Of a stretch of 64,000 nt of DNA, positions 1 to 64,000 are shown piece by piece. This stretch comes from Candidatus Tepidiaquacellales bacterium OLB4/UTCHB1. Its GTDB lineage: Bacteria; Bacteroidota; Ignavibacteria; Tepidaquicellales; Tepidaquicellaceae. Within the stretch, counting starts at the first letter, position 1, and each line of letters opens with the position of its first letter. The translations under genes and the position numbers were made by a program. The stretch lies in NCBI GenBank assembly GCA_002050165.1, contig MWSW01000016.1, forward strand, positions 1 to 64,000, in the 5' to 3' direction. The notes beneath the pieces are model-generated. The model saw only the letters and a list, made by a program, of their open reading frames with translations, had not been told where the DNA came from and searched no databases.

Positions 1-1471
1 CAATTGAGATTTTCGCGTCATTGAAAGTGCAGTTTTTAATTTGCGTCTGTCCGCCTGCGTTGTGGAATACAAGTCCGCCCCATATAGCGCCGTTGTTGCC
101 TGAGAAGGTGATCCCGTCTGCGTTGAGGTAAGCACCATTGCGGAACTCAATCTTAGAGTTCTCGCCGAGGATGAGATTTGCATCGGGATGGATTTCAAGG
201 TGAGCACCTTCACCGTCAAAGATAAGAGTTGAGTTGTCTCCGATACGGAGAGTGGCTAATTCCTGAATTTTTACTTTACCACCTTTTATAATTGTCGGGT
301 ATTCTCCGTAAATATTAATTTCAGTAGGTGCATTTCCTCCATACGCTTCAACAATTGCATCTTTACTCATAACTATTTCTCCTCCTCTACTCGTCAATGT
401 ACCACCATAAAAAGTATTCAATTCAGCATTGTTTTCCAAAACAACACATGAGCCTTGCTTTAATAAAAGAGTATCTCCTCCGTCACCATTTACACTAAAA
501 ACATTTCCAATAATAAATAGCCTTTTATCATTTTTCAAAATCAATGAATCATTATATTCCATATTAAATTTTAAACCTGCAATAAGCTCATTGTTTACAT
601 AATAGTAGTGCCCTGGAGAAATAAATGTATTACCCGGATCATTGTTTGGAACCCAAAAAGGATTTATGTAATATGGATCATTCTGTGTATTAAAGCCCCA
701 CCTATCCTGATTTCCTTCTTCCTTCCAAACGGTGTCCAGTATAACTGTTGTTCCAATAATGAACTCACTTCTTCCATGCAAATCAAGATCACTTGGACGT
801 AAACCAAATGGTGTCGTCCTTGCATAAAATCTTCTTTCTAAAGGAACGTCTGAATTTTGGATAATTTTCCAGACCTTGAACTCCTGAATAGGGTCAGCAG
901 GATCATAAACCGGAATAGTATCTGTATATAAACTATCTCCGTTCCCTTTAAAAATAACATCCTGGTTCACTCCATAATACTCAAATACAAAATCATTAGC
1001 ATAATTTAAACCATTTACCGGAGCTGAATATCTGCTGTCAAGGTTGTTGAGATATGCAATATATGAATTAGTTCCATCAAAGATTGTTATCTTGTATTTT
1101 CCATATCCCCAAACACGTTGTCCTGATGTAGGGTTGGCAGAACAATGAGCAATATTAACTCCCGTTTCATTTGGTGTAATATCAAATTTATGATAGTAAA
1201 TATTGTAATCAGTTTTTCCGTTTTCCCACGTGAATCTTCTATAAATACTGCCGTTCTGCAATGTATCTACCCTGTTATAAGAATTTGTATTCAAATTCTG
1301 ATTTGAGCCTTCAAACGGTATTGATGTACATTCAACCGTTACCGTAATTGTTTCATTATTACTATTATTTATAAAACTAAGATCTCCCGTATAATCCATT
1401 TGACCATTTGCAAAACCTGAAAAGAAAAGTACCAAAAGAGTTACTTTAAAAAAGTACGATAGCTTTTTCAT
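1..1471 (-). CDS. Secreted beta-helix-like surface protein (C-terminal part missing)
   Basis: The reading frame is open from an ATG at 1471 to the window edge, about 490 residues, so the C-terminus is outside the window. It begins with a classical signal peptide (MKKLSYFFK, then a hydrophobic stretch to about residue 20, then NGQ). The middle is rich in beta-strand, Asn, Gly and Thr. Residues from about 330 onward look like parallel beta-helix turns, with short phrases such as LRIGDNSTLIFDGEG, LILGENSKIEF and FSGNNGAIWGG. That pattern is typical of pectate-lyase-like or polymorphic surface proteins. The neighbouring genes encode T9SS cargo, so a sorting tail beyond the edge is likely but not seen. 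No enzymatic motif is recognised, and a structural or adhesive role is inference. Confidence 0.75.
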   Translation of the reverse strand, partial: MKKLSYFFKVTLLVLFFSGFANGQMDYTGDLSFINNSNNETITVTVECTSIPFEGSNQNLNTNSYNRVDTLQNGSIYRRFTWENGKTDYNIYYHKFDITPNETGVNIAHCSANPTSGQRVWGYGKYKITIFDGTNSYIAYLNNLDSRYSAPVNGLNYANDFVFEYYGVNQDVIFKGNGDSLYTDTIPVYDPADPIQEFKVWKIIQNSDVPLERRFYARTTPFGLRPSDLDLHGRSEFIIGTTVILDTVWKEEGNQDRWGFNTQNDPYYINPFWVPNNDPGNTFISPGHYYYVNNELIAGLKFNMEYNDSLILKNDKRLFIIGNVFSVNGDGGDTLLLKQGSCVVLENNAELNTFYGGTLTSRGGEIVMSKDAIVEAYGGNAPTEINIYGEYPTIIKGGKVKIQELATLRIGDNSTLIFDGEGAHLEIHPDANLILGENSKIEFRNGAYLNADGITFSGNNGAIWGGLVFHNAGGQTQIKNCTFNDAKISI

Positions 1472-1582
1472 GGCTGTTTGGTTTGGTTTAGTTTAATTTT
1501 TTTGAATTGGTTTTTACGCTTGGAATAAACGAATAACTCTACATCTTATTTCACCTTCAAATAGCTTTGGTTTCAAATGCGA

Positions 1583-2899
1583 CTATTTTATCAACAGCAT
1601 CCTCTTAGTTTCATTATAAGTTTCTGTTTCAAGTTTATAAAAATATGCCCCACTTGAGAGCTTGCTTCCATCAAAACTGATTTCATAATCGCCAATACTT
1701 CTATACCCATTTTCAAGTATTTTTATTAATTTTCCGTTTACATCATAAATACTCAGTTTTATATGTGTACCTTTTGTGATTTCGTACTTAATTCTCGTAG
1801 TTGGATTAAATGGGTTAGGGTAGTTTTGATACAGCTTAAAATCTTTAGGAAATTCCGTGACATAAGTACCTCCATTGTTTATATTAACGACACCATTTTC
1901 ATTATAAACATATAATCCACCTCCTGCTATCCATAAGTTTCCAAAGTTGTCGAACTCCAGAGATGAAACAACCGCATATTTAGGAAGTGGTGAATTATTA
2001 TAATCAAAGTAGGTGTAAGTAGAATCAGACGATTTAAAAAATGAAAATCCAACATGCCCAGCTGCCTTGTTACCTGATTTAAAATCTACTGCGCCAGGGA
2101 TAATATATGCTCCGTTAAAATATAAATCCCAATTGTTGAGTTCATCATCGAAACGGTTCATTCCTCCGAGACACGTTATCCATTTTATATTGTCCGGCGT
2201 AATTTGAATTTTATTTACTCTATTATAAACCAATCCGGAATTTGTAGAATTATAAATTGTCCACGTCGTATCTTCCAAACGTACGAGACCTCTTGCATGA
2301 GTACCAATCCATTTAACATTATTTTCTAAGGCAACTGCATTTATAATCTGCCAAGGTAATTGTGAATTTCCCGGTGTGTAGTTAGTAAAACTATTTGTTT
2401 TGAAATCTAAAATTGAAACTCCTCTAACACCTCCAATTATTGCATATTGACCGGCAGATACATCAATAGACATATATGGACCAGGGAGAATATTTGAATT
2501 TGATGTGTCGTATACTTGACAACTGATTCCATCGAAAATTAAAATTGAAATAAATCCACTTTTATTTACAATTGCGTACAATACTCCATCTTCATCAACA
2601 GAAATTCCAAAAATTGAATTTTGTGGAAGAGGTGAATTTGAAGTGTCATAATGAGTCCATGTGTTGTTTTGAAATTTCGAAAGACCACCTGAATCGCTGA
2701 TTCTCCCAACCCATACCACATTATTTATTGAGTCAATAGCAAGTGATATAGCGTTGGGACTGGGTAACTGTGAAGTATAATTTATCCACTGCGGGTTCTG
2801 AGCTTCAAGCGCGTTAGCTGTCAACAGCGCTATTGCAATAACTACGATTGTGTTTCTCATTTCGTTTGTTTTATCTTTGCTCATATTTAATTCATTCAT
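1583..2899 (-). CDS. Secreted beta-propeller protein with T9SS sorting tail
   Basis: The protein has 438 residues and three parts. A signal peptide ends near ALEAQ, at about residue 34. Residues 35-350 carry repeats resembling two-component-regulator propeller blades, with recurrent phrases such as NNVVWVGR, NNVKWIGTHARGL, DNIKWITCLGG and FGNLWIAGGG. Residues 353-438 form a T9SS type A tail with QNYPNPFNPTT near its start and KRMLLIK at the end. Propeller blades of this kind usually form sensor or ligand-binding domains. Here there is no kinase, so this is a stand-alone exported propeller. The start is uncertain: Met14 (2860) gives a more compact signal peptide than Met1, and neither has a clear ribosome-binding site. 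The ligand is unknown. Confidence 0.85.
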   Translation of the reverse strand: MNELNMSKDKTNEMRNTIVVIAIALLTANALEAQNPQWINYTSQLPSPNAISLAIDSINNVVWVGRISDSGGLSKFQNNTWTHYDTSNSPLPQNSIFGISVDEDGVLYAIVNKSGFISILIFDGISCQVYDTSNSNILPGPYMSIDVSAGQYAIIGGVRGVSILDFKTNSFTNYTPGNSQLPWQIINAVALENNVKWIGTHARGLVRLEDTTWTIYNSTNSGLVYNRVNKIQITPDNIKWITCLGGMNRFDDELNNWDLYFNGAYIIPGAVDFKSGNKAAGHVGFSFFKSSDSTYTYFDYNNSPLPKYAVVSSLEFDNFGNLWIAGGGLYVYNENGVVNINNGGTYVTEFPKDFKLYQNYPNPFNPTTRIKYEITKGTHIKLSIYDVNGKLIKILENGYRSIGDYEISFDGSKLSSGAYFYKLETETYNETKRMLLIK

Positions 2900-3071
2900 G
2901 TCTAAATTGCAAGGGGTTTTTTCGGGCTTGTATTATTCGAAATTTTACTCCGGTTGTGATTTATTGTAACTTGTACCCCCCCACATTTAAACAATGCAAA
3001 AATTTATACCTATTGAATTTTTCCTCAAATGAAGTACTCATTATTTTCAATTGCTGATCTGAGTTCATAAC

Positions 3072-3102
3072 AAAAAAGCGGAGCAACTGCTCCGCTTTTT
3101 TT
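3072..3102 (-). terminator. Rho-independent terminator of the 3133-3975 gene
   Basis: A perfect 14-bp stem joins AAAAAAGCGGAGCA to its complement across a two-base loop, flanked by A and T runs. It lies about 30 bp downstream of the minus-strand stop at 3133. Because it is symmetrical with A on one side and T on the other, it could also act on plus-strand transcription. No plus-strand gene ends here. Confidence 0.88.
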
Positions 3103-3132
3103 CAATAGAAAAAACGTTGGAAGTTTATTTTA

Positions 3133-3975
3133 TCACTTCAGGAGTACCATCCGCTTAACGCTCACAAATTCGCCGGCTTCTATGCGGTAGTAATACACAC
3201 CACTCGAAAGGTGCGATGCGTCAAATCCAACTTCGTAACTGCCGGGCTTCAGAACTTCATTTGTCAGAACCGATACTTCCTTCCCGGTCATATCGTAAAC
3301 TGAAAGCCTGACCTTACCCGCTTTCATAATATCAAATCTTATGTTAGTTACAGGGTTGAACGGGTTGGGATAGTTTTGGGAGAGATCATAATCATTAACT
3401 ATAGTATTATTGTTTGGAACTGAAACTGTAGTGATGTCTACCGTAAAAATGGGAGCAAAATTCCAGTTATCGCCATCAGTATTGAAGTTAAGGTCCACTG
3501 CGTTCCCGTTTGCAAAAATAGTATCCGTTATATTTCCAACAGGCGGGGCTTTATACACAAATTCAATTATTACAGTATCGCTTCCATTAGCAGGCAACGG
3601 TTGTGTCTGAGTTATTTCAATTGAGGTGTCTGGCCGGTTAGAATAAATAAACGGTAAAACTTTGGAAATTGTATCGCCGGGAATTATTGCCATTTCGCCT
3701 GTTCCCGCGGCGACATTCCAGCCTGTTGCGATCAAACCTGATTTAACTATGAATAATTTAAAAATCGCTGATGAATCTGCCATGACCTGAGACGGGCCCT
3801 GTATAAATACCGTTGTTGAATCAGACGGATCAAGATTATGACAAATGCACCCCGGTTCAAATGGGTTTTTCTTAGTCCAGCCGACAATTCCATGTGATGA
3901 TGCGCTAAGGTTGAAATAAAGTAAACCGGAAAATATTGTAATACAAAGAACGAAAATTAGTTTTTTAAATTTCAT
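3133..3975 (-). CDS. Secreted CxCH-motif protein (choice-of-anchor V-like) with T9SS tail
   Basis: The protein has 280 residues. A signal peptide covers about 1-25 and is followed by GIVGWTKKNPFEPGCICH, in which Cys-x-Cys-His precedes a beta-sandwich region to about residue 185. Then comes a T9SS type A tail (196-280) with SQNYPNPFNPVTNI and a KRMVLLK end. The order of glycine-rich segment, Cys/His motif and Ig-like sandwich resembles choice-of-anchor V proteins of Bacteroidota, which often carry CxxCH. This copy has one residue fewer between the cysteines, so it should not be assumed to bind heme c. It is a single gene with its own terminator at 3072-3102. Function is unknown. Confidence 0.85.
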   Translation of the reverse strand: MKFKKLIFVLCITIFSGLLYFNLSASSHGIVGWTKKNPFEPGCICHNLDPSDSTTVFIQGPSQVMADSSAIFKLFIVKSGLIATGWNVAAGTGEMAIIPGDTISKVLPFIYSNRPDTSIEITQTQPLPANGSDTVIIEFVYKAPPVGNITDTIFANGNAVDLNFNTDGDNWNFAPIFTVDITTVSVPNNNTIVNDYDLSQNYPNPFNPVTNIRFDIMKAGKVRLSVYDMTGKEVSVLTNEVLKPGSYEVGFDASHLSSGVYYYRIEAGEFVSVKRMVLLK

Positions 3976-4261
3976 AATAGGAAAATTATTTGATTTGAAA
4001 TAAATAAGAAATTTTTATTTTCAATTCCAATTCAAAAACGTTCAAAATGCGCAATAAAAATATCCGACATATCAAGTGAGTTTGTAATGATAAAGATGAA
4101 ATGTTTGTGTTGAATATTCTTGATTTCAGAAATTCCCGCTTTCAATAAATCTATTAAACTTTCTTCTTTTGATTGAATCGTAATGTAATTATTTAATTTC
4201 AATTTGGTTTTTACAATCGCAGTGAAAACTTTAACGTTTGTGAAATAAACATCACGGGTAT

Positions 4262-5035
4262 TTAATATCTTTTCACATGAACTGAACTTGCCTGAGACCG
4301 CGGCATCAATACAATTTCTGCAATTACCGTATTACTATTACGGCTTGCAGCGAAATATACTGCCTCAGCAACATCATTTCCGTTTAGCGCTTTTAAACCT
4401 TTATAAACGTTTGATGCTTTCTGTTTATTACCCCTGAATCTAACCAAACTAAATTCCGTTTCTACAAGTCCGGGGTCAATGCTTGTAACCTTAATGTTTG
4501 AACCGAGAAGATCAATTCGCATACCTTTTGTTAACGCTTTCAAAGCGAATTTGGATGCGCAATAAACATTCCCCCCCTGGTAAACTTCATGGCCTGCGGT
4601 AGAACCAATGTTGATAATATGTGCCATGGATTGTTTCATAAGCAACGGTAAAACACTTTTAGTTACATTCAGGACGCCTTTCAAATTTGTATCTATCATT
4701 TCATCCCAATCCCTGTATTTCCCATCCTGAATCTTATCCAGTCCTCTGGAAAGACCGGCGTTATTTATAAGAATGCTGATATCCTTCCACTCAGCAGGTA
4801 ATCCAAGGAATACGTCAGCAATTACTTTTCTTTTTCTGACATCCGCAACTACATTCAACGTTTTAGTCCTGAACTTTGAGTTCAATTCATCCGCGAGCGA
4901 TTCAATCCTACCTTTCCGCCTCGCCAGGAGGATCAACTTACAGCCCGCTTTGGCAAACCTCTTTGCACAAGCTAAACCGATTCCACTCGAAGCGCCTGTG
5001 ATTAAAACAATTTTACCTTTTATTGAATTTGACAT
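4262..5035 (-). CDS. SDR family NAD(P)-dependent oxidoreductase
   Basis: This 257-residue short-chain dehydrogenase resembles the YdfG-like (3-hydroxy acid dehydrogenase) group. The Rossmann nucleotide-binding motif TGASSGIG is at 13-20, NNAG at 91-94, the catalytic Ser at about 145 and the Tyr158-x-x-x-Lys162 pair in YCASK. ARRKGR after the second strand favours NADP over NAD. The C-terminal EIVLMPRSQAS is typical of the group. It is cytoplasmic, and the natural substrate cannot be read from the sequence. It is divergent from the pyruvate kinase gene, with about 70 bp between starts, and there is no strong ribosome-binding site. Confidence 0.9.
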   Translation of the reverse strand: MSNSIKGKIVLITGASSGIGLACAKRFAKAGCKLILLARRKGRIESLADELNSKFRTKTLNVVADVRKRKVIADVFLGLPAEWKDISILINNAGLSRGLDKIQDGKYRDWDEMIDTNLKGVLNVTKSVLPLLMKQSMAHIINIGSTAGHEVYQGGNVYCASKFALKALTKGMRIDLLGSNIKVTSIDPGLVETEFSLVRFRGNKQKASNVYKGLKALNGNDVAEAVYFAASRNSNTVIAEIVLMPRSQASSVHVKRY

Positions 5036-5103
5036 AAAAAATTATCTTTAATAACGGAATTACTTTAAATAACTTAGATGTATCCGTATTAAAGTTATTA
5101 AAA

Positions 5104-6531
5104 TTGATTTACAAAAAGACTAAAATAATTTGTACTATCGGACCGGGTGTTGAATCAGTCGAGAAAATTACAGGACTTATCCAATCCGGCATGGATGCGG
5201 CAAGACTTAATTTCTCTCATGGAGATCATGAAATCCATAAAAGATATATAAAAAATATTCGGGAGTCATCCGAATCGTGCGGAAAAATTATCCCGATAAT
5301 TCAGGACCTTTCCGGACCCAAAATCCGGGTAGGGAAAATCGTAAACAGTGAAATTACTCTTAGTGAAGGACAGACTATTACACTCACAGCCGAAGATATA
5401 ACCGGAAATAAAGATTTCCTGTCTTTGAACCATCCAGAGATTATTGAAGATATTAAAGTTGGCGAAAGAGTTTTAATGGACGACGGAAACCTAATGCTTA
5501 AAGTAGTTGCAAAACCCAATAAGCATGAGGTGAAATGTGAAGTATTAACCGGTGGAATTCTCAAAGAAAGGAAGGGCGTTAATTTACCTGATACTGAGCT
5601 TAATGTACCGTCATTAACAGCTAAGGATATAAAGGATTTAGATTTTGGCATCTCAAATGGTTTAGATTTATTTGCAATGAGTTTCGTAAGGAGCGTAGAC
5701 GATATTAAAATGTTGAAAGGAATACTCAGGGCAAAGGGGAAAAGTTCACCGGTGATATCAAAAATTGAGAGACCGGAAGCGATTGCAAATATAGACGAGA
5801 TTATAAAGGAATCTGATCTTGTAATGGTTGCAAGGGGTGACCTTGGAGTTGAGATTTCAACTGAAGAGGTTCCGTTATTGCAAAAAATGATAATTAAGAA
5901 ATGTAATGAGAATCTTACGCCGGTTATAACCGCAACCCAAATGTTGGAGTCAATGATAAACTCACCAACTCCAACCCGGGCAGAAGCATCGGACGTTGCG
6001 AACGCTGTTCTTGACGGGACTGACTGTGTCATGTTGTCTGCAGAAACATCCACCGGCAATTATCCGATTAAAGCAGTAGAGGAACTTAAGAAAATTATAC
6101 TGCGAACTGAAACGATTAAGAAATCGAGTTTCTTTAAAGAAATCTTCGTTGAGGATTCACCTGAAAATACTTTATACACACTTTGCAACTCAGCATCGGT
6201 CATCTCGCTTCGGTTATCTGCGAAAGCAATAATTACAATTTCTCAACAGGGAAAATCTCCTTTGCTTTTATCGAGCCACAGGCCGGCAGCGCAGATTATT
6301 AATGCTACCTTTTCACCGGATTTAATCAAACAAAGCAAACTTATCTGGGGAGTTGAATCAATCTTGTTTGACAGAAAACCTGATTGCGACCTTAACAATG
6401 CGTTCGGTCAAATTCGGGAAATAATCATCCGGGATGGAATTTTAAACAAAGGCGACAGGGTTGTCGTATTGGCCTCAATTCCGTTCAGTGAAGGGGGTTC
6501 TGCAAATTCAATTATGATAAACCGGATTTAA
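5104..6531 (+). CDS. pyk: Pyruvate kinase
   Basis: The enzyme converts phosphoenolpyruvate and ADP to pyruvate and ATP at the end of glycolysis. At 475 residues it is full length. It has the N-terminal TKIICTIGP, RLNFSHG, QDLSGPKIRVG, the active-site lysine in ISKIERPEA, MVARGDLGVE and TATQMLESM. A B-domain insertion lies around residues 75-170 and a C-terminal allosteric domain from about 355. The start must be TTG at 5104. The next in-frame ATG (5191) would remove the conserved first strand and CTIGP. It is followed after 40 bp by the YpdA-type reductase and may be cotranscribed with it. Confidence 0.97.
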   Translation: MIYKKTKIICTIGPGVESVEKITGLIQSGMDAARLNFSHGDHEIHKRYIKNIRESSESCGKIIPIIQDLSGPKIRVGKIVNSEITLSEGQTITLTAEDITGNKDFLSLNHPEIIEDIKVGERVLMDDGNLMLKVVAKPNKHEVKCEVLTGGILKERKGVNLPDTELNVPSLTAKDIKDLDFGISNGLDLFAMSFVRSVDDIKMLKGILRAKGKSSPVISKIERPEAIANIDEIIKESDLVMVARGDLGVEISTEEVPLLQKMIIKKCNENLTPVITATQMLESMINSPTPTRAEASDVANAVLDGTDCVMLSAETSTGNYPIKAVEELKKIILRTETIKKSSFFKEIFVEDSPENTLYTLCNSASVISLRLSAKAIITISQQGKSPLLLSSHRPAAQIINATFSPDLIKQSKLIWGVESILFDRKPDCDLNNAFGQIREIIIRDGILNKGDRVVVLASIPFSEGGSANSIMINRI

Positions 6532-6571
6532 TTCACATGTTTTAATTTTTACAGATACTTTAATTCAGCAA

Positions 6572-7543
6572 ATGAGCAATACAAGAAACGACAATATATT
6601 TGACGTTATAATTATCGGCGCAGGACCTGTAGGACTAGCATGCGGTATTGAAGCCCAAAAGCATAAGTTAAGTTACAATATAATTGAGAAGGGTTGTATA
6701 GTGAACTCTATTTACAATTATCCCACAAATATGACATTCTTCTCAACATCAGACCGTCTCGAAATCGGGGATGTACCATTCGTTTCACATGGCATTAAAC
6801 CTACAAGGCGTGAAGCGCTGGAATATTACCGTAGAATAGTGGATTCTCTGAACTTAAAAGTTAATGTTTATGAAAGAGTATTGGATATTGATAAACATCC
6901 CAATTATTTTGTGATTAAAACGACCAAAAGATTTTACAAATCACGCAACTTAATATTTGCAACCGGCTTTTACGATAACGAAATCAAACTTAATGTCCCC
7001 GGCGAAGACCTACCTAAAGTACACCATTATTTCAACGAAGCTCATCCTTACGCATTTATGAAAGTCTGCGTATTAGGTGCAGGCAATTCTGCGGTGGATG
7101 TAGCATTGGAATGTTACAGAACCGGGGCTGAGGTAACAATGATCGTCCGCGAACCGGATTTGAAGTCGTCCGTAAAATATTGGGTGAAACCTGATATTAA
7201 AAACAGAATTAAGGAAGGTGAAATCAAAGCATACTTTGAATCAACTGTATCAGAAATTACCTTAACTGATATTACCTTCTATCAGCGCGGTAAAAAGATA
7301 ACAATTAAAAATGATTACGTATTCGCAATGACAGGGTATATACCCGATTTAAAATTACCGGAAAAGCTCGGGGTTAAAGTTGAAAACGGATTGCCGGTAT
7401 TTAACAAGAAAACACATTCTACTAATATAGATGGGATATATCTTGCGGGTGTAATTTGTGGAGGAATTTTTACTGACAGATATTACATAGAAAACTCACT
7501 CGACCAACCGCACAAAATCATTTCTCACATCATTAAACATTAA
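6572..7543 (+). CDS. ypdA: YpdA family bacillithiol-disulfide reductase (putative)
   Basis: This is a 323-residue FAD/NAD(P)-dependent oxidoreductase. It has an FAD-binding GAGPVGLACG near residue 16 and a second dinucleotide fold with VLGAGNSAVDVALE near 170. A conserved central segment (NYPTNMTFFSTSDRLEIGD) is characteristic of YpdA. No redox CxxC of the thioredoxin reductases is present, as expected for this family, which regenerates bacillithiol from its disulfide using NADPH. If the assignment is right, the organism uses bacillithiol as its low-molecular-weight thiol. No bsh biosynthesis gene is in the window. It lies between pyk and groES. Confidence 0.88.
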   Translation: MSNTRNDNIFDVIIIGAGPVGLACGIEAQKHKLSYNIIEKGCIVNSIYNYPTNMTFFSTSDRLEIGDVPFVSHGIKPTRREALEYYRRIVDSLNLKVNVYERVLDIDKHPNYFVIKTTKRFYKSRNLIFATGFYDNEIKLNVPGEDLPKVHHYFNEAHPYAFMKVCVLGAGNSAVDVALECYRTGAEVTMIVREPDLKSSVKYWVKPDIKNRIKEGEIKAYFESTVSEITLTDITFYQRGKKITIKNDYVFAMTGYIPDLKLPEKLGVKVENGLPVFNKKTHSTNIDGIYLAGVICGGIFTDRYYIENSLDQPHKIISHIIKH

Positions 7544-7571
7544 CATTCAAATCACTGCACTATTTTATATC

Positions 7572-7600
7572 TTGCATTTGCGAAATAATCTCATTATTTT
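7572..7600 (+). promoter_or_regulatory. Candidate groESL promoter
   Basis: TTGCAT at 7572-7577 and TATTTT at 7595-7600 are separated by 17 bp, directly upstream of and touching the CIRCE operator. The spacing fits a vegetative promoter. The -10 region also resembles the Bacteroidota TAnnTTTG type, so the exact element is uncertain. Confidence 0.45.
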
Positions 7601-7625
7601 AGCACTATCATTAGACGAGTGCTAA
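7599..7625. promoter_or_regulatory. CIRCE operator (HrcA binding site) upstream of groES
   Basis: TTAGCACTA, a nine-base spacer and GAGTGCTAA match the TTAGCACTC-N9-GAGTGCTAA consensus, with one mismatch in the left arm. It sits 46 bp before groES and overlaps the candidate -10 element, the position expected for repression by HrcA and release on heat shock. No hrcA gene is in the window. Confidence 0.93.
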
Positions 7626-7671
7626 TAATTTTTCATAAATAATTAATATTCTAACTTAAACATAAAAAACC

Positions 7672-7956
7672 ATGAACATTAAACCATTGCATGACAGAGT
7701 TCTCATTAAGCCGATGGAGGCTGAAGAGAAGACAGCTTCGGGAATTATCATTCCTGACACTGCCAAAGAAAAGCCGATGAAAGGTGAGATCGTTGCATTA
7801 GGCGACGGTAAACAAACTGACGACGGAAAATTAGTACCGCTTACTGTTAAAGTTGGCGATAAAGTTCTTTACGGTAAATATTCAGGTACAGAAATCACAA
7901 TTGAAGGTGATGAATACCTCATAATGAGGGAATCTGATGTTTATGCTATTATCTAA
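7672..7956 (+). CDS. groES: Co-chaperonin GroES
   Basis: This 94-residue protein matches GroES throughout. It has [13 protein letters not shown] at the N-terminus, a mobile loop ([18 protein letters not shown]), [14 protein letters not shown], and a conserved end. Seven copies cap the GroEL ring and close the folding chamber in the cytoplasm. It is the first gene of groES-groEL, with 30 bp before groEL, and is under CIRCE control. Confidence 0.98.
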
Positions 7957-7983
7957 ATTAAAATAAAATTTAAGGAGAATTAA

Positions 7984-9624
<1,641 letters not shown>

Positions 9625-9676
9625 TAAATAGATTAGAGAATACTCATTAAAGATACGTTTCATAATCTCCATGAGG

Positions 9677-9710
9677 AAACCTCTCCCCTGTTTCGGGAGA
9701 GGTTTTTTTT
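9677..9710 (+). terminator. Rho-independent terminator of groES-groEL
   Basis: An 11-bp GC-rich stem (AAACCTCTCCC with GGGAGAGGTTT) has a seven-base loop and a run of T at the 3' end. It lies 53 bp after the groEL stop. Confidence 0.93.
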
Positions 9711-9780
9711 ATCCGTAATAAATTAATTAACAGATAAGATTATTTACCAAAAACTCAGGCGAATTTTCCGTCCGTTTGCA

Positions 9781-11022
9781 TTAATTAGTCGTAAAGAACC
9801 AGGTGTCAGAATTTTCCAATCGCGTTACATTTGAATTATCGTCCATTCTTTTTGATACCAACGCATCTATTGACGCATTGACCGAGGATACTGACCAGGT
9901 GTAATTTTGATTATTTCCAATTTCAACCCCGAAAGGTGCAAAGTTTGGAATTGTAATGCTGGTTGAAGATGAGTAAACGGTGAACTTTCGGGTTCCAGAG
10001 GAAAACAGAGCCTTGTAGGTTCCGGCACCTGATACCGGTGTAAATGTAAAGATGTTATTGGTATCAATTCCGGATGAATTGTTTGCCGGTGTGTTAAGGT
10101 CAGAACCGTTTACAAGGTTAATCTGAATATTAGTTGAACCTGGTTGTACAACAAGATCTGCAGTTGATTGTTTTCCGGATGATCCCGTGGCGACAGCAAT
10201 AAGGGATAACTGCAAATCATTACCTAATCCTCCCGGAACTACATAGCTAAAAGCAACTCCGTTTGATACTGAACTCAATGGAATTCCTGACAGAAAGCCT
10301 CCAGAAGCTTTAAGCGATAATTGCGAAGTCACATTACTAAATCCCGTAGGTTGCATGATGCTCCCTGAAACCTCTAATTCCGGTGGATTCGTGTTAATTT
10401 CAGCCAAGGTGATAGTTTTGGTTTGTGTACTTCCGGAGTTTATTGTGAAATCAATCTCACCGTAGTTATCATACGAGGTTATGTTTGTTGCAAACTTCGT
10501 ATATACCAGCACGTATATCTTCCCTGATATGCTTGAAGAACCTTTCCAGATTGAAACAAGATTTCCTGCGCTTTGTCCGCTTATTATATTACTCATGGAG
10601 AACACATTGGCATTATCGGTAAAGACAACAATCGCATTTTGATTTGCACCCAGCGAAAAAGGAAGGTTCAATTGAATCGTTGATAAAAATGCATCAGATG
10701 GAACAAGATCCATAGTGAGCACCGGAGAAAAATTCCGCAGACCAACATATTCGACGCCCTTTGAAATTCCACCTTCAGTTTTCAACAACTTCACGTTAAA
10801 TGGCGCTTTAACGTTCGGGACAGTGAATTTTCCGTCTGCGGTTGTTATAACTGTTTGGTTTTCTATCTGAACGGTCACACCGGTTAACGGAACACCATTT
10901 TCGGACGTAACTGCTCCATTTACCTGTTGGGATGAATTTCCCGGTGAGGTTGAAGAATCCGAACAACCGGCAATTATCGCGATCAATAAAAAAAACATTA
11001 ATAAGATCTTTGTCAATTTCAT
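9781..11022 (-). CDS. Lipoprotein with carboxypeptidase-regulatory-like domain
   Basis: The protein has 413 residues. A lipoprotein signal peptide ends in IIAGC, with the lipidated Cys at 20, followed by a Ser/Thr/Pro-rich linker. Residues 34-90 (VNGAVTSENGVPLTGVTVQIE, then TTADGKFTVPNV) match the beta-sandwich carboxypeptidase-regulatory-like fold common in Bacteroidota envelope proteins. The remainder is beta-rich with no family I recognise. The last 90 residues, with PANNSSGIDTNNIFTFTPVSGAGTY, look like an Ig-like or Fn3-like module. It is probably anchored to the outer membrane. It is convergent with groEL and divergent from the M48 protease. Confidence 0.85.
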   Translation of the reverse strand: MKLTKILLMFFLLIAIIAGCSDSSTSPGNSSQQVNGAVTSENGVPLTGVTVQIENQTVITTADGKFTVPNVKAPFNVKLLKTEGGISKGVEYVGLRNFSPVLTMDLVPSDAFLSTIQLNLPFSLGANQNAIVVFTDNANVFSMSNIISGQSAGNLVSIWKGSSSISGKIYVLVYTKFATNITSYDNYGEIDFTINSGSTQTKTITLAEINTNPPELEVSGSIMQPTGFSNVTSQLSLKASGGFLSGIPLSSVSNGVAFSYVVPGGLGNDLQLSLIAVATGSSGKQSTADLVVQPGSTNIQINLVNGSDLNTPANNSSGIDTNNIFTFTPVSGAGTYKALFSSGTRKFTVYSSSTSITIPNFAPFGVEIGNNQNYTWSVSSVNASIDALVSKRMDDNSNVTRLENSDTWFFTTN

Positions 11023-11189
11023 TTTGTAATCTGATTAATTTTTTACAATATACTTAAAATGAAAACTAATTTAATATGATAAATGTCTGATGATGGTCGT
11101 CAGGATATCGTCCGATGTTTTTTTACCACGATACCGGTAGCTATATTTTTATTTATTTATGTTATTATTAAATTCAGGAAACAATTATT

Positions 11190-11948
11190 ATGAACAGTTT
11201 CAAAGGCAGAATAATTATTGCGGTAATCATTGCCCTGATTTCAATTGTAACGTATTTTACCAGCACGGAAGAAAATCCCGTTACCGGTGAAAAGCAAAAG
11301 GTAAGTCTGACAGTTGAACAGGAAATAGCACTCGGGTTACAATCAGCGCCACAGTTTAAAGAACAGTTCGGCGGTTTGTATCCGGATGGAAAACTCAGGG
11401 GATATGTTGAAACGGTCGGGAGAAGGCTTGTTGACATGACCGAGGCCGGAAAATCGCCATATGAATTTAAGTTTCATCTTCTTGCAGACCAGCAAACTGT
11501 AAATGCTTTCGCACTTCCCGGTGGACAAATCTTTATAACTTATGCCTTATTTAACCGCTTAAATAGCGAAGACCAGTTAGCCGGAGTTTTAGGGCATGAG
11601 ATTGGGCACGTAATAAACCGTCATGGTGCGGAGCATATAGCAAAACAAAACCTCACCGAAGGACTCATCAGAGCTACGGATGTTGCTACCGGGAACCCTA
11701 ACGAAATTTCTCGTTTCGTCGGGAATATGATAAATATGAAGTATGGCAGGGATGACGAGTTTGAGTCAGATGAATACGGAGTGAAATACATGGCTCAGGC
11801 AAATTACAATCCGGAGGCAATGATTGAAGTAATGAAAATCCTTCAGGAAGCCTCTGGCGGTGGCGAGCAACCTGAATTTTTAAGTACTCACCCCAATTCA
11901 GAAAACAGGATTGAGAGACTAAAGGAAATTATCAAGCAGTATAAATAA
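11190..11948 (+). CDS. M48 family metalloprotease
   Basis: This is a 252-residue zinc protease. An N-terminal membrane segment or signal anchor spans about 6-25 (GRIIIAVIIALISIVTYF). The catalytic HEIGH is at 136-140, and the third zinc ligand is Glu190 in the EFESDEYG segment. It resembles the periplasmic or membrane-anchored M48C group (BepA/LoiP-like), which degrades or quality-controls misfolded envelope proteins, but it lacks C-terminal TPR repeats. The leftover N-terminal segment is short, so it could be a membrane-anchored protein facing the periplasm. It is a single gene. Confidence 0.92.
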   Translation: MNSFKGRIIIAVIIALISIVTYFTSTEENPVTGEKQKVSLTVEQEIALGLQSAPQFKEQFGGLYPDGKLRGYVETVGRRLVDMTEAGKSPYEFKFHLLADQQTVNAFALPGGQIFITYALFNRLNSEDQLAGVLGHEIGHVINRHGAEHIAKQNLTEGLIRATDVATGNPNEISRFVGNMINMKYGRDDEFESDEYGVKYMAQANYNPEAMIEVMKILQEASGGGEQPEFLSTHPNSENRIERLKEIIKQYK

Positions 11949-12059
11949 AATTCATTTCGAGTAGTATTCTTAACTTTAGTTTGAATTTATATCCCGCTTT
12001 CTCGGGTGGACAATAAATAAACTTTCGGTTTACTAACAGAAATTGCCTTAAAAGTATAT

Positions 12060-13817
12060 ATGATACGGAGAAAGATTAAAGATATTAAAATGCACCCGAT
12101 GGTCAGATGGTACGATTTAGGGCAAATTGTCGGTACAGGTTTAAAAGTTGCAATATCGTCAATTCTTGGCTCAAGAAATGATGTCAGGATAGTTCAGGCG
12201 ATTTCGGCCAGCGGGATATACTACCACGATTATTCCATCATCAATCCCACGGGGTCAAATGTTAGTACATCTGACGAACCGGAAAAAAAAGAAGAAATCT
12301 GGATTGATTACGTTTCCGACACAGGTGATGGTTGGAATTCAACTTACGGAATTGCATATTATAAATCCCAACCCACGCTGAGATTAAACGATTTCGAAAC
12401 TCAAAGGGGGGAACTACTGATATTCGGCGGCGATGAAGTTTATCCTGCACCGAGCAGAAAGAATTACAACGAAAAACTCATAATCCCTTATGAAACTGCA
12501 TTCGGGAACGAAAATGAAGAATTGAAACCCCATGTTTATGCTGTCCCTGGTAACCATGACTGGTACGACGGACTTGTTGCGTTCTCACGATTGTTTTTCT
12601 CTGATCTCAAAAGGGAATATAAAGCATGGGTAACTAATCAGAGGCGGAGTTACTTCGCATTAAAGTTACCACACAACTGGTGGTTACTCGGTTCTGATGG
12701 ACAGCTTGAGTCAGAACTTGACACCCCACAGATGGAATTCTTTCGTGCGATCGCCGAAACTAAAATGAAGTCGGGAGATAAAGTCATACTTTGCACTGCA
12801 GAACCGGGATGGATATACGCAGAAAAATACAGAACAATTGACGAATCAATTGATCAATCTGACCTCATTTACTTACAGGATGAAATTTTCAAAAAAAACG
12901 GAATTGAAATAAAAGTTTTTTTATCCGGCGACCTTCACCATTATCGGAGACATGAGGAAAGCTCGAAAGAATCCGGTGTGCAGAAAATAATTGCCGGCGG
13001 CGGTGGCGCATTTTTGCATCCAACCCACGGTTTTGATGTTTCGAAAATTCACGAAAGAAATTCTGATGACGAATCTACATGGCGAGAGTTTACATTGAAG
13101 AAATCATACCCATCAGTTAAAGATTCAAAAAAACTCAACCGGCTTAATTTTTTCTTCTTGTTCAGAAACCCCGGGTTCGGAATTATCACCGGATTATTGT
13201 ATTTCATGACTGCATGGATGATCTCAGCTTCTGTCAATTTCCGGAAACCACAGAATATTTTCTTCGATTCTTTTCATCTTACCTTCAAAGCATTTATGGA
13301 TAACCCGTTTGCTGCGCTTTGGATACTGACAGTGTTTGCTCTTTTTATTTTAATGAACGATACCCACTCCAGAATTTATAAATGGATTGGGGGGATTGCA
13401 CATTGTACGATACATTTTATTTTAATTTTCTGGACAGCAATTATCTCTTCATTTGTTGCAGAATACCTCAATCCCGGTGAGGAGTTTACTTATTTTCTGG
13501 TGTCAGCTCTATTTGTTTTTTCCGGAGGATGGATTTTCGGCTCTGTGATTATGGGTTTTTACCTTTTCATATCACTGAATATATTCGGCAGACACGATAA
13601 CGAAGCATTCTCAGCGCTTCGAATTCAGGATTATAAAAACTTCCTCCGACTTCACATTAACAAATCCGGGAAACTTACCATATTCCCTATTAAACTTGAA
13701 CGCGTTCCGCGCAAATGGAAATTAAATGACAATTCTAATCCGGATGTAAAATCTATTATTGTCCCACTTGACGGTTCACAACCCGAGTTGATTGAAGAAC
13801 CTGTTACTCTTAATTGA
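12060..13817 (+). CDS. Membrane-bound metallophosphoesterase
   Basis: The protein has 585 residues. The N-terminal half is a calcineurin-like phosphoesterase domain: DTGD at about 87-90, GGDEVYP at 123-129, GNHDW at 164-168 and SGDLHHYRRH near 292 supply the metal ligands. From about residue 355 to 510 there are four or five hydrophobic segments that look like transmembrane helices, followed by a cytoplasmic-looking tail. The first motif is separated from GGDEVYP by about 30 residues, as in other members of this group. The substrate is unknown; a phospholipid or nucleotide-linked substrate is possible. The start at ATG 12060 is reasonable, without a clear ribosome-binding site. Confidence 0.87.
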   Translation: MIRRKIKDIKMHPMVRWYDLGQIVGTGLKVAISSILGSRNDVRIVQAISASGIYYHDYSIINPTGSNVSTSDEPEKKEEIWIDYVSDTGDGWNSTYGIAYYKSQPTLRLNDFETQRGELLIFGGDEVYPAPSRKNYNEKLIIPYETAFGNENEELKPHVYAVPGNHDWYDGLVAFSRLFFSDLKREYKAWVTNQRRSYFALKLPHNWWLLGSDGQLESELDTPQMEFFRAIAETKMKSGDKVILCTAEPGWIYAEKYRTIDESIDQSDLIYLQDEIFKKNGIEIKVFLSGDLHHYRRHEESSKESGVQKIIAGGGGAFLHPTHGFDVSKIHERNSDDESTWREFTLKKSYPSVKDSKKLNRLNFFFLFRNPGFGIITGLLYFMTAWMISASVNFRKPQNIFFDSFHLTFKAFMDNPFAALWILTVFALFILMNDTHSRIYKWIGGIAHCTIHFILIFWTAIISSFVAEYLNPGEEFTYFLVSALFVFSGGWIFGSVIMGFYLFISLNIFGRHDNEAFSALRIQDYKNFLRLHINKSGKLTIFPIKLERVPRKWKLNDNSNPDVKSIIVPLDGSQPELIEEPVTLN

Positions 13818-14029
13818 ACTAATAAGCAATGTGATTATTATATTCCCCATCCCTGAATGTTTAATTTCAAGGTCTTCGATTTATTCCAAGGCTAAAATTT
13901 CAGTTAACTGAATTTGCACGCGCGGTAATTTTATTACCACTCCGCTCAAAAAATATTTTTATCTCCACTTCAAATTTAATGTTGATTTGAAATATACTCA
14001 AACAATCTTCAAAAACAATTATATCATTT

Positions 14030-14824
14030 TCAAGATCCGGATTTAATCGTTTCAGATTTATTCAAACCACTATCTATTCCTATGTGGCATAATGCAAAAT
14101 CGTATTTAACCGGATCATCCGGATCAAACTCCTTTAATTTCTCGGTCAGCATTAATGAAAATTTCAAATCACAACTCTTCCTTGATACCAATCCAAGTTG
14201 GCTGGATATCCTGTGAACATGCACATCAACCGGCATTAAAAGCCGACTTGCACCGACTTCCTGCCATATACCGAAATCAATGTCATCTTTTCGTACCATC
14301 CACCTTAAAAAGAGATTTAACCTTTTGCATGCAGACCCTGAAGCAGGTTCAGGGATAAGGTGATTAAAGGATCTCCCGTGTTCTTTTCCATTTTTTAGTT
14401 CTGTTACAAAATTTTGTAAAGCGCTCAAAATATTTTCATCATACGGTTTAATATATTTAATAAACGCATTCCGCAATGAGCAATTTTTTCTTAAGGATTT
14501 TTTCAACGCATCGAAAAGCAATCCTAGTTCCCTTTCTGTTTGGAAACGATAACATAGGTTGTCTAAATATTTTTTGTCTTTTGATTTGGAATAATTCAGA
14601 GTAAATTCGTAGACTCTGTTTCCAATTTTGTTTAGCAAACGAGTTATAAAATAATTAATCTGATCAACAGACCCATAAGAATAAACCGATGTAATGAATC
14701 CGGCAACCTCAATATCCAGTTCATTGCTGAATCTGTATAAGTTCCAAATCGGATCAGTTGACGAATACTTCCTGTGGTAGTGTTCGTAATTTTTATTTAA
14801 TATTTTTTTTAATTTATAATCCAT
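14030..14824 (-). CDS. TIGR02757 family protein (DUF2400)
   Basis: The 264-residue protein matches a conserved family of unknown function. It has a segment with DPIWNLYRFSNELDIEVAGF and YSYGSVDQI near the N-terminus, FLRWMVRKDDIDFGIW in the second half, and a C-terminal DPDDPVKYDFALCHIGI. In this family the fold is thought to be related to HhH-type DNA glycosylases, which I recall but cannot verify here. No catalytic residue can be assigned. Only four bases separate its ATG from the TTG start of the divergent gene at 14829. Confidence 0.85.
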   Translation of the reverse strand: MDYKLKKILNKNYEHYHRKYSSTDPIWNLYRFSNELDIEVAGFITSVYSYGSVDQINYFITRLLNKIGNRVYEFTLNYSKSKDKKYLDNLCYRFQTERELGLLFDALKKSLRKNCSLRNAFIKYIKPYDENILSALQNFVTELKNGKEHGRSFNHLIPEPASGSACKRLNLFLRWMVRKDDIDFGIWQEVGASRLLMPVDVHVHRISSQLGLVSRKSCDLKFSLMLTEKLKEFDPDDPVKYDFALCHIGIDSGLNKSETIKSGS

Positions 14825-14828
14825 TCAA

Positions 14829-15506
14829 TTGGACATTGCCATATACGGTGACAATACTGCCCTTGTAGAAGAATTGGAGAACCTACTGAGTGAAGCACAT
14901 CAGGTAAGTTTCGTTCTGGACAAAAATGAAACCGCATTGATTTTTGAAACTACCATTTTTGACAAAGAATATAAAATTTCAAATCTTGACATGATAAGCA
15001 ATATGGCTTTGCCCAACGCGGTAATCATTTCTAATTCAAACTGCATAAAACTTCTCGATCAGGCAAGGTACATTAAAAAACCCGAGAGATTGATCGGCAT
15101 GTCATTATTTCCAACTTTCTCACTCAACGACGGACTTGAGTTTTCAATTACAAATTTTTCAAACGTACAGAGCATACAACTTGTTGAAGATGCGTTCAGT
15201 CAAGTTAAGAAGGAGAAATTCTGGGTTCAGGACAAACCCGGGATGATTAATCTCAGGTTAATTTCTCTCATAATTAATGAAGCATACCTCGTATTGCAGG
15301 AGAAAACTTCCAGTAGAGAGGATATTGATACCGCAATGAAACTTGGAACGAATTATCCTTTCGGACCGATTGAGTGGAGTGAGAAAATCGGCATAGAAAA
15401 TATTTACGCAATTTTATACGCGATGAACGAGGAGTTTGCCGAAGACAGATATAGGATTACCCCTCTTTTAAAAGAAAAATTTCTCGAGAAGTTAATTTCA
15501 ACTTAA
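14829..15506 (+). CDS. 3-hydroxyacyl-CoA dehydrogenase-like protein, probably inactive
   Basis: This 225-residue protein has two parts. Residues 1-110 look like a shortened Rossmann domain, and residues 125-225 match the C-terminal 3HCDH helical domain (DKPGMINLRLISL, LNEA-like INEAYLVL, EDIDTAMKLG, PFGPIEWSEKIG). The glycine-rich NAD loop is absent (IAIYGDNTALVE). The catalytic His of the usual HFFNP motif is replaced: the aligned segment reads GMSLFPTF (90-97). It is therefore probably not a normal dehydrogenase. The start must be TTG at 14829, since an in-frame stop lies at 14817. It overlaps the stop of the convergent barrel gene by four bases. Confidence 0.8.
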   Translation: MDIAIYGDNTALVEELENLLSEAHQVSFVLDKNETALIFETTIFDKEYKISNLDMISNMALPNAVIISNSNCIKLLDQARYIKKPERLIGMSLFPTFSLNDGLEFSITNFSNVQSIQLVEDAFSQVKKEKFWVQDKPGMINLRLISLIINEAYLVLQEKTSSREDIDTAMKLGTNYPFGPIEWSEKIGIENIYAILYAMNEEFAEDRYRITPLLKEKFLEKLIST

Positions 15507-16882
15507 GGTTCCAACAGACCTACTATCACAGTAATCATTAACGAATTCCGCGATGAACTTTTTATATCGAAAACATCGATAATATTGTGTGTTCCAATGT
15601 TAACCGAAACTGGACCGAAATTTCCTCCTGCACCAAAAGACAAAGCAAATTTATCTTCACCACCCGCAATTATTCCCGATCTTATTGAAAACATACGGTC
15701 AGGGATCCATTCAGCACCAATTGAAACCCGGGGGTCTAATGAACTGCCCGCATACTTATCTGAAAACCCTTGCAAATATTCCAACGAAATGTATCCGCGG
15801 TCATAATTCACAACTCCCTTATCCAAAGTATTATGCGGTTCAATAAACCTGTACATTAAACCAATCCTGAAATTTGTAGGGAGAATCGAGGTAAACGAAT
15901 TTACCGGCTTTTCCTTTTCCTTTATGAGGTCAAGCAACGAATCCAATTGATTGTCATCCGACAAATCCGTCAATTCAATATTTGCATCGTAGCGCGATTG
16001 CATTGTATTTTTATTCCAGCGAACCCAGCCGATATCTGTAATACTGAATCCGGCATTAATACGATCGTTTAGTTTTAAATTCAACCCTAAATCAAAACCA
16101 ATTCCAAAACCAGCAATATTGCTGAACCCGGAAACCGGCTCGAAACCATAATCAAGCCCGGCTGTCCTGAAAGTAGCAATACCGGAACCGGAAACTTCAT
16201 TTGAATCGTTCGTGAAAATAGTAATATTGTTCCCGTATGTTTCAAAATATTGATAGCCTAACGTCGGTTTAACTGAAACACCAAAAGTAAGACCTTCACT
16301 TATCCCTGAAATTTGATTTGAATAGGATAAAGTAATTTGCCTGATCTTTGAAAAACTCAGATTGAATTCAGAGAAGTCGTATAACCTGTTAATCTCGTTC
16401 CCGAAGAGTGCGAACTCCGCAAAGTCAACTGGGATGTAGCTTCTGCCGTACATTTCGTCCGATATTGACAAACCGAATGTTCCGTCTTCCGGGGTTTTAT
16501 AAACTAAACTGACAATATTGTTTGAGACACTTCCGGAGTTTTTTGTATCCTTTGAAGAATTGAAAATATCCACTTTTTCAGAATGCGTGAGAATTTTCTT
16601 ATTCCCGTTACCGTCACCGGTGAAATAATTATTGTAGAATTCATAGGAAATAAATCCACTATTGATAACATAACCGAAAGAAGAGAACAGGCTGAAATGC
16701 AATTGACTTTTATCAAATTGTCCGTTGATTCCGATATTCGCGGGGTTATTATCCAGAGCACTGATCCCGTATGAATTAGCAACCGAAGTTCTTCCCATTG
16801 CGACATTCCTTGCGTCACTGCTGACCTGAGCATGAGTTATTGCGCTAATCATAACTAAAAATAATGTCAATATTGTTTTCAT
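15503..16882 (-). CDS. Outer-membrane beta-barrel protein (PorV/DUF5723-like)
   Basis: The 459-residue protein has a signal peptide ending in THAQ at about residue 19, then SSDARNVAMGRTSVAN and ALDNNPAN, a start typical of FadL/PorV-like barrels of Bacteroidota. The rest alternates short amphipathic strands and ends in LMITVIVGLLEP. Its ATG overlaps the stop of the preceding lipoprotein gene (ATGA), so translation is likely coupled. It is the last gene of the miaA operon. Whether it belongs to the T9SS (PorV/PorP-like) or is a separate porin cannot be decided from sequence alone. Confidence 0.82.
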   Translation of the reverse strand: MKTILTLFLVMISAITHAQVSSDARNVAMGRTSVANSYGISALDNNPANIGINGQFDKSQLHFSLFSSFGYVINSGFISYEFYNNYFTGDGNGNKKILTHSEKVDIFNSSKDTKNSGSVSNNIVSLVYKTPEDGTFGLSISDEMYGRSYIPVDFAEFALFGNEINRLYDFSEFNLSFSKIRQITLSYSNQISGISEGLTFGVSVKPTLGYQYFETYGNNITIFTNDSNEVSGSGIATFRTAGLDYGFEPVSGFSNIAGFGIGFDLGLNLKLNDRINAGFSITDIGWVRWNKNTMQSRYDANIELTDLSDDNQLDSLLDLIKEKEKPVNSFTSILPTNFRIGLMYRFIEPHNTLDKGVVNYDRGYISLEYLQGFSDKYAGSSLDPRVSIGAEWIPDRMFSIRSGIIAGGEDKFALSFGAGGNFGPVSVNIGTHNIIDVFDIKSSSRNSLMITVIVGLLEP

Positions 16883-18441
16883 GAATTTACCCTTATCTTA
16901 AGTTCACCTGCTACCTTCAATCTCAGGAAGTCGTTTGCCCTGACTCTGACAATTTCAACTCCGTTTTCAGATTTGTAATTAAATTCAATTACAACCTTTG
17001 TAAAATCCCTGATATTTTGAATTTCTTCATAACTCAGGTTAACCGGAATTGATAATATGCTTTCACCTCCAGGGATAACTTCTCCGTTTGCATCTACGGT
17101 AGCAGCAGGTAAATACGCGAATGAATCTGCCGGTTGATTGGTTATGTTATTCGTCAACACCATAAGTACATTTGATTGATCGTCCTGAAGGAAAATTTTG
17201 ATTTTCAAATCGAGCGGAATGGAGTTTACAATATTAACTGTAAGATTTGCACCTTGAGAGTTCACAATTTCTTCTTTTTGTTTCTGTGAAAATGATGAAA
17301 AGCTTGTGTCGAGAAATTTACTGTAATGGCTGCTCCGGAATTTCATCGGAATATCCGCTACAAAATCCGTAACAATACTATCAAGGTATGAAACGTCAAT
17401 ATCTCCGTAATTCTCATTGACCAATAAGTCCCGGAAGTAATAGATCTCTGAAGGCATGTTGCCGATGAATTGTTTAATGTTTGAGTTGAACTCGGTCAGT
17501 TGCAGGATAATTTCTGAATATTGCATCGAGCCTTTTCCGGGCAAATGAAATACAAAACTTGAGTCTTTGAACCCATTGTTGTCATAATCGAAAAGGAGAT
17601 ATTGAGAGGTATTCGCAAACTGATTTATTCCCAGCAATCTTATGTTTGAGAGCTTCATGTCAGCTTCCGAATAATTTCGTATCGTAAGATAGGAATTCTT
17701 TACAATACTTAACTCAAGCGGCATGGTCGGCGAATTTGTCCCAAGCGGTTTTGAGATTGTATCAATAATATCACGCGTCAAAGTTGGTTTGAATCTCCCG
17801 GATACAATATTGAATCTAGTTGAACTAATGGTGTAATTAAAAGATGAAATAATATTTGCAGATGAAGTTGTTATAATTCTGAAAGTCAGTTTATTCGAGA
17901 GCTGACCGTTGTTATCTACCGAGTATCCGGCAAGTGACGATGATAATTCCGCATTCGAATTTGGATTTACCGTACCTTGAAATTTTAAAACTTCCCCTGT
18001 CAGAATATTTCTAAGGTTGAGAATTGATAAATTGAACGAATACTGCGATGACGCTGAATTAAACAAAGTTATCGAAATTTCTCCTTCCCTTACCTCAGCG
18101 TACCTTACAAAGTTAGAATCGTCAAATGTAAGGTAAAGTGTCGTATCGGTATTCAGGTTAAATAAATTATTAGACGAATTGTAACCGTCAACATAGAGAG
18201 AATTTTCGAGGTCATTCAAATCATCAAAGTCAACTTTAAAAACTACCGAGTTATCAACTGAATCAATAAAGTAATTCGGCGAGGATCCTAAAATATCGAA
18301 AATTGAGTAAACCTCCTGAAGGATGGGAAGGTTGGCGTTTAAATCCCAGGATGGTGACACAAAGTCCTTAATCTCGCAACCTGAAATATAAATTGCAAAA
18401 AAAATCAAAGTAAAATATTTAAACCCCGGGATTCGCTTCAT
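16879..18441 (-). CDS. Lipoprotein of unknown function
   Basis: This 520-residue protein has a lipoprotein signal peptide with ISGC and Cys22 as the likely lipid site. The mature part is beta-rich and not similar to a family I recognise. It shows repeated polar strands and many Asn/Ser/Thr residues. It starts inside the 3' end of miaA (23-bp overlap) and its stop overlaps the start of the barrel gene by four bases. The three are thus one transcript, and the lipoprotein and barrel may act together in the outer membrane. The role is unknown. Confidence 0.82.
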   Translation of the reverse strand: MKRIPGFKYFTLIFFAIYISGCEIKDFVSPSWDLNANLPILQEVYSIFDILGSSPNYFIDSVDNSVVFKVDFDDLNDLENSLYVDGYNSSNNLFNLNTDTTLYLTFDDSNFVRYAEVREGEISITLFNSASSQYSFNLSILNLRNILTGEVLKFQGTVNPNSNAELSSSLAGYSVDNNGQLSNKLTFRIITTSSANIISSFNYTISSTRFNIVSGRFKPTLTRDIIDTISKPLGTNSPTMPLELSIVKNSYLTIRNYSEADMKLSNIRLLGINQFANTSQYLLFDYDNNGFKDSSFVFHLPGKGSMQYSEIILQLTEFNSNIKQFIGNMPSEIYYFRDLLVNENYGDIDVSYLDSIVTDFVADIPMKFRSSHYSKFLDTSFSSFSQKQKEEIVNSQGANLTVNIVNSIPLDLKIKIFLQDDQSNVLMVLTNNITNQPADSFAYLPAATVDANGEVIPGGESILSIPVNLSYEEIQNIRDFTKVVIEFNYKSENGVEIVRVRANDFLRLKVAGELKIRVNS

Positions 18442-19351
18442 AAATTTTTTGTATTTCGTTTATTAATTCAGCTGAAGTAGTATTTTCGTCAACCGGTATC
18501 CAGTTTATTCTCTTATCTTTTTTAAACCAAGTGAACTGACGCTTAGCATAACGCCGCGTATTCATTTTTATTAGTTCCAACATTTCAGGTTTGCCAATTT
18601 CACCATCAAAATACATCATTACCTCCTTAATACCGACCGTGTTCAGCGAATTATGAATTTTGTAATGGTAACCTGTTTCATACAATTTCCGTACCTCATT
18701 TATTAATCCGATCTCAATCATTTTATCAACCCGTTCATTTATTTTTTTGTAGAGATTTTCCCGTGGGTGCTGTAATGCAAACAAAATTACATCGAAATTA
18801 ATTTTCGGAACATTTTTCCGTAATTCAGAGATTTTTTTCCCTGTGGTATAAAATACTTCAAGAGCTCTTATAATCCTGCGTGTATCATATTCGGTAAGGT
18901 TAGATGCAGTTTCCGGGTCTATTTTGATAAGCTCATAGAATAACGCTTTCCTGCCGTTCTTCTGAAGTTTTTCATAAAGAATATTCCTTTGATCTGAGGT
19001 ATCGATTTCTTCCTCATAAAGACCATCAATTAACGACCTCAGATACAATCCGCTTCCGCCTACAATAATTACATTTTTATCATCCGAATGTAAATTCTCT
19101 ATTACTGCCCTTGCATCTTTTCCATATCTACCTGCGTTGTAATCATCTTCCGGTTCCAGGATTTCGATAAAATGATGTATTACATTCTTTCTGACGTTTT
19201 CATCCGGTACCGCAGTTGCTATCGGAATGTTTTTATAAATTTGTCTGGAATCGGCTGAGATAATTTCCGAACCGGAAACCTTTGCAAGTTCAATGCTGAC
19301 GGGTGTTTTTCCCGAGGCAGTAGGTCCGACAATTGCTATAACTTTCCGCAA
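18419..19351 (-). CDS. miaA: tRNA dimethylallyltransferase
   Basis: The 310-residue enzyme transfers a dimethylallyl group to N6 of adenosine 37 in tRNAs reading UNN codons. It has the P-loop GPTASGKT at 9-16, SADSRQIYKNIPIATAVP, VGGSGLYLRSLIDGL, and the C-terminal RYAKRQFTWFKKD. Length and motifs are normal. It is first in an overlapping three-gene operon whose later members are envelope proteins, which is unusual company for a tRNA-modification gene. Co-transcription may be incidental. Confidence 0.97.
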   Translation of the reverse strand: MRKVIAIVGPTASGKTPVSIELAKVSGSEIISADSRQIYKNIPIATAVPDENVRKNVIHHFIEILEPEDDYNAGRYGKDARAVIENLHSDDKNVIIVGGSGLYLRSLIDGLYEEEIDTSDQRNILYEKLQKNGRKALFYELIKIDPETASNLTEYDTRRIIRALEVFYTTGKKISELRKNVPKINFDVILFALQHPRENLYKKINERVDKMIEIGLINEVRKLYETGYHYKIHNSLNTVGIKEVMMYFDGEIGKPEMLELIKMNTRRYAKRQFTWFKKDKRINWIPVDENTTSAELINEIQKIYEANPGV

Positions 19352-19585
19352 ACTATTATGATTAAATTACCGTACACTACCCCCGGAGCAGGTAACAATA
19401 TCGTAAATTAATTAATACAATAATTTTTTTAAACACCATTAAAGTGATTTTAACTACACGAATTATCCAATACCACGTTCCGATTTTTGAAATAATTATA
19501 ATTCTCTCCGATTCATTTTCAATTTGTATTAAAAATAATTTGAATTATTTTATTCTCTGATTTTCAACTTTAAATAATATTTCCC

Positions 19586-22363
19586 GTGAAATTCATATTT
19601 CTTTTTCTAATGTGCATTTTTCTTGCGACCTCTGAATCCATGGCGCAACTTGGTAATCACAATATGATATTGATAAAAAATCTTAATACTCGGCCTCAGG
19701 GGGGTACGTATTCCGCAATTTGGGGCTACCTTGCGCCTGACGGCAGAGAATACGCCATCCTCGGTTGTTTCAATGGAACTCAATTTATTGATGTTACTGA
19801 TTCAACAAATGTGGTGGAAGTAGGTTGGGTGCCTTCGACTAATCCGGGCAACAGTTACAATAGCTGGCGGGAAATGAAAGTTTATTCTCATTACGCATAC
19901 ATTGTTTCTGAAGTACAGAACAGCGGGATTCAGATTGTAGATCTACAGTATCTCCCGGATTCCGTAAGATATGTCGGTAAGTTTACCCTTCAAGGTCATA
20001 CATCGACACATTCAATTTCACAAGAAGGTAAGTACCTGTATCTAAACGGCTCAAATACCGGTTTTGGTGATGGTACAGTGATAGTAGATTTGACTTCGCC
20101 TGAACAACCGGTCAAACGAGGGAGCTGGAATGGACTATATGTTCACGATAGCAGAATCCTCAACGATACAATTTGGGCAGCAAATATTTACGACAGCAAA
20201 GTTTCTGTGATAAATGCAGTGAATAAAGATGCACCTCAGCTAGTAACGCAGTGGGTAAACCTACCTAATTCCGGTCCACACAACTGCGCTATTACTCAGG
20301 ATCGTAAATACATTTTTGTTACAGATGAAATTGGAGCATACCCGAGATTAATGAAAATCTGGGATATTCAGGATCTGAACAATATCATATATGTTACAAA
20401 CTGGCAACCTACAGGAATCACATCGTCAATAGTTCACAATGTTGAAATATTTCATAACTATGCTGTAGTTGCTCATTATACTGCCGGAGTAAGGTTGATC
20501 GATATTTCAGATCCCACACAACCCAATGAGGTTGCATGGTTTGACACATATCCCTCTGATAACGGAAATTCTTACAGTGGCTGTTGGGGTGTCTATATGT
20601 TCCCATCGGGTAAAATAATCGCATCAGACAGACAAACAGGTTTATATGTATTGAGACCAACAATTGAAATGTTTCCGCCCTTAAATAATTTCAATCTGAC
20701 TTACCCTTCCACATCAATAACAGTGACTACATTTCCTGCCTCCGGCGAAACAGCTAACTTCAGTTGGGATACTTCAGCAACTGGCGCAAGTTACAAATGG
20801 ATTTTTGGTAATCCCGTCGTGCCGCCCAGAAAAATAACAATTAATTCGTATTCTAATTCAGTTGCCATAAACCTCGGCGACCTTGATGCAATACTCGCTA
20901 ATCTTGGTGTAGCTCCAGGTGATTCGCTCGTAGGCAAATGGGATGTCTGGGCGTTCCGGAGTAATCCAAATGATTCCCTAAAGGCGACAAACGGACCCAA
21001 AGATTTAATTCTGAAAAGAGGTATTCCGAAGTTAAACGTATTTAATTTAATTTCGCCAATCAATAATTCGAGAATAGTTACTTCGAGCATTAACCATTCC
21101 AATGTGCAGTTCAATTGGTCAAAATCTGGCGACGGGACGAGCTATAAATTGAGATTTGGTTCACCTGATATATCAACCACAACTTTAGAGTTTATGGCGA
21201 ATTTCGATTCCACCATTTCTTTTTTAAATTCAGACTTTGATGCAATACTCAGTTCGCTTGGCTTAACCCCTGGGGATTCAATACAGGGACAATGGGCTGT
21301 ATGGGCATATAATGGAAATGATTCACTGAAATCAACACAAACTTTTAATATCACTTTTAAGCGTCAGGACAAAGGTGATTTCATAATTATGTATGATTCC
21401 ACCTCTACCAACGCCAGAGTTTCAAAGGATTCAATTGCAGGTGCATTAAGCCAGTTCGGTTATACTTATGATCTATTTAATCGGGGCGGACAAACTTCTC
21501 AAAACACTTTATCATTACGAGATTACAAGTGCGTAATCCTGTTAGGTCAGGGTACCAGTGTCATGAGTGAATCTCAGAAAGATTCAATCAAAACGTATCT
21601 CAATTCTGGTGGGACAACTTCATCCTCAAAATCAAAATTGATTATTTTTTCAGAAGACATCGGGTACTTGTTTGGCAGAAACGGTTCATCATATCAGGAT
21701 TTAGATTTCATCAATAATTACCTCGGATGGGATTATGTTGCCGATAGGCCCGGTAGTTCAAGTAATGGGCTGATTGGCTCATACATAAATCCGGGGTTGG
21801 CAGACAGCACAATCGGCTCATGGCCAGATGTCTTCAAAAAGCACAATAATCCGGGAGCACAACAGCAAGATGTACTATACCTCTACCGGAAATTCATAAA
21901 TAATCCAGACAGCGCACATGCAATAGGGATGTATGAAACCAAATGGAACGTCGCAACATTCGGAACAGATGTACGATCTATCAGAAACTCTATCGGTGGT
22001 CCTTCAGGTGGTCCCGTTACCCGGATTTTAAGGGGAGCAATTGATTACGTTTTTGATGCTTCTAACTCAAATGAACCATTGAACAATCCGGAAATACCGA
22101 CAGAATATACTTTAAGCCAGAATTATCCCAATCCGTTTAACCCTGTTACGAAAATTAACTTTTCAATACCAGAAACCGGATTAGTAACGCTAAAAGTTTT
22201 CGATATTACCGGGCGAAATGTGGAAACATTATTGAACGAAGTAAAAAATCCGGGATTCTATAGCATTACGTTCAATGCCTCTTCACTTGCAAGCGGGGTT
22301 TATTTTTATCAGATCGAAACAGCCAGCTTCGTTAATACAAAGAGGATGGTTCTTTTGAAATGA
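19586..22363 (+). CDS. LVIVD-repeat (choice-of-anchor B) surface protein with T9SS tail
   Basis: The protein has 925 residues. A signal peptide ends near SMAQ at 21. Residues 25-360 form LVIVD-type beta-propeller repeats (TQFIDVTDSTNVVEVGWV, GIQIVDLQYLPD, GVRLIDISDPTQPNEVAWF), typical of choice-of-anchor B proteins. There follow two similar Ig-like repeats of about 105 residues, each with a DAIL..LG..PGDS motif. A Rossmann-like domain spans about 590-790 (FIIMYDSTS, YKCVILLGQG). A T9SS type A tail covers 840-925 with NYPNPFNPVT and KRMVLLK. It is presumably exported and bound to the cell surface. The GTG at 19586 is the only sensible start. Confidence 0.9.
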   Translation: MKFIFLFLMCIFLATSESMAQLGNHNMILIKNLNTRPQGGTYSAIWGYLAPDGREYAILGCFNGTQFIDVTDSTNVVEVGWVPSTNPGNSYNSWREMKVYSHYAYIVSEVQNSGIQIVDLQYLPDSVRYVGKFTLQGHTSTHSISQEGKYLYLNGSNTGFGDGTVIVDLTSPEQPVKRGSWNGLYVHDSRILNDTIWAANIYDSKVSVINAVNKDAPQLVTQWVNLPNSGPHNCAITQDRKYIFVTDEIGAYPRLMKIWDIQDLNNIIYVTNWQPTGITSSIVHNVEIFHNYAVVAHYTAGVRLIDISDPTQPNEVAWFDTYPSDNGNSYSGCWGVYMFPSGKIIASDRQTGLYVLRPTIEMFPPLNNFNLTYPSTSITVTTFPASGETANFSWDTSATGASYKWIFGNPVVPPRKITINSYSNSVAINLGDLDAILANLGVAPGDSLVGKWDVWAFRSNPNDSLKATNGPKDLILKRGIPKLNVFNLISPINNSRIVTSSINHSNVQFNWSKSGDGTSYKLRFGSPDISTTTLEFMANFDSTISFLNSDFDAILSSLGLTPGDSIQGQWAVWAYNGNDSLKSTQTFNITFKRQDKGDFIIMYDSTSTNARVSKDSIAGALSQFGYTYDLFNRGGQTSQNTLSLRDYKCVILLGQGTSVMSESQKDSIKTYLNSGGTTSSSKSKLIIFSEDIGYLFGRNGSSYQDLDFINNYLGWDYVADRPGSSSNGLIGSYINPGLADSTIGSWPDVFKKHNNPGAQQQDVLYLYRKFINNPDSAHAIGMYETKWNVATFGTDVRSIRNSIGGPSGGPVTRILRGAIDYVFDASNSNEPLNNPEIPTEYTLSQNYPNPFNPVTKINFSIPETGLVTLKVFDITGRNVETLLNEVKNPGFYSITFNASSLASGVYFYQIETASFVNTKRMVLLK

Positions 22364-22449
22364 ATAGTGAAAGGTATTTTTCTGGTTAATATTTCAAAAC
22401 AATTTAAAATCAGACAAAATATTTCCTGTAAAGATTTCTCTGCTGAAAA

Positions 22450-23652
22450 TTATTTATTTGATGATACCAGTGGATTTTTTGTAACGTTAAATTTTCTTAC
22501 GAGATCATAAAAGTAGTATCGTTCGTAAGACTCCCCTTCTTCAATCAAATAATCAATTATCTGATCAAGTTTGGATTCGTCAATGTTGATTTGAAAATAT
22601 TTTCTAAATTCCTTCTTAATATTATCGGGAGTTGTTAGCATAATTAACGTACTGTCGTTTGAGCGATCGCGACTAAAATTCCACTTCCGGTAGCCATAAA
22701 TATCCCTAAACTTTTCAAAATATGGACCTCTCTCACTATCGTAATCAATTCTAAATGTTTTATAAATTATTCTAACGGGAAACTTATCTGTATCTTTTAA
22801 ATTATAAATCATACTTCTTCGCCTATCTTTTCCCAGCCAATTCGACAAGTCATCCGACTTAATAATTCTTTTGATAATGAACTCTTTCATAATTGCGATA
22901 TCTTTGTTTGAATTCCTCACACATCCTTTTGAAACGTTTCTATATTTAGATCTAAGCAACCACGGTTTATTCGTCCCATGGAAATAACGAAGCGAATTTT
23001 TATCGTAATGTACTACGAATAATCCAAGCGGATTACCCGGACCGGGTGGTGTGGGCGGGTCATGTTCACCAAACTCGTTCTTGTCTGGATTTGTCCAGTT
23101 GGGCCAGTTGCGAATCTTATAAACTTCGAAATGTCCTGTGTAGGTTTTCTCTGTAACTTTACCAACTACATTATTCCATGATGTAAGAAGTATTGTATCA
23201 CCGTTGTACAGTTGATATATTCGCGATTTGAACTCAGGGATGTTCAGCTCCCATAGTAATTTCGTTGAATCCACAAGAAAATTATTCGGGACTTCATAAC
23301 TAACATTATACACTTCGCTTGTATCTGCGCTTAGTGAGTCCAAACGGATTATTCTTATATCAGTTTTTGTAAACTTCTTATCCGTTATTTTCTCTAATTG
23401 TTTACCGGTAATCAATGGAAATACTGACCTGAGTGAGTCAATAAGTAATGAATCTGCAAAAATCATCGAATCTTTTTCTTCAAATGTATAATCGAATGAA
23501 GTATATTTCTTCTTTGTCTCAGAAATGAGCTGAGTATCTTTTGTTAAATTTTCTGTCTTTTCTGGTTGACAACTCAGGCTGATTAACAGTACCGGTAGGA
23601 GAAAGAGATAAAAAATTTTATAACTAATTAACAAGACTTTCATGTATTTCAA
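22450..23652 (-). CDS. L,D-transpeptidase (YkuD) lipoprotein
   Basis: This is a 400-residue envelope protein. A hydrophobic signal ends in ISLSC, and Cys28 is a probable lipid site although the lipobox is loose. Residues about 190-300 form the YkuD catalytic domain: GNPLGLFVVHYDKNS, HGTNK, and the active-site cysteine in SKGCVRNSNKDI. Such enzymes form 3-3 peptidoglycan cross-links or attach proteins to peptidoglycan. The N-terminal 150 residues are charged and may be a spacer. It is divergent from hemW, with about 50 bp between the two starts. Confidence 0.9.
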   Translation of the reverse strand: MKYMKVLLISYKIFYLFLLPVLLISLSCQPEKTENLTKDTQLISETKKKYTSFDYTFEEKDSMIFADSLLIDSLRSVFPLITGKQLEKITDKKFTKTDIRIIRLDSLSADTSEVYNVSYEVPNNFLVDSTKLLWELNIPEFKSRIYQLYNGDTILLTSWNNVVGKVTEKTYTGHFEVYKIRNWPNWTNPDKNEFGEHDPPTPPGPGNPLGLFVVHYDKNSLRYFHGTNKPWLLRSKYRNVSKGCVRNSNKDIAIMKEFIIKRIIKSDDLSNWLGKDRRRSMIYNLKDTDKFPVRIIYKTFRIDYDSERGPYFEKFRDIYGYRKWNFSRDRSNDSTLIMLTTPDNIKKEFRKYFQINIDESKLDQIIDYLIEEGESYERYYFYDLVRKFNVTKNPLVSSNK

Positions 23653-23702
23653 GCTAAAGATTCCTAATAAAATTTAAAATTTAAATATTGAGTATAGATT
23701 TT

Positions 23703-24842
23703 ATGGAAATTACTCTCAATAAAAATTGCGGATTATATATTCACGTACCGTTTTGCAGAAAGAGGTGCAACTATTGTAATTTCTTTTTTACAACGAATAC
23801 AAAATTAACAAATTCGTTTGTTGAAGCGCTGATACTTGAGATGTCATATTATTCGAAGATATTGAACAATAAAATTTTCGATACTATATATTTCGGTGGT
23901 GGTACACCTTCCGTACTTCATCCGGATTCCGTCCGTTATATCATTAATCAAGCCACTTCACTTTTCAATTTTGTGAGTTTATCAGAAGTTACTTTGGAAT
24001 GTAACCCCGAGGATATGATACAACATAAAGCATCAGATTACAGAGCAGCCGGGGTTAATCGCCTTAGTATCGGAATACAGTCGTTTAATACACGCGATCT
24101 AAAATTCCTTACACGCCAACACACTCCCGAATCTGCATCGAGGGTAATTTCCGAAGTTAAAGAATCATTCGATAATTTCACACTTGATCTGATTTATTCA
24201 CTTCCCGAACAAACGCTTGAAACTCTTGAAAAAAATATTTGCTCGTTTATCAATCATTCGCCACCACATATATCTGCGTATCTTCTAACCTATGAGGATA
24301 AAACTCCTCTGTTCAAATCGCTAACATCAGGGCACTTCAAACAAAATTCAGATGATAAAGAATCTGAATTTTATTTATACTTATCAGATAGGTTGCGTAA
24401 GGAAGGTTATATACACTACGAAGTTTCAAGTTTTTGCAAACCCGGCTTTGAAGCAAAACATAATTCCAAATACTGGCTTGGAAACGATTATCTCGGTTTA
24501 GGCCCTGCCGCACATTCATTGATTAATTCATCAAGGTTTTCAAACTTAAGATCCGTAGTTGATTATTGCAAAAATTTGGGAAACGGAAAATCAGTAATTG
24601 ATTCGGTGCATAAGCTTTTTGAGAGAGAGAAAGCAGAAGAAGAGATAATGCTGAAACTCAGAAGCTTTGGTATTTCAAATAAAAAGCTTAATAAACTCTT
24701 AAATTCCGAAGCGGATAATTTCCTTATGCAACTATTAAATGACGGATACGCAATCCGAAACGGAGAGAAAATTAGTTTAACTCCCAAAGGTTTCTTAATC
24801 TCAGATACCATAATTTCAAAACTAACCGGTTACCTCAACTGA
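23703..24842 (+). CDS. hemW: Radical SAM heme chaperone HemW
   Basis: The 379-residue protein has the radical-SAM cluster motif CRKRCNYC near residue 18, preceded by GLYIHVPF. Further family signatures are TIYFGGGTPSVL, ECNPEDM, RLSIGIQSF and SAYLLTYEDKTPL. HemW-type proteins bind heme and insert it into respiratory enzymes; older annotations called them oxygen-independent coproporphyrinogen oxidases. The ATG at 23703 is chosen; a TTG at 23688 would add five residues. Its last 21 bases overlap the stop region of the convergent PAP2 gene. Confidence 0.92.
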   Translation: MEITLNKNCGLYIHVPFCRKRCNYCNFFFTTNTKLTNSFVEALILEMSYYSKILNNKIFDTIYFGGGTPSVLHPDSVRYIINQATSLFNFVSLSEVTLECNPEDMIQHKASDYRAAGVNRLSIGIQSFNTRDLKFLTRQHTPESASRVISEVKESFDNFTLDLIYSLPEQTLETLEKNICSFINHSPPHISAYLLTYEDKTPLFKSLTSGHFKQNSDDKESEFYLYLSDRLRKEGYIHYEVSSFCKPGFEAKHNSKYWLGNDYLGLGPAAHSLINSSRFSNLRSVVDYCKNLGNGKSVIDSVHKLFEREKAEEEIMLKLRSFGISNKKLNKLLNSEADNFLMQLLNDGYAIRNGEKISLTPKGFLISDTIISKLTGYLN

Positions 24843-25763
24843 CTGAAGTTTTTTACGGTAGAGATAGTTTGCAACATAAATTGTAAATACTGAAACAGGA
24901 ACCGCTGCTATCAGGTCGATCACATAATGATATCGAAGGTAAACGGTAGAAATTATCATCAGGATACAATAAATCAGATACAGATAAAATTTTCTGGATT
25001 CAAATTTGTATGCAAGGTAGGTAATAATGATAATCATAATTGTATGCCCTGACGGGAATGCGTCACGCTGTGCGTACTCCGTAGGATTTGTTACTCCAGG
25101 GGGAATTGATTCACCGATATTGATTATATCGCGAAGTAATTGTGTCAAAAACAACCCCGGCATTTCAGTGTTGAGAGCGAGAAAATCGTGAAGTGTAAAT
25201 CGCGGACCAATAGCAGGTACAACTAAATAACCAATAAAAGAAATGTAGAACCCTAAAAATACTACGAACATTGCATACTTAAATGCATTGTATCTTTTTT
25301 CAGTGTAAAGCTGAACACCGATGATAACAGGCATCAGATAAAATGCAGAATATATTATCTGCATTACTTCAGTCAATACAGGATTTGCAAAGTGTGATAA
25401 GAATACTGTAGGGTCGGTTGAAAGAATTGTTCTGTCCAGTTGTATAAGAATATCATCATATAGCACACCCCCGGTTGAGTACATCATAATCAAATATATT
25501 TCCTTAAAGCAAACGAGAATCATAATAACCGGATACCAGAATCTGAGGAGTTTAATAGTTTTTGATTTACTTTTATCAATCTCATATTTTTTTATAATAA
25601 GGTTAATTACAAAAATGAACGCGATGTTTACGAAAACAATGAGATATTTTTTCAAGTGAATATCCACAAAGAGAAGAGTTAACACGGAGATCAGAACTAA
25701 AAAAAGAAAATTGGTAATATCGGGAATATCCAAATACCGGAATCTGTTCAAATATTTAATCAA
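24822..25763 (-). CDS. PAP2-family membrane phosphatase
   Basis: This integral-membrane protein of 313 residues has six or more hydrophobic segments. The PAP2 signatures are FPSGH in the middle of the C-terminal half, and a later segment with R-x-H-Y-V-I-D, which matches the C3 motif with its catalytic His and Asp. The C1 motif is not as obvious. It belongs to the PAP2_3/inositolphosphotransferase-like group and could act on undecaprenyl pyrophosphate or phospholipids. It starts ten bases after the mgtE stop and probably shares its transcript. Confidence 0.88.
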   Translation of the reverse strand: MIKYLNRFRYLDIPDITNFLFLVLISVLTLLFVDIHLKKYLIVFVNIAFIFVINLIIKKYEIDKSKSKTIKLLRFWYPVIMILVCFKEIYLIMMYSTGGVLYDDILIQLDRTILSTDPTVFLSHFANPVLTEVMQIIYSAFYLMPVIIGVQLYTEKRYNAFKYAMFVVFLGFYISFIGYLVVPAIGPRFTLHDFLALNTEMPGLFLTQLLRDIINIGESIPPGVTNPTEYAQRDAFPSGHTIMIIIITYLAYKFESRKFYLYLIYCILMIISTVYLRYHYVIDLIAAVPVSVFTIYVANYLYRKKLQSVEVTG

Positions 25764-25773
25764 AGTGAATTGT

Positions 25774-27174
25774 TCAGATATTTATGAGTAAAACAGAAGC
25801 AATTGTAAGGAAGATAGAAATCCCCACAACATCCTGGAATGCTGTTTCAAAGGGACCGGAAGTCAGTGCCGGATCAAAACCAAGCGATTTTGAAATGATC
25901 GGTACAATCGTTCCGACTAACCCTGCAATATTTATTGATGTGAACATTGAAATCGCAACGACTATCCCAAACGTGAACTGATTATCGTCTGACATTAGAT
26001 AGCCGACAACGCCGATGTTAAATCCGATTACCGATCCGATGATTAAAGTAGTTTTCAGTTGTCGTATTACCGGCGACCACCAACGTTTAATATTAACATA
26101 TCCGGTATCGAGCGCTCTGACAACAATTGCAGCAGATTGAAGTCCTGTATTACCTGAAATAGCTGAAATAATCGGCATAAACGCTGCAAGTAAGATAATT
26201 TTTTCCAGAATCTGACTATGCGTTTTTATTACAAACACTGCAATCAATTCAATTCCCAGAGTAATTAAAATCCAGGGTAACCTTAACTTTGCAATTTCGA
26301 AGGGCGATTTTTTTTCAAGCTCCTGCGCATCTGTACCGGTCATTATTGCCACATTTTCTGTGTGTTCCTCCTCGATAACGTCAATTATGTCATCAATCGT
26401 AATTTTACCAATCACCCGATTCTGAGAATCAACAACCGGCATAGATACCAGATCGTAACTTTTGAAAATTTTCGCAATCTCCTCCTGATCTACATCATCC
26501 CTAACACTTATAGCTTCCGTATTCATCACCTCGTACATCTTTTGTTCAGGTTCTTTGAGTGCAATAATTAACCTTTTCAGAGAAATTATACCTACAAGTT
26601 TCATATCATCATCAACAACCCATACATTATAGAACTGATCCATTTCGTCGGCTTTGTTCTGCACAACTTTAACAGCTTCCCGAACTGTTAAATGCTGATT
26701 GACGCTGATGAACTCTTTCGCCATGATACCGCCGGCAGTAGATTCATCGTATTTCATCAGCTCACGTACTTCGTCGGAATCTTCTTTATCAATTTTATCG
26801 AGATCAGCTAAAACTTCCCGTTGAATATCGAAATCCAGTTCAGCAACGAGGTCGGCGGCATCATCTGAATCCATCTCGCTGACAATATTAGATAACTTCT
26901 CCCGTCCAATTTTTGACAGGATGTAAGACCTGCGCCTGTCGGAAAGTTCAAGAATTATCTGGCTCGAAGTCTCGTCCGACAATAATGAAAATAAATATAC
27001 CGCATCGTCGTCTTCGTGCAGATTATCAATGAGTACTGCGATATCGAAGTCGTACAAATCTGCGAGGATATTCTTTAGCATTGCTGCAGAGCCGGAATGT
27101 ATTAACTCCTCAATATCTGTGAGCAAAACATTATCCGGGTCTATTACAGATCTTTCTTCTTTATCTAATGCCAT
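25774..27174 (-). CDS. mgtE: Magnesium transporter MgtE
   Basis: The 466-residue protein follows the MgtE order. The N-terminal helical superhelix domain (about 10-125) is followed by two CBS domains (about 135-260, with VWVVDDDMKLVGIISL and VVDSQNRVIGKITIDDIIDV), a plug helix (ENVAIMTGTDA), and five transmembrane helices from about 290. The pore sequence FDPALTSGPFETAFQDVVG is conserved. It conducts Mg2+ into the cytoplasm and is gated by Mg2+ binding to the cytosolic domains. It lies 71 bases after yraN and ten before PAP2. Confidence 0.96.
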   Translation of the reverse strand: MALDKEERSVIDPDNVLLTDIEELIHSGSAAMLKNILADLYDFDIAVLIDNLHEDDDAVYLFSLLSDETSSQIILELSDRRRSYILSKIGREKLSNIVSEMDSDDAADLVAELDFDIQREVLADLDKIDKEDSDEVRELMKYDESTAGGIMAKEFISVNQHLTVREAVKVVQNKADEMDQFYNVWVVDDDMKLVGIISLKRLIIALKEPEQKMYEVMNTEAISVRDDVDQEEIAKIFKSYDLVSMPVVDSQNRVIGKITIDDIIDVIEEEHTENVAIMTGTDAQELEKKSPFEIAKLRLPWILITLGIELIAVFVIKTHSQILEKIILLAAFMPIISAISGNTGLQSAAIVVRALDTGYVNIKRWWSPVIRQLKTTLIIGSVIGFNIGVVGYLMSDDNQFTFGIVVAISMFTSINIAGLVGTIVPIISKSLGFDPALTSGPFETAFQDVVGISIFLTIASVLLINI

Positions 27175-27245
27175 TTATCGGACGGTTAACAATTGCAAAA
27201 ATATCCAATCAGAGGTGGAATAACAATTGAGAGAGATTTCTTTGA

Positions 27246-27623
27246 TCAATAAAATGAGTTTTCTATGTGATTGATTTTAGCCTCCGAACCAGGTTTAAGA
27301 ACTATTCCGATAGTATCAATCCTTTGGTCGTATCCTGAATAGTTTTCATTTACATTCATAAACCCATTGACAGCGCTTATAAAACCCTTTTGTTTCTTCC
27401 TGGAAATCGATTCTTCAGGTGCGCCATATTCTAAGCTATACCTAGTTTTGACTTCAACAAATACTAAAATTTTATTGCGCTCATCTTCAACAATAAGGTC
27501 GATCTCATTTCGACCGTATCTGAAATTTTTCCGGACTAATTTAAATCCTTTGCCTAATAAAAATTTTTCCGCAAGCGATTCACCTGTCCGACCGGTAATA
27601 TCTTTGTCACGATCCGAACTCAA
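27246..27623 (-). CDS. YraN family protein (UPF0102)
   Basis: The core GRTGESLAEKFLLGKGFKLV, the segment GRNEIDLIVED and the following FVEVKTRYSLEYGAP are the conserved parts of YraN, a nuclease-fold family of about 120 residues whose D and ExK motif resemble restriction endonuclease-like enzymes. The role is not known. An in-frame ATG at 27797 exists, but it would lie deep in rnhB. A TTG at 27623 gives 125 residues, the family's usual length, with a 17-base overlap with the rnhB stop. The start is therefore inferred; Met28 of the long frame (27716) is the alternative. Confidence 0.85.
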   Translation of the reverse strand: MSSDRDKDITGRTGESLAEKFLLGKGFKLVRKNFRYGRNEIDLIVEDERNKILVFVEVKTRYSLEYGAPEESISRKKQKGFISAVNGFMNVNENYSGYDQRIDTIGIVLKPGSEAKINHIENSFY

Positions 27624-28197
27624 AACAATTTTGTTGAATTTTTTTGCAAAATGATTTTCTGTGGTACTTACACAATCCGTATCGTTTGATTGAATCTCTG
27701 TGAAATTTCGTTGCATAGCCTTTGTGTTTATCGAAGCCATATTCAGGAAATTCTTTGTGTAAACCATACATGATTTTATCCCGAGTAACTTTAGCAATTA
27801 TTGAAGCACAAGATATACAATGAACCAGTTGATCGCCCTTAATTACAGTTACGTAGTTATATTTTGATTGGCTGTTATCTTCAAACTTAAAATAATTTCC
27901 ATCAACAAAAACTTTATCCGGAAGGATTGAAAGCTTCTCAAGTGAAAATTTCATAGCAGTCATAGTTGCTTTCAATATATTTTTTATATCAATGCAATCA
28001 TTCCAAACTATGCCTGTGGTAACTTCTTTAGCGGAATTAAGAATTTCAACATACAGTTCATCCCGGTAATTTTCCCTAAGCAATTTTGAATCAGTTGCAC
28101 CGCTTACAAATGAATTATCTTTCATAACGACGGCCGCTGCTACAACCGGTCCTGCCAGCGCACCACGTCCTGCTTCATCTACACCGCAAAGGTACAT
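27607..28197 (-). CDS. rnhB: Ribonuclease HII
   Basis: The 196-residue enzyme removes RNA from RNA-DNA hybrids and misincorporated ribonucleotides. It begins MYLCGVDEAGRGALAGPVVAAAVV in two adjoining pieces, with Asp7-Glu8 as metal ligands. It continues with the ATDSKLL segment, VDGNYFKF, KGDQLVHCISCASIIAKVTRD and a C-terminal HKGYATKFHRDSIKRYG. It is first in the rnhB-yraN-mgtE-PAP2 run and is divergent from ffh across 142 bp, which must hold both promoters. Confidence 0.97.
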   Translation of the reverse strand: MYLCGVDEAGRGALAGPVVAAAVVMKDNSFVSGATDSKLLRENYRDELYVEILNSAKEVTTGIVWNDCIDIKNILKATMTAMKFSLEKLSILPDKVFVDGNYFKFEDNSQSKYNYVTVIKGDQLVHCISCASIIAKVTRDKIMYGLHKEFPEYGFDKHKGYATKFHRDSIKRYGLCKYHRKSFCKKIQQNCFEFGS

Positions 28198-28339
28198 ACT
28201 TAATAATGGGTTTTAAAATAATTTTAAATATGGTTTATTTAACAAACATAAAAAATTCTTATGACATTGTTTATGTTCCTTGAATAAAATTCTTAGTATT
28301 TGTAATTTCAATGTCTATTTTTTTCCTAAAAACTTATTG

Positions 28340-29689
28340 ATGTTTGAAGATTTATCCGTTAAATTAGAAGGCGTTTTAAAGAAAATTCGCGGTCAGGGAA
28401 AGATAACCGAGAAAAATATTGACGAATCCCTGCGTGAAATACGTCGGGTTTTATTTGATGCAGATGTAAACTATAAAGTAGTAAAAGATTTCCTTGAAGA
28501 AGTTAAACAAAAATCTCTCGGCGAGAATGTTCTTTTAAGTATTACACCCGGGCAGTTAATCGTAAAAATTATTAACGATGAGCTGATTAAACTCCTCGGT
28601 TCAGAGAATGTTGATATAAATTTTTCCAATGAAATCCCATCCGTTATTTTGGTTGTAGGGTTACAGGGTTCAGGAAAGACAACATTTTCAGCAAAGCTCG
28701 CAAAATTATTGAAGAAACGGGGAAAGACTCCATTACTCGCTGCGTGTGACATTTATCGTCCGGCAGCGATTGAACAGTTGAAAATTCTCGGGAAGCAAGC
28801 GGACATACCCGTCTTTTCCATTGACGGTGAAAGAGATGCTATTAAAATTGCACAAACTGCGATCAGGCACGCAAAAAATAATGCACGGGATACATTAATT
28901 ATTGATACTGCGGGAAGACTAGCAATTGACGAGGAGATGATGAATGAAGTAAGACGAATTAAGGATGCTGTGAAGCCTGCTGAGATACTCTTTGTAGTTG
29001 ATTCAATGACGGGACAGGATGCAGTAAATACCGCAAAATCTTTTCACGATCAACTGGATTTCAACGGAGTTGTCCTTACTAAATTAGACGGTGATTCACG
29101 AGGTGGCGCAGCGTTATCAATACGCTCGGTTGTTGATAAGCCGATAAAATTTGCAAGCGTTGGCGAAAAGCTCGACCAACTTGAAGCGTTCTTCCCGGAC
29201 AGAATGGCTTCAAGAATTCTCGGCAAGGGTGATATTGTTTCATTTGTTGAAAAAGCACAACAGGAGTTTGACCAGGATGAATCTGCTAAACTACAGGAGA
29301 AACTTAGGAAGAATAAATTTGATTTTGAAGATTTTCTTGCACAATTAAAGCAAATTAAAAAGATGGGATCGCTCTCTAGTATTGTCTCAATGCTACCGGG
29401 CGCCGGAAATGCACTTAAAGGAAAGCAAATTGACGATAAGGTAATTGTTAAAATTGAAGCCGTTATTTTGTCCATGACAAGTGATGAACGCAGCAACCCA
29501 AGAATTCTAAACGGGTCAAGGCGCAGACGTATTGCAAATGGAAGCGGTAATTCAATTCAGGAAGTTAATCGTGTCATCAGACAATTTGAAGATATGCAAA
29601 AGATGATGAAAAATTTTAACAAGAGTAAACTTTTTAATACAATGAGGAAAATGAATATTCCTCCAACATTAATGAAAAACTTAAAATAA
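28340..29689 (+). CDS. ffh: Signal recognition particle protein Ffh
   Basis: This 449-residue GTPase has an N domain (MFEDLSVKLEGVLKK), the G domain with the P-loop GLQGSGKTT, CDIYRPAA, DTAGR and TKLDGDSRGG, and the methionine-rich M domain (RRRRIANGSG, then MMKNF and a Met-rich end). It binds 4.5S RNA and signal sequences and delivers nascent chains to FtsY at the membrane. An upstream ATG at 28280 would add 20 residues foreign to the family, so the start at 28340 is preferred. The gene leads the ffh-rpsP-khpA-rimM-trmD-rplS operon. Confidence 0.96.
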   Translation: MFEDLSVKLEGVLKKIRGQGKITEKNIDESLREIRRVLFDADVNYKVVKDFLEEVKQKSLGENVLLSITPGQLIVKIINDELIKLLGSENVDINFSNEIPSVILVVGLQGSGKTTFSAKLAKLLKKRGKTPLLAACDIYRPAAIEQLKILGKQADIPVFSIDGERDAIKIAQTAIRHAKNNARDTLIIDTAGRLAIDEEMMNEVRRIKDAVKPAEILFVVDSMTGQDAVNTAKSFHDQLDFNGVVLTKLDGDSRGGAALSIRSVVDKPIKFASVGEKLDQLEAFFPDRMASRILGKGDIVSFVEKAQQEFDQDESAKLQEKLRKNKFDFEDFLAQLKQIKKMGSLSSIVSMLPGAGNALKGKQIDDKVIVKIEAVILSMTSDERSNPRILNGSRRRRIANGSGNSIQEVNRVIRQFEDMQKMMKNFNKSKLFNTMRKMNIPPTLMKNLK

Positions 29690-29712
29690 AAATATAAGGA
29701 GCAATAAACTAA

Positions 29713-30129
29713 GTGGTAAAACTCAGACTTCGCAGAATGGGGCGCAAAAGAAAACCAATTTATAAGATTGTTGCAGCGGATTCACGATTCCCCAGAGACG
29801 GCAGATTTATTGAAGAAATCGGGCATTACAATCCGAACATGGATCCGATTGAGGTGAAAGTTAAACAAGCGCGGGCGTTATACTGGCTGAAAACCGGTGC
29901 GAAACCTACGGAAACAGTTAGGAATTTGTTTAGCCGGGAAGGTATCATCCTGAGATGGCACCTTGAGAAAAAGAAAGCTGATGCTGAAACTATTGAAAAA
30001 GAGATCGAAAAATTTTTATCCGAACGAGAAGCAAAACTCCAACGGGCAAAGGAAAAAAAGGAAAGAAGGAAACTTAAAAAATCGAAAAAGAATACAACCG
30101 CTTCCGAAGAAAGCGCACCTGCTGAATAA
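29713..30129 (+). CDS. rpsP: 30S ribosomal protein S16
   Basis: The S16 core fills residues 1-85 ([35 protein letters not shown]). Residues 86-138 form a highly charged Lys/Glu extension beyond the usual 80-90 residues. Such tails are known in Bacteroidota S16. GTG at 29713 is the start, preceded by AAGGAG about nine bases upstream. It is the second gene of the operon, 23 bases after ffh. Confidence 0.97.
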
Positions 30130-30217
30130 GTTTCCGTGATTTTGTTAAAAAATCGGTGAATAAATTCATCCATATTCAGAGTTCTGTATTCATTTCATAA
30201 TTAAAGGGAGAAAAGTT

Positions 30218-30469
30218 ATGAAAGAATTTATTGAATTCATAGCAAAACACTTAGTTGAACACCCCGAAGACGTTGTCGTCGAGGAATCTTTTGAAGACGA
30301 TAAAATTAAATTCAAACTTTCGGTCAGAGATGAAGAAACCGGAAAAGTAATCGGGAAAGAGGGTAAAACCGCAAAAGCAATCAGAACATTACTGACTGCA
30401 ATTGCTTCTAAAGAAAACAAACGGGCTTACCTTGAGATTCCGGATAAACTCAAACACAAAGGGGAATAA
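30218..30469 (+). CDS. khpA: KhpA family KH-domain RNA-binding protein
   Basis: This 83-residue protein contains one KH domain with the RNA-binding GKEGKT loop in VIGKEGKTAKAIRTLL. It matches KhpA/YlqC, which usually lies between rpsP and rimM as it does here. In other bacteria KhpA pairs with KhpB and influences RNA stability and cell elongation. A purine-rich site (AAAGGGAGAAAAG) precedes the ATG. Confidence 0.93.
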   Translation: MKEFIEFIAKHLVEHPEDVVVEESFEDDKIKFKLSVRDEETGKVIGKEGKTAKAIRTLLTAIASKENKRAYLEIPDKLKHKGE

Positions 30470-30475
30470 CATCCT

Positions 30476-31024
30476 TTGCCCCTTTCGTTAGATGAGTTCA
30501 TTTGCATTGGTTATACTTCTAAAACATTCGGGAATAAAGGATTCATTAAAGTCGAACCACTGACAGATTTTCCGGAGAGGTTTAAAGTTCTTAAAAGAGT
30601 TTTTTTGTTCGACGAAGTTACGAACAAATTTAAACGCTGTGACGGTGAATCGTTAGAGTTTATCGTTTCGGAAATTTCAATTACACCAGAATCAAAGATA
30701 AGAATTTCATTTAAAGGATTTTCTACTTTGAATGCTGCTGAAGAGTTGGTAGGATTATTTATCTTTATCCCTGAATCCGAAAAGTGGAAACGTCCGGATG
30801 ATTCATATTACAATTACGAAATGATTGGCTTGAAAGTCATTAACGGCAATGAAGAAATCGGTACAATTACCGGTATTGAAAATTACGGTTCGGACAATCT
30901 ATTCAAAGTATTATTGAACGGAACCAATACAGAAATTTTAATTCCGGACAGGGCAGAATTTGTTTATGAGGTAAACCTTGAAAAAGGTTTTATAAGGGTC
31001 GAGTTAATCGAAGGATTTTTATAA
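30476..31024 (+). CDS. rimM: Ribosome maturation factor RimM
   Basis: The 182-residue protein assists late 30S assembly and binds S19. It has an N-terminal RimM domain (IGYTSKTFGNKGFIKVEPLTDFPERF split across the conserved GxxGxxKV) and a C-terminal PRC-barrel-like domain (YYNYEMIGLKV, GTITGIENYGSDNLF). The only start near the beginning is TTG at 30476, six bases after khpA. Its stop overlaps the trmD start by one base (TAATG). Confidence 0.95.
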   Translation: MPLSLDEFICIGYTSKTFGNKGFIKVEPLTDFPERFKVLKRVFLFDEVTNKFKRCDGESLEFIVSEISITPESKIRISFKGFSTLNAAEELVGLFIFIPESEKWKRPDDSYYNYEMIGLKVINGNEEIGTITGIENYGSDNLFKVLLNGTNTEILIPDRAEFVYEVNLEKGFIRVELIEGFL

Positions 31025-31713
31025 TGATTCGATTCGACATCATCAGTGCAAATGTAAATATACTGAACAGTTCTTTGACACATGGTCTTGTAAGCAGGAC
31101 AATCGCTAAAGGGTTAATTGAAATTAAAGTTCACGATTTGCGCAATTTCACAAATGACAAGCACCGGCAGATTGATGATCTTCCTTACGGTGGTGGTTCA
31201 GGAATGGTATTGAAACCCGAACCGTTTTTCAGGTGTATTGAATTGCTGAAATCCGAGAGAATTTACGACGATATAATTCATTTATCCCCGCAAGGTGAAT
31301 TGTTCAATCAAAAAACCGCCAACTCATTATCGCTTGGCGTGAATTACATTTTACTATGCGGACATTATAAAGGAATTGATCAAAGGGTAATTGATACATT
31401 TGTAACAAAGGAAATTTCAATTGGTGAATTTGTATTATCCTGCGGTGATATAGCAGCTCTAGTTGTAATTGACGCTATTGCACGTTTAATTCCAGGAGCG
31501 TTAGGTGATTCTGAATCGGCTATAACAGATTCATTTCAGGAAGACAATAAGTTCGATCATCCACAATATACAAGACCTGAAACATATAACGGGTTAAGTG
31601 TTCCCGAAGTATTACTGAGTGGTAATCATAAATTGATAGAGGAATGGAGAACTTCTCAGGGGACGGAAAAATTTAAAAAAATTAATTCAATCACAGACAA
31701 TAAGGAGAAATAA
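31024..31713 (+). CDS. trmD: tRNA (guanosine(37)-N1)-methyltransferase
   Basis: The 229-residue SPOUT methyltransferase makes m1G37 in tRNAs and prevents +1 frameshifting. It shows [16 protein letters not shown], the knotted SAM site with [13 protein letters not shown] and [12 protein letters not shown], and the C-terminal tRNA-binding segment [17 protein letters not shown]. It is translationally linked to rimM and is followed by rplS after two bases. Confidence 0.97.
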
Positions 31714-31715
31714 TA

Positions 31716-32141
31716 ATGGACAAAATTAAATTAGTTACTGCCGGTCAGATTAGAGATGATCTTCCGGAATTTTTTACCGGAGATACTATATCTGTTTCTG
31801 TAAAGGTCATCGAAGGGGATAAGGAGAGAATCCAGATTTACAAAGGTATTGTTATGGGTATTAAAGGTGGCGGAGTGAACAAAACATTCCGTGTCAGAAA
31901 GATTTCAAACGGTGTGGGCGTTGAGCGAATATTTCCGATAAACTCCCCTAAAATTGCCGGAATTAAAATTGAAAAGCGAGGAAGCGTCAGAAGAGCGAAG
32001 TTGTATTACCTTAGAAAACTGACCGGTAAAGCTGCAACAAAAATTAAAGAGAAGAAAATCGTAATTCCTGTCGAAGAATCAAAACTGAAACGGGATGAAC
32101 CGGTTAAAACCGAAGCCACCGAAAATGAATCTGAATCATAG
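31716..32141 (+). CDS. rplS: 50S ribosomal protein L19
   Basis: L19 sits at the 30S-50S interface. The 141-residue protein contains the L19 core ([56 protein letters not shown]) and a charged C-terminal extension of about 25 residues beyond the usual 115. AAGGAG lies upstream of the ATG. It is last in the operon and is followed by a terminator at 32198-32221. Confidence 0.97.
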
Positions 32142-32197
32142 GGTATTGTTTGTTTTTCAGAGGACTATCGATTTATATTTCTGAAATTAACCTTTTC

Positions 32198-32221
32198 AAA
32201 CCGTCCGAGTGACGGTTTTTT
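32198..32221 (+). terminator. Rho-independent terminator after rplS, touching the next start
   Basis: An eight-bp stem (AAACCGTC with GACGGTTT) has the loop CGAGT and a T run. It lies 56 bases after the rplS stop and ends five bases before the ATG of the deoxynucleoside kinase gene, so that gene would be reached only by read-through or by a promoter very close to its start. Confidence 0.85.
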
Positions 32222-32225
32222 AATA

Positions 32226-32852
32226 ATGCCGGAAAAAATCTTTCTATCAATTGCAGGTAACATCGGTTCGGGTAAATCTTCCCTTACAAAGATGATTGCT
32301 GATGAATTCGGATGGGTACCTTACTTTGAATCGGTATCTGATAACCCTTACCTTGCCGATTTCTATAACGATATGGAACGTTGGTCTTTTAACCTGCAGG
32401 TTTATTTTCTATCACACAGATTCAGAATTCACAAAGAGATTATTTCTCTCGATTCTTCAGTTATTCAGGATAGAAGCATTTATGAAGATGTAGAAATTTT
32501 TGCGAGAAATTTGTATGAACTTGGCAGGATGGATGAACGGGATTATAAAAATTATAAAAACCTTTTCATTGAAATGACATCTTACCTTAAAGCTCCTGAT
32601 ATGTTAGTTTATCTGAAAGCTGATGTTAACACTCTTATAAATCAGATTAAACTACGTGGACGTGAATTCGAAAAGAGCATCGAGCGCGAATATCTTGAAA
32701 AATTGAATTTGAGTTATAATTCATGGATTGAAAATTATAATTACGGGAAATGTCTTACAATAGAAACTGATGAACTCGATTTCGTAAAAAATCCGGAGCA
32801 CAGAGATTTTATTATTAATGAAATTAAAGACAAATTAAGTGGAATTCGATAA
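32226..32852 (+). CDS. Deoxynucleoside kinase
   Basis: The 208-residue kinase phosphorylates deoxynucleosides for salvage of DNA precursors. The P-loop GNIGSGKSS lies at about residues 11-19. Family features are YLADFYNDMERWSF, FLSHRFRIHKE, the DRS segment in VIQDRSIYEDVEIF and LKAPDMLVYL before the arginine-rich lid (RGREFEKSIE). It resembles the dGK/dAK and dCK-like group; specificity cannot be read reliably. The P-loop fixes the start. It overlaps the following GT9 gene by 14 bases. Confidence 0.93.
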   Translation: MPEKIFLSIAGNIGSGKSSLTKMIADEFGWVPYFESVSDNPYLADFYNDMERWSFNLQVYFLSHRFRIHKEIISLDSSVIQDRSIYEDVEIFARNLYELGRMDERDYKNYKNLFIEMTSYLKAPDMLVYLKADVNTLINQIKLRGREFEKSIEREYLEKLNLSYNSWIENYNYGKCLTIETDELDFVKNPEHRDFIINEIKDKLSGIR

Positions 32853-34011
32853 ATTGAAAATTCCACGTTGTAAGCGGTTCTCCGGTTACAAACCTTGCGT
32901 TTCATACTACGATTGCCTTGAAAGCGGATGTAAGTACGAGAATGCTCAAAATAGAATTGGTACAAAAATTCTCGTAATATCGCTTGATGCACTTGGGAAT
33001 GTGCTCCTCAATACTTCTATACTTAAATCACTGAAACAGAAGTATCCAGAAAGTACAGTATTCTGGATAACGCAAAAAAATGCAATTTCAATTCTTCACA
33101 ATAACGACCTGATCGACGAAATATATTCATGGGATGAAGAAGACCGGATGATACTCAGGAACATAAAATTTGACATTCTGCTGAACGGGGATAAGTCGCA
33201 ATATGCATGCGCGTTTGCAAATGAGGTGATTGCAAAGGAAAAACTTGGTTTTGGATTAAACGATGACGGGAAAATAGTGCCATTGAACAAAAGTGCTATG
33301 TACAATTATACAATGGGAATAAATGATAAATTGAAATTCCGTCAAAATATAAAATCTGGTTCGGAGATTATTCATGAAACTTTTGAATTGAAATTCAATA
33401 GGGATAAATACATTTACAATTTTACGTCCGGTGAACTGGAATTCATTGAACAATTTAAGGAAAAAATAAAATACGATCCGTCGAAAATCTACGTTGGGTT
33501 CAATACAGGCTGTTCCAGCTTATTTCCCAACAAAAAGATGACTATCGAACAACACGTTAAACTGATAAATAAATTAGCCGACAACTCGTCATTAATTATG
33601 GTTTTGCTTGGTGGAAAAGAAGATACCGAACGGAATCTTGAAATATACGAAAAGCTCAGTAAACAGGTGCAAAACCGGGTTGTTTACACACCTACAGGTT
33701 CAGGGATAAGATACGGCGCGTGCTTTATGCAGATTTGTGACATTGTTATAACCGGGGATTCCTTCGGAATGCACCTTGCAATTGCATTGGAGAAATACGT
33801 AATTGCATGGTTCGGATTATCTTGCTGGCAGGAAATTGATCTATTTGATAACGGCGAAAAACTTTATCCCGCAGACCTTGAATGTTCTCCATGTTGGAAA
33901 AAAGTCTGTCCATACAATCTCGAATGCATTGAAATGATTGACCTTGACAAAATTGTAAGATTAGTCAAAAGTTATGCTGCTCAAAAGATTACCAAGAATC
34001 TGAGGAACTGA
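32839..34011 (+). CDS. Glycosyltransferase family 9 with N-terminal Cys-rich extension
   Basis: The 390-residue protein belongs to the ADP-heptose:LPS heptosyltransferase family (GT-B fold), with KILVISLDALGNVLLNTSIL and a C-terminal donor-site region (TPTGSGIRYGACFM, ITGDSFGMHLAIAL). Before the fold is a 40-residue extension with Cys11, Cys20, Cys26 and Cys31 (CKRFSGYKPC, then two more). The C-terminus has CSPCWKKVCPYNLEC. These could bind a metal. Its likely role is addition of sugars to a cell-envelope glycan. GTG at 32839 is the start, overlapping the kinase stop by 14 bases. Confidence 0.85.
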   Translation: MEFDKLKIPRCKRFSGYKPCVSYYDCLESGCKYENAQNRIGTKILVISLDALGNVLLNTSILKSLKQKYPESTVFWITQKNAISILHNNDLIDEIYSWDEEDRMILRNIKFDILLNGDKSQYACAFANEVIAKEKLGFGLNDDGKIVPLNKSAMYNYTMGINDKLKFRQNIKSGSEIIHETFELKFNRDKYIYNFTSGELEFIEQFKEKIKYDPSKIYVGFNTGCSSLFPNKKMTIEQHVKLINKLADNSSLIMVLLGGKEDTERNLEIYEKLSKQVQNRVVYTPTGSGIRYGACFMQICDIVITGDSFGMHLAIALEKYVIAWFGLSCWQEIDLFDNGEKLYPADLECSPCWKKVCPYNLECIEMIDLDKIVRLVKSYAAQKITKNLRN

Positions 34012-34012
34012 T

Positions 34013-34159
34013 TTAATTTTGGTCTATTGATTTTCTGCTATCTTTCGCATCAATCTTATCAGCTAATTTATCGCTCCAGTTAGTAACCAATGTGAGAAGT
34101 GAAAGCACGACAGTAAGAACGATTATTAATACAATTATAATCCAGATAAAGTTATCCAT
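34013..34159 (-). CDS. Small single-span membrane protein (candidate)
   Basis: This 48-codon frame starts at an ATG at 34159 and encodes one strongly hydrophobic segment at residues 4-25 (FIWIIIVLIIVLTVVLSLLT), then a charged tail with WSDKLADKIDAK. It fills most of the gap between the GT9 gene and the leucine dehydrogenase gene. The ATG follows the T-rich end of the terminator at 34164-34186. The composition resembles real small membrane proteins. No ribosome-binding site is visible, and no homolog is known to me. Confidence 0.4.
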   Translation of the reverse strand: MDNFIWIIIVLIIVLTVVLSLLTLVTNWSDKLADKIDAKDSRKSIDQN

Positions 34160-34163
34160 AAAT

Positions 34164-34186
34164 AAAAAACCCGGAAAAACCCGGGC
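34164..34186 (-). terminator. Rho-independent terminator of the leucine dehydrogenase gene
   Basis: On the minus strand CCGGG pairs with CCCGG around a six-base loop, followed by a run of T. It lies about 12-30 bases downstream of the dehydrogenase stop at 34198. Confidence 0.75.
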
Positions 34187-34197
34187 TAAAATTTATT

Positions 34198-35322
34198 TTA
34201 TATATTCCTCATATTAAATAAATTCTTATCGCGGTAAATTCTAATTTTTTTCGAATTACTTACTGATTCTACTCTTTTTATCGCAATTTCGCGTGCAGCG
34301 ATATCTGTGGTTTTATTCTCTTTCTTTGATATTTCAATAATATTTGTCATAACATCAAAAATTTCGGATGTTTTTTTGAGTGCCCTATCCCTGTTGTAAC
34401 CTTCCAGTTCACTGTGAACATTAATCAAACCGCCGGAATTAATAACGTAATCCGGTGCGTAAAGAATTCCACGCTCTCTCAAAATACTTGCATGCTTATC
34501 TTCATCTTTCAACTGATTATTAGCAGCTCCGGCAACAATTTTAACTTTTAATTGCGGAATCGTTTCATCGTTAATTACCGAACCTAGTGCTGCAGGAGAA
34601 AATATATCCGCATCGAAACCATAAACATCATCAACTCCAATAACTTCTGCTTTATAATCTTCAACTAAATGTTTAAGTTTATCTTCGTAAATATCTGAGA
34701 CGAATAACTTCACGCCTTCTTTATGTAAATATCCACATAAATGATTTCCAACATGCCCTCCCGCACCTTGAATTACAACTTTTTTACCTTCAAGTGAATC
34801 GCTTCCGTATACTTCCTTCGCACACGCTTTCATCCCCATATATACACCGTAAGCTGTAACCGGTGACGGGTCTCCACTACCACCTAATTCAATCGGAATA
34901 CCTGTAACATTTCTTGTTTCCATCATGACGTATTCCATATCTTTCACACTGGTTCCTACATCTTCAGCTGTTATATATCGCCCTGAAAGTCCTTCAACAA
35001 ACCTTCCAAAAGCCCGAAATAGAGCTTCGCTTTTTTGTGTTCTGTTATCACCAATAATAACTGCCTTTCCACCACCAACGTTCAATCCGGCAATCGCAGC
35101 TTTGTAAGTCATCCCTTTTGATAATCGAAGTACATCAAGGAGTGCATCTTCACCGTTGGCATAGTTCCACATCCTGCACCCGCCGAGCGCCGGCCCCAAT
35201 GTAGTACTGTGAATACCAATAATTGCTTTTAAACCGGATTCTTTATGCGAACAATAAACTACCTGTTCATGCCCATGACTTTCAATCATGTTAAAAGTTC
35301 CAAATGTAGCTTTTTCCATCAT
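34198..35322 (-). CDS. Glu/Leu/Phe/Val (leucine-type) dehydrogenase
   Basis: The 374-residue NAD-dependent amino-acid dehydrogenase oxidatively deaminates branched-chain amino acids to 2-oxo acids, or runs in reverse. It has GPALGGCRMW, LSKGMTYKAAIAGLNVGGGK with the catalytic lysine, AEDVGTSVKDMEYVMMETRNVTG in pieces, and the dinucleotide-binding VIQGAGGHVGNHLC. SPAALGSVINDETI and AGAANNQL follow. Length is normal for leucine dehydrogenase; valine or phenylalanine preference cannot be excluded. A GT9 gene lies 20 bases upstream on the same strand, so both may be one transcript. Confidence 0.94.
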   Translation of the reverse strand: MMEKATFGTFNMIESHGHEQVVYCSHKESGLKAIIGIHSTTLGPALGGCRMWNYANGEDALLDVLRLSKGMTYKAAIAGLNVGGGKAVIIGDNRTQKSEALFRAFGRFVEGLSGRYITAEDVGTSVKDMEYVMMETRNVTGIPIELGGSGDPSPVTAYGVYMGMKACAKEVYGSDSLEGKKVVIQGAGGHVGNHLCGYLHKEGVKLFVSDIYEDKLKHLVEDYKAEVIGVDDVYGFDADIFSPAALGSVINDETIPQLKVKIVAGAANNQLKDEDKHASILRERGILYAPDYVINSGGLINVHSELEGYNRDRALKKTSEIFDVMTNIIEISKKENKTTDIAAREIAIKRVESVSNSKKIRIYRDKNLFNMRNI

Positions 35323-35342
35323 GTTATATTTTAGTTTTTAAA

Positions 35343-36521
35343 TTAAATTTTCACAACTTTACGTTCTCGGAATAGTTCGGGATTTAAAGCTTTGCGAATA
35401 CTTATGAAAACATCATCAACTGTAATATGAGCCATGCAAGTTGGTGTCTGGCAACCGTATTCATGTCCGAGATAGAGACAGGGACTACAAAATTTATCGC
35501 TTTGAATTACAACAGAATTTTTAGAATAGGAACTCCATTTGACAGGATTTGTAGGACCATGTAATCCTAATGTCTTCACTCCTACCGAACCGGCTATATG
35601 AAGCATACCGGTATTACTACAAACAACCAATTTCGATTTACTTACGAGAGCAACAACGTTATCCAACTCAAACTTTCCTGCTGTATTAATGGTATTTGCA
35701 CCTATTCCTGTAGAAATTTCATTACACCTTTCAACTTCGACCGGCGCTCCGGTTATCAAAATCCTTATATTTTCATCGTAATCTAATAACCTTTTCCCCA
35801 ATGCGATGTAATTTTCAATTGCCCACTCACGGGGAGCTCCGTTTTCCCCGCAGCCGGGATGAAAACAGATTACCGTGTGATTGAAAAGCCCATGCTTTTC
35901 CCAGAAGTCATCAGCAAATTTAAAATCTTTCTCACTAAGAAAGTACTCTAAATTTTTGTCTTTATCATCAATTGTGATACCGATTGGTATTAATAAATCG
36001 AGAAAATTTTCAAGTTCGTGTTTATCAGGTTTGTGCAAGGCAATATCGTCATACAGAAAATGTTTGAACTGCTTTCTGGTTTTAAAGCCAACCGAGAAAT
36101 GATAACGTAGAAAAGCAAGTAAAATTACACTAATCCTCTCCCACTGTCCCGCATCAATAACAATATCGTATTTTAATTTTCTCAATTGCTTAATTGTTCG
36201 TAGGAAAAAGAATGGATTTGTCAGAAATGAATAGACTTTTATGACGACTATTTCATCAACGTATGGTATCTTTTTCACGATTGACTCGTTAATCGGAGAA
36301 CAAATAAACGTTAGTTTTGCCTCAGGAAACTTTTCTTTAATCTTTCGAAGCGTAGGTATCAGGAGAATTGTATCACCAATTGCTGCAAATTTTATCAGTA
36401 AAATATTCTTTATATTTACACCAGGTAGCCGATTATAACGTTTGAAAAAAAGCGCTAAGAGGATTACAATAGGTGTTCCAAATAGTTTATCAAGGTATTT
36501 GTAAAATGTGCGCCGTTTCAT
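35343..36521 (-). CDS. Glycosyltransferase family 9 (heptosyltransferase-like)
   Basis: The open frame reaches 36629 but would then overlap the divergent cdd gene. The family's N-terminal part begins after about residue 36, so the ATG at 36521 (392 residues) is preferred. It shows ILLIKFAAIGDTILLIPTLRK, CFHPGCGENGAPREW, SNTGMLHIAGSVGVKTLGLHG and the C-terminal CSPCLYLGHEYGCQTPTC. This is the ADP-heptose:LPS heptosyltransferase family in a GT-B fold. It is probably part of envelope polysaccharide synthesis. It lacks the N-terminal Cys cluster of the other GT9 at 32839. Confidence 0.88.
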   Translation of the reverse strand: MKRRTFYKYLDKLFGTPIVILLALFFKRYNRLPGVNIKNILLIKFAAIGDTILLIPTLRKIKEKFPEAKLTFICSPINESIVKKIPYVDEIVVIKVYSFLTNPFFFLRTIKQLRKLKYDIVIDAGQWERISVILLAFLRYHFSVGFKTRKQFKHFLYDDIALHKPDKHELENFLDLLIPIGITIDDKDKNLEYFLSEKDFKFADDFWEKHGLFNHTVICFHPGCGENGAPREWAIENYIALGKRLLDYDENIRILITGAPVEVERCNEISTGIGANTINTAGKFELDNVVALVSKSKLVVCSNTGMLHIAGSVGVKTLGLHGPTNPVKWSSYSKNSVVIQSDKFCSPCLYLGHEYGCQTPTCMAHITVDDVFISIRKALNPELFRERKVVKI

Positions 36522-36582
36522 TGAATAAAATTGATAAAGTATCATATAATATATATATTCGCATTTCAAATAAACATTAACT

Positions 36583-36975
36583 TTGATTTCCCAATATACA
36601 CCATTGATTGAAAAATCGCTTGAATCCATTAGAAAATCCTATTCCCCATACTCCAGATTCAAAGTTGGCGCGGCTGTACTTACAAAAGACAACAGTATTT
36701 ATTCAGGTACGAACATTGAAAACATTTCGTATTCTCTAACAATTTGTGCAGAAAGAGTTGCAGTTGCAAAGGCGATTTCTGAGGGACATAAGGTAATTAA
36801 AGCGGTTGCAATTGCGACAAACAAAGGTCATTTCGTTCCACCTTGCGGCGCATGCAGACAATTTCTGAAAGAATTTTGTGATGATATGGCTGTTATACTC
36901 GTTAAATCGAAATCGGAAGTAAAGATTTACATGCTTTCTGAGTTACTTCCGGAATCATTCAAGCTTAAATTTTAA
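36583..36975 (+). CDS. cdd: Cytidine deaminase
   Basis: The 130-residue zinc enzyme deaminates cytidine and deoxycytidine to uridine and deoxyuridine. The zinc site is Cys55 with Glu57 as the catalytic acid (CAERVA), plus Cys88 and Cys91 (PCGACRQ). [15 protein letters not shown] is the N-terminal signature. The start is TTG at 36583; no ATG precedes the conserved region. It is followed after ten bases by tdk and then the BMP lipoprotein, a nucleoside-salvage operon. Confidence 0.95.
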
Positions 36976-36985
36976 TTTTTACATT

Positions 36986-37570
36986 ATGAATGAGAATCTT
37001 CAAATACGAACATTCAAAAAAACCGGCCACATCGAGGTAATTTGCGGGAGTATGTTTTCAGGGAAAACAGAAGAGTTAATCAGGAGAATCAGGCGAGCAC
37101 AAATCGCAAAACAAAGGGTAAAAGTATTTAAACCTAAGTTAGACAACAGGTATTCCGAATTCGAAATAGTTTCCCATAACGATACTTCCTTTCCTTCCGA
37201 GATTATTGAAGATGCTACTGAAATTTTAGATAAATGTTTTGATGCCGAAGTAATAGGTATTGATGAAGCTCAGTTTTTTGATGATAACCTTGTGGAAATA
37301 TGCCAAAATCTCGCTGATGCAGGAAAACGTGTAATTGTAGCGGGACTTGACCAGGACTACCGGGCAAAACCATTTGAACCGATGCCGAAATTGCTTGCAG
37401 TCGCAGAATACATTACAAAAACACTCGCCGTTTGCGTAATTTGTGGAGCACCCGCAAACAGAACCCACAGGATCACTGATGAACAGGAACAAGTGCTCGT
37501 CGGTGCTTCCAATCATTACGAAGCCAGATGCCGTTTACATCATAACTTTAAAGAAGAAAATAATAAATAA
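36986..37570 (+). CDS. tdk: Thymidine kinase
   Basis: The 194-residue type II thymidine kinase has the P-loop GSMFSGKT at 21-28, the DEAQFF segment, [15 protein letters not shown], and a zinc-binding tail ([14 protein letters not shown] and a later CRLHH). It phosphorylates thymidine (and deoxyuridine) from salvage. It starts ten bases after cdd and its stop is immediately followed by the BMP lipoprotein start. Confidence 0.97.
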
Positions 37571-38593
37571 ATGATCTTGAAATCTTTTCTGATTGTCGTA
37601 ACAATGACGCTATTGCTCGCAGGCTGTAAAACTGAGCAATCCCAAAATAAGGGGAATAAAAATGATGGTAAAATAAAAGTCGGACTGGTTTTTGACGTTG
37701 GAGGAAGAGGTGATAAATCATTTAATGATGCCGCTTACACAGGTTTGGAAAAAGCTCAGAATGAACTTGGGATTGAATTTGAGGTTATTGATCCGGGGGA
37801 AGGGGCTGATAGAGAATCGGCTTTGAGGAAATTAGCTGTTAAAGAAGATGTTGATATGATTTTCGGTGTTGGATTTATTTTCACGGAAGATATTACAACA
37901 ATAGCAAACGATTTCCCTGATAAAATATTTGTTTGTATAGACTATACTATCACAGATACCGCCGCCATTCCCCCGAACCTTCTGGCAGTTGAGTTTAAAG
38001 AGGAGGAAGGATCATTTCTCGTTGGAGCAATTGCCGGATTAATTACTAAATCTGATAAAGTGGGATTTATCGGCGGAATGGAATCCGACCTCATTAAGAA
38101 ATTTGAATCGGGTTATGCGCAAGGTGTAAAGTATGTAAACCCTGATGCCGAATTGATGGTCGGTTATGTTAGCGTTACAGCCGATGGTTTTAAAAACCCG
38201 ATGAAAGCTCAGGAAATTGCGCTTAGCCAATATGGCAGAGGTGCCGATATAATTTATCATGCATCCGGGCTCTCAGGGATAGGTTTATTCGAAGCTGCAA
38301 GAGATACAAAAAAATTTGCGATTGGCGTTGACCTTGATCAATATGCAGAAGCGCCGGGACGTGTCTTAACCAGCATGATTAAGCGTGTAGATGAAGCTGT
38401 TTACTTGACCATAAAGAATTTCTCAAGTGGAAATTTTAAGGGTGGTGTTATTACTTACGGCTTGAAGGACAAAGGAGTCGGTTACGTTTTTGATGATAAC
38501 AATAAAGAATTTTTCTCAGATGAGGTAATTACAAAATTGAAAGATATTGAAAAGATGATTATTGATGAACAAATAAATGTTTCGGACAAATAG
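37571..38593 (+). CDS. BMP family (PnrA-like) nucleoside-binding lipoprotein
   Basis: The 340-residue lipoprotein has LLLAGC with Cys19 as the lipid site. The mature part matches BMP/PnrA/Med substrate-binding proteins: VGLVFDVGGRGDKSFNDAAY, GADRESALRKLA, VDMIFGVGFIFTEDI, GFIGGME, and IYHASGLSGIGLFEA. Family members bind nucleosides such as adenosine or guanosine for ABC import. No ABC permease is adjacent. Linkage to cdd and tdk supports a nucleoside-salvage role. The ATG follows the tdk stop with no gap. It converges on sprA with two bases between stops. Confidence 0.93.
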   Translation: MILKSFLIVVTMTLLLAGCKTEQSQNKGNKNDGKIKVGLVFDVGGRGDKSFNDAAYTGLEKAQNELGIEFEVIDPGEGADRESALRKLAVKEDVDMIFGVGFIFTEDITTIANDFPDKIFVCIDYTITDTAAIPPNLLAVEFKEEEGSFLVGAIAGLITKSDKVGFIGGMESDLIKKFESGYAQGVKYVNPDAELMVGYVSVTADGFKNPMKAQEIALSQYGRGADIIYHASGLSGIGLFEAARDTKKFAIGVDLDQYAEAPGRVLTSMIKRVDEAVYLTIKNFSSGNFKGGVITYGLKDKGVGYVFDDNNKEFFSDEVITKLKDIEKMIIDEQINVSDK

Positions 38594-38595
38594 CT

Positions 38596-41500
38596 TTATT
38601 GAATTGCAATCCTGATGTTAAGACCACCTTCATTAGACGTATTGGGAACCGTACTTGCATTACCGGAGGTAGGTTCGGTCTTTACGTTCTTGAAAAATAA
38701 TTGCATTTGAACTCTCTGACTAAGCGAGTATTGAATAGACGGATTGATCGTAGTTATCGAAGAACCATTACCTTCCAGTTTTTCCGGAATTGAGCCGCCG
38801 GTAATAAACCTGTAGTCTATCGGATTTGTTACATTGCGAGAAATTGTAAGCGCAAAGGTAATGTCATTTTTCAGTGATAGTCCGAATAATGGGATTTCAA
38901 ACCCGGCTTTTGAAAAGTTGACATTCAAACTCCAGTCTGAATTGTTCGTAGTCCGTATAAGGTTAGTAGATGGTTCAAGCCGGTTCTCTTTAGTAATGTT
39001 GTATCTTAAATTTGCACTTAGATTTCCTCCGAACGCTTCCTTAAAAGTAACGTTAATACCAAATAGTGGTGAGAATGAATTTCGCACAATTTGCGTTGAC
39101 GGACTTTCCACATCAAATCTGTTAACTGAAATTCTCTCTGAATATTCCGATACAAATGAATTTTCAATTGTAACTGAAGAAGCGAACTGCTCAAAGAACG
39201 CAAACTTTTCAACCCCAGTGACCGAAAGAGTCCAGTTTGGGAAAGGGAACGACGATAGCTCATTACGAAATTTTGACGACAGATTCTTTATATCTTCTGA
39301 AGAGTTCCCTGTCGGCTCAAACCTGAAATCATCAACATTAGCACCAAAGAATACAGTGTTACTTCTTTCAATATTTGTAGCTTTATTAGTCTGAGTTGAA
39401 TATCCGCCGAATTCATCTGTATTGAATGTATTGGTTTTATCGAAACCCCACTTCTTTTTGAAAGTAAGGTTCATTTTTATATTGTCAGAAATTGGCGTTA
39501 TTGTTGAGGATAAAGATAAATCGTTCAACAGATTCATATTGTCGGTAATGGAGAGATTTGGTGCTCGCTCTCCGGGGTACTGAGATAAACCTAATTGATA
39601 AAGTCTCGATGGTCCTAAATTAGGTTCATGCGAAAATTCAAACCAGAAGTTTCCGAATCCGGGTCTGCCAATGACGCCGGGGTTAGATATAGTATTAGTT
39701 TGCCTAAAAGTTGCGTTGATAGAAGTCGGCAAGAAACTTGATAATATTTTAAAAATGTCACCGATGTTCTGCCCTTCCCTATCGTCCATAGTTGAACCCG
39801 CCCTGAGCTTTGACGGTTCGGAAGAAAATATGTTAAAAATCTCCTTCAAATTTAAGTTCGCCCCTGCTGTTACGGTATTGTTGTATCCCACATTGTATCC
39901 GATATTTTCAGTTGAGTTCGGGTTTCGCCAGCCATAAGTTACATTATATGATAAATTGAGGTCCATAAATTTATTAAGGAACGGCAAATTAAATCTAGGA
40001 TTGAAAGTAGTTGTTTGAGCGTAGTCAAGATCTCTGCCGAAATTAACCAGAGCATTATTGAAAAATATATCATCAAGTACTTCACTGGTCGGTCTTTGAA
40101 TCAGGATTGAGTCGCCGATAGTTTCAAAAGGAGTAAGATCGCTCCCAATAGTTACCCGATAAGTTCCTGTAAGGTCAACTAACCAGTCTTCAATAAATTT
40201 CCAATCGAAACTGAATCCCCTGTTGGCCTTAAATATTCTCGAAGTCGGATCATCGAAATCCAACTGTCTCTGCCGCTTTTCATCACGAGTACGGTTAAAA
40301 TCCGTCACCGCATTAAAATTTTTCGAGAACAGCGGAGCTAATGGAATAAAAGGTAAAGCTAAATAAATTTTTCCCTCTTTGTAGTCTTCACCAAGATTTA
40401 TAAGTTCCCCGATATTAAGATTAAGAATGTCAGTTAATCCGAAATCGGTTGTGAAATCAATTCCACCTCTAACATCAAAATTCTCGCGCCTTTCAAAAAT
40501 CACATCACGCGAATGCCCAAAGTTAGCACTAAAGTTAAAAAGGAAACGATTGAGAAATGTTTTAACAATATAGTTGTTACTTGGGAAATTGAACTGCATA
40601 CCCTGTATGGACAATTCATTTCTTATTTCAAGTGATTGCGCTTCAATCCTTAGTTTTTCGCTTTCAAACCTTGCATACTCCTCATTACCGGTCTCCTGAA
40701 GTAGACTTTTATAACGCTCCTCAACAGCTTTATCGAGATTGATATCCGTACCTGGATAAAATTTCGGTTTGCTTAGTATTTCAGAATGTCTGAAGGTTAA
40801 GGGCAGATTTATAAATTTGCTCCAATCTTCGGAGAACAACGACGAAAATGTATTGTTAATGAATTTGTGCAGATTTATTGTACCGTTAACATCCCAACTC
40901 TGTCCGGTACGTCGTGTCCCGAAGCGTTCATCAATTCTAAAGAAGTTAGGTGAGGTTTTCGAGTAATTGAAATTAAGAGTCATTAAATCTGCAAATTTTA
41001 CACCTGCGTTTATATTGAATGCATATCCATTATCGTCATCGACGTTTAATACTCTTATCTCATTAAACCAGACACTACCCGAAATTGAAGTATTTACACT
41101 CGTTCTGTTTTTTTCAACACCGAGAACAATTTCCCTGATAGAATTCAAAGCAGGATTTCCTTTAATTCTGTAAACTGATCCGGGCGGACCTCCAGGCACG
41201 GGCATATCTATTACCTGCGATATTGAATCACGCGCCGATTTCAACGCAGTGAGATCAGCAAAATTAATCGTTACTTCATTATACTGATTCCAAGGTTGGC
41301 CGGGCCTAACATCAGGTCTTACGGGTGCACGGTATTCATAATAATTATTTGAATCTGAACCTAACCTGATGAGCATTGTCGCATCGTAAACATCTTCGCT
41401 CGTATAGTTGAAAGTCGGATCACCGTTTACGAACAGTTTCAACATTTTATAATTGAATAAATCGAGCGTTTGTGTCCGGAAATCTTTTATCGCCAACTTT

Positions 41501-44500
41501 CTTTCGCCATTAACCAGATTTGAAACTCCGATTGAAAGTGATGATTCATTAGAGAGAGTGTTTACACCGGTAGTATTTTGAATTTCCTGACGTAACACAT
41601 TTCCGGGAACGGGACTTTGATAAATTTGAGGGTTCTCTTCAATGCTGACAACCGAGATGGTATAGCTTGTATCGCTCCGGTCAGGTTTAAACCATTGGTT
41701 ACCAACGAGGTTGAAATCAACGAAAGCAAGCCTAAGCGAATCTTCGACACCTGCTATCCATACTCGGGCATACTCAATATTTCTCAGGTCAGCCTGACCA
41801 ACTTTTTCAACAAATTCTGATAGCGGGATTGAATACTGAAACCAACCTGTGCCCTCCTTTCCGGTACCCGAAATATACCTGTTTGCAGTAGTGTCAAGTG
41901 AAATTTCATATTTAAAATACGAATTGCTTAAATCGGAACGACCATTTCTGTTCAGATCTTCCGTATCGGGGCGATTACCACCTTCATAAATTGCATTAAA
42001 CTGAGTTCCGTTTATCAGATCGTAAATACCTTGATTTGCAGTTGTTCCGGTAGGATCGTTATTATCTAGTGCGGGATCACCACTTTCGAAATCTGACAAT
42101 GATAGCGATGTTCCGTTAATACTGTTATAATATTCCAACTCCCTTTCATCTACAAAGAAATCGAGACCAATATCAAACTCATTTCTCAGGATACCATTTC
42201 TCAATGAATCCTCCGTATCTAGCTTACCGTTCGGAATCACATCTTCAGAAATGGTTCCGAGATCTATCACTAGCTTTCCGTTTTTGAGTGCACTGGGATT
42301 ACTAGTCTCAATACGCATATTAAACTCAATGAAATTTATATTTTCATTGAGTAAGTCTGTAGAAGTCGTATTTAAAAATTTCATCATTCCACCCCAAACC
42401 TGCCTTCGATTAACGGATTGATTGAACACCCCTGTCTGAGTAGTATAATTTGAGGAATAGTTGTATCTGCCCCTTTTATTCGGATTGAACTGGACATACA
42501 ACGGTGTAATCATATCCTGCCCCGGTTGTACATCCCGCGCCGGAAAAATATCCTTAATTGATACCTGCTGATTCGGATTATTGTACCAAATAAATCTACC
42601 TCTGTTATTTGATCTCACGGTAATCGTATCTCCGATCGAAGTATCAGCGGGAGCTGAAGCTAAGGTCCACGTACTGTAATTTGTTCCGAGTGATACAATT
42701 TTTTTAGCGCCCTCCATATCATCAACGTATGCAACCGGTTCGTTATTATCCTGCGGGATTCTACTTCGCTTTGTATTTGGATCAGGAATCATGTAAGCAA
42801 ACTCCCCTTTTAAAGTTACAGCCGACTCCTCCTTTGTATTGTAACCTGGTAACATATTGACAATGTTCGTGAGAAGTTTCGGTTTGAATTCTGTAACGAA
42901 ATCAATTCCTATCATACTATTGTTTGTCGGTTCCTCACCAATCCTCACCTTGTCGTTTAATGTTTCCTGTTTCAGATTAAGGAAAGTAAATCCAATGGAA
43001 GTTTTGTCGTTTACTTTATAGTCACCTCGTGCACCGATTAAAGTTTTTGATGCGAGCGAAAATAGTTCATTCGTTTCATATCGAATCTTCAAGTCTTTAG
43101 AAATTAACGCAGCTGCATTTTTAATCATCACTGTTCCGGTTGAATAATCCACGCTATAATCAATATTGTTCACAAGTTCGGTTGTCCCAATCAGAACCTT
43201 TACACTGCCCGGGACAACATTGAAACCAAGATTTATTACATTGCTGATACCCGCTTCACCTTTTCCTTTTCCTTGAATTATATAGGTGTTGGCATTACTT
43301 GAAGTAGAAGCTACGTTTTTAGATTGAGTGTAAATTTCTTTAAACCACAGAGTGGAGTCAACATTTGCTTCTTTAAGGTCATCAAAGAACGGCCTCAAAC
43401 TCGGGAATATTATGTCCCCTGTTTCGGTGTTAATTGTGTACCCCGGAAGAAAGTCAAACTTATCGTCCGGTGGACCTACCCGGGAATTCTCCTGAAATCT
43501 GTCAAGCTTCACAATTTGCAGCAATGGGGTTGAAACGTTTGGGATGTTTGGCTTGTACTGGTTATTATCGTTATAGTTTACCTTCAGCTCAAAATTCTCT
43601 TTAATTACTTTAGAGATGGGTAAACGATAAATATTTTTTAATTTCAGTTCCCATGCAAGCGGGGCCATGTCGGGATTAGTAACATTAGTTTTTACCAATT
43701 TGATTAACATCGTATCTTCGGAAGCTACCAGCCTGCTTGGCGTACCGAATTGATTGTCTTGTGTTTTATAAACCACCCCGATATGGAAATTTTGGGGTAT
43801 ATTAATTCGCAAAGAAAGATAACCCGCGATCTCGTTGAAATAATATTCGCTTGGTGAAAGCTTTCTGAAATATCCGGCAAAATTCATCCCGGGAGTATCT
43901 TGTGGAGTTTTGAGAGAATCCGGGTAACCACCCTGTGGCTGAGGCCCGAGCATTATATATCCTGCAGCGTAACGATAATCAACGACTGTTACATCCGTCT
44001 GTACCCAAACTTCAAAATCCGGATCATCCCCAAGCACCCGGTTCAATACTGTCTGTGGTTGATATTGTCCTATGTTAGTTGAATTATAATAATCAAGGAA
44101 ACTTGATTTGTAAATGGTATCGAGAAGAAAATGGTTGTCAGAGTAATCAAATACATTGATAGTAAATGTTTGATCCTGAACACCACCGGTAAAATCTTTC
44201 TCTTCCTGTTTACTTTTTTTCTGTGAGACTACAGTTGTTAAGGTAAGCGGACCGAGTTGAAATTCCCCTTTAATTCCAAATAACGCCTGAGTTGATTGTA
44301 TTAATCCGGAATTTGTCTGTAACGAAACGTTACCGGCTTCAATTCGCTTTATTACTTCGTCGGCATAACCCTCATATTTTATCTTCAGTTGATTCTCAAA
44401 GTCAAAAACCCGTTGAGTATTCCAGTCGGCATCTATTGATAGCTTGTCGCCAACTTTCCCCTTCGCGGTTACAAGGACTTCCTGCTTGAAGTTGATATTG

Positions 44501-45189
44501 TTCTGTGAATTCGATGATAGAGACGATACGGTTTGTTCACGACTTACATTTTCGTACGAAGCAGTGATATCAATAGCTCCGGTTATTCTGAGATTAATTG
44601 TCGGTGGACCGAAAATTGTTTCGCTCGTGAACGGAAGTGGGATAGTAATGTCAGTAAATTTTTCAAACAACTGTGTGAGCTCGTCTTCAATTACACCCGT
44701 AAACTTTTCCGAAACAATCGTAGTGAATACTTCGCTCGTCTTTGCTTTCGATAGTTGTTCTAAATAATCATCAAAAGTCAGTACCAACGGTGCTTTAATA
44801 TCTTCACCCATAAATTGCCTTCGAATGATAACAACATTTGAATCAAACGAAACTGATTCGTTTATCAGATTTGAGCCTCTGAGGATATATGGGTGATGGA
44901 TTTCATTTAGCGAAACTCCCGGCGAATACTCTTCTTTGTAAACGAACAACATCTGTCGAGCCATAGTGTCAACGTCCTGTACATATACGGATTTTGTCGT
45001 ATCAATATAATAGATATATGTGGTAGTGTCGTTTGGATCGTAAGGTTCATAAATAGTATGATCCCAGTCTCGCCTTCCTTGCGAAAAAGAAACATTGCTA
45101 AAAGCGGAGAGATTTATTATAATTGTAACGGCCGCAACAATTATTAAATGCGTGGATTTGTGCAAACCGGAATTAAAAACCTTTGTCAA
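38596..45189 (-). CDS. sprA: T9SS outer-membrane translocon SprA
   Basis: At 2197 residues this is the largest gene. SprA is the outer-membrane pore of the type IX secretion system, a 36-strand barrel that carries folded cargo to the cell surface. The sequence has a signal peptide at about 1-35, then long beta-rich repeats and SprA-family phrases such as QTNSGLIQSTQALFGIKGEF and MMKFLNTTSTDLLNENINF. It ends with a barrel-type strand. It is somewhat shorter than the roughly 2400 residues usual in Bacteroidetes. Other Por components are outside the window. The T9SS tails of 1583-2899, 3133-3975 and 19586-22363 are its expected cargo. Confidence 0.95.
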   Translation of the reverse strand: MTKVFNSGLHKSTHLIIVAAVTIIINLSAFSNVSFSQGRRDWDHTIYEPYDPNDTTTYIYYIDTTKSVYVQDVDTMARQMLFVYKEEYSPGVSLNEIHHPYILRGSNLINESVSFDSNVVIIRRQFMGEDIKAPLVLTFDDYLEQLSKAKTSEVFTTIVSEKFTGVIEDELTQLFEKFTDITIPLPFTSETIFGPPTINLRITGAIDITASYENVSREQTVSSLSSNSQNNINFKQEVLVTAKGKVGDKLSIDADWNTQRVFDFENQLKIKYEGYADEVIKRIEAGNVSLQTNSGLIQSTQALFGIKGEFQLGPLTLTTVVSQKKSKQEEKDFTGGVQDQTFTINVFDYSDNHFLLDTIYKSSFLDYYNSTNIGQYQPQTVLNRVLGDDPDFEVWVQTDVTVVDYRYAAGYIMLGPQPQGGYPDSLKTPQDTPGMNFAGYFRKLSPSEYYFNEIAGYLSLRINIPQNFHIGVVYKTQDNQFGTPSRLVASEDTMLIKLVKTNVTNPDMAPLAWELKLKNIYRLPISKVIKENFELKVNYNDNNQYKPNIPNVSTPLLQIVKLDRFQENSRVGPPDDKFDFLPGYTINTETGDIIFPSLRPFFDDLKEANVDSTLWFKEIYTQSKNVASTSSNANTYIIQGKGKGEAGISNVINLGFNVVPGSVKVLIGTTELVNNIDYSVDYSTGTVMIKNAAALISKDLKIRYETNELFSLASKTLIGARGDYKVNDKTSIGFTFLNLKQETLNDKVRIGEEPTNNSMIGIDFVTEFKPKLLTNIVNMLPGYNTKEESAVTLKGEFAYMIPDPNTKRSRIPQDNNEPVAYVDDMEGAKKIVSLGTNYSTWTLASAPADTSIGDTITVRSNNRGRFIWYNNPNQQVSIKDIFPARDVQPGQDMITPLYVQFNPNKRGRYNYSSNYTTQTGVFNQSVNRRQVWGGMMKFLNTTSTDLLNENINFIEFNMRIETSNPSALKNGKLVIDLGTISEDVIPNGKLDTEDSLRNGILRNEFDIGLDFFVDERELEYYNSINGTSLSLSDFESGDPALDNNDPTGTTANQGIYDLINGTQFNAIYEGGNRPDTEDLNRNGRSDLSNSYFKYEISLDTTANRYISGTGKEGTGWFQYSIPLSEFVEKVGQADLRNIEYARVWIAGVEDSLRLAFVDFNLVGNQWFKPDRSDTSYTISVVSIEENPQIYQSPVPGNVLRQEIQNTTGVNTLSNESSLSIGVSNLVNGERKLAIKDFRTQTLDLFNYKMLKLFVNGDPTFNYTSEDVYDATMLIRLGSDSNNYYEYRAPVRPDVRPGQPWNQYNEVTINFADLTALKSARDSISQVIDMPVPGGPPGSVYRIKGNPALNSIREIVLGVEKNRTSVNTSISGSVWFNEIRVLNVDDDNGYAFNINAGVKFADLMTLNFNYSKTSPNFFRIDERFGTRRTGQSWDVNGTINLHKFINNTFSSLFSEDWSKFINLPLTFRHSEILSKPKFYPGTDINLDKAVEERYKSLLQETGNEEYARFESEKLRIEAQSLEIRNELSIQGMQFNFPSNNYIVKTFLNRFLFNFSANFGHSRDVIFERRENFDVRGGIDFTTDFGLTDILNLNIGELINLGEDYKEGKIYLALPFIPLAPLFSKNFNAVTDFNRTRDEKRQRQLDFDDPTSRIFKANRGFSFDWKFIEDWLVDLTGTYRVTIGSDLTPFETIGDSILIQRPTSEVLDDIFFNNALVNFGRDLDYAQTTTFNPRFNLPFLNKFMDLNLSYNVTYGWRNPNSTENIGYNVGYNNTVTAGANLNLKEIFNIFSSEPSKLRAGSTMDDREGQNIGDIFKILSSFLPTSINATFRQTNTISNPGVIGRPGFGNFWFEFSHEPNLGPSRLYQLGLSQYPGERAPNLSITDNMNLLNDLSLSSTITPISDNIKMNLTFKKKWGFDKTNTFNTDEFGGYSTQTNKATNIERSNTVFFGANVDDFRFEPTGNSSEDIKNLSSKFRNELSSFPFPNWTLSVTGVEKFAFFEQFASSVTIENSFVSEYSERISVNRFDVESPSTQIVRNSFSPLFGINVTFKEAFGGNLSANLRYNITKENRLEPSTNLIRTTNNSDWSLNVNFSKAGFEIPLFGLSLKNDITFALTISRNVTNPIDYRFITGGSIPEKLEGNGSSITTINPSIQYSLSQRVQMQLFFKNVKTEPTSGNASTVPNTSNEGGLNIRIAIQ

Positions 45190-45356
45190 TCAGTTAATTT
45201 AAATAATTCGTAAAGCCTTTTACCATAAGCATTTTATTTTTAAAATTAACATTTTAATAGCTCCTAACGATTCAAATCTACCTACTTTTAAACTCACTTA
45301 TACCGTGTTCTGATTTTTCAAACGCTCAATTATATAAATTAACGATTCCATATTCA

Positions 45357-48300
45357 ATGATTATTAAAAAATCTTGTCGGATAGCAATTCTAATGCTCAT
45401 TTCATTTTTTGTTCCGTTTTCAATTCTGAGAGCGCAGTTCGATCCTCACCCTGAAAAGAAATGGTTCACAATTGAAACAAAACACTTCTATATCAATTTT
45501 CACGAAGGGGCTGATAGGACAGCAAAAGTCGCGGCAAAAATAGCTGAAGAAGTTTACGGTCCGATTACATCACTTTATGGTTTTGAACCTAACGAAAAAG
45601 TCGTTTTTATTATAACCGACCTAAGCGATATCGCAAACGGCGCAACTGATTTCTACGGCAACAGAATCGGCATTTACGCTACACCTCTCGATTTTGAACT
45701 TCGCGGAACTACCAATTGGTTACGGAACGTAATTACTCACGAGTTCACACACGCAATACAAATTCAATCTGCTATGAAGTTCGGCAGAACTGTACCTGCT
45801 ATTTATCTGCAATGGCTGAATTATGAAAAAGAACGCAGACCTGATGTTTTATACGGCTACCCGAACGTCATTGTGTCTTATCCATTATCCGGAGTCGGTG
45901 TACCCGCATGGTTTGCCGAAGGGACTGCACAATATCAGAGGCAACAACTCGGATATGATGGCTGGGATGCGCATAGAGACATGATACTCAGGATGCAGGT
46001 TTTGGACAACAAAATGCTTACCTGGAACGAAATGGGACAATTTTCCTCAATAACTTCACTTAAAGCTGAATCAATTTACAACTCGGGTTTTAACCTTACA
46101 AGATACATTGCGAATAAATACGGCGAAGAAAAGTTAGAAGACATATCAAAAGCATTAGGCGACCTGACTAATTTTAGTTTTGATAAAGCTGTAAGACAAA
46201 CCATTGGAATTGATGGCAACCAACTTTACGATGACTGGAAAAATTTCCTTGTATCCGATTACAACAACAGGCTTTCAACCTTGAAAGATAATATTGTTGA
46301 GGGCGTTCTGATTGAAGAAACGGGATTTGCGAATTACAACCCAAAATTTTCACCTGACGGGAAAAAGATAGCCTTCATTTCAAATCAAACATCAGATTTT
46401 GGTTCGACAGCACTTTTTGTTTACGATATTAGCACTGAGAAAAAAGAATTAATCACTGCGCCGGTCTTATCCAATTTTGATTGGGCCCCGGACGGGGATA
46501 AAATAATTTATGCATCGCGCGAAATTCCACCTAACGTTCTCGGAGAATCTTTCTACGATATTTACGAAGTGGATATCAATTCCGGCGAGTCAAAGAGGTT
46601 AACTTTCGGACAAAGAACGTTGACTCCGGCTTACTCCAAAGACGGTTCAAAAATTGCTTATATCGTAAACGGAGATGGATCTCTCAATTTATTTGTCGCT
46701 GATAAAGACGGGAAAAATATTAAGCAGGTTACTACATTCAATCGCGGCGAGCAACTTTACAACCCCGTGTTCATGAACAACGGCATAGAAGTAATCGTTG
46801 ATTACGCATTGAACGATTCACGAAAACTCGCCAAGATCAATATTGAAACCTCAGAGATGGAAATTCTCTTCGATGAGGAAGGTATTGACTTTAGAAATGC
46901 GTTTATTTCTAATAGCGATTCAGTAGTTTTCTTTTCAGCGAACCCTACCGGAATCTTTAACATTTACGCTTACAATCTTACTAACGATAATATCTCCCAA
47001 CTGACGAACGTACTTGGCGGAGCTTTTATGCCTTCTGTTGATACAAACGGTAATCTTGTGTATTCACAATATGAATCAACCGGTTACAAAATCGCACTGA
47101 TGAAAAACATAGTTAAATACGATCCGGCTAATTTATCAGACTACGTTAAACCAGACTACAATTTAAAACCTGATAGCGGCAGCTATGCAGGAGACAATAA
47201 TGACTTCAACTGGGCTAAACTTAAGAATTTCGATGATACAAAATTGGACACGTTTAATGTGAAACCTTATTCGAGTTTATTTACGAAACTTTTCTTTTTC
47301 CCGGTACTCAGATACGATAATTACACTAAAGGAAATAAATTTATTGACGCTATCAAACCGGGAGTTTACTTTTATTCGGATGAAGCAATTGGGAGATTTT
47401 CAATATTTGGCGGCGCTTCCGTAAACCGCAATCTTGAACGAGATTTGTTTCTCCAATTTGATTATAGAAATGGTGTTCCCTTTCTCAATGATTTCTTTGG
47501 ACAAAAGTTGAATTTTGCTCCACAGTTCAGCATTGCGGCATATAATGTTACGCGCAAAACTACTGCAGACCTAATTGCAAGCATTGATACATTACCCGTT
47601 GGCGTGACTTACGACCTGCTATCGTTTGATGTTTCGATGGATTGGAAAATGATAAACTATAATCATGATTTCAGATTCATGTACACCTATTCAAAATATG
47701 CATCAGCATTGGATGGTTTCGTTATACCACAGAGCGGAATTTTCATCAGATCATCATCACAGGATTATTTTCAAGCTCACAATTTTTCACTGCGATACGA
47801 TTACAGCTCTTTCCAAAGCTCCCGAAATCGTGATATAAACCCTATCGGAAGACAATTTTGGGTACAGCTTGACCATGAAATCAGCGATATAAATCCTGAA
47901 CTTGAAGTTTCGGATGACGGTACTTTAATCTCCGTCTTTACCAAGAACAGACTTAACAAACTCAGCGGCGGCTTGACGGAATCAGTTGGTTTATTCGGAA
48001 GCGATCACGTACTAAGTCTGAAACTTGCAGGGGCAACAATTTTCGGACCACCTGTTGACGATTTTTACCATTTCTATGCAACGGGTTTACCCGGAATGAA
48101 GGGCTATCCGTTTTACGCACTTGGTGGCGGTCGGATGGCTTACGGTACACTCACTTACAGATTTCCAATTATCAAAAATATTGATACCAGAATCTCACCG
48201 CTTTATCTCGATAAACTATATTTATCCGTCTATGGAAGTTTCGGTAATGCCTGGGATGGGAATAATTTCAAACTCGGAGATTTTAAAAAAGACATCGGCG

Positions 48301-48503
48301 CACAATTAAGGTTGCAGGCTTTTACCTCATACGTTTTCCCGACTTCAATATTTTTCGATGCCGCGTACGGTCTTGATTCCTTTACACGAACATTCCGGAA
48401 CAAGGATGTAACCTATGGGAAGGAATGGAGATTCTACTTTGGAATGTTATTCGGGTTTGATTTAGGTTCGGGGTTCAGTCGTAGTAGAATCGGAGTTTTT
48501 TAG
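45357..48503 (+). CDS. Secreted gluzincin-like peptidase with beta-propeller and outer-membrane barrel
   Basis: The 1048-residue protein has a signal peptide to about 26. A peptidase MA-like domain follows, with HEFTH at 128-132 (HExxH zinc motif) and WFAEGTAQY around 185-193, where Glu188 is the likely third ligand. Residues 300-620 hold WD40-like PD40/TolB-type repeats (YNPKFSPDGKKIAFISNQ, NFDWAPDGDKIIYASRE, TPAYSKDGSKIAYIVNGDG). The C-terminal 400 residues look like a beta-barrel. The combination suggests an outer-membrane metalloprotease; activity is not proved. It is divergent from sprA with a 167-bp gap. Confidence 0.88.
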   Translation: MIIKKSCRIAILMLISFFVPFSILRAQFDPHPEKKWFTIETKHFYINFHEGADRTAKVAAKIAEEVYGPITSLYGFEPNEKVVFIITDLSDIANGATDFYGNRIGIYATPLDFELRGTTNWLRNVITHEFTHAIQIQSAMKFGRTVPAIYLQWLNYEKERRPDVLYGYPNVIVSYPLSGVGVPAWFAEGTAQYQRQQLGYDGWDAHRDMILRMQVLDNKMLTWNEMGQFSSITSLKAESIYNSGFNLTRYIANKYGEEKLEDISKALGDLTNFSFDKAVRQTIGIDGNQLYDDWKNFLVSDYNNRLSTLKDNIVEGVLIEETGFANYNPKFSPDGKKIAFISNQTSDFGSTALFVYDISTEKKELITAPVLSNFDWAPDGDKIIYASREIPPNVLGESFYDIYEVDINSGESKRLTFGQRTLTPAYSKDGSKIAYIVNGDGSLNLFVADKDGKNIKQVTTFNRGEQLYNPVFMNNGIEVIVDYALNDSRKLAKINIETSEMEILFDEEGIDFRNAFISNSDSVVFFSANPTGIFNIYAYNLTNDNISQLTNVLGGAFMPSVDTNGNLVYSQYESTGYKIALMKNIVKYDPANLSDYVKPDYNLKPDSGSYAGDNNDFNWAKLKNFDDTKLDTFNVKPYSSLFTKLFFFPVLRYDNYTKGNKFIDAIKPGVYFYSDEAIGRFSIFGGASVNRNLERDLFLQFDYRNGVPFLNDFFGQKLNFAPQFSIAAYNVTRKTTADLIASIDTLPVGVTYDLLSFDVSMDWKMINYNHDFRFMYTYSKYASALDGFVIPQSGIFIRSSSQDYFQAHNFSLRYDYSSFQSSRNRDINPIGRQFWVQLDHEISDINPELEVSDDGTLISVFTKNRLNKLSGGLTESVGLFGSDHVLSLKLAGATIFGPPVDDFYHFYATGLPGMKGYPFYALGGGRMAYGTLTYRFPIIKNIDTRISPLYLDKLYLSVYGSFGNAWDGNNFKLGDFKKDIGAQLRLQAFTSYVFPTSIFFDAAYGLDSFTRTFRNKDVTYGKEWRFYFGMLFGFDLGSGFSRSRIGVF

Positions 48504-48540
48504 AAGGTCGTTTAAATAATATTTTTAAAAACCATGCAGC

Positions 48541-50874
48541 TTAAAATTCAAACGATAAGCCCGCATTGAAATTCCTGTTAGGTGCTGCAATTCGTTCAAG
48601 CTCCTGATAAAATGTATCGAACAGATTATTAACTGCAATAAAAGCGCTAAAACCGGAATTAAATTGCTTTGAAAGTTTCATATTCATAATGAAAAATGCA
48701 TCCGGCTCTTCGAGCGCGTAAAATACCACTTTTTCAATCCTGCTTTGGAATTTTCCAGAAAAATTTAAATTGTAGTCTTTGAAATTGAGGTTTGTAGTAA
48801 AATTTAAGGAGTGTTTTGGTTTGTACGGCAGTAGCCCGTCTTTTGTATCGGGCGATTTGTCCCTTGCCTGCATAAACGAATATCCAATATTGAAGTAATA
48901 CCTTAGATTGTCGTTAAACATTTTGATTGACGAATTGTAATCAATCATAACCTCAAAACCTGCTATTGTTGACTTTGCCACGTTCTGCACCTGAAACGGT
49001 CCGTAAATTCCGTTTCCGATATTTCTATACTGAATTAGATTATCGTAAAAATTGTAATATGCAGCAATGTCAAATATAAGCCGGTTACCGTATTGCTTTC
49101 TGTATCCGACTTCAAAAGAGAGCGTTTCTTCCGGCTTCAGATTCGGATTAAATATAAATTCATAGCCACCGAATAAAGATTTCTTAAAATAAATTTCAGC
49201 TATCGAAGGCGACCGGAATGCTTTACCCACAAGGAATCTGAAGGAAGCATCGTCGAGAAATACGTTATCGTAGTTCGGTGAATATAAAAGCGAAAATTTC
49301 GGGCTGAAATCAAAAGCGCTCATCCCACCTACAATTTTAGTTATATCTGCCCTCGTTCCAAATGTTGCAGATAAAATTGTATTACCGAAATTATCTCTTA
49401 TGAAATCGTGTCTATTCTGAACGAACACGCCAAAATTATTCATCTGTTGATTGCCATACAGAATTTCTTCAGGCGCAGATCGAACAATGTTCCACTGGAG
49501 ATCAACTCCGGAAATCAAATAATTCCTGTTGCTAAGCTCAATGTCAAACTGAGAAATGTTTCCAAAATTATATGAATCTATAAAAGTTGTAAATTCATAT
49601 CCGGGTGTTCCAAATTCAATAGATACAGGGTTATTGGGGTTGAAGACCGATTCACTCAAAAGATTGTAGTAGTAAAACCTTGTCGAATATTTTGAATTTC
49701 CGGATGGAAATGCTCTGTAATAAAGATCAGCGCTAAAAGTTTCTTTATCAATTCTGTCCCCGATTACATTTTCTGCGACTTTAAATGGCTCGGGGATTTC
49801 ACCTGGATCGCGCCTCCAGTAATGAGGATAACCACCATCTGAATTAGTGTAACCAAACGTAAGCTCAATATCCCGATTGGAAATCAGGTCGTAAGTAAAC
49901 TTCGTATTTAAATTGTAAAATCTGTAATTCGTTTGTTGCGCGTGCCCATCATTCGATTTATAACCGCCGTATAACAAATAGGAAAATTTTCCGAGGGAAT
50001 TACTGTGGATCAAATCAACTCCTGAAAATGTGAGGAGCTTATTGGTGAATTTAAGGGAATCGCTGAGTTTGTCATAAAATCCATGTGAAACGCTTATGTA
50101 ATTGTACGCCTCATACGTTGGCTTTTTTGTTATAACATTGACCACACCTCCGATAGCGGAAGATCCATATAGTGACGAAAATGCACCTTTGACAATTTCA
50201 GTTCGTTCAATCAAAGCAAGCGGAACGAGCGACCAGAGAGCCCCTTTTGAATCGCCTGTTAATGAAGGACGACCGTCAAGGAGCAACAAAACCCTATTTC
50301 CTATCCCACCACCGGCAACATCAGATGAACCTCTCAACGAAAGTGAACTAACGTTAATCCCACTCGTCCGTTGTATCGTTACACCCTGAACTCCTTCGAG
50401 CATATCGCTGAACGTCATTGGATTTTTATTTCCAATTTCCTGCGATTCTATAATATTTATCGAGGACGGCGTTTGTTGCAATGTTGTCTCCACCCTCGAT
50501 GCTGTAACGTTCACTTTCTCAATTTCAATATCAACTGACTCGAGGTAAATATTATATTCCTTTATCCTTCCTGCGTCAACCAAAATTGAACCGGTGAAAT
50601 CTTCATACCCTATCCGCATAACACTGATAGTGTATAATCCTTCCAGAACATCGGTAATCGAATAGTGTCCAGAGATATCAGTTTCAGTTACAAATCGCCC
50701 GTTGTTTCTCGAATTCGTAATTGTAACAATAGCATTAGCAAGAACATCATCATTTTTCCTGTCAATCACAGCACCCTGAAGTGAGCCGCGGGAAGTTTGT
50801 CCCGCGCTCTGATTCAAGATAAAAAACAAACTCATTAGGATGAGTGTAACGCTTTTGGATAAAGCCTTGCCCAA
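48541..50874 (-). CDS. TonB-dependent outer-membrane receptor
   Basis: This 777-residue receptor has a signal peptide, a CarboxypepD_reg-like domain at about 29-115 (LQGAVIDRKNDDVLANAIVT), and a plug domain at about 130-250 (SSINIIESQEI, VTIQRTSGINVSSLSLRGSS, LYGSSAIGGVVNVITKK). A 22-strand barrel follows, ending in a final phenylalanine (NAGLSFEF). It is an energy-dependent importer; the substrate is unknown. It starts three bases after the stop of a small lipoprotein gene, and the two probably form an uptake pair. The layout, without a SusD-like partner, is more like a metal or vitamin receptor than a glycan one. Confidence 0.94.
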   Translation of the reverse strand: MGKALSKSVTLILMSLFFILNQSAGQTSRGSLQGAVIDRKNDDVLANAIVTITNSRNNGRFVTETDISGHYSITDVLEGLYTISVMRIGYEDFTGSILVDAGRIKEYNIYLESVDIEIEKVNVTASRVETTLQQTPSSINIIESQEIGNKNPMTFSDMLEGVQGVTIQRTSGINVSSLSLRGSSDVAGGGIGNRVLLLLDGRPSLTGDSKGALWSLVPLALIERTEIVKGAFSSLYGSSAIGGVVNVITKKPTYEAYNYISVSHGFYDKLSDSLKFTNKLLTFSGVDLIHSNSLGKFSYLLYGGYKSNDGHAQQTNYRFYNLNTKFTYDLISNRDIELTFGYTNSDGGYPHYWRRDPGEIPEPFKVAENVIGDRIDKETFSADLYYRAFPSGNSKYSTRFYYYNLLSESVFNPNNPVSIEFGTPGYEFTTFIDSYNFGNISQFDIELSNRNYLISGVDLQWNIVRSAPEEILYGNQQMNNFGVFVQNRHDFIRDNFGNTILSATFGTRADITKIVGGMSAFDFSPKFSLLYSPNYDNVFLDDASFRFLVGKAFRSPSIAEIYFKKSLFGGYEFIFNPNLKPEETLSFEVGYRKQYGNRLIFDIAAYYNFYDNLIQYRNIGNGIYGPFQVQNVAKSTIAGFEVMIDYNSSIKMFNDNLRYYFNIGYSFMQARDKSPDTKDGLLPYKPKHSLNFTTNLNFKDYNLNFSGKFQSRIEKVVFYALEEPDAFFIMNMKLSKQFNSGFSAFIAVNNLFDTFYQELERIAAPNRNFNAGLSFEF

Positions 50875-50877
50875 AGT

Positions 50878-51360
50878 TTAGAAAATTTTATTTGTAGTGT
50901 CTGCCCATGAAATCATATCAATCCCCGATGAACTTTCACCGTTCGAACCGATTGTAGCTCGTAGCGGCGGATTCATTGCGCAGTTTGAGGATTGTAAACT
51001 TGCAGTGTCACATCCGTAAACAGACATGATCGGAGTTTGATAACTACCGAGTTTCCTAAAACCAACCGCGACAACGTAATCGCCCGTGCTAACACCTTTT
51101 AAAGTATAATCGTAAATTGTTTTTGAAGTTGAAATGCTTAAAGTATCGTAAGCGTTCGGACCGCCGGTTGGAGGCCAGCTTGCAAAAGCAGCTACGATAT
51201 AAGAACCGCCTGATAACACAAAATTCGTATCAACGAATGTAATCTTTCCGGAAATTTGATTCTTTTCAGGTGTCGGTGAGATAGGGTCATTGGAACACCC
51301 AACGTAAACCAATAATGTCAAAATAACTGAAAGCGCTAAGAGAGAATTTATAGTTTTCAT
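50878..51360 (-). CDS. Small lipoprotein paired with the TonB-dependent receptor
   Basis: The 160-residue lipoprotein has a signal with LLVYVGC, the lipid-modified Cys at about 22. The mature protein has a beta-sandwich look, with GKITFVDTNFVLSGGSYIVAA and YTLKGVSTGDYVVAVGFRKLGS, similar to carboxypeptidase-regulatory or Ig-like folds. Two Cys residues in CDTASLQSSNC could form a disulfide. It is upstream of and almost touching the TonB receptor gene, so the two are probably cotranscribed. A partner role in the same uptake system is inferred. Confidence 0.8.
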   Translation of the reverse strand: MKTINSLLALSVILTLLVYVGCSNDPISPTPEKNQISGKITFVDTNFVLSGGSYIVAAFASWPPTGGPNAYDTLSISTSKTIYDYTLKGVSTGDYVVAVGFRKLGSYQTPIMSVYGCDTASLQSSNCAMNPPLRATIGSNGESSSGIDMISWADTTNKIF

Positions 51361-51611
51361 TTAATTAGTATTATTTTCAGGAATAGTTTTTATGTCAGCA
51401 AAAAAACATTAACAATTAATGTATGGAAATGTTACCCTGACGAATTAAAAACATAATCCTTTTAAAAAATCTTTTTCGAAGACTAAACGAAGTGACAAAA
51501 GTTGCGGATAGAAATTGATTGGTAAGATATAAAACATTGCTCATTGATGGGCAAAGGTATCTATATTAATTTAAATTTGATAGAGATAAATCAAGGGACA
51601 AAAGACCTGAT

Positions 51612-51923
51612 TTATTTGTCGAGATACAAAGTTTTTTTGTACTTTTCCCCGTTTATCAGGATTACGTAATGATAGACTCCCCCTGGTAATTCAGAAAGAT
51701 CCACATTCTTCGAATAAATACCCTCATTGAGAATTTCACCGTTAATAATATTAAAGATTACCCTGTTTTCCGAATCTTCAAAGTATAAATAAACAGATGC
51801 TCTGTACGGAATGTAAATCTGAACTGAATACTCAATTTTTGGGTTGTCAATATTTGCAGGATTGCAGTATTTGTAAAGTGAATTGAGATGATTGTCTAAA
51901 TTTTCTGTATTGGTATAATTCAT
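51612..51923 (-). CDS. Small protein resembling a T9SS sorting tail, without signal peptide
   Basis: The 103-residue protein has no signal peptide. From about residue 35 its strands follow the order of a T9SS type A tail: SVQIYIPYRASVYLYFEDSE, then INGEILNEGIYSKNVDLSEL, PGGVYHYVILINGE and a C-terminal KKTLYL. The NYPNPFNP core is missing. It is flanked by gaps of about 250 and 120 bp and looks like a single gene. It could be a decayed fragment of a cargo gene or an independent small protein. Its export and function are unknown. Confidence 0.65.
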   Translation of the reverse strand: MNYTNTENLDNHLNSLYKYCNPANIDNPKIEYSVQIYIPYRASVYLYFEDSENRVIFNIINGEILNEGIYSKNVDLSELPGGVYHYVILINGEKYKKTLYLDK

Positions 51924-52043
51924 TTCTTTTTTATAGTTTCCTTAAAAGGCTATAAACAAATTACATGCCAAAAATTAAAATTGCAGTTTAATATTTTAAA
52001 AAACGAAATACTTTCATTAATCAAATAATTTAAATTTAAAATC

Positions 52044-52430
52044 ATGAGCTACTTTTTCAGTAAATTAGTAAACAAAAATTTCGATCAGGCAATCGAAGAC
52101 GTAACTGATGCTTTGAAGTCGGAAGGGTTCGGTGTATTGACAGAAATTGATGTTAAAGAGACGATGAAGAAAAAAATTGATGTTGATTTTAAAAAATATA
52201 AAATATTTGGTGCATGCAATCCTCACTTTGCTTACAAAGCCTTAACGAGCGAAGATAAAATAGGAGTTATGCTCCCCTGTAACGTAATTGTAGAAGAACA
52301 TGAAAACGGCGAAGTTGAAGTTTCAGCAGTTGATCCTGTTGCTTCGATGAAAGCGGTTGAGAATAATTCGCTGGCAGAAATTGCAAATGAAGTGAGAACA
52401 AAATTGAAAGGTATAATTGAAAATCTTTAA
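52044..52430 (+). CDS. DUF302 domain-containing protein
   Basis: The 128-residue protein matches DUF302 throughout: FDQAIEDVTDALKSEGFGVLT, KIFGACNPHFAYKAL, IGVMLPCNVIVEEHENGEVEVSAVDP. The family is small and cytoplasmic with no agreed function; a conserved His, Asn and Cys cluster is present. It is a single gene with its own gaps. A tRNA-Arg gene follows downstream. Confidence 0.93.
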   Translation: MSYFFSKLVNKNFDQAIEDVTDALKSEGFGVLTEIDVKETMKKKIDVDFKKYKIFGACNPHFAYKALTSEDKIGVMLPCNVIVEEHENGEVEVSAVDPVASMKAVENNSLAEIANEVRTKLKGIIENL

Positions 52431-52642
52431 TCCGCACTTGGTTTGTCAAAATATTGAAATTGATTGACAACATTGAAATTTTTAATTTGCAACTCTCAGT
52501 TTAAAAGTTATTTTCCGGGCAAGATATTGCTTGTTAAAAATCCGGTTAAATTTCCGGTATTTCAGTTTATTTTTTTGACGTCAATAGTTTGTAAACTGAT
52601 TTAAGTTACTTTTGAGTTTATAAATACATTTTTTCGTTTACT

Positions 52643-52716
52643 GCGCCCGTAGCTCAGCAGGATAGAGCAACAGCCTTCTAAGCTGTGGGTCCGTGGTTCG
52701 AATCCACGCGGGCGTG
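52643..52716 (+). tRNA. tRNA-Arg (anticodon TCT)
   Basis: A full cloverleaf can be drawn. The acceptor GCGCCCG pairs with CGGGCGT with one G-T. There is a D arm (GCTC/GAGC), an anticodon stem ACAGC/GCTGT with loop CTTCTAA giving anticodon TCT, a five-base variable loop, a T arm CGTGG-TTCGAAT-CCACG and discriminator G. The 3' CCA is not encoded. It reads AGA. A terminator follows at 52728-52750. Confidence 0.95.
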
Positions 52717-52727
52717 CTGAGTTTCTT

Positions 52728-52750
52728 AAGCGGTTTATTGCCGCTTTTTT
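52728..52750 (+). terminator. Rho-independent terminator after tRNA-Arg
   Basis: A six-bp stem (AAGCGG with CCGCTT) with a seven-base loop is followed by a T-rich run. It lies 12 bases after the tRNA and 16 bases before the SDR start, so it also insulates that gene. Confidence 0.8.
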
Positions 52751-52766
52751 ATTTTAATTTATCTAA

Positions 52767-53459
52767 ATGCAAGACAAAATTGTTTTAATTACCGGAGGGT
52801 CAAAAGGGATTGGTAGAGCCTGTGTGATGGAGTTTCTAAACGAGGGCTATACAGTGGTTGATGCCTCGAGAACTAACGTACCGGTGAACAATCCCAGTTA
52901 TCATTACCGCGAAACGGACGTATCAAGCGAGGAAAGCATAAAGCGACTGTTTGATTTTGTAATTGAAAAATTTGGCAGATTGGACGTTTTAATTAACAAT
53001 GCGGGCATTAGCAAGTTCGCAAATCTCTCGGACAGCTTAACTGAAGATTTCGACGCAATGTTTGCTGTAAATGTGCGTGGAGTTTATCTATGTGCGAGAT
53101 ATGCACTTAAATTAATGATACCGCAAAATTCAGGTGACATAATTAATATTGCCTCAATTGCCGGAAAGACTGCTATTCAAACCGCTTCAATTTATTGCGC
53201 GACAAAACATGCCGTGATGGCAATCTCAAAAACATTAATGCTCGAAGTAAGGAAGCATAATATTAGAGTTGCTGCAATATGTCCGGGTTCGGTTGATACC
53301 GATTTCTTTAATCAACCGGGGTCTATTTTAAATTCAGAACGAAGCTCAATTCTATCTCCTGCTGACGTTTCTGCTGCGTGTATGCTTATCGTAAAATCTC
53401 CGGTTCGGGCACTAATAAATGAAATTGAACTTCGGCCTACTAACCCTAAGAAAATCTGA
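52767..53459 (+). CDS. SDR family NAD(P)-dependent oxidoreductase
   Basis: The 230-residue short-chain dehydrogenase has TGGSKGIG near residue 9, a DVSSEESI segment, NNAG, and the catalytic Ser plus YCATK pair (Tyr-x-x-x-Lys). The C-terminal EIELRPTNP is typical. The substrate is not known. It is distinct from the SDR at 4262-5035, with only general family similarity. It lies just downstream of the tRNA-Arg terminator and converges on nhaA. Confidence 0.92.
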   Translation: MQDKIVLITGGSKGIGRACVMEFLNEGYTVVDASRTNVPVNNPSYHYRETDVSSEESIKRLFDFVIEKFGRLDVLINNAGISKFANLSDSLTEDFDAMFAVNVRGVYLCARYALKLMIPQNSGDIINIASIAGKTAIQTASIYCATKHAVMAISKTLMLEVRKHNIRVAAICPGSVDTDFFNQPGSILNSERSSILSPADVSAACMLIVKSPVRALINEIELRPTNPKKI

Positions 53460-53549
53460 ATTCGATGCGACTTTATAAGTGATATGTAACGTTTCAAATA
53501 AATAATATGCCTAATGAAATGTTATGTTACATACGAGAATTTTATCGAA

Positions 53550-54713
53550 TCAGTTATTGATCGTTTTACTTTTAGGTTTTGTGAGAGTAAACTTCAGGCT
53601 CAAAAATCCGATTACCCCTGCAATGAGAGATGAGATTAAAATCGTTAACTTTGCGCTGTCGATAATTTCAGCATTGTCAAATGCAAGGATGGTAATAAAA
53701 ATTGACATCGTGAATCCAATACCACCAAGAAATCCCACGCCGGCAATTGATTTCCAATCAATGTCTGAAGGAAGTTTGCATAACCCGGTTAACACTGCGA
53801 TAAATGTTACGAGGACTATACCTAATGGTTTACCTGCAATAAGTCCGGTTGCAATTCCGATACTGTAATCCTGAACTAACAACTGACCGAATTCCCCGTT
53901 GATCGGGATAGCAGTATTTGCCAGTGCAAACACAGGTAATACAAAAAATGCAACCGGTTTATGAAGGAAATGTTGGAGGATATAAGAGGTTGATCGTTCA
54001 TTGCCACTACCGAATGGAATTGCGAATGCAAGCAGGACACCTGTAATTGTTGCGTGTACACCTGAATTCAACATAAAATACCACATTGCAACTCCACCTA
54101 TTAAGTACGGAATCAATGACTGCACCTTCAGACGATTGAGCAACAAGAGCAATCCGAATATTCCCATAGCTATTACAAGGTTCATCCAGATAAGCGCTTT
54201 TGTATAGAAAATAGCAATAACTAAAATAGCGCCGAGATCATCTATAACTGCAAGGGCAGTTAAAAATACTTTCAGCGAAGCAGGAACACTTTTGCCTAAC
54301 AACGAAAGAATGCCTAATGCAAATGCAATATCTGTTGCCATTGGAATTCCCGCTCCGGACTGAGTTTCTGTACCGAAATTGAAAAATAAATATACGGATG
54401 CAGGGACAATCATTCCGCCGATAGCTCCGAAGATCGGCAACATGGCATTTTTTAAATTTGAAAGTTCACCTTTATAAATCTCCCGCTCCAACTCCAGTCC
54501 GATCAAAAGGAAAAATATCGCCATTAAACCGTCGTTAATCCAATGCTCAAGTGAATGACCGGCTAAATGTATCTGGAAAATACTCCTGTAGGATTCACCC
54601 AACGGTGAATTTGTAATCACCAATGAAATTATTGTACATCCTATTAGTATTAGACCGCCTGCCCTTTCACTATCGAAGAATTCTTTGAATAACTTTGTTT
54701 CTATTTTCCGCAT
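53550..54713 (-). CDS. nhaA: Na+/H+ antiporter NhaA
   Basis: The 387-residue integral membrane antiporter exchanges Na+ for H+ and controls internal pH and sodium. The family motifs include FFLLIGLELEREIYKGEL and MATDIAFALGILSLLG, then VIDDLGAILVIAIFY, whose two aspartates at 158-159 are the ion-binding pair. IGFTMSIFI and ten to twelve hydrophobic segments complete it. Length is normal. No sodium-responsive leader is evident in the 300-bp upstream gap. Confidence 0.96.
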   Translation of the reverse strand: MRKIETKLFKEFFDSERAGGLILIGCTIISLVITNSPLGESYRSIFQIHLAGHSLEHWINDGLMAIFFLLIGLELEREIYKGELSNLKNAMLPIFGAIGGMIVPASVYLFFNFGTETQSGAGIPMATDIAFALGILSLLGKSVPASLKVFLTALAVIDDLGAILVIAIFYTKALIWMNLVIAMGIFGLLLLLNRLKVQSLIPYLIGGVAMWYFMLNSGVHATITGVLLAFAIPFGSGNERSTSYILQHFLHKPVAFFVLPVFALANTAIPINGEFGQLLVQDYSIGIATGLIAGKPLGIVLVTFIAVLTGLCKLPSDIDWKSIAGVGFLGGIGFTMSIFITILAFDNAEIIDSAKLTILISSLIAGVIGFLSLKFTLTKPKSKTINN

Positions 54714-55011
54714 CGTTTAGTGTTACAATTTTTATTAATATTTATGGGATACTAAAACTTGAAGTTCAATTCCCGTGTCTTGTAGAAAGCAATATGACAC
54801 AACAAATTTGAAATTGAAATGAAATCAGTGAGAAAACCGGACTGAAAATATATTTCAATGCATATAAAATAACGTGTTCATACCGGACGGATGAAAATAA
54901 TTGGCTGGATTAATTCTTTTCAGTGCGTGGCTTTAATGCCTGTATTTGACTTATTTTCCATCGTGATTAAATAAATAAATGCGGAATTGCTTTATTTAAT
55001 AGGCAATCTAA
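54714..55011. other. Intergenic region upstream of nhaA
   Basis: The 298-bp gap between nhaA and the serine-hydrolase stop must hold the nhaA promoter. I see no gene, RNA, clear terminator or riboswitch motif. Confidence 0.5.
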
Positions 55012-56181
55012 CTAATTAGTTAAGCTCAATACAAGTTTTTGAAACTCTCCGAAATTATCAGCGTCACTTTCATGACTTTCACTACTTATCATTCTCACTG
55101 CAACAATGCGGTTAGTCGGATCAATGATAATGTAATTGCCTAAATATCCGTCTGCACGAAATGAAATATTCCCACTGTGCGATTTTTTGTAAAAGCGGTT
55201 ATTTGAACCCAGTTTGTTTCGTATCAATTCTATCGGATTATCCCCAAAAACTTTCAGCATATTTGAATAGAATTCATCTTCCGATTTATATATCCCTTTG
55301 AGTTCAATCATCTTTTCAATAAAGTCTGACGAAATATCCGCCTCTTTCAATTCATCAATAATTTCATCATCAATGGTGAAAGTTGTAGTCTCGTAATTAA
55401 TCCACCACAAAAGACCATATCCATCGTACATTTTGGATGGAGTAACCAACGCCTTAATACAATCCTTTGCAATCACAACCTTATTGTTGAACGTTCCTTC
55501 ATTGAGAATCAGGAGTCCCAATTTTACGAAATCATTCGGCTTTATCTGACAACCTGACATTGCATGCGGATTCCCCGCACTATCCAATGACCAGGTGAAA
55601 TCCGTTATCCCTAACGGCCTGAATAACCGCTCACCAATGTAAAGATCCATTCGCTTACCGCTAATTTTTTCGATTACACCAGCTAACAGATTCACTGACT
55701 TATTGTTGTAAGCCCATTGTTTACCGGGAATGCTTGACAGCTCCGCACAAAGCGCCAATTGTACAAAGTCCGGGCTCGGATAAATTTCAATTGAGGTGTT
55801 AGGGTAATTTTGAAGTCCTGATGTCATTTCCAGAAGGTGCCTGATTGTAATAAACTGTTTCTGTCCCTGTCGCCACTCCGGATAATAAGTTGAAACGGGA
55901 ACATTGAGGCTGTCAATTAATTTATCAGTAAGCAAACACGCAACTGCAAGTCCGACTATACTTTTCGTGCAAGACATACTTTCGATTTTGTTATCAGCCC
56001 GTCCGGTTCCGAAATAACTCTCCGTGATTAATGAATCTCCTTTGTAAATTATAACCGCTTCAGAATGTGTCTGCTCGGCGACCTTCAACAAACTGTCAAG
56101 TAATGTCTTGTTAATTTCCTGAGTGTAGGAAGTAACTCCCGTGAATAATAAAATCAAATTAAGAAAAACAACTTTAATCAT
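55012..56181 (-). CDS. Serine hydrolase (class C beta-lactamase family)
   Basis: The protein is 389 residues with the ATG at 56181 chosen, because AAGGAGG lies four bases upstream and the first residues then form a signal peptide (MIKVVFLNLILLFTGVTSYTQ in pieces). The active-site SxxK is Ser70-Cys-Thr-Lys73 (MSCTKS), and the YxN-type tyrosine is in AYNNKSVNL. These are the marks of the penicillin-binding/class C beta-lactamase fold. Relatives include esterases and D-aminopeptidases, so antibiotic resistance should not be assumed. It is a single gene. Confidence 0.9.
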   Translation of the reverse strand: MIKVVFLNLILLFTGVTSYTQEINKTLLDSLLKVAEQTHSEAVIIYKGDSLITESYFGTGRADNKIESMSCTKSIVGLAVACLLTDKLIDSLNVPVSTYYPEWRQGQKQFITIRHLLEMTSGLQNYPNTSIEIYPSPDFVQLALCAELSSIPGKQWAYNNKSVNLLAGVIEKISGKRMDLYIGERLFRPLGITDFTWSLDSAGNPHAMSGCQIKPNDFVKLGLLILNEGTFNNKVVIAKDCIKALVTPSKMYDGYGLLWWINYETTTFTIDDEIIDELKEADISSDFIEKMIELKGIYKSEDEFYSNMLKVFGDNPIELIRNKLGSNNRFYKKSHSGNISFRADGYLGNYIIIDPTNRIVAVRMISSESHESDADNFGEFQKLVLSLTN

Positions 56182-56603
56182 ATATCCTCCTTTTACGATT
56201 ATTCGATAATTCAAAAATTTTCGATGGAATGTGTAATTTCTTAGCAATTTGAAAATATTTTGAAATAAGTAGTAATGATAAATCAACCTGCGAGAATTAA
56301 TTTCTAATTCAAGTTTAACTGCATTAAACTATAAAAATTGTACATTACGCTCACAGTAAAGGTTAAAATTAAATCCGTTTGCACTTAAAGTCTCACTCGT
56401 ACGACCAAAACTTTTTTGAATCTATTCAAAGAGTTTAAATCAAAATGTTAGTCATGTAACATCGCATAATGTTAAAATGCTAACTTAAAGCGCGGAATGC
56501 TTTAATGAAGTTGTTTATAAAAAATAGGAATGTTTAAATACACATCAAATGTATTTTTGAAAACAATTGCCATCAATCTTTACGATGCTATTTCGATTTA
56601 AAT
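56182..56603. other. Intergenic region with SD of the serine hydrolase
   Basis: The 422-bp gap lies between the serine-hydrolase start and the PLP-enzyme stop. The clear element is AAGGAGG at 56186-56192 on the minus strand, the ribosome-binding site of the hydrolase. No gene, tRNA or terminator is visible. The AT-rich stretch near 56440-56480 has short imperfect repeats of no certain meaning. Confidence 0.5.
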
Positions 56604-57857
56604 TTAATTTCCGATGCTATCAAGCGCCTGATTTATATCCCAAATTATGTCCTCGTAATTTTCAACACCAATTGATAATCGGATCATTTTTTCCGTTATA
56701 TGTAATTCTTTTCTTAATTGGGCGTCAACATCAGAGTGGGTCATCGTTGCCGGATGTTCAGCCAGACTTTCAGTACTTCCGAGACTTACGGCAAGTTTAA
56801 TTAGTTTCAAGGCATTCAGAAATTTGAATGCTTCACTTTCAGAGCCCTTAACATCAAAAGAAATCATTCCGCCGTTGGTAATGCATTGGCGTATTTTAAT
56901 ATTATATTGTTCACCATCGCTTTCAGTCAAATTCCCCGGGTAGTACACTTTTTCCACTAAGGGATGTTTACTTAAAAACTCAGCTACTTTGACCGCGTTC
57001 GATGCCTGTATATCCATCCTTGCTTTTAATGTTTCTAAACTGCGAAGCAACAGCCAGCCTGTATTAGGGCTTGCCATATTCCCGAGGAATGTTCTGAGTC
57101 CCTTTACGCGTTTTATCAAATCACTACTGCCAAGACAAGCGCCAGCTATAACGTCACTATGACCGCCAATATATTTTGTTGCTGAATACAAAACTAAATC
57201 AGCGCCGTGCTTTAGCGGATGTTGCCAGATTGGTCCCATATAGGTATTATCAACAGCCAGATAAACTTCCCTATCATTCGTGGAAAATTGTTTTGCGATT
57301 TCCTTGCTGCAACTTATATCAATCAGATCGTTCGTCGGATTTGCAGGAGTCTCAATATAAATCAAAGCCAACTTATCAGCACACCCGGATGATTCGATAA
57401 TTTTAATTACTTCTTCTTTTGCCTGCCCTACTCGAAATTCTGCAATGTTGATATCAAACTTCGGAAGGATTTTTTTAATGAAATGGTCGCTACCTCCGTA
57501 TAGTGGATTGCTTATCAGGAGAAGATCTCCCGGTTTCAGAAATTCTAAAAGGACGGTTGTAATTGCTGACATTCCGCTTTCAAACACTGCACAATCTTCC
57601 GCCCCTTCCCAAAGCGTTAATCTGTTTTCCAATATCTCAAGATCGGGGTTATTTATGCGACTATAAATAAGCCCCAATTCCTCACCTTCGTTTTTCTGCC
57701 GATGTCCGTAAGCTACTTCGAAGAATGCCTTTCCTTCTTCGGCGCTTTTGAATACAAAGGTTGAAGTCTGAAAGATTGGACACTTTATCGCCCCTTCGGA
57801 TAACTCAGGTTTGTAACCGTACGACATCATCAGGCTTTCAGGTTTCATCTTTTTCAT
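56604..57857 (-). CDS. Cys/Met metabolism PLP-dependent enzyme (cystathionine gamma-synthase family)
   Basis: The 417-residue pyridoxal-phosphate enzyme has FQTSTFVFKSAEEG, YSRINNPDLEILENRL, FESGMSAITTVLLEFL, and the PLP lysine in YSATKYIGGHSDV. A further motif, SLGSTESLAEHPATMTHS, is also conserved. This family includes cystathionine gamma-synthase, gamma- and beta-lyases and methionine gamma-lyase. The sequence is closest to the gamma-synthase/methionine gamma-lyase group, but the exact reaction cannot be fixed by eye. It is flanked by two serine hydrolases of unrelated function. Confidence 0.92.
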   Translation of the reverse strand: MKKMKPESLMMSYGYKPELSEGAIKCPIFQTSTFVFKSAEEGKAFFEVAYGHRQKNEGEELGLIYSRINNPDLEILENRLTLWEGAEDCAVFESGMSAITTVLLEFLKPGDLLLISNPLYGGSDHFIKKILPKFDINIAEFRVGQAKEEVIKIIESSGCADKLALIYIETPANPTNDLIDISCSKEIAKQFSTNDREVYLAVDNTYMGPIWQHPLKHGADLVLYSATKYIGGHSDVIAGACLGSSDLIKRVKGLRTFLGNMASPNTGWLLLRSLETLKARMDIQASNAVKVAEFLSKHPLVEKVYYPGNLTESDGEQYNIKIRQCITNGGMISFDVKGSESEAFKFLNALKLIKLAVSLGSTESLAEHPATMTHSDVDAQLRKELHITEKMIRLSIGVENYEDIIWDINQALDSIGN

Positions 57858-57950
57858 TTGTAAAATTGATTGATGGTTAATTTAAATGATTCCATTTTTA
57901 ATGTTGACAAGTTTGTAAAAGAGGTTAAATACTCGTCAAGCTTTTCTCCA

Positions 57951-57968
57951 TGACTAAGGTTTTAGTCA
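57951..57968. repeat. Perfect 7-bp hairpin over the stop of the 57962 gene
   Basis: TGACTAA and TTAGTCA are separated by four bases and overlap the minus-strand stop codon at 57962. There is no T tract after it in either direction, so a simple terminator is unlikely. Its role is unknown. Confidence 0.35.
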
Positions 57969-59848
57969 GTTAATTTATTTGCGAATTCATAAAATACTCT
58001 CGCCCATCGCATAGCCGGGATGCCGTAAGCAATTCCGTGCCTGACAATGATTAATTTTTTATTCGGACAAACGTATAAATATTGACCTTTGTTGCCAATT
58101 CCAAAAAAATCGTTCATGCTCCCAATGCGTTTCATTCCCCACCAAAAGTAGCTGTAATATCCACCGCCATTGTTAAAAAATCCGTTATCGGGATAATGTG
58201 AACTCGCCGTATCAAACGTCTGCGTTGACTTATTAACCCACTCGCTTGATATTATTTGTTCACCATTCCAGTTACCGAGTTTCAGCATTAGTCTACCTAT
58301 TTTCGCGAAATCAATTGCGTGCGCATTTACTCCGCTCTCCATTTTCTCAAATCCATTTTCATCGGTACTCCATGAACCGTCATAGTTCATTCCGATTGGG
58401 CCCCATAATTTCTCATGCATATACTCGGTTACCGGTTTTCCGACAGCCCTCTCGAGAATTAAACCCAACAACAATGGATTGTAGTTATTATATAGAAAGC
58501 GCGATCCGGGTGATTCGATAATATCGGTTTCGTTAATCGCCACATACCTTAAATCATAGTGACCATATGTAATATCATCATCTCTGTATTCACCACCCTC
58601 TTCATAGCGAAGACCTGAAGACATTGTCAGTAAATCGCGAATTGTAATTTCTCCGAAGCGTTCATTTCTTCCAAGCAATTCAGGGATATGATTTGTTATC
58701 GGTTCATTTTCACCTGTGATGAAACCATCCTCTATTGCCATTCCTACCAGAATTGACGTGATTGATTTGGCGATTGAAAATGAAGTAACGATTGACTCCC
58801 GTGAGTAACCGTTATAATACTTTTCAAATAATACCGTATCGTCTTTTATAACAATAAAAGAAGTTGTAAGCGTCCGTTCCAGAAAGTAATCAAAATCGGA
58901 AATGCGATTCAATGGTTCAATACCGGTTGATTCAAAAATTTTTGTTACTTCATTTTCATTAGAGTTATAAACGAACTCAAAGGGTTTTGTACTTGCAGGT
59001 AGCTCCTTTTTCTGAAAAATTTTGTAATCAATCACCGATGCGTCACCCAATGCAATACGTCTTCCCTCAAAGGTTTTAATATCGAAAAGATTAGCCCTCG
59101 ATTTCTTAAATTCGACTAAAGCATTGATATCAACACCGGTCAGATTTTTAACACGACTTTTTTCTATCCCACTGAACCGGACTTTCCTGAACTGTGAAAG
59201 ATGAGAGTAATTATTTCCGTCAAACTCCGGATAGTCATATTCCCTTCCGTTAGCAGCATCGAAGCGGACTAACTTAAACGCCATTTCAACATCTTTCTTC
59301 CGGGTGTCAAACGGTATATCTCTGAACGGTATAGCCATTTCAATTACATAGAATTTATCGTTCACAATCGCAGCGCTTTTCCATTCGTTACTGAACACCA
59401 TCTCAGGACTGCCATCCATATTCAGGCTACCGTCAATTTGTCCTCCGTCGCAATTGGATATAAAAAAAAGTGCGCTCAATCCATCTGCGTAACCATCCAG
59501 ACAAATGGCAACCCATTCACCTTGCAAATTTCGTTCGTCATCTTTCGGATAATGCGCCAGATTTAATGTTTCCTTATTTTTAAAAAATGATTTAAACGCC
59601 ACGTACAGGAAAGACGAATCATACAAAACGAATGCTTCAGTGTTAAACAAAGGTTTATTGTTCGAATACAATTCGAGGAAAGAAGTAATTTTGCTTGCAC
59701 TTCCCCATTCAGTTTCTTTTATTATACCGTCTATTTTAATCGTGCCAGGTTTAATTTTTTGAGGTTCAAATGAGTTGTTTTCTTCATCGTCTGTCTGTGC
59801 GTAGCAGGAATTTAGAAACAGAATTAGAACCGTGAGGAATATTTTCAT
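57962..59848 (-). CDS. Serine hydrolase with N-terminal CBM9-like domain
   Basis: The 628-residue secreted protein has a signal or lipoprotein signal (LNSCYAQ, either cleavage possible). Residues about 35-220 resemble a DOMON/CBM9-like sandwich (GTIKIDGIIKETEWGSA, AFVLYDSSFLYVAFKSF). From 320 onward it is a class C beta-lactamase-fold hydrolase with SxxK in SFSIAKSITSIL, a YxN-type tyrosine in LYNNYNPLLLGL, and HGIAYG near the C-terminus in place of the KTG motif. Substrate is unknown; the first domain may bind a carbohydrate. It shares only the fold with 55012-56181. Confidence 0.88.
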   Translation of the reverse strand: MKIFLTVLILFLNSCYAQTDDEENNSFEPQKIKPGTIKIDGIIKETEWGSASKITSFLELYSNNKPLFNTEAFVLYDSSFLYVAFKSFFKNKETLNLAHYPKDDERNLQGEWVAICLDGYADGLSALFFISNCDGGQIDGSLNMDGSPEMVFSNEWKSAAIVNDKFYVIEMAIPFRDIPFDTRKKDVEMAFKLVRFDAANGREYDYPEFDGNNYSHLSQFRKVRFSGIEKSRVKNLTGVDINALVEFKKSRANLFDIKTFEGRRIALGDASVIDYKIFQKKELPASTKPFEFVYNSNENEVTKIFESTGIEPLNRISDFDYFLERTLTTSFIVIKDDTVLFEKYYNGYSRESIVTSFSIAKSITSILVGMAIEDGFITGENEPITNHIPELLGRNERFGEITIRDLLTMSSGLRYEEGGEYRDDDITYGHYDLRYVAINETDIIESPGSRFLYNNYNPLLLGLILERAVGKPVTEYMHEKLWGPIGMNYDGSWSTDENGFEKMESGVNAHAIDFAKIGRLMLKLGNWNGEQIISSEWVNKSTQTFDTASSHYPDNGFFNNGGGYYSYFWWGMKRIGSMNDFFGIGNKGQYLYVCPNKKLIIVRHGIAYGIPAMRWARVFYEFANKLTD

Positions 59849-60019
59849 TTTAATGAATTTTGTTTAAAAATGTATTTCATTTCGAAAAAATTGAACACAA
59901 CTTAAAATTCAATGGTACTAAAATAGAAGATTAAAGAAAGTGTGAATCAATCTTTCTCTTTCACATCAATTACTTTCTCAACGCTAACTAAGCAATAACT
60001 CTATCTTTACGAAAGTAAA

Positions 60020-60436
60020 CTACAAGTTCTCCTCGACAAATAATTTGCAATATTCTTTTATCTGTTGTCTTACAAGTCTGAACTCATTTTTAATTTGATC
60101 GTCCGAACCTTTTGCTTTTGCGGGATCGGGAAAGTTGTGATGAAATATTTTTGTGTTGTCAGGGAAGTACGGGCAATGCTCTCTTGCATTATCACAAACT
60201 GTGATTACAAAATCAAAGTGCATTTTAAAATACTTATCAACTTTATCCGATGTTTGACCGGAAATATCGATACCGTCTTCCAACATAGTCGCTATTGCCA
60301 TGGGATTTACACCGTGAGCTTCCAATCCGGCGCTGTAAACATCAGCCTTGTCCCCCGCCAATTCTCTCAAATATCCTTCAGCAATTTGACTTCGACAACT
60401 ATTCCCCGTGCAAAGTACCAATATCATCTTGCTCAT
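60020..60436 (-). CDS. arsC: Thioredoxin-coupled arsenate reductase ArsC
   Basis: The 138-residue enzyme reduces arsenate to arsenite in the cytoplasm using thioredoxin. It has the low-molecular-weight phosphatase P-loop CTGNSCR with Cys9 as the attacking residue. Cys81 and Cys88 in VCDNAREHC form the disulfide relay, matching the three cysteines of the Staphylococcus enzyme. FPDPAKAKG carries the conserved Asp-Pro. It follows arsM after 55 bases and is probably cotranscribed. Confidence 0.96.
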   Translation of the reverse strand: MSKMILVLCTGNSCRSQIAEGYLRELAGDKADVYSAGLEAHGVNPMAIATMLEDGIDISGQTSDKVDKYFKMHFDFVITVCDNAREHCPYFPDNTKIFHHNFPDPAKAKGSDDQIKNEFRLVRQQIKEYCKLFVEENL

Positions 60437-60491
60437 TAGATCAATATCAATTTAGTTTCCATTAAACATTTTCAGGACTGCAAAAGCTTTT

Positions 60492-61295
60492 TTACTTCTC
60501 GGCATAGATTGTGACACTAAAAATTATATCCGGGTTTGAATTATATACTGTAATTTCCTCATCGGTCAGATAAATTTTAAGGATATCATTCGGAACTATG
60601 ATAGGTTTCTCTTTTTGTAATGTGATATTTTTAAAACCTGCCTCCTTGATGATTTGCAGATAATCCGATTTTTGAATCGCACTTGCAACGCAACCTACAT
60701 ACATTTCGGCAGTGTTTTTAATTTTTTCTGGTAAATCTCCGGTGAGGACAATATCCGAAATGCTGAAATGTCCACCCGCTTTGAGAATGCGGAAAACTTC
60801 GCTGAAAGCCTTAGGTTTATCCGGTACGAGATTCATCACACAATTGCTTACAACTACATCTGCTGTATTATCTGCAACCGGAATATTTTCGATATCGCCT
60901 AAACGAAACTCAACATTACTGAACTTCAATTTTTCCGCATTTGATCTTGCTTTTTCAACCATCGTTTCAGTAAAGTCAACTCCGATTACCATACCGCTTT
61001 CACCGGTTTCGTGACGGGCAACAAAGCAGTCATTCCCAGCTCCACTTCCAAGATCTACGACTGTATCACCTTTTTTTATTTTTGCAAATTCAGTCGGCAA
61101 ACCGCAACCCAACTTTAAATCCGCTTCAGGAATGTAACCGTCGAGGTTTTCGTATTCTTCATTCATAATGTTATAAACTTCTGTGCTGCAACTACCACTG
61201 CCGCAACATGAAGAAGCGTTTATATCGCTATTCTGCAAAGCAATTTCATTGTACTTTTGCTTTACCATTTCTTTGATTTTATCGTTATTGTTCAT
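60492..61295 (-). CDS. arsM: Arsenite S-adenosylmethionine methyltransferase ArsM
   Basis: The 267-residue enzyme methylates arsenite to less toxic volatile products. An N-terminal SCCGSGSC segment precedes the SAM site VDLGSGAGNDC, VIGVDFTETMVEKAR and FRLGDIENIPV. The arsenic-binding cysteines are Cys64 (LGCGLP), Cys152 (SNCVMNL) and Cys202 (YVGCVAS), as in known ArsM. It is first in arsM-arsC. No ArsR repressor or arsenite pump is adjacent, although a 13-base palindrome lies at 61364-61376 in the upstream gap. Confidence 0.96.
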   Translation of the reverse strand: MNNNDKIKEMVKQKYNEIALQNSDINASSCCGSGSCSTEVYNIMNEEYENLDGYIPEADLKLGCGLPTEFAKIKKGDTVVDLGSGAGNDCFVARHETGESGMVIGVDFTETMVEKARSNAEKLKFSNVEFRLGDIENIPVADNTADVVVSNCVMNLVPDKPKAFSEVFRILKAGGHFSISDIVLTGDLPEKIKNTAEMYVGCVASAIQKSDYLQIIKEAGFKNITLQKEKPIIVPNDILKIYLTDEEITVYNSNPDIIFSVTIYAEK

Positions 61296-61657
61296 CGAAT
61301 ATTTTTTAATTAATAAATATTTTATACACCTTTTTTTTCTCGGTTTGTAATCTGTTCATTTCAAATTGTTACAATTCACTATTGTATTCAGAAAATTTTT
61401 GTAAATAATACATTTTAACTTTCCTAATCAGCCTTAATGAAGTAATACGTCAAACATATCGAAGATGTTAATCAATTTAAATATTTTAATTTCATAGTAA
61501 AAAATAGAAATTTGTACGAATTGCGTTAAAGTTTGGGATGGGATGGTTTATTGATGTCAGAAAGATCATTTGATGAATGCCATTCAAAAATGTTAATTGA
61601 AAAAAGTTTGTCTGCTATATTGGTAAGCTAGTTATAACGAGTGAGTCAATGAAATTT
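61296..61657. other. Intergenic region upstream of arsM
   Basis: This 362-bp gap must hold the arsM promoter. The notable element is the palindrome AATTGT-T-ACAATT at 61364-61376, about 70 bases upstream of the ATG. A 25-codon frame from ATG 61555 on the plus strand is too short to support. No RNA or terminator is seen. Confidence 0.5.
61364..61376. promoter_or_regulatory. Candidate operator upstream of arsM
   Basis: AATTGT and ACAATT form perfect arms about a central T, 69 bases before the arsM ATG. Its position suits a transcription-factor site. It does not closely match the ArsR operators known to me, so assignment to arsenic regulation is speculation. Confidence 0.3.
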
Positions 61658-62293
61658 TTATTTCTTCTTCCGGTCAGCAGGCAATAAATTTCTATTGGGG
61701 AAAACATACACAGTTTTCCTGTCAGCCAACCAATTAATAAATTTAAATATTCCAAATACATTTAAACCGATTCCTATTGTAATGCCAATCAGGTAATCTG
61801 CTGTAGAGGCAAGATTTTCAGAATAAACCGTTACAAAGAAAACTGAAACGATGGGGACAAATAAAATCCAGCATGTCACCAAGCCTGCATTGTAGAACAT
61901 TTTACCCTTCAGGTTAAATAAAACTGTATGCACAACAACATTTCCGGCTGAAATTATCATTGTAAGAACACCAAGCCAGATTGATTTCTCCCCTAAAATT
62001 GCGGCAAGCAAATAAACTGTCCAGCCTGCATAAACGTTCACATAAACGGCGGTATTAGTATTAAGCGGAAATCTATCCGGCAAATCACTTTTAAACATTA
62101 TGCGATTAATCATTCCCGGGAATGTACCCGGTAACCGGTACTCCTCCACTTGATGCAGTAAAAGTGAAAAGAAACTAAACCACATTATCAGTTCGTAATT
62201 CGTAAACGAATCCCACTCTGACAATACAAATATTAAAGCAAATACTGACATCAGACCTCCGAAATCGTACCAATGTATTCTAAATAATTTCAT
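61658..62293 (-). CDS. HXXEE domain-containing membrane protein
   Basis: This 211-residue membrane protein has six or so hydrophobic segments. The defining His-x-x-Glu-Glu motif lies in LLLHQVEEYRLPGTFPG, with His47 and Glu50-Glu51, and a later conserved NVVVHTVLF. The family function is unknown; the H/E motif could bind a metal. It is followed downstream by arsM after a 362-bp gap and is divergent from the GH2-like gene, with 286 bp between starts. A link to arsenic is not supported. Confidence 0.9.
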   Translation of the reverse strand: MKLFRIHWYDFGGLMSVFALIFVLSEWDSFTNYELIMWFSFFSLLLHQVEEYRLPGTFPGMINRIMFKSDLPDRFPLNTNTAVYVNVYAGWTVYLLAAILGEKSIWLGVLTMIISAGNVVVHTVLFNLKGKMFYNAGLVTCWILFVPIVSVFFVTVYSENLASTADYLIGITIGIGLNVFGIFKFINWLADRKTVYVFPNRNLLPADRKKK

Positions 62294-62579
62294 TTTTGTT
62301 TTTTCAGTTTACAATGATATTTAACTTATATTTGTATTCGCCTTTTGTACAAGAGTAATACATAACATTTCAAAAACAAAACTACCAAAACAACTCATCT
62401 TGATTTGACAGTTTAGCTGATTACAATTATATTTTCCTGGTTTTTTTCACCCGGAATTTTTTAACAAAAACTGCGTTATAATCGTTTTGAAATCGCGTAA
62501 TATCGTGCCACACCCGCATTATTCAATCATTTAATTTCCTTAGATTATTAATTATCTTTGATGAATTCCCCAGAATTAA

Positions 62580-64000
62580 TTGACTAATCGGTTAAATATC
62601 ATTTGGTTGATAATATTTATATTTGTCACTTTCAGCTCAGATTCAACCAAAGCTCAGATTAAAATATTTGAAAGGGACCCTGCAATACAGGAATTCCCTA
62701 CATTAATCACAGCGGGATTAACGAGAACAATTATTCCGCTTAACGGTCAATGGCAGGTATCGTTCAATGATTACAAATCCTTTTCTGAAGTTAACGTTCC
62801 ATCATGTTACGACTATTCAGGCGTTGCCGTTTTCCAAAGGTATTTCAAAATTCCATTCAATAATCCCGAGGAATATAACTTCATCATCGTTGCCGAAGGG
62901 ATAAACTACTACTCCAGAATTTCTATAAACGGTAATTTCGTTACTGAGCATTATGGCGGTTACGATTCATTTATAGCAACAATCGAGAATGGTCTTATAA
63001 CGAGCGAGAACTTCATTGAAATTAAAATTGACAACGAACTTAGCTTTAAATCAACATTGCCGTTATCTGAACAGGTAAATTACCCCAAAAACTTTGGCGG
63101 GATTTACAGGGATATTTACATTGTGGTAGTACCTAGAGTTTATACAGCCGAAAACCATCTGGTTTATAAGTTCACTTCCCCCAATACGATTAATCTAAAA
63201 AATTCGGTAAAAATCAGAACGGGAAATATTTCATCAGGGAACGGGCATCAGGAATTTATTTTGCAATCTTTTTTACTCGATGATACAAGTGATGCGGTAA
63301 TTTCAGAAAGTCAGGAAGTACGATTTACTACAGGTAATTTCACCTCTGAGGAATATTCAAACCATTTCAGCGCTACGTTACCTTCGCTGTGGTCGCCCGA
63401 TAACCCGAAACTCTACAGGCTTAAAACGACAATTAAGGATATTGACGGTAATATCATTGATGAGATGATCGTTACCACAGGTTTCCGCGATGTAACAATA
63501 AAAAGCAATCACGTCTTACTGAACGGGAAAAAATCCTTAATCAACGTATTGAACTATTATGTGCAAAACCCAAACGAACTCATTGCAGTAAGTTACTCAT
63601 CCGTTGAACGCGATGTTTCATTGATTAAACAAATGGGCTTTAATGCGATAAGGACTCCGGGTGTTACCGCGCACCCTTATCTTATAAAAGCTGCTGAGAA
63701 AGCCGGGTTGTTCATCTTCCAGGAATTTGCATTTAACGAGGTTCCGGCAGAAATAATGAGCGATCAATACCTTGAATCTGCTTATGGATATCTAACCTCA
63801 GTAATAAATCGCGACCGGAACTCGCCGGCGATAATTGCATGGGGTATCGGAAATGATTTTAACGTTACCGAACAAAGGAGCGTTGATTATGTGAAGGGAG
63901 CATATTCAATCGTAAAAGCACTTGACTCGCGTCAGGTTTATTATACTTCGAGGAACATTAAAGATGATATTTGCAGGCATTACGTAGATTTTAAGGGCAT
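62580..64000 (+). CDS. Glycoside hydrolase family 2-like protein (C-terminal part missing)
   Basis: The frame is open from TTG at 62580 to the window edge. An in-frame stop at 62577 rules out an upstream start. It has a signal peptide (LIIFIFVTFSS, then KAQ), a jelly-roll sugar-binding domain (LNGQWQVSF, GGIYRDIYIVVVPR), an Ig-like domain (SLWSPDNPKLYRLKT, TTGFRDV) and the start of a TIM barrel (KQMGFNAIRTP, FIFQEFAFNEVP). The acid/base residue is altered: WGIGND carries Asp (about residue 426, codon 63855-63857) where GH2 enzymes have Glu in GNE. The usual kGvnrH segment is also degenerate (LINVLNYY). Confidence 0.87.
   Translation, partial: MTNRLNIIWLIIFIFVTFSSDSTKAQIKIFERDPAIQEFPTLITAGLTRTIIPLNGQWQVSFNDYKSFSEVNVPSCYDYSGVAVFQRYFKIPFNNPEEYNFIIVAEGINYYSRISINGNFVTEHYGGYDSFIATIENGLITSENFIEIKIDNELSFKSTLPLSEQVNYPKNFGGIYRDIYIVVVPRVYTAENHLVYKFTSPNTINLKNSVKIRTGNISSGNGHQEFILQSFLLDDTSDAVISESQEVRFTTGNFTSEEYSNHFSATLPSLWSPDNPKLYRLKTTIKDIDGNIIDEMIVTTGFRDVTIKSNHVLLNGKKSLINVLNYYVQNPNELIAVSYSSVERDVSLIKQMGFNAIRTPGVTAHPYLIKAAEKAGLFIFQEFAFNEVPAEIMSDQYLESAYGYLTSVINRDRNSPAIIAWGIGNDFNVTEQRSVDYVKGAYSIVKALDSRQVYYTSRNIKDDICRHYVDFKG

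Follow-up and report, generated by a model that had tools for sequence, protein, structure and literature searches.

What is a dehydrogenase retained for once its cofactor loop and catalytic residues have apparently gone? This question is raised by an open reading frame (ORF) on a 64,000-nucleotide stretch (the window) of contig MWSW01000016.1 from Candidatus Tepidiaquacellales bacterium OLB4/UTCHB1 (Table 1). The ORF carries EDIDTAMKLG and PFGPIEWSEKIG, and its residues 138–220 matched the 3-hydroxyacyl-CoA dehydrogenase (3HCDH) family PF00725 of Pfam (E 2.1e-16; 60.6 bits, curated cut-off 22.1). The N-terminal family PF02737 (3HCDH_N) scored 19.5 bits, short of the required 22, and its match begins no earlier than profile position 75, indicating that the part bearing the NAD loop is missing. 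Orthologues with 45–52% identity occur in 12 of the 28 other genomes of the window's family; since these 12 orthologues have an ATG at or adjoining the matching position, the TTG start is plausible.

Table 1 Positions in the window of the gene, its domains and motif columns, and its divergent neighbor
Feature	Positions	Strand	Basis or remark
TIGR02757/DUF2400, divergent neighbor	14030..14824	-	Start codons 4 bases apart; context, outside the system
Stand-alone counterpart of the PaaH C-terminal half (C-half): pseudo-3HCDH, 225 aa, TTG start	14829..15506	+	ORF, Pfam, PDB sequence match, PaaH model, tree
Degenerate Rossmann domain, residues 1-133	14829..15227	+	Folded in the predicted model; poorly conserved, mean majority frequency 0.35
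GxGxxG NAD loop position, here GDNTAL (G7-D-N-T-A-L)	14847..14864	+	Alignment
Catalytic HFFNP segment position, here SLFPT from S92; His lost	15102..15116	+	Alignment
Glu104, column of the catalytic-dyad Glu	15138..15140	+	Alignment
3HCDH C-terminal (dimerisation-type) domain, residues 138-220	15240..15488	+	Pfam; the conserved part
Leu142 (L142), column of the catalytic Asn	15252..15254	+	Alignment
Trp183, diagnostic of the C-half class	15375..15377	+	53/53 A3 rows; 92/92 short frames; 0/67 active rows

The initial annotation had proposed a pseudoenzyme related to 3-hydroxyacyl-CoA dehydrogenase, and its motif readings (a clear 3HCDH C-terminal domain, no Gly loop, no His in the HFFNP segment) proved correct. 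Whether relatives share the loss was surveyed in 92 frames of at least 200 aa that have the window protein as best match, two of 94 short frames having been excluded beforehand as shorter than 200 aa. None of the 92 retains all three loop glycines, and the catalytic His, the Asn-Pro following it, the Ser and the Asn are each kept in 0/92; such shared losses reflect neither sequencing error nor chance. The columns of the dyad Glu and of Trp183 hold Glu and Trp, respectively, in all 92 (in human HADH numbering, we take the catalytic Asn to be Asn208 and the dyad Glu to be Glu170). The protein thus has the PF00725 domain of an active 3HCDH enzyme but neither the GxGxxG loop nor the complete catalytic His-Glu/Ser/Asn set. 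Glu104 is invariant across the dead class despite the loss of its His partner.

Trp183 separates the two kinds of sequence sharply: across 172 frames, Trp is present in 102 of the 105 without the His motif versus 0 of the 67 with it. The three exceptions are two N-terminal-half proteins whose motif is altered or misaligned (L154 and L158) and a distant Aminobacter protein (L191). Conservation is concentrated in the C-terminal part, with a mean majority frequency of 0.62 for residues 134–225 versus 0.35 for residues 1–133; 22 positions of the former are at least 90% conserved across 53 diverse proteins, W183 and E104 being present in all. No internal stop was found among the 13 family frames of the short protein.

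Structure prediction, which the initial annotation had suggested as a check, returned a confident model with both domains (mean pLDDT 96.5, pTM 0.91) that resembles active dehydrogenases over its length: it aligned with 9jhy_B over 220 residues (Z 23.2, rmsd 2.2) and with 1m76_A over 224 (Z 23.1, rmsd 2.7). By fold, active dehydrogenases outrank E. coli PaaH (3mog), which ranked 39 in Foldseek and lay outside the 50 matches listed by VIA-align. The fold is thus retained in the model, and the chemistry motifs have gone. Together, sequence and predicted fold bear out the proposed pseudoenzyme: the gene product is apparently a dead, conserved copy of a dehydrogenase.

A lead to its function came from PaaH, the NAD-dependent 3-hydroxyadipyl-CoA dehydrogenase of phenylacetate breakdown. 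According to PMC4498308, E. coli PaaH "appears to be a fusion of two" genes, and its second Rossmann domain has no catalytic residues and no NAD cleft. E. coli PaaH (3mog) is also the best PDB sequence match of the window protein, with the best stretch in the second 3HCDH domain. Single-protein comparisons are otherwise neutral and do not clearly favor PaaH: NCBIfam models gave the ORF 109.7 bits (PRK05808, Hbd), 105.3 (PRK08268) and 99.3 (TIGR02279), and our profile A1 gave 105.8 bits to the Hbd-type enzyme of the same genome (L002) versus 104.7 to the E. coli PaaH C-half. A1 fails to separate C-halves from Hbd below about 140 bits; its replacement, A3, draws on 53 of 60 references, L082 having been dropped for a broken N-terminus and L095, L101, L107, L118, L154 and L172 to limit the size of the set.

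A tree of the C-terminal domains (101 rows, 86 columns; a Nonomuraea record read in a wrong frame was left out) decides the kinship; its bootstrap had yet to converge, and long branches occur among the PaaH C-halves. One clade (support 99/98; 69 rows) unites 60 of 61 pseudo-labelled rows with 9/9 PaaH C-halves. Another (100/100) joins 15 partner rows with 9/9 PaaH N-halves. It also takes in two N-halves under other labels: L139 from Tumebacillus (hbd) and L154 (pseudo), the latter being the 61st pseudo row. The window protein therefore clusters with the second domains of PaaH, apart from N-halves and Hbd, which identifies it as a PaaH C-terminal half by homology, not by function. As a one-chain PaaH it falls far short, scoring 86.8 or 99.3 bits against the TIGR02279 equivalog cut-off of 669.4.

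The complementary half is present in the same genome. With the window protein as query and E up to 10, three 3HCDH proteins were retrieved: the ORF itself, the Hbd-type enzyme, whose gene adjoins a thiolase gene, and L003 (G000:C3:64369-65232). L003 has intact GTGTMG, HFFNP and Asn motifs and groups with PaaH N-halves, lying beside that of Saprospira in the C-terminal-domain tree (95/81). It scores higher with the fused-type model PRK08268 than with PRK05808 (395.8 > 309.1 bits), whereas the Hbd-type enzyme shows the reverse (324.0 < 452.8). TIGR02279 matched complementary parts of the two proteins, model positions 6–290 in L003 (330.8 bits) and 400–495 in the window ORF (86.8 bits); its third match in the genome was Hbd (5–288, 258.8 bits). 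A PaaH N-half with all its motifs in place is thus present in the window genome, unlinked to the window ORF. The surroundings of L003 (genes for a Mur-ligase domain protein, FUR, HAD, AcpS and polyphosphate kinase) are housekeeping and uninformative as a functional clue. Homologues of paaA, paaC and paaD lie together on contig C8 (L318:8852-11514), apart from both PaaH halves.

Within the window's family (29 genomes), the short protein occurs in 13 genomes and the partner N-half in 15, including all 13 that have the short protein. PaaA/PaaC (phenylacetyl-CoA epoxidase) occur in 14 of the 29, and the short protein was found in 13/14 genomes with them versus 0/15 without. G018 (97% complete, 430 contigs) has the partner and PaaA with no short protein found, and G017 (67% complete) yielded only a partner fragment.

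The pattern was then followed across 395 genomes of the phylum, using cut-offs (C-half, 178.5 bits; N-half, 316 bits) that were set after inspection of the lists, just above the highest Hbd-looking scores; absences are soft because scoring covered no more than 6 or 7 candidates in each genome. A clear N-half (at least 316 bits) was found in 124 genomes, unfused in 47 (frame <365 aa) and of fused length in 77 (at least 375 aa). A strict C-half accompanied 38/47 unfused versus 0/77 fused-length N-halves (Fisher 1e-23, with counts uncorrected for kinship). On inspection, each of the remaining nine unfused genomes, G119 among them, has a weaker short frame (211–287 aa) with the Trp present and no HFxNP. 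A lenient recheck of all candidates in 16 of the 77 fused genomes revealed a C-half-type domain within the fused frame in 16/16 and a separate short frame in 1/16 (G194). In G194 (L288 and L320, contig C3), the fused-length PaaH lies in a paa operon and a separate short C-half is present as well; this short frame keeps the Trp but has lost the otherwise nearly invariant KLGTNYP stretch, while two genomes of the same genus (G100 and G414) have the split form. This would be consistent with a relaxation of constraint once a fused gene had taken over, perhaps recently.

Of the 46 genomes with a strict C-half, eight have no N-half above 316 bits, six of them with a candidate at 299–311 bits, a range in which Hbd also scores. 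PaaA/PaaC accompany 45/47 unfused and 76/77 fused-length N-halves and are lacking in 5/46 strict C-half genomes. Viewed from the epoxidase, the 132 PaaA/PaaC-positive genomes comprise 45 with the split form, 75 fused with no C-half seen, one fused with a C-half, five with a C-half and no clear N-half, and six with neither, five of which have frames at 300–304 bits, a range common to Hbd.

Gene order joins the halves in several lineages. In 7 of 80 named loci (L074, L082, L085, L097, L100, L135 and L139) the N-half gene immediately precedes the C-half gene in the same orientation; in two of these, L135 and L139, the C-half start as assigned falls before the N-half frame ends. This N-half-first order was also observed in 10/55 phylum genomes with a C-half, with 20–219 bases between the matches. 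Enoyl-CoA hydratase genes lie upstream, not always adjacent, in the four annotated adjacent-pair loci (L074, L085, L100 and L139). On Aminobacter aminovorans plasmid pAA02 (L191:1-833), two neighboring genes (882 and 642 bases) carry 3HCDH family annotations, and the short protein has no Trp; this is perhaps an independent split pair. A PaaH-like gene annotated in two pieces (2938–4434) lies nearby.

We propose that the product of the window gene is very probably the PaaH C-terminal half in free-standing form, acting as the conserved pseudoenzyme subunit of an enzyme split in two. The two halves would be two genes in the window genome, with L003 as the active half; the window protein has lost the NAD and catalytic motifs and kept the C-terminal helical domain, which in the 3HCDH fold is the dimerising domain. 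Most likely this domain packs against its counterpart in the active half, so that the two form a heterodimer (or higher heteromer) with a single functional site, arranged as inside fused PaaH. A dimer-like contact is the presumed working part because the C-terminal domain is the conserved part and is kept by Saprospira-type PaaH with no second Rossmann domain. We infer the complex, its substrate and a need for the dead subunit in activity, stability or specificity; the dead half may stabilise the active one, complete its site or set its specificity. A further-reaching version is possible but doubtful: the split enzyme would be an obligate heteromer in which the invariant Trp183/Glu104 surface of the dead subunit sets specificity for dicarboxylic substrates, and the second Rossmann domain would have been whittled stepwise from full (window) to a reduced form (E. 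coli) and finally to none (Saprospira type).

Several other explanations compete with a split PaaH. The initial annotation had favored a non-oxidoreductase role such as CoA-thioester binding or regulation. That the protein alone should oxidise nothing stands; it is better read as a non-catalytic subunit of an active dehydrogenase, because it is related to the second half of the oxidoreductase PaaH and is distributed in step with the unfused N-half and phenylacetyl-CoA epoxidase. A protein acting alone as CoA-ester binder or regulator, with PaaH kinship as mere history, would suit a gene that adjoins DUF2400 and is unlinked to paaACD and the N-half, and the predicted model retains a folded Rossmann part. 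A free regulator, however, need not track unfused versus fused PaaH, nor adjoin the N-half gene in several lineages, and we regard such a role as improbable. Partnership with another dehydrogenase, for example the Hbd-type L002, could draw on the dimerising domain common to both and on the presence of Hbd-type proteins in the same genomes; since these proteins also occur in family genomes without the short protein, its presence does not follow Hbd, and the adjacent gene, where there is one, belongs to the N-half class, which makes an Hbd partner very improbable. That the protein is a relic in decay, left behind by a once homodimeric dehydrogenase, might be read from the lost motifs and the poorly conserved Rossmann half, but the 22 conserved C-terminal positions, the invariant Trp and Glu, the uninterrupted family frames and the co-distribution with PaaA/PaaC render decay hardly credible.

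The pairing could also be real while the enzyme serves wider beta-oxidation and not specifically 3-hydroxyadipyl-CoA. The five C-half genomes lacking PaaA/PaaC point that way, as do the four annotated adjacent pairs downstream of enoyl-CoA hydratase genes, an enzyme used by both the phenylacetate and the beta-oxidation pathways. The near-constant company of PaaA/PaaC with N-halves of either form argues against it, and we consider a general role unlikely.

Among known systems, the dehydrogenase part of FadB/FadJ/MFE1 combines a single NAD domain with two C-terminal domains in a dimer-like design, one active and one non-catalytic, like the proposed split PaaH; it differs in being part of a single multifunctional chain with a hydratase, and its models score the window ORF below the Hbd and PaaH models. 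Monofunctional 3HCDH homodimers (Hbd, human HADH) share the fold over both domains, whereas the Hbd class keeps the catalytic and NAD motifs in 27/37 rows, the other 10 being pseudo proteins that score best to Hbd. E. coli PaaH (3MOG; TIGR02279 / PRK08268) contains the same two halves by tree and model positions, with an active dehydrogenase half first and a second half devoid of catalytic residues, and PaaH has the Trp in its second C-terminal domain, the fused proteins of Sulfitobacter and Prescottella excepted. In contrast to the window genome, E. coli encodes it as one chain, and its second Rossmann domain is reduced (residues 305–383; PMC4498308) compared with about 133 aa in the window half. 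The short Bacteroidota PaaH of about 385–420 aa, exemplified by Saprospira grandis WP_270100841.1 from a plasmid paa operon (L192:3931-5088), likewise combines an N-half with a Trp-type second C-terminal domain; unlike the window pair it is a single chain, and at 385 aa the Saprospira protein is too short to accommodate a second Rossmann domain.

A degenerate half inside PaaH is already known. A two-gene PaaH whose dead half is a protein in its own right was not found in the open-licence literature searched, and the portions available of PMC4498308, PMC9493321, PMC13186573, PMC2653477 and PMC9007349 do not describe a split PaaH. The proposal would assign a function to a short, widely distributed protein, recognised by general family models only as a 3HCDH domain, and would supply the second part of PaaH where pathway reconstruction would find a lone, ordinary-looking dehydrogenase. 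The natural series of two genes, fused with a reduced domain, and fused with none offers a way to ask why a dehydrogenase retains a dead partner.

The immediate neighborhood of the window gene follows a separate pattern. Among the 58 named loci with an assigned C-half start, a divergent DUF2400 gene occurs in 20, about -32 to +45 bases from that start (tblastn ends), and miaA lies downstream in 17. In the window's own lineage the C-half occupies the slot between DUF2400 and miaA. This slot is conserved and offers no functional clue to the window gene.

Follow-up and report, generated by a model that had tools for sequence, protein, structure and literature searches.

Klotho, a membrane-anchored protein that is itself a pseudoglycosidase, acts as a co-receptor. 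Klotho (GH1-like), YKL-39 (GH18-like) and CyRPA (GH33-like) have all kept a glycosidase fold but lost catalysis, and pseudoglycosidases from other sources bind glycans or protein partners (PMC7828330). For prokaryotic Yip1 proteins no function has been reported, although a role as membrane receptors has been suggested (PMC6682643). Our search of the open-access literature, a scope outside which most subscription journals lie, found no publication on GH2 pseudoenzymes or on Yip1-GH fusions.

The gene described here lies at the end of the window, i.e. the whole analysed stretch of 64,000 nucleotides from Candidatus Tepidiaquacellales bacterium OLB4/UTCHB1 (contig MWSW01000016.1, positions 1 to 64,000), and encodes a GH2 fold joined to a membrane domain of probable Yip1 type. 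Its product resembles klotho, YKL-39 and CyRPA in that a glycosidase fold is retained while the catalytic residues are lost. In contrast to them, it belongs to another GH family, is bacterial, is fused to a polytopic, probably Yip1-type domain, occurs class-wide and is linked to smc. Pseudoglycosidases are a known kind of protein; the architecture and conservation seen here are unusual.

The GH2-Yip1 gene and its fold

The open reading frame starts with TTG at 62580 on the + strand and is still open where the window stops. From the downstream sequence of the same contig, the full gene has 858 codons (858 aa) and ends at G000:C12:65156, beyond the window (Table 1). All three GH2 domains of the window protein exceed their curated cut-offs (GH2_C 62.2, GH2_N 38.2 and GH2 38.3 bits, vs 21, 28 and 23), and 120 distinct PDB sequences match the protein at E<=1e-3; the membership of its fold in GH2 is not a matter of chance. 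It shares the three-domain GH2 fold with the GH2 beta-galacturonidase/beta-glucuronidase structures 6ncw and 6d8k and with LacZ, the aligned residues being about 72-594. In addition, the AlphaFold model of an ortholog (12 sequences) matched GH2 structures with an E value of about 1e-33 in Foldseek, supporting the GH2_C barrel. The model is good for residues about 40-500 and poor after residue 503, so that the end of the barrel and the membrane part are without a reliable model. The product of this gene is the sole GH2_C match in its genome.

Table 1. Positions of the GH2-Yip1 gene, its domains and its altered active-site motifs (window coordinates unless stated otherwise).
Feature	Position	Strand	Basis or remark
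5' portion of the GH2-Yip1 pseudoglycosidase gene, coding for residues 1-473 of 858	62580..64000	+	ORF and downstream sequence
Probable signal peptide (hydrophobic stretch at the N-terminus), residues 1-25	62580..62654	+	hydropathy peak at residues 5-23; predicted
GH2_N sugar-binding (jelly-roll) domain, residues 51-184	62730..63131	+	Pfam PF02837, E 1.8e-9
GH2 immunoglobulin-like domain, residues 217-303	63228..63488	+	Pfam PF00703, E 2.6e-9
GH2_C TIM barrel, residues 305-594 (474 onward beyond window)	63492..64000	+	Pfam PF02836, E 6e-17
SLINVLNYY, degenerate KGVNRHE motif, residues 319-327	63534..63560	+	Tyr327 in place of active-site His
RTPGV, degenerate R..HY motif	63651..63665	+	Gly361 in place of second active-site His
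GAT codon, Asp426 at GH2 acid/base Glu position	63855..63857	+	Asn425 before Asp426 kept
Nucleophile codon, Ser509 in PYFISSFG (GH2 Glu to Ser)	64104-64106 of contig, outside window	+	PDB alignment

Loss of the catalytic residues

In the beta-galactosidase and beta-glucuronidase families, the Glu of the NE motif is the acid/base. The active-site columns are those known for LacZ and beta-glucuronidase. As originally predicted, the codon at this position is GAT, and the protein reads WGIGND; the resulting Asp426 aligns with the acid/base Glu of solved GH2 enzymes in the PDB alignment. Among 28 orthologs from families f1 (the window's family) and f2, position 426 is D in 21, N in five and E in two (family codes here and below are those of the genome sample searched). 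Since D and N prevail, Asp426 is neither a sequencing error nor a private change. The original prediction had also taken SLINVLNYY for the segment that stands in the KGVNRHE place, and the comparison bears this out, with Tyr327 falling where all 12 further GH2 proteins compared from its class have His.

The Glu nucleophile of the [ST]E[YF]G motif is likewise missing. The window protein reads PYFISSFG where 6ncw has PFLITEIG and 6d8k has PLIISEFG, the catalytic Glu of both structures aligning with Ser509, and a check on GH2 structures found no other Glu in the catalytic place. In contrast to LacZ and other GH2 enzymes, the window protein has its acid/base, nucleophile, both active-site His (of the NRHE and HYP motifs) and active-site Trp replaced, by Asp426, Ser509, Tyr327, Gly361 and Ser552, respectively, and a membrane domain added.

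To place these changes within the family, its members were set against these 12 GH2 proteins from outside the family. In about 85 inactive relatives, structural positions are retained almost without exception: P74, N117, G174 and G577 at 100%, W58, W271, P276, D294, N355 and G376 at 99% each, and D556 at 98%. Retention at the active site is far lower (H327 2%, H361 8%, E426 13%, E509 15%, W552 25% and N425 38%). Because the structural columns are kept and the active-site columns lost, it is the whole catalytic set that has been removed on an intact scaffold, and not a single residue that has been substituted. With Asp at the acid/base, Ser at the nucleophile, and two His and the Trp gone, the barrel is predicted to be unable to perform the retaining GH2 reaction, and the protein would be expected to show no catalysis in the test tube. 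That the window protein is non-catalytic is, as far as sequence can tell, well supported; its catalytic residues are lost while fold and selection are maintained, as in a pseudoglycosidase.

The C-terminal membrane domain

The GH2 domains are followed by about 260 residues that, judged by hydropathy, contain six hydrophobic segments in most orthologs. This membrane part resembles the prokaryotic Yip1 family (PF04893), which 40 of 49 orthologs match at E<=1; the matches are modest, the best having an E value of 1.4e-9, and the C-terminus of the window protein alone gave no Pfam match. It differs from Yip1 family proteins in having six hydrophobic segments instead of five and in being fused to a GH2 fold. 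At one locus in family f11 (L083:7938-8714, 258 aa) the gene encodes the Yip1 part only (32.8 bits vs a cut-off of 28.6): the GH2 domain has been lost in f11 while the place of the gene before smc stayed. Between helices 1 and 2 runs a conserved basic/aromatic loop, RRFRE..R.L.RPYNFFADIRDQR, which is weak in f1. The hydropathy profile suggests a topology in which the GH2 part is periplasmic and the anchor lies in the inner membrane.

Distribution and gene neighborhood

When a profile of the membrane part was used, the family was present in 96 of the 98 genomes of the same class (Ignavibacteria) in a phylum-wide sample, and 33 genomes outside this class matched in all. A wider count, 378 of 391, takes in ordinary GH2 enzymes and was set aside. 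Full-length relatives beyond the class occur in families f32, f35, f50 and f62. In addition, shorter relatives of 520-640 aa (loci L116-L121; families f39, f51, f53 and f65) consist of a degenerate barrel and the membrane part, with no jelly roll and no smc neighbor. The match of L121 covers the membrane part only, and three of these shorter relatives that were tested had no convincing Pfam match.

In the window genome, smc begins 3 nt after the GH2-Yip1 gene and is followed by genes for an M42 peptidase, an HAD phosphatase, a PEMT methyltransferase, lpxB, DUF374, lpxK, DUF4292 and M23, where lpxB and lpxK are putative identifications. The same gene order was found in records of class Ignavibacteria, such as Ignavibacteria bacterium UBA2360. 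Of 73 genera examined, 56 have a same-strand smc as the next gene downstream, at a median gap of 11 nt; counted by family, the figure is 22 of 33. Every tested family from other classes with the full-length form shows this adjacency. It is lacking in 11 families, f5 and a starred group made up of the rest, which cluster in the GH2 tree, and the linkage was therefore probably lost once; no alternative neighborhood common to all of them was found. In three of these 11 families, f7, f14 and f15, sprA (type IX secretion) is instead the divergent neighbor, in at least one genome of each (L064, L065, L071, L072 and L081), and DegT and GFO/IDH/MocA genes neighbor the GH2-Yip1 gene in f7 and f19. The LPS neighbor genes and sprA point to the envelope. 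The adjacency of smc raises the possibility of a link to the chromosome, which gene order alone cannot prove.

Evolution and selection

Only one family, f16 (six genomes of one genus; L042, L043 and L122-L125), keeps every GH2 catalytic motif, namely SRHEDHP, RLGHYP, WGIGNE and [ST]EYG. Its members match GH2_C with an E value of 8.7e-52 and GH2 enzymes with an E value of 6e-53. Behind the intact active site comes the family's usual Yip1 domain, and the gene lies upstream of smc; these proteins are predicted to be active enzymes. The other families differ in what they have lost. The acid/base Glu is kept in f18 and f23, which have Arg or Lys at the nucleophile; in f35, TEYG is present and the acid/base has become Gly; most f10 and f22 members retain a Glu where the nucleophile belongs, their acid/base being Ser or Gly; and f1 and f2 have Asp or Asn at the acid/base and Ser, Asn and others at the nucleophile.

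All trees were built by quick searches without bootstraps. The inactive f8 comes out as the sister of f16 in both the Yip1 tree (support 94) and the SMC tree (support 84). In the tree of the GH2 part, f16 lies near the base of the family, a placement in which the active-site columns may draw it towards the outgroup. Since the residues lost vary between lineages, and f16 falls beside an inactive sister in the SMC and Yip1 trees, repeated independent inactivation is the most likely course; an active ancestor is favored because the regain of six residues at once is improbable. The best reading is thus an active ancestor followed by at least about five independent inactivations, a count drawn from moderately supported branches. 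We also considered whether the GH2 part of f16 had been swapped for an unrelated active enzyme; this is not favored, as the GH2 part of f16 still groups with the family and separates from eight further GH2 proteins found in the class, although the same pull of the active-site columns leaves some probability for it.

For pairs of inactive orthologs with 85-94% identity, dN/dS was 0.02-0.04 overall and 0.03-0.06 in the GH2 part; these pairs, taken from f1 and f2, do not include the window's own genus, and the ratios are rough because several dS values are saturated. The inactive GH2-Yip1 proteins are functional and under strong purifying selection in close relatives. The family forms a natural series, from the intact enzyme of f16 through variously inactivated forms to forms whose GH2 part is reduced or gone, and because it spans this range, the conversion of an enzyme to a receptor is directly testable. 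In one genome (G027; L081:6770-9497), the coding sequence is broken into two frames that overlap, possibly through a frameshift or a recent break-up.

Proposed role and alternatives

We favor, with a probability of about 0.62, a conserved, periplasm-facing pseudoglycosidase of the inner membrane that probably serves as a non-catalytic receptor or scaffold of the envelope. The N-terminal signal segment would send the complete GH2 fold (jelly roll, Ig-like domain and TIM barrel) to the periplasm, and the C-terminal six-helix Yip1-type domain would hold it in the inner membrane. The GH2 shell may then bind a partner in the periplasm, be it a glycan or a protein of the envelope, while the Yip1 bundle may transmit or localize this binding at the membrane. 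The setting would be a cluster of genes with roles in maintaining the envelope and the chromosome (smc, HAD, PEMT, lpxB, DUF374 and lpxK). Fold, catalytic-residue loss, purifying selection, conservation and gene order were established by computation; the periplasmic receptor or scaffold role is suggested by a GH2 shell that is predicted to be exported and held on a polytopic anchor, and that is both conserved and non-catalytic.

The original prediction offered, as one option, a non-catalytic sugar-binding protein. The first half of this option is supported, with both carboxylates, two His and the Trp gone, while sugar binding is possible. If the protein is a lectin, the old -1/+1 subsites would in every lineage still recognize one particular glycan of the envelope, making it a membrane-bound sugar sensor; we regard this as a tentative and rather unlikely alternative. 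Known pseudoglycosidases often keep glycan binding (PMC7828330), and some neighbors are glycan or LPS genes (lpxB and lpxK; DegT and GFO/IDH/MocA in f7 and f19). In f1 and f2, the pocket is conserved like the rest of the barrel, with N425 and G361 invariant in f1 and D, N or E at 426. Family-wide, however, the pocket core falls below the barrel average in conservation (0.17 vs 0.28, permutation fraction 0.09), and the nucleophile position is free to vary even in f1 (0.20). Pocket residues vary over the family as a whole, although the acid/base side, GN[DN]FDV, is conserved within the f1/f2 lineage; such partial conservation makes a lineage-specific ligand or chemistry possible in f1 and f2.

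The neighborhood invites another explanation, in which the cytosolic loops of the Yip1 domain touch SMC or the nucleoid and tie the chromosome to the envelope, with the GH2 part reading the wall. The adjacency of smc across several classes, its persistence in f11 where the Yip1 part stands alone, and the strongly conserved basic/aromatic loop between helices 1 and 2 speak for it. However, eleven families have the protein without an adjacent smc, operon sharing often means co-expression only, and the loop motif is weak in the window's own family. We consider this explanation improbable. Equally improbable is a wider version, a phylum-wide membrane pseudoglycosidase that would couple envelope state to SMC chromosome maintenance through the Yip1 cytosolic loops, its active ancestors having been inactivated independently on several occasions. 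The conserved place upstream of smc is a lead to the function of the prokaryotic Yip1 domain.

The altered mechanism that had been offered as the other option, with Asp as the acid/base and another residue as the nucleophile, or a non-hydrolytic reaction, is very unlikely. Asp or Asn at 426 beside an invariant N425 in f1 and f2 would fit it, as would the complete active site of f16, which implies a probably active ancestor; but the active-site Trp and both His have gone along with the nucleophile, and relatives share no substitute carboxylate at the nucleophile position, which is so variable among them (S, N, G, Y, H, K, R, A and others) as to argue against any such mechanism. That the gene is decaying and on its way out is scarcely credible: its active site is degenerate, and the gene is broken in two in G027 and shortened in f11, but full-length ORFs occur class-wide with structural positions intact, and the dN/dS values of 0.02-0.06 in relatives (f1 and f2 pairs) largely refute a decaying pseudogene.

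Sequence-based annotation would likely label these proteins beta-galactosidases or beta-glucuronidases. Since such mislabelling is likely and the window genome has no other GH2_C match, GH2 counts in Ignavibacteria can mislead on polysaccharide use.

Other genes in the window

Divergent from the GH2-Yip1 gene lies a gene for a membrane protein with the HXXEE motif (PF13787; 61658-62293, - strand). A 2197-residue ORF at 38596-45189 (-) matches SprA_N (PF14349), of the type IX secretion translocon. Two nearby genes at 55012-56286 (-) and 57962-59848 (-) encode beta-lactamase-fold proteins (PF00144); in the second, the first 320 or so residues gave no Pfam match. Finally, the region 60020-61295 (-) encodes a low-molecular-weight phosphatase-fold protein (ArsC-like) and a methyltransferase resembling ArsM, which probably form an arsenic gene pair.
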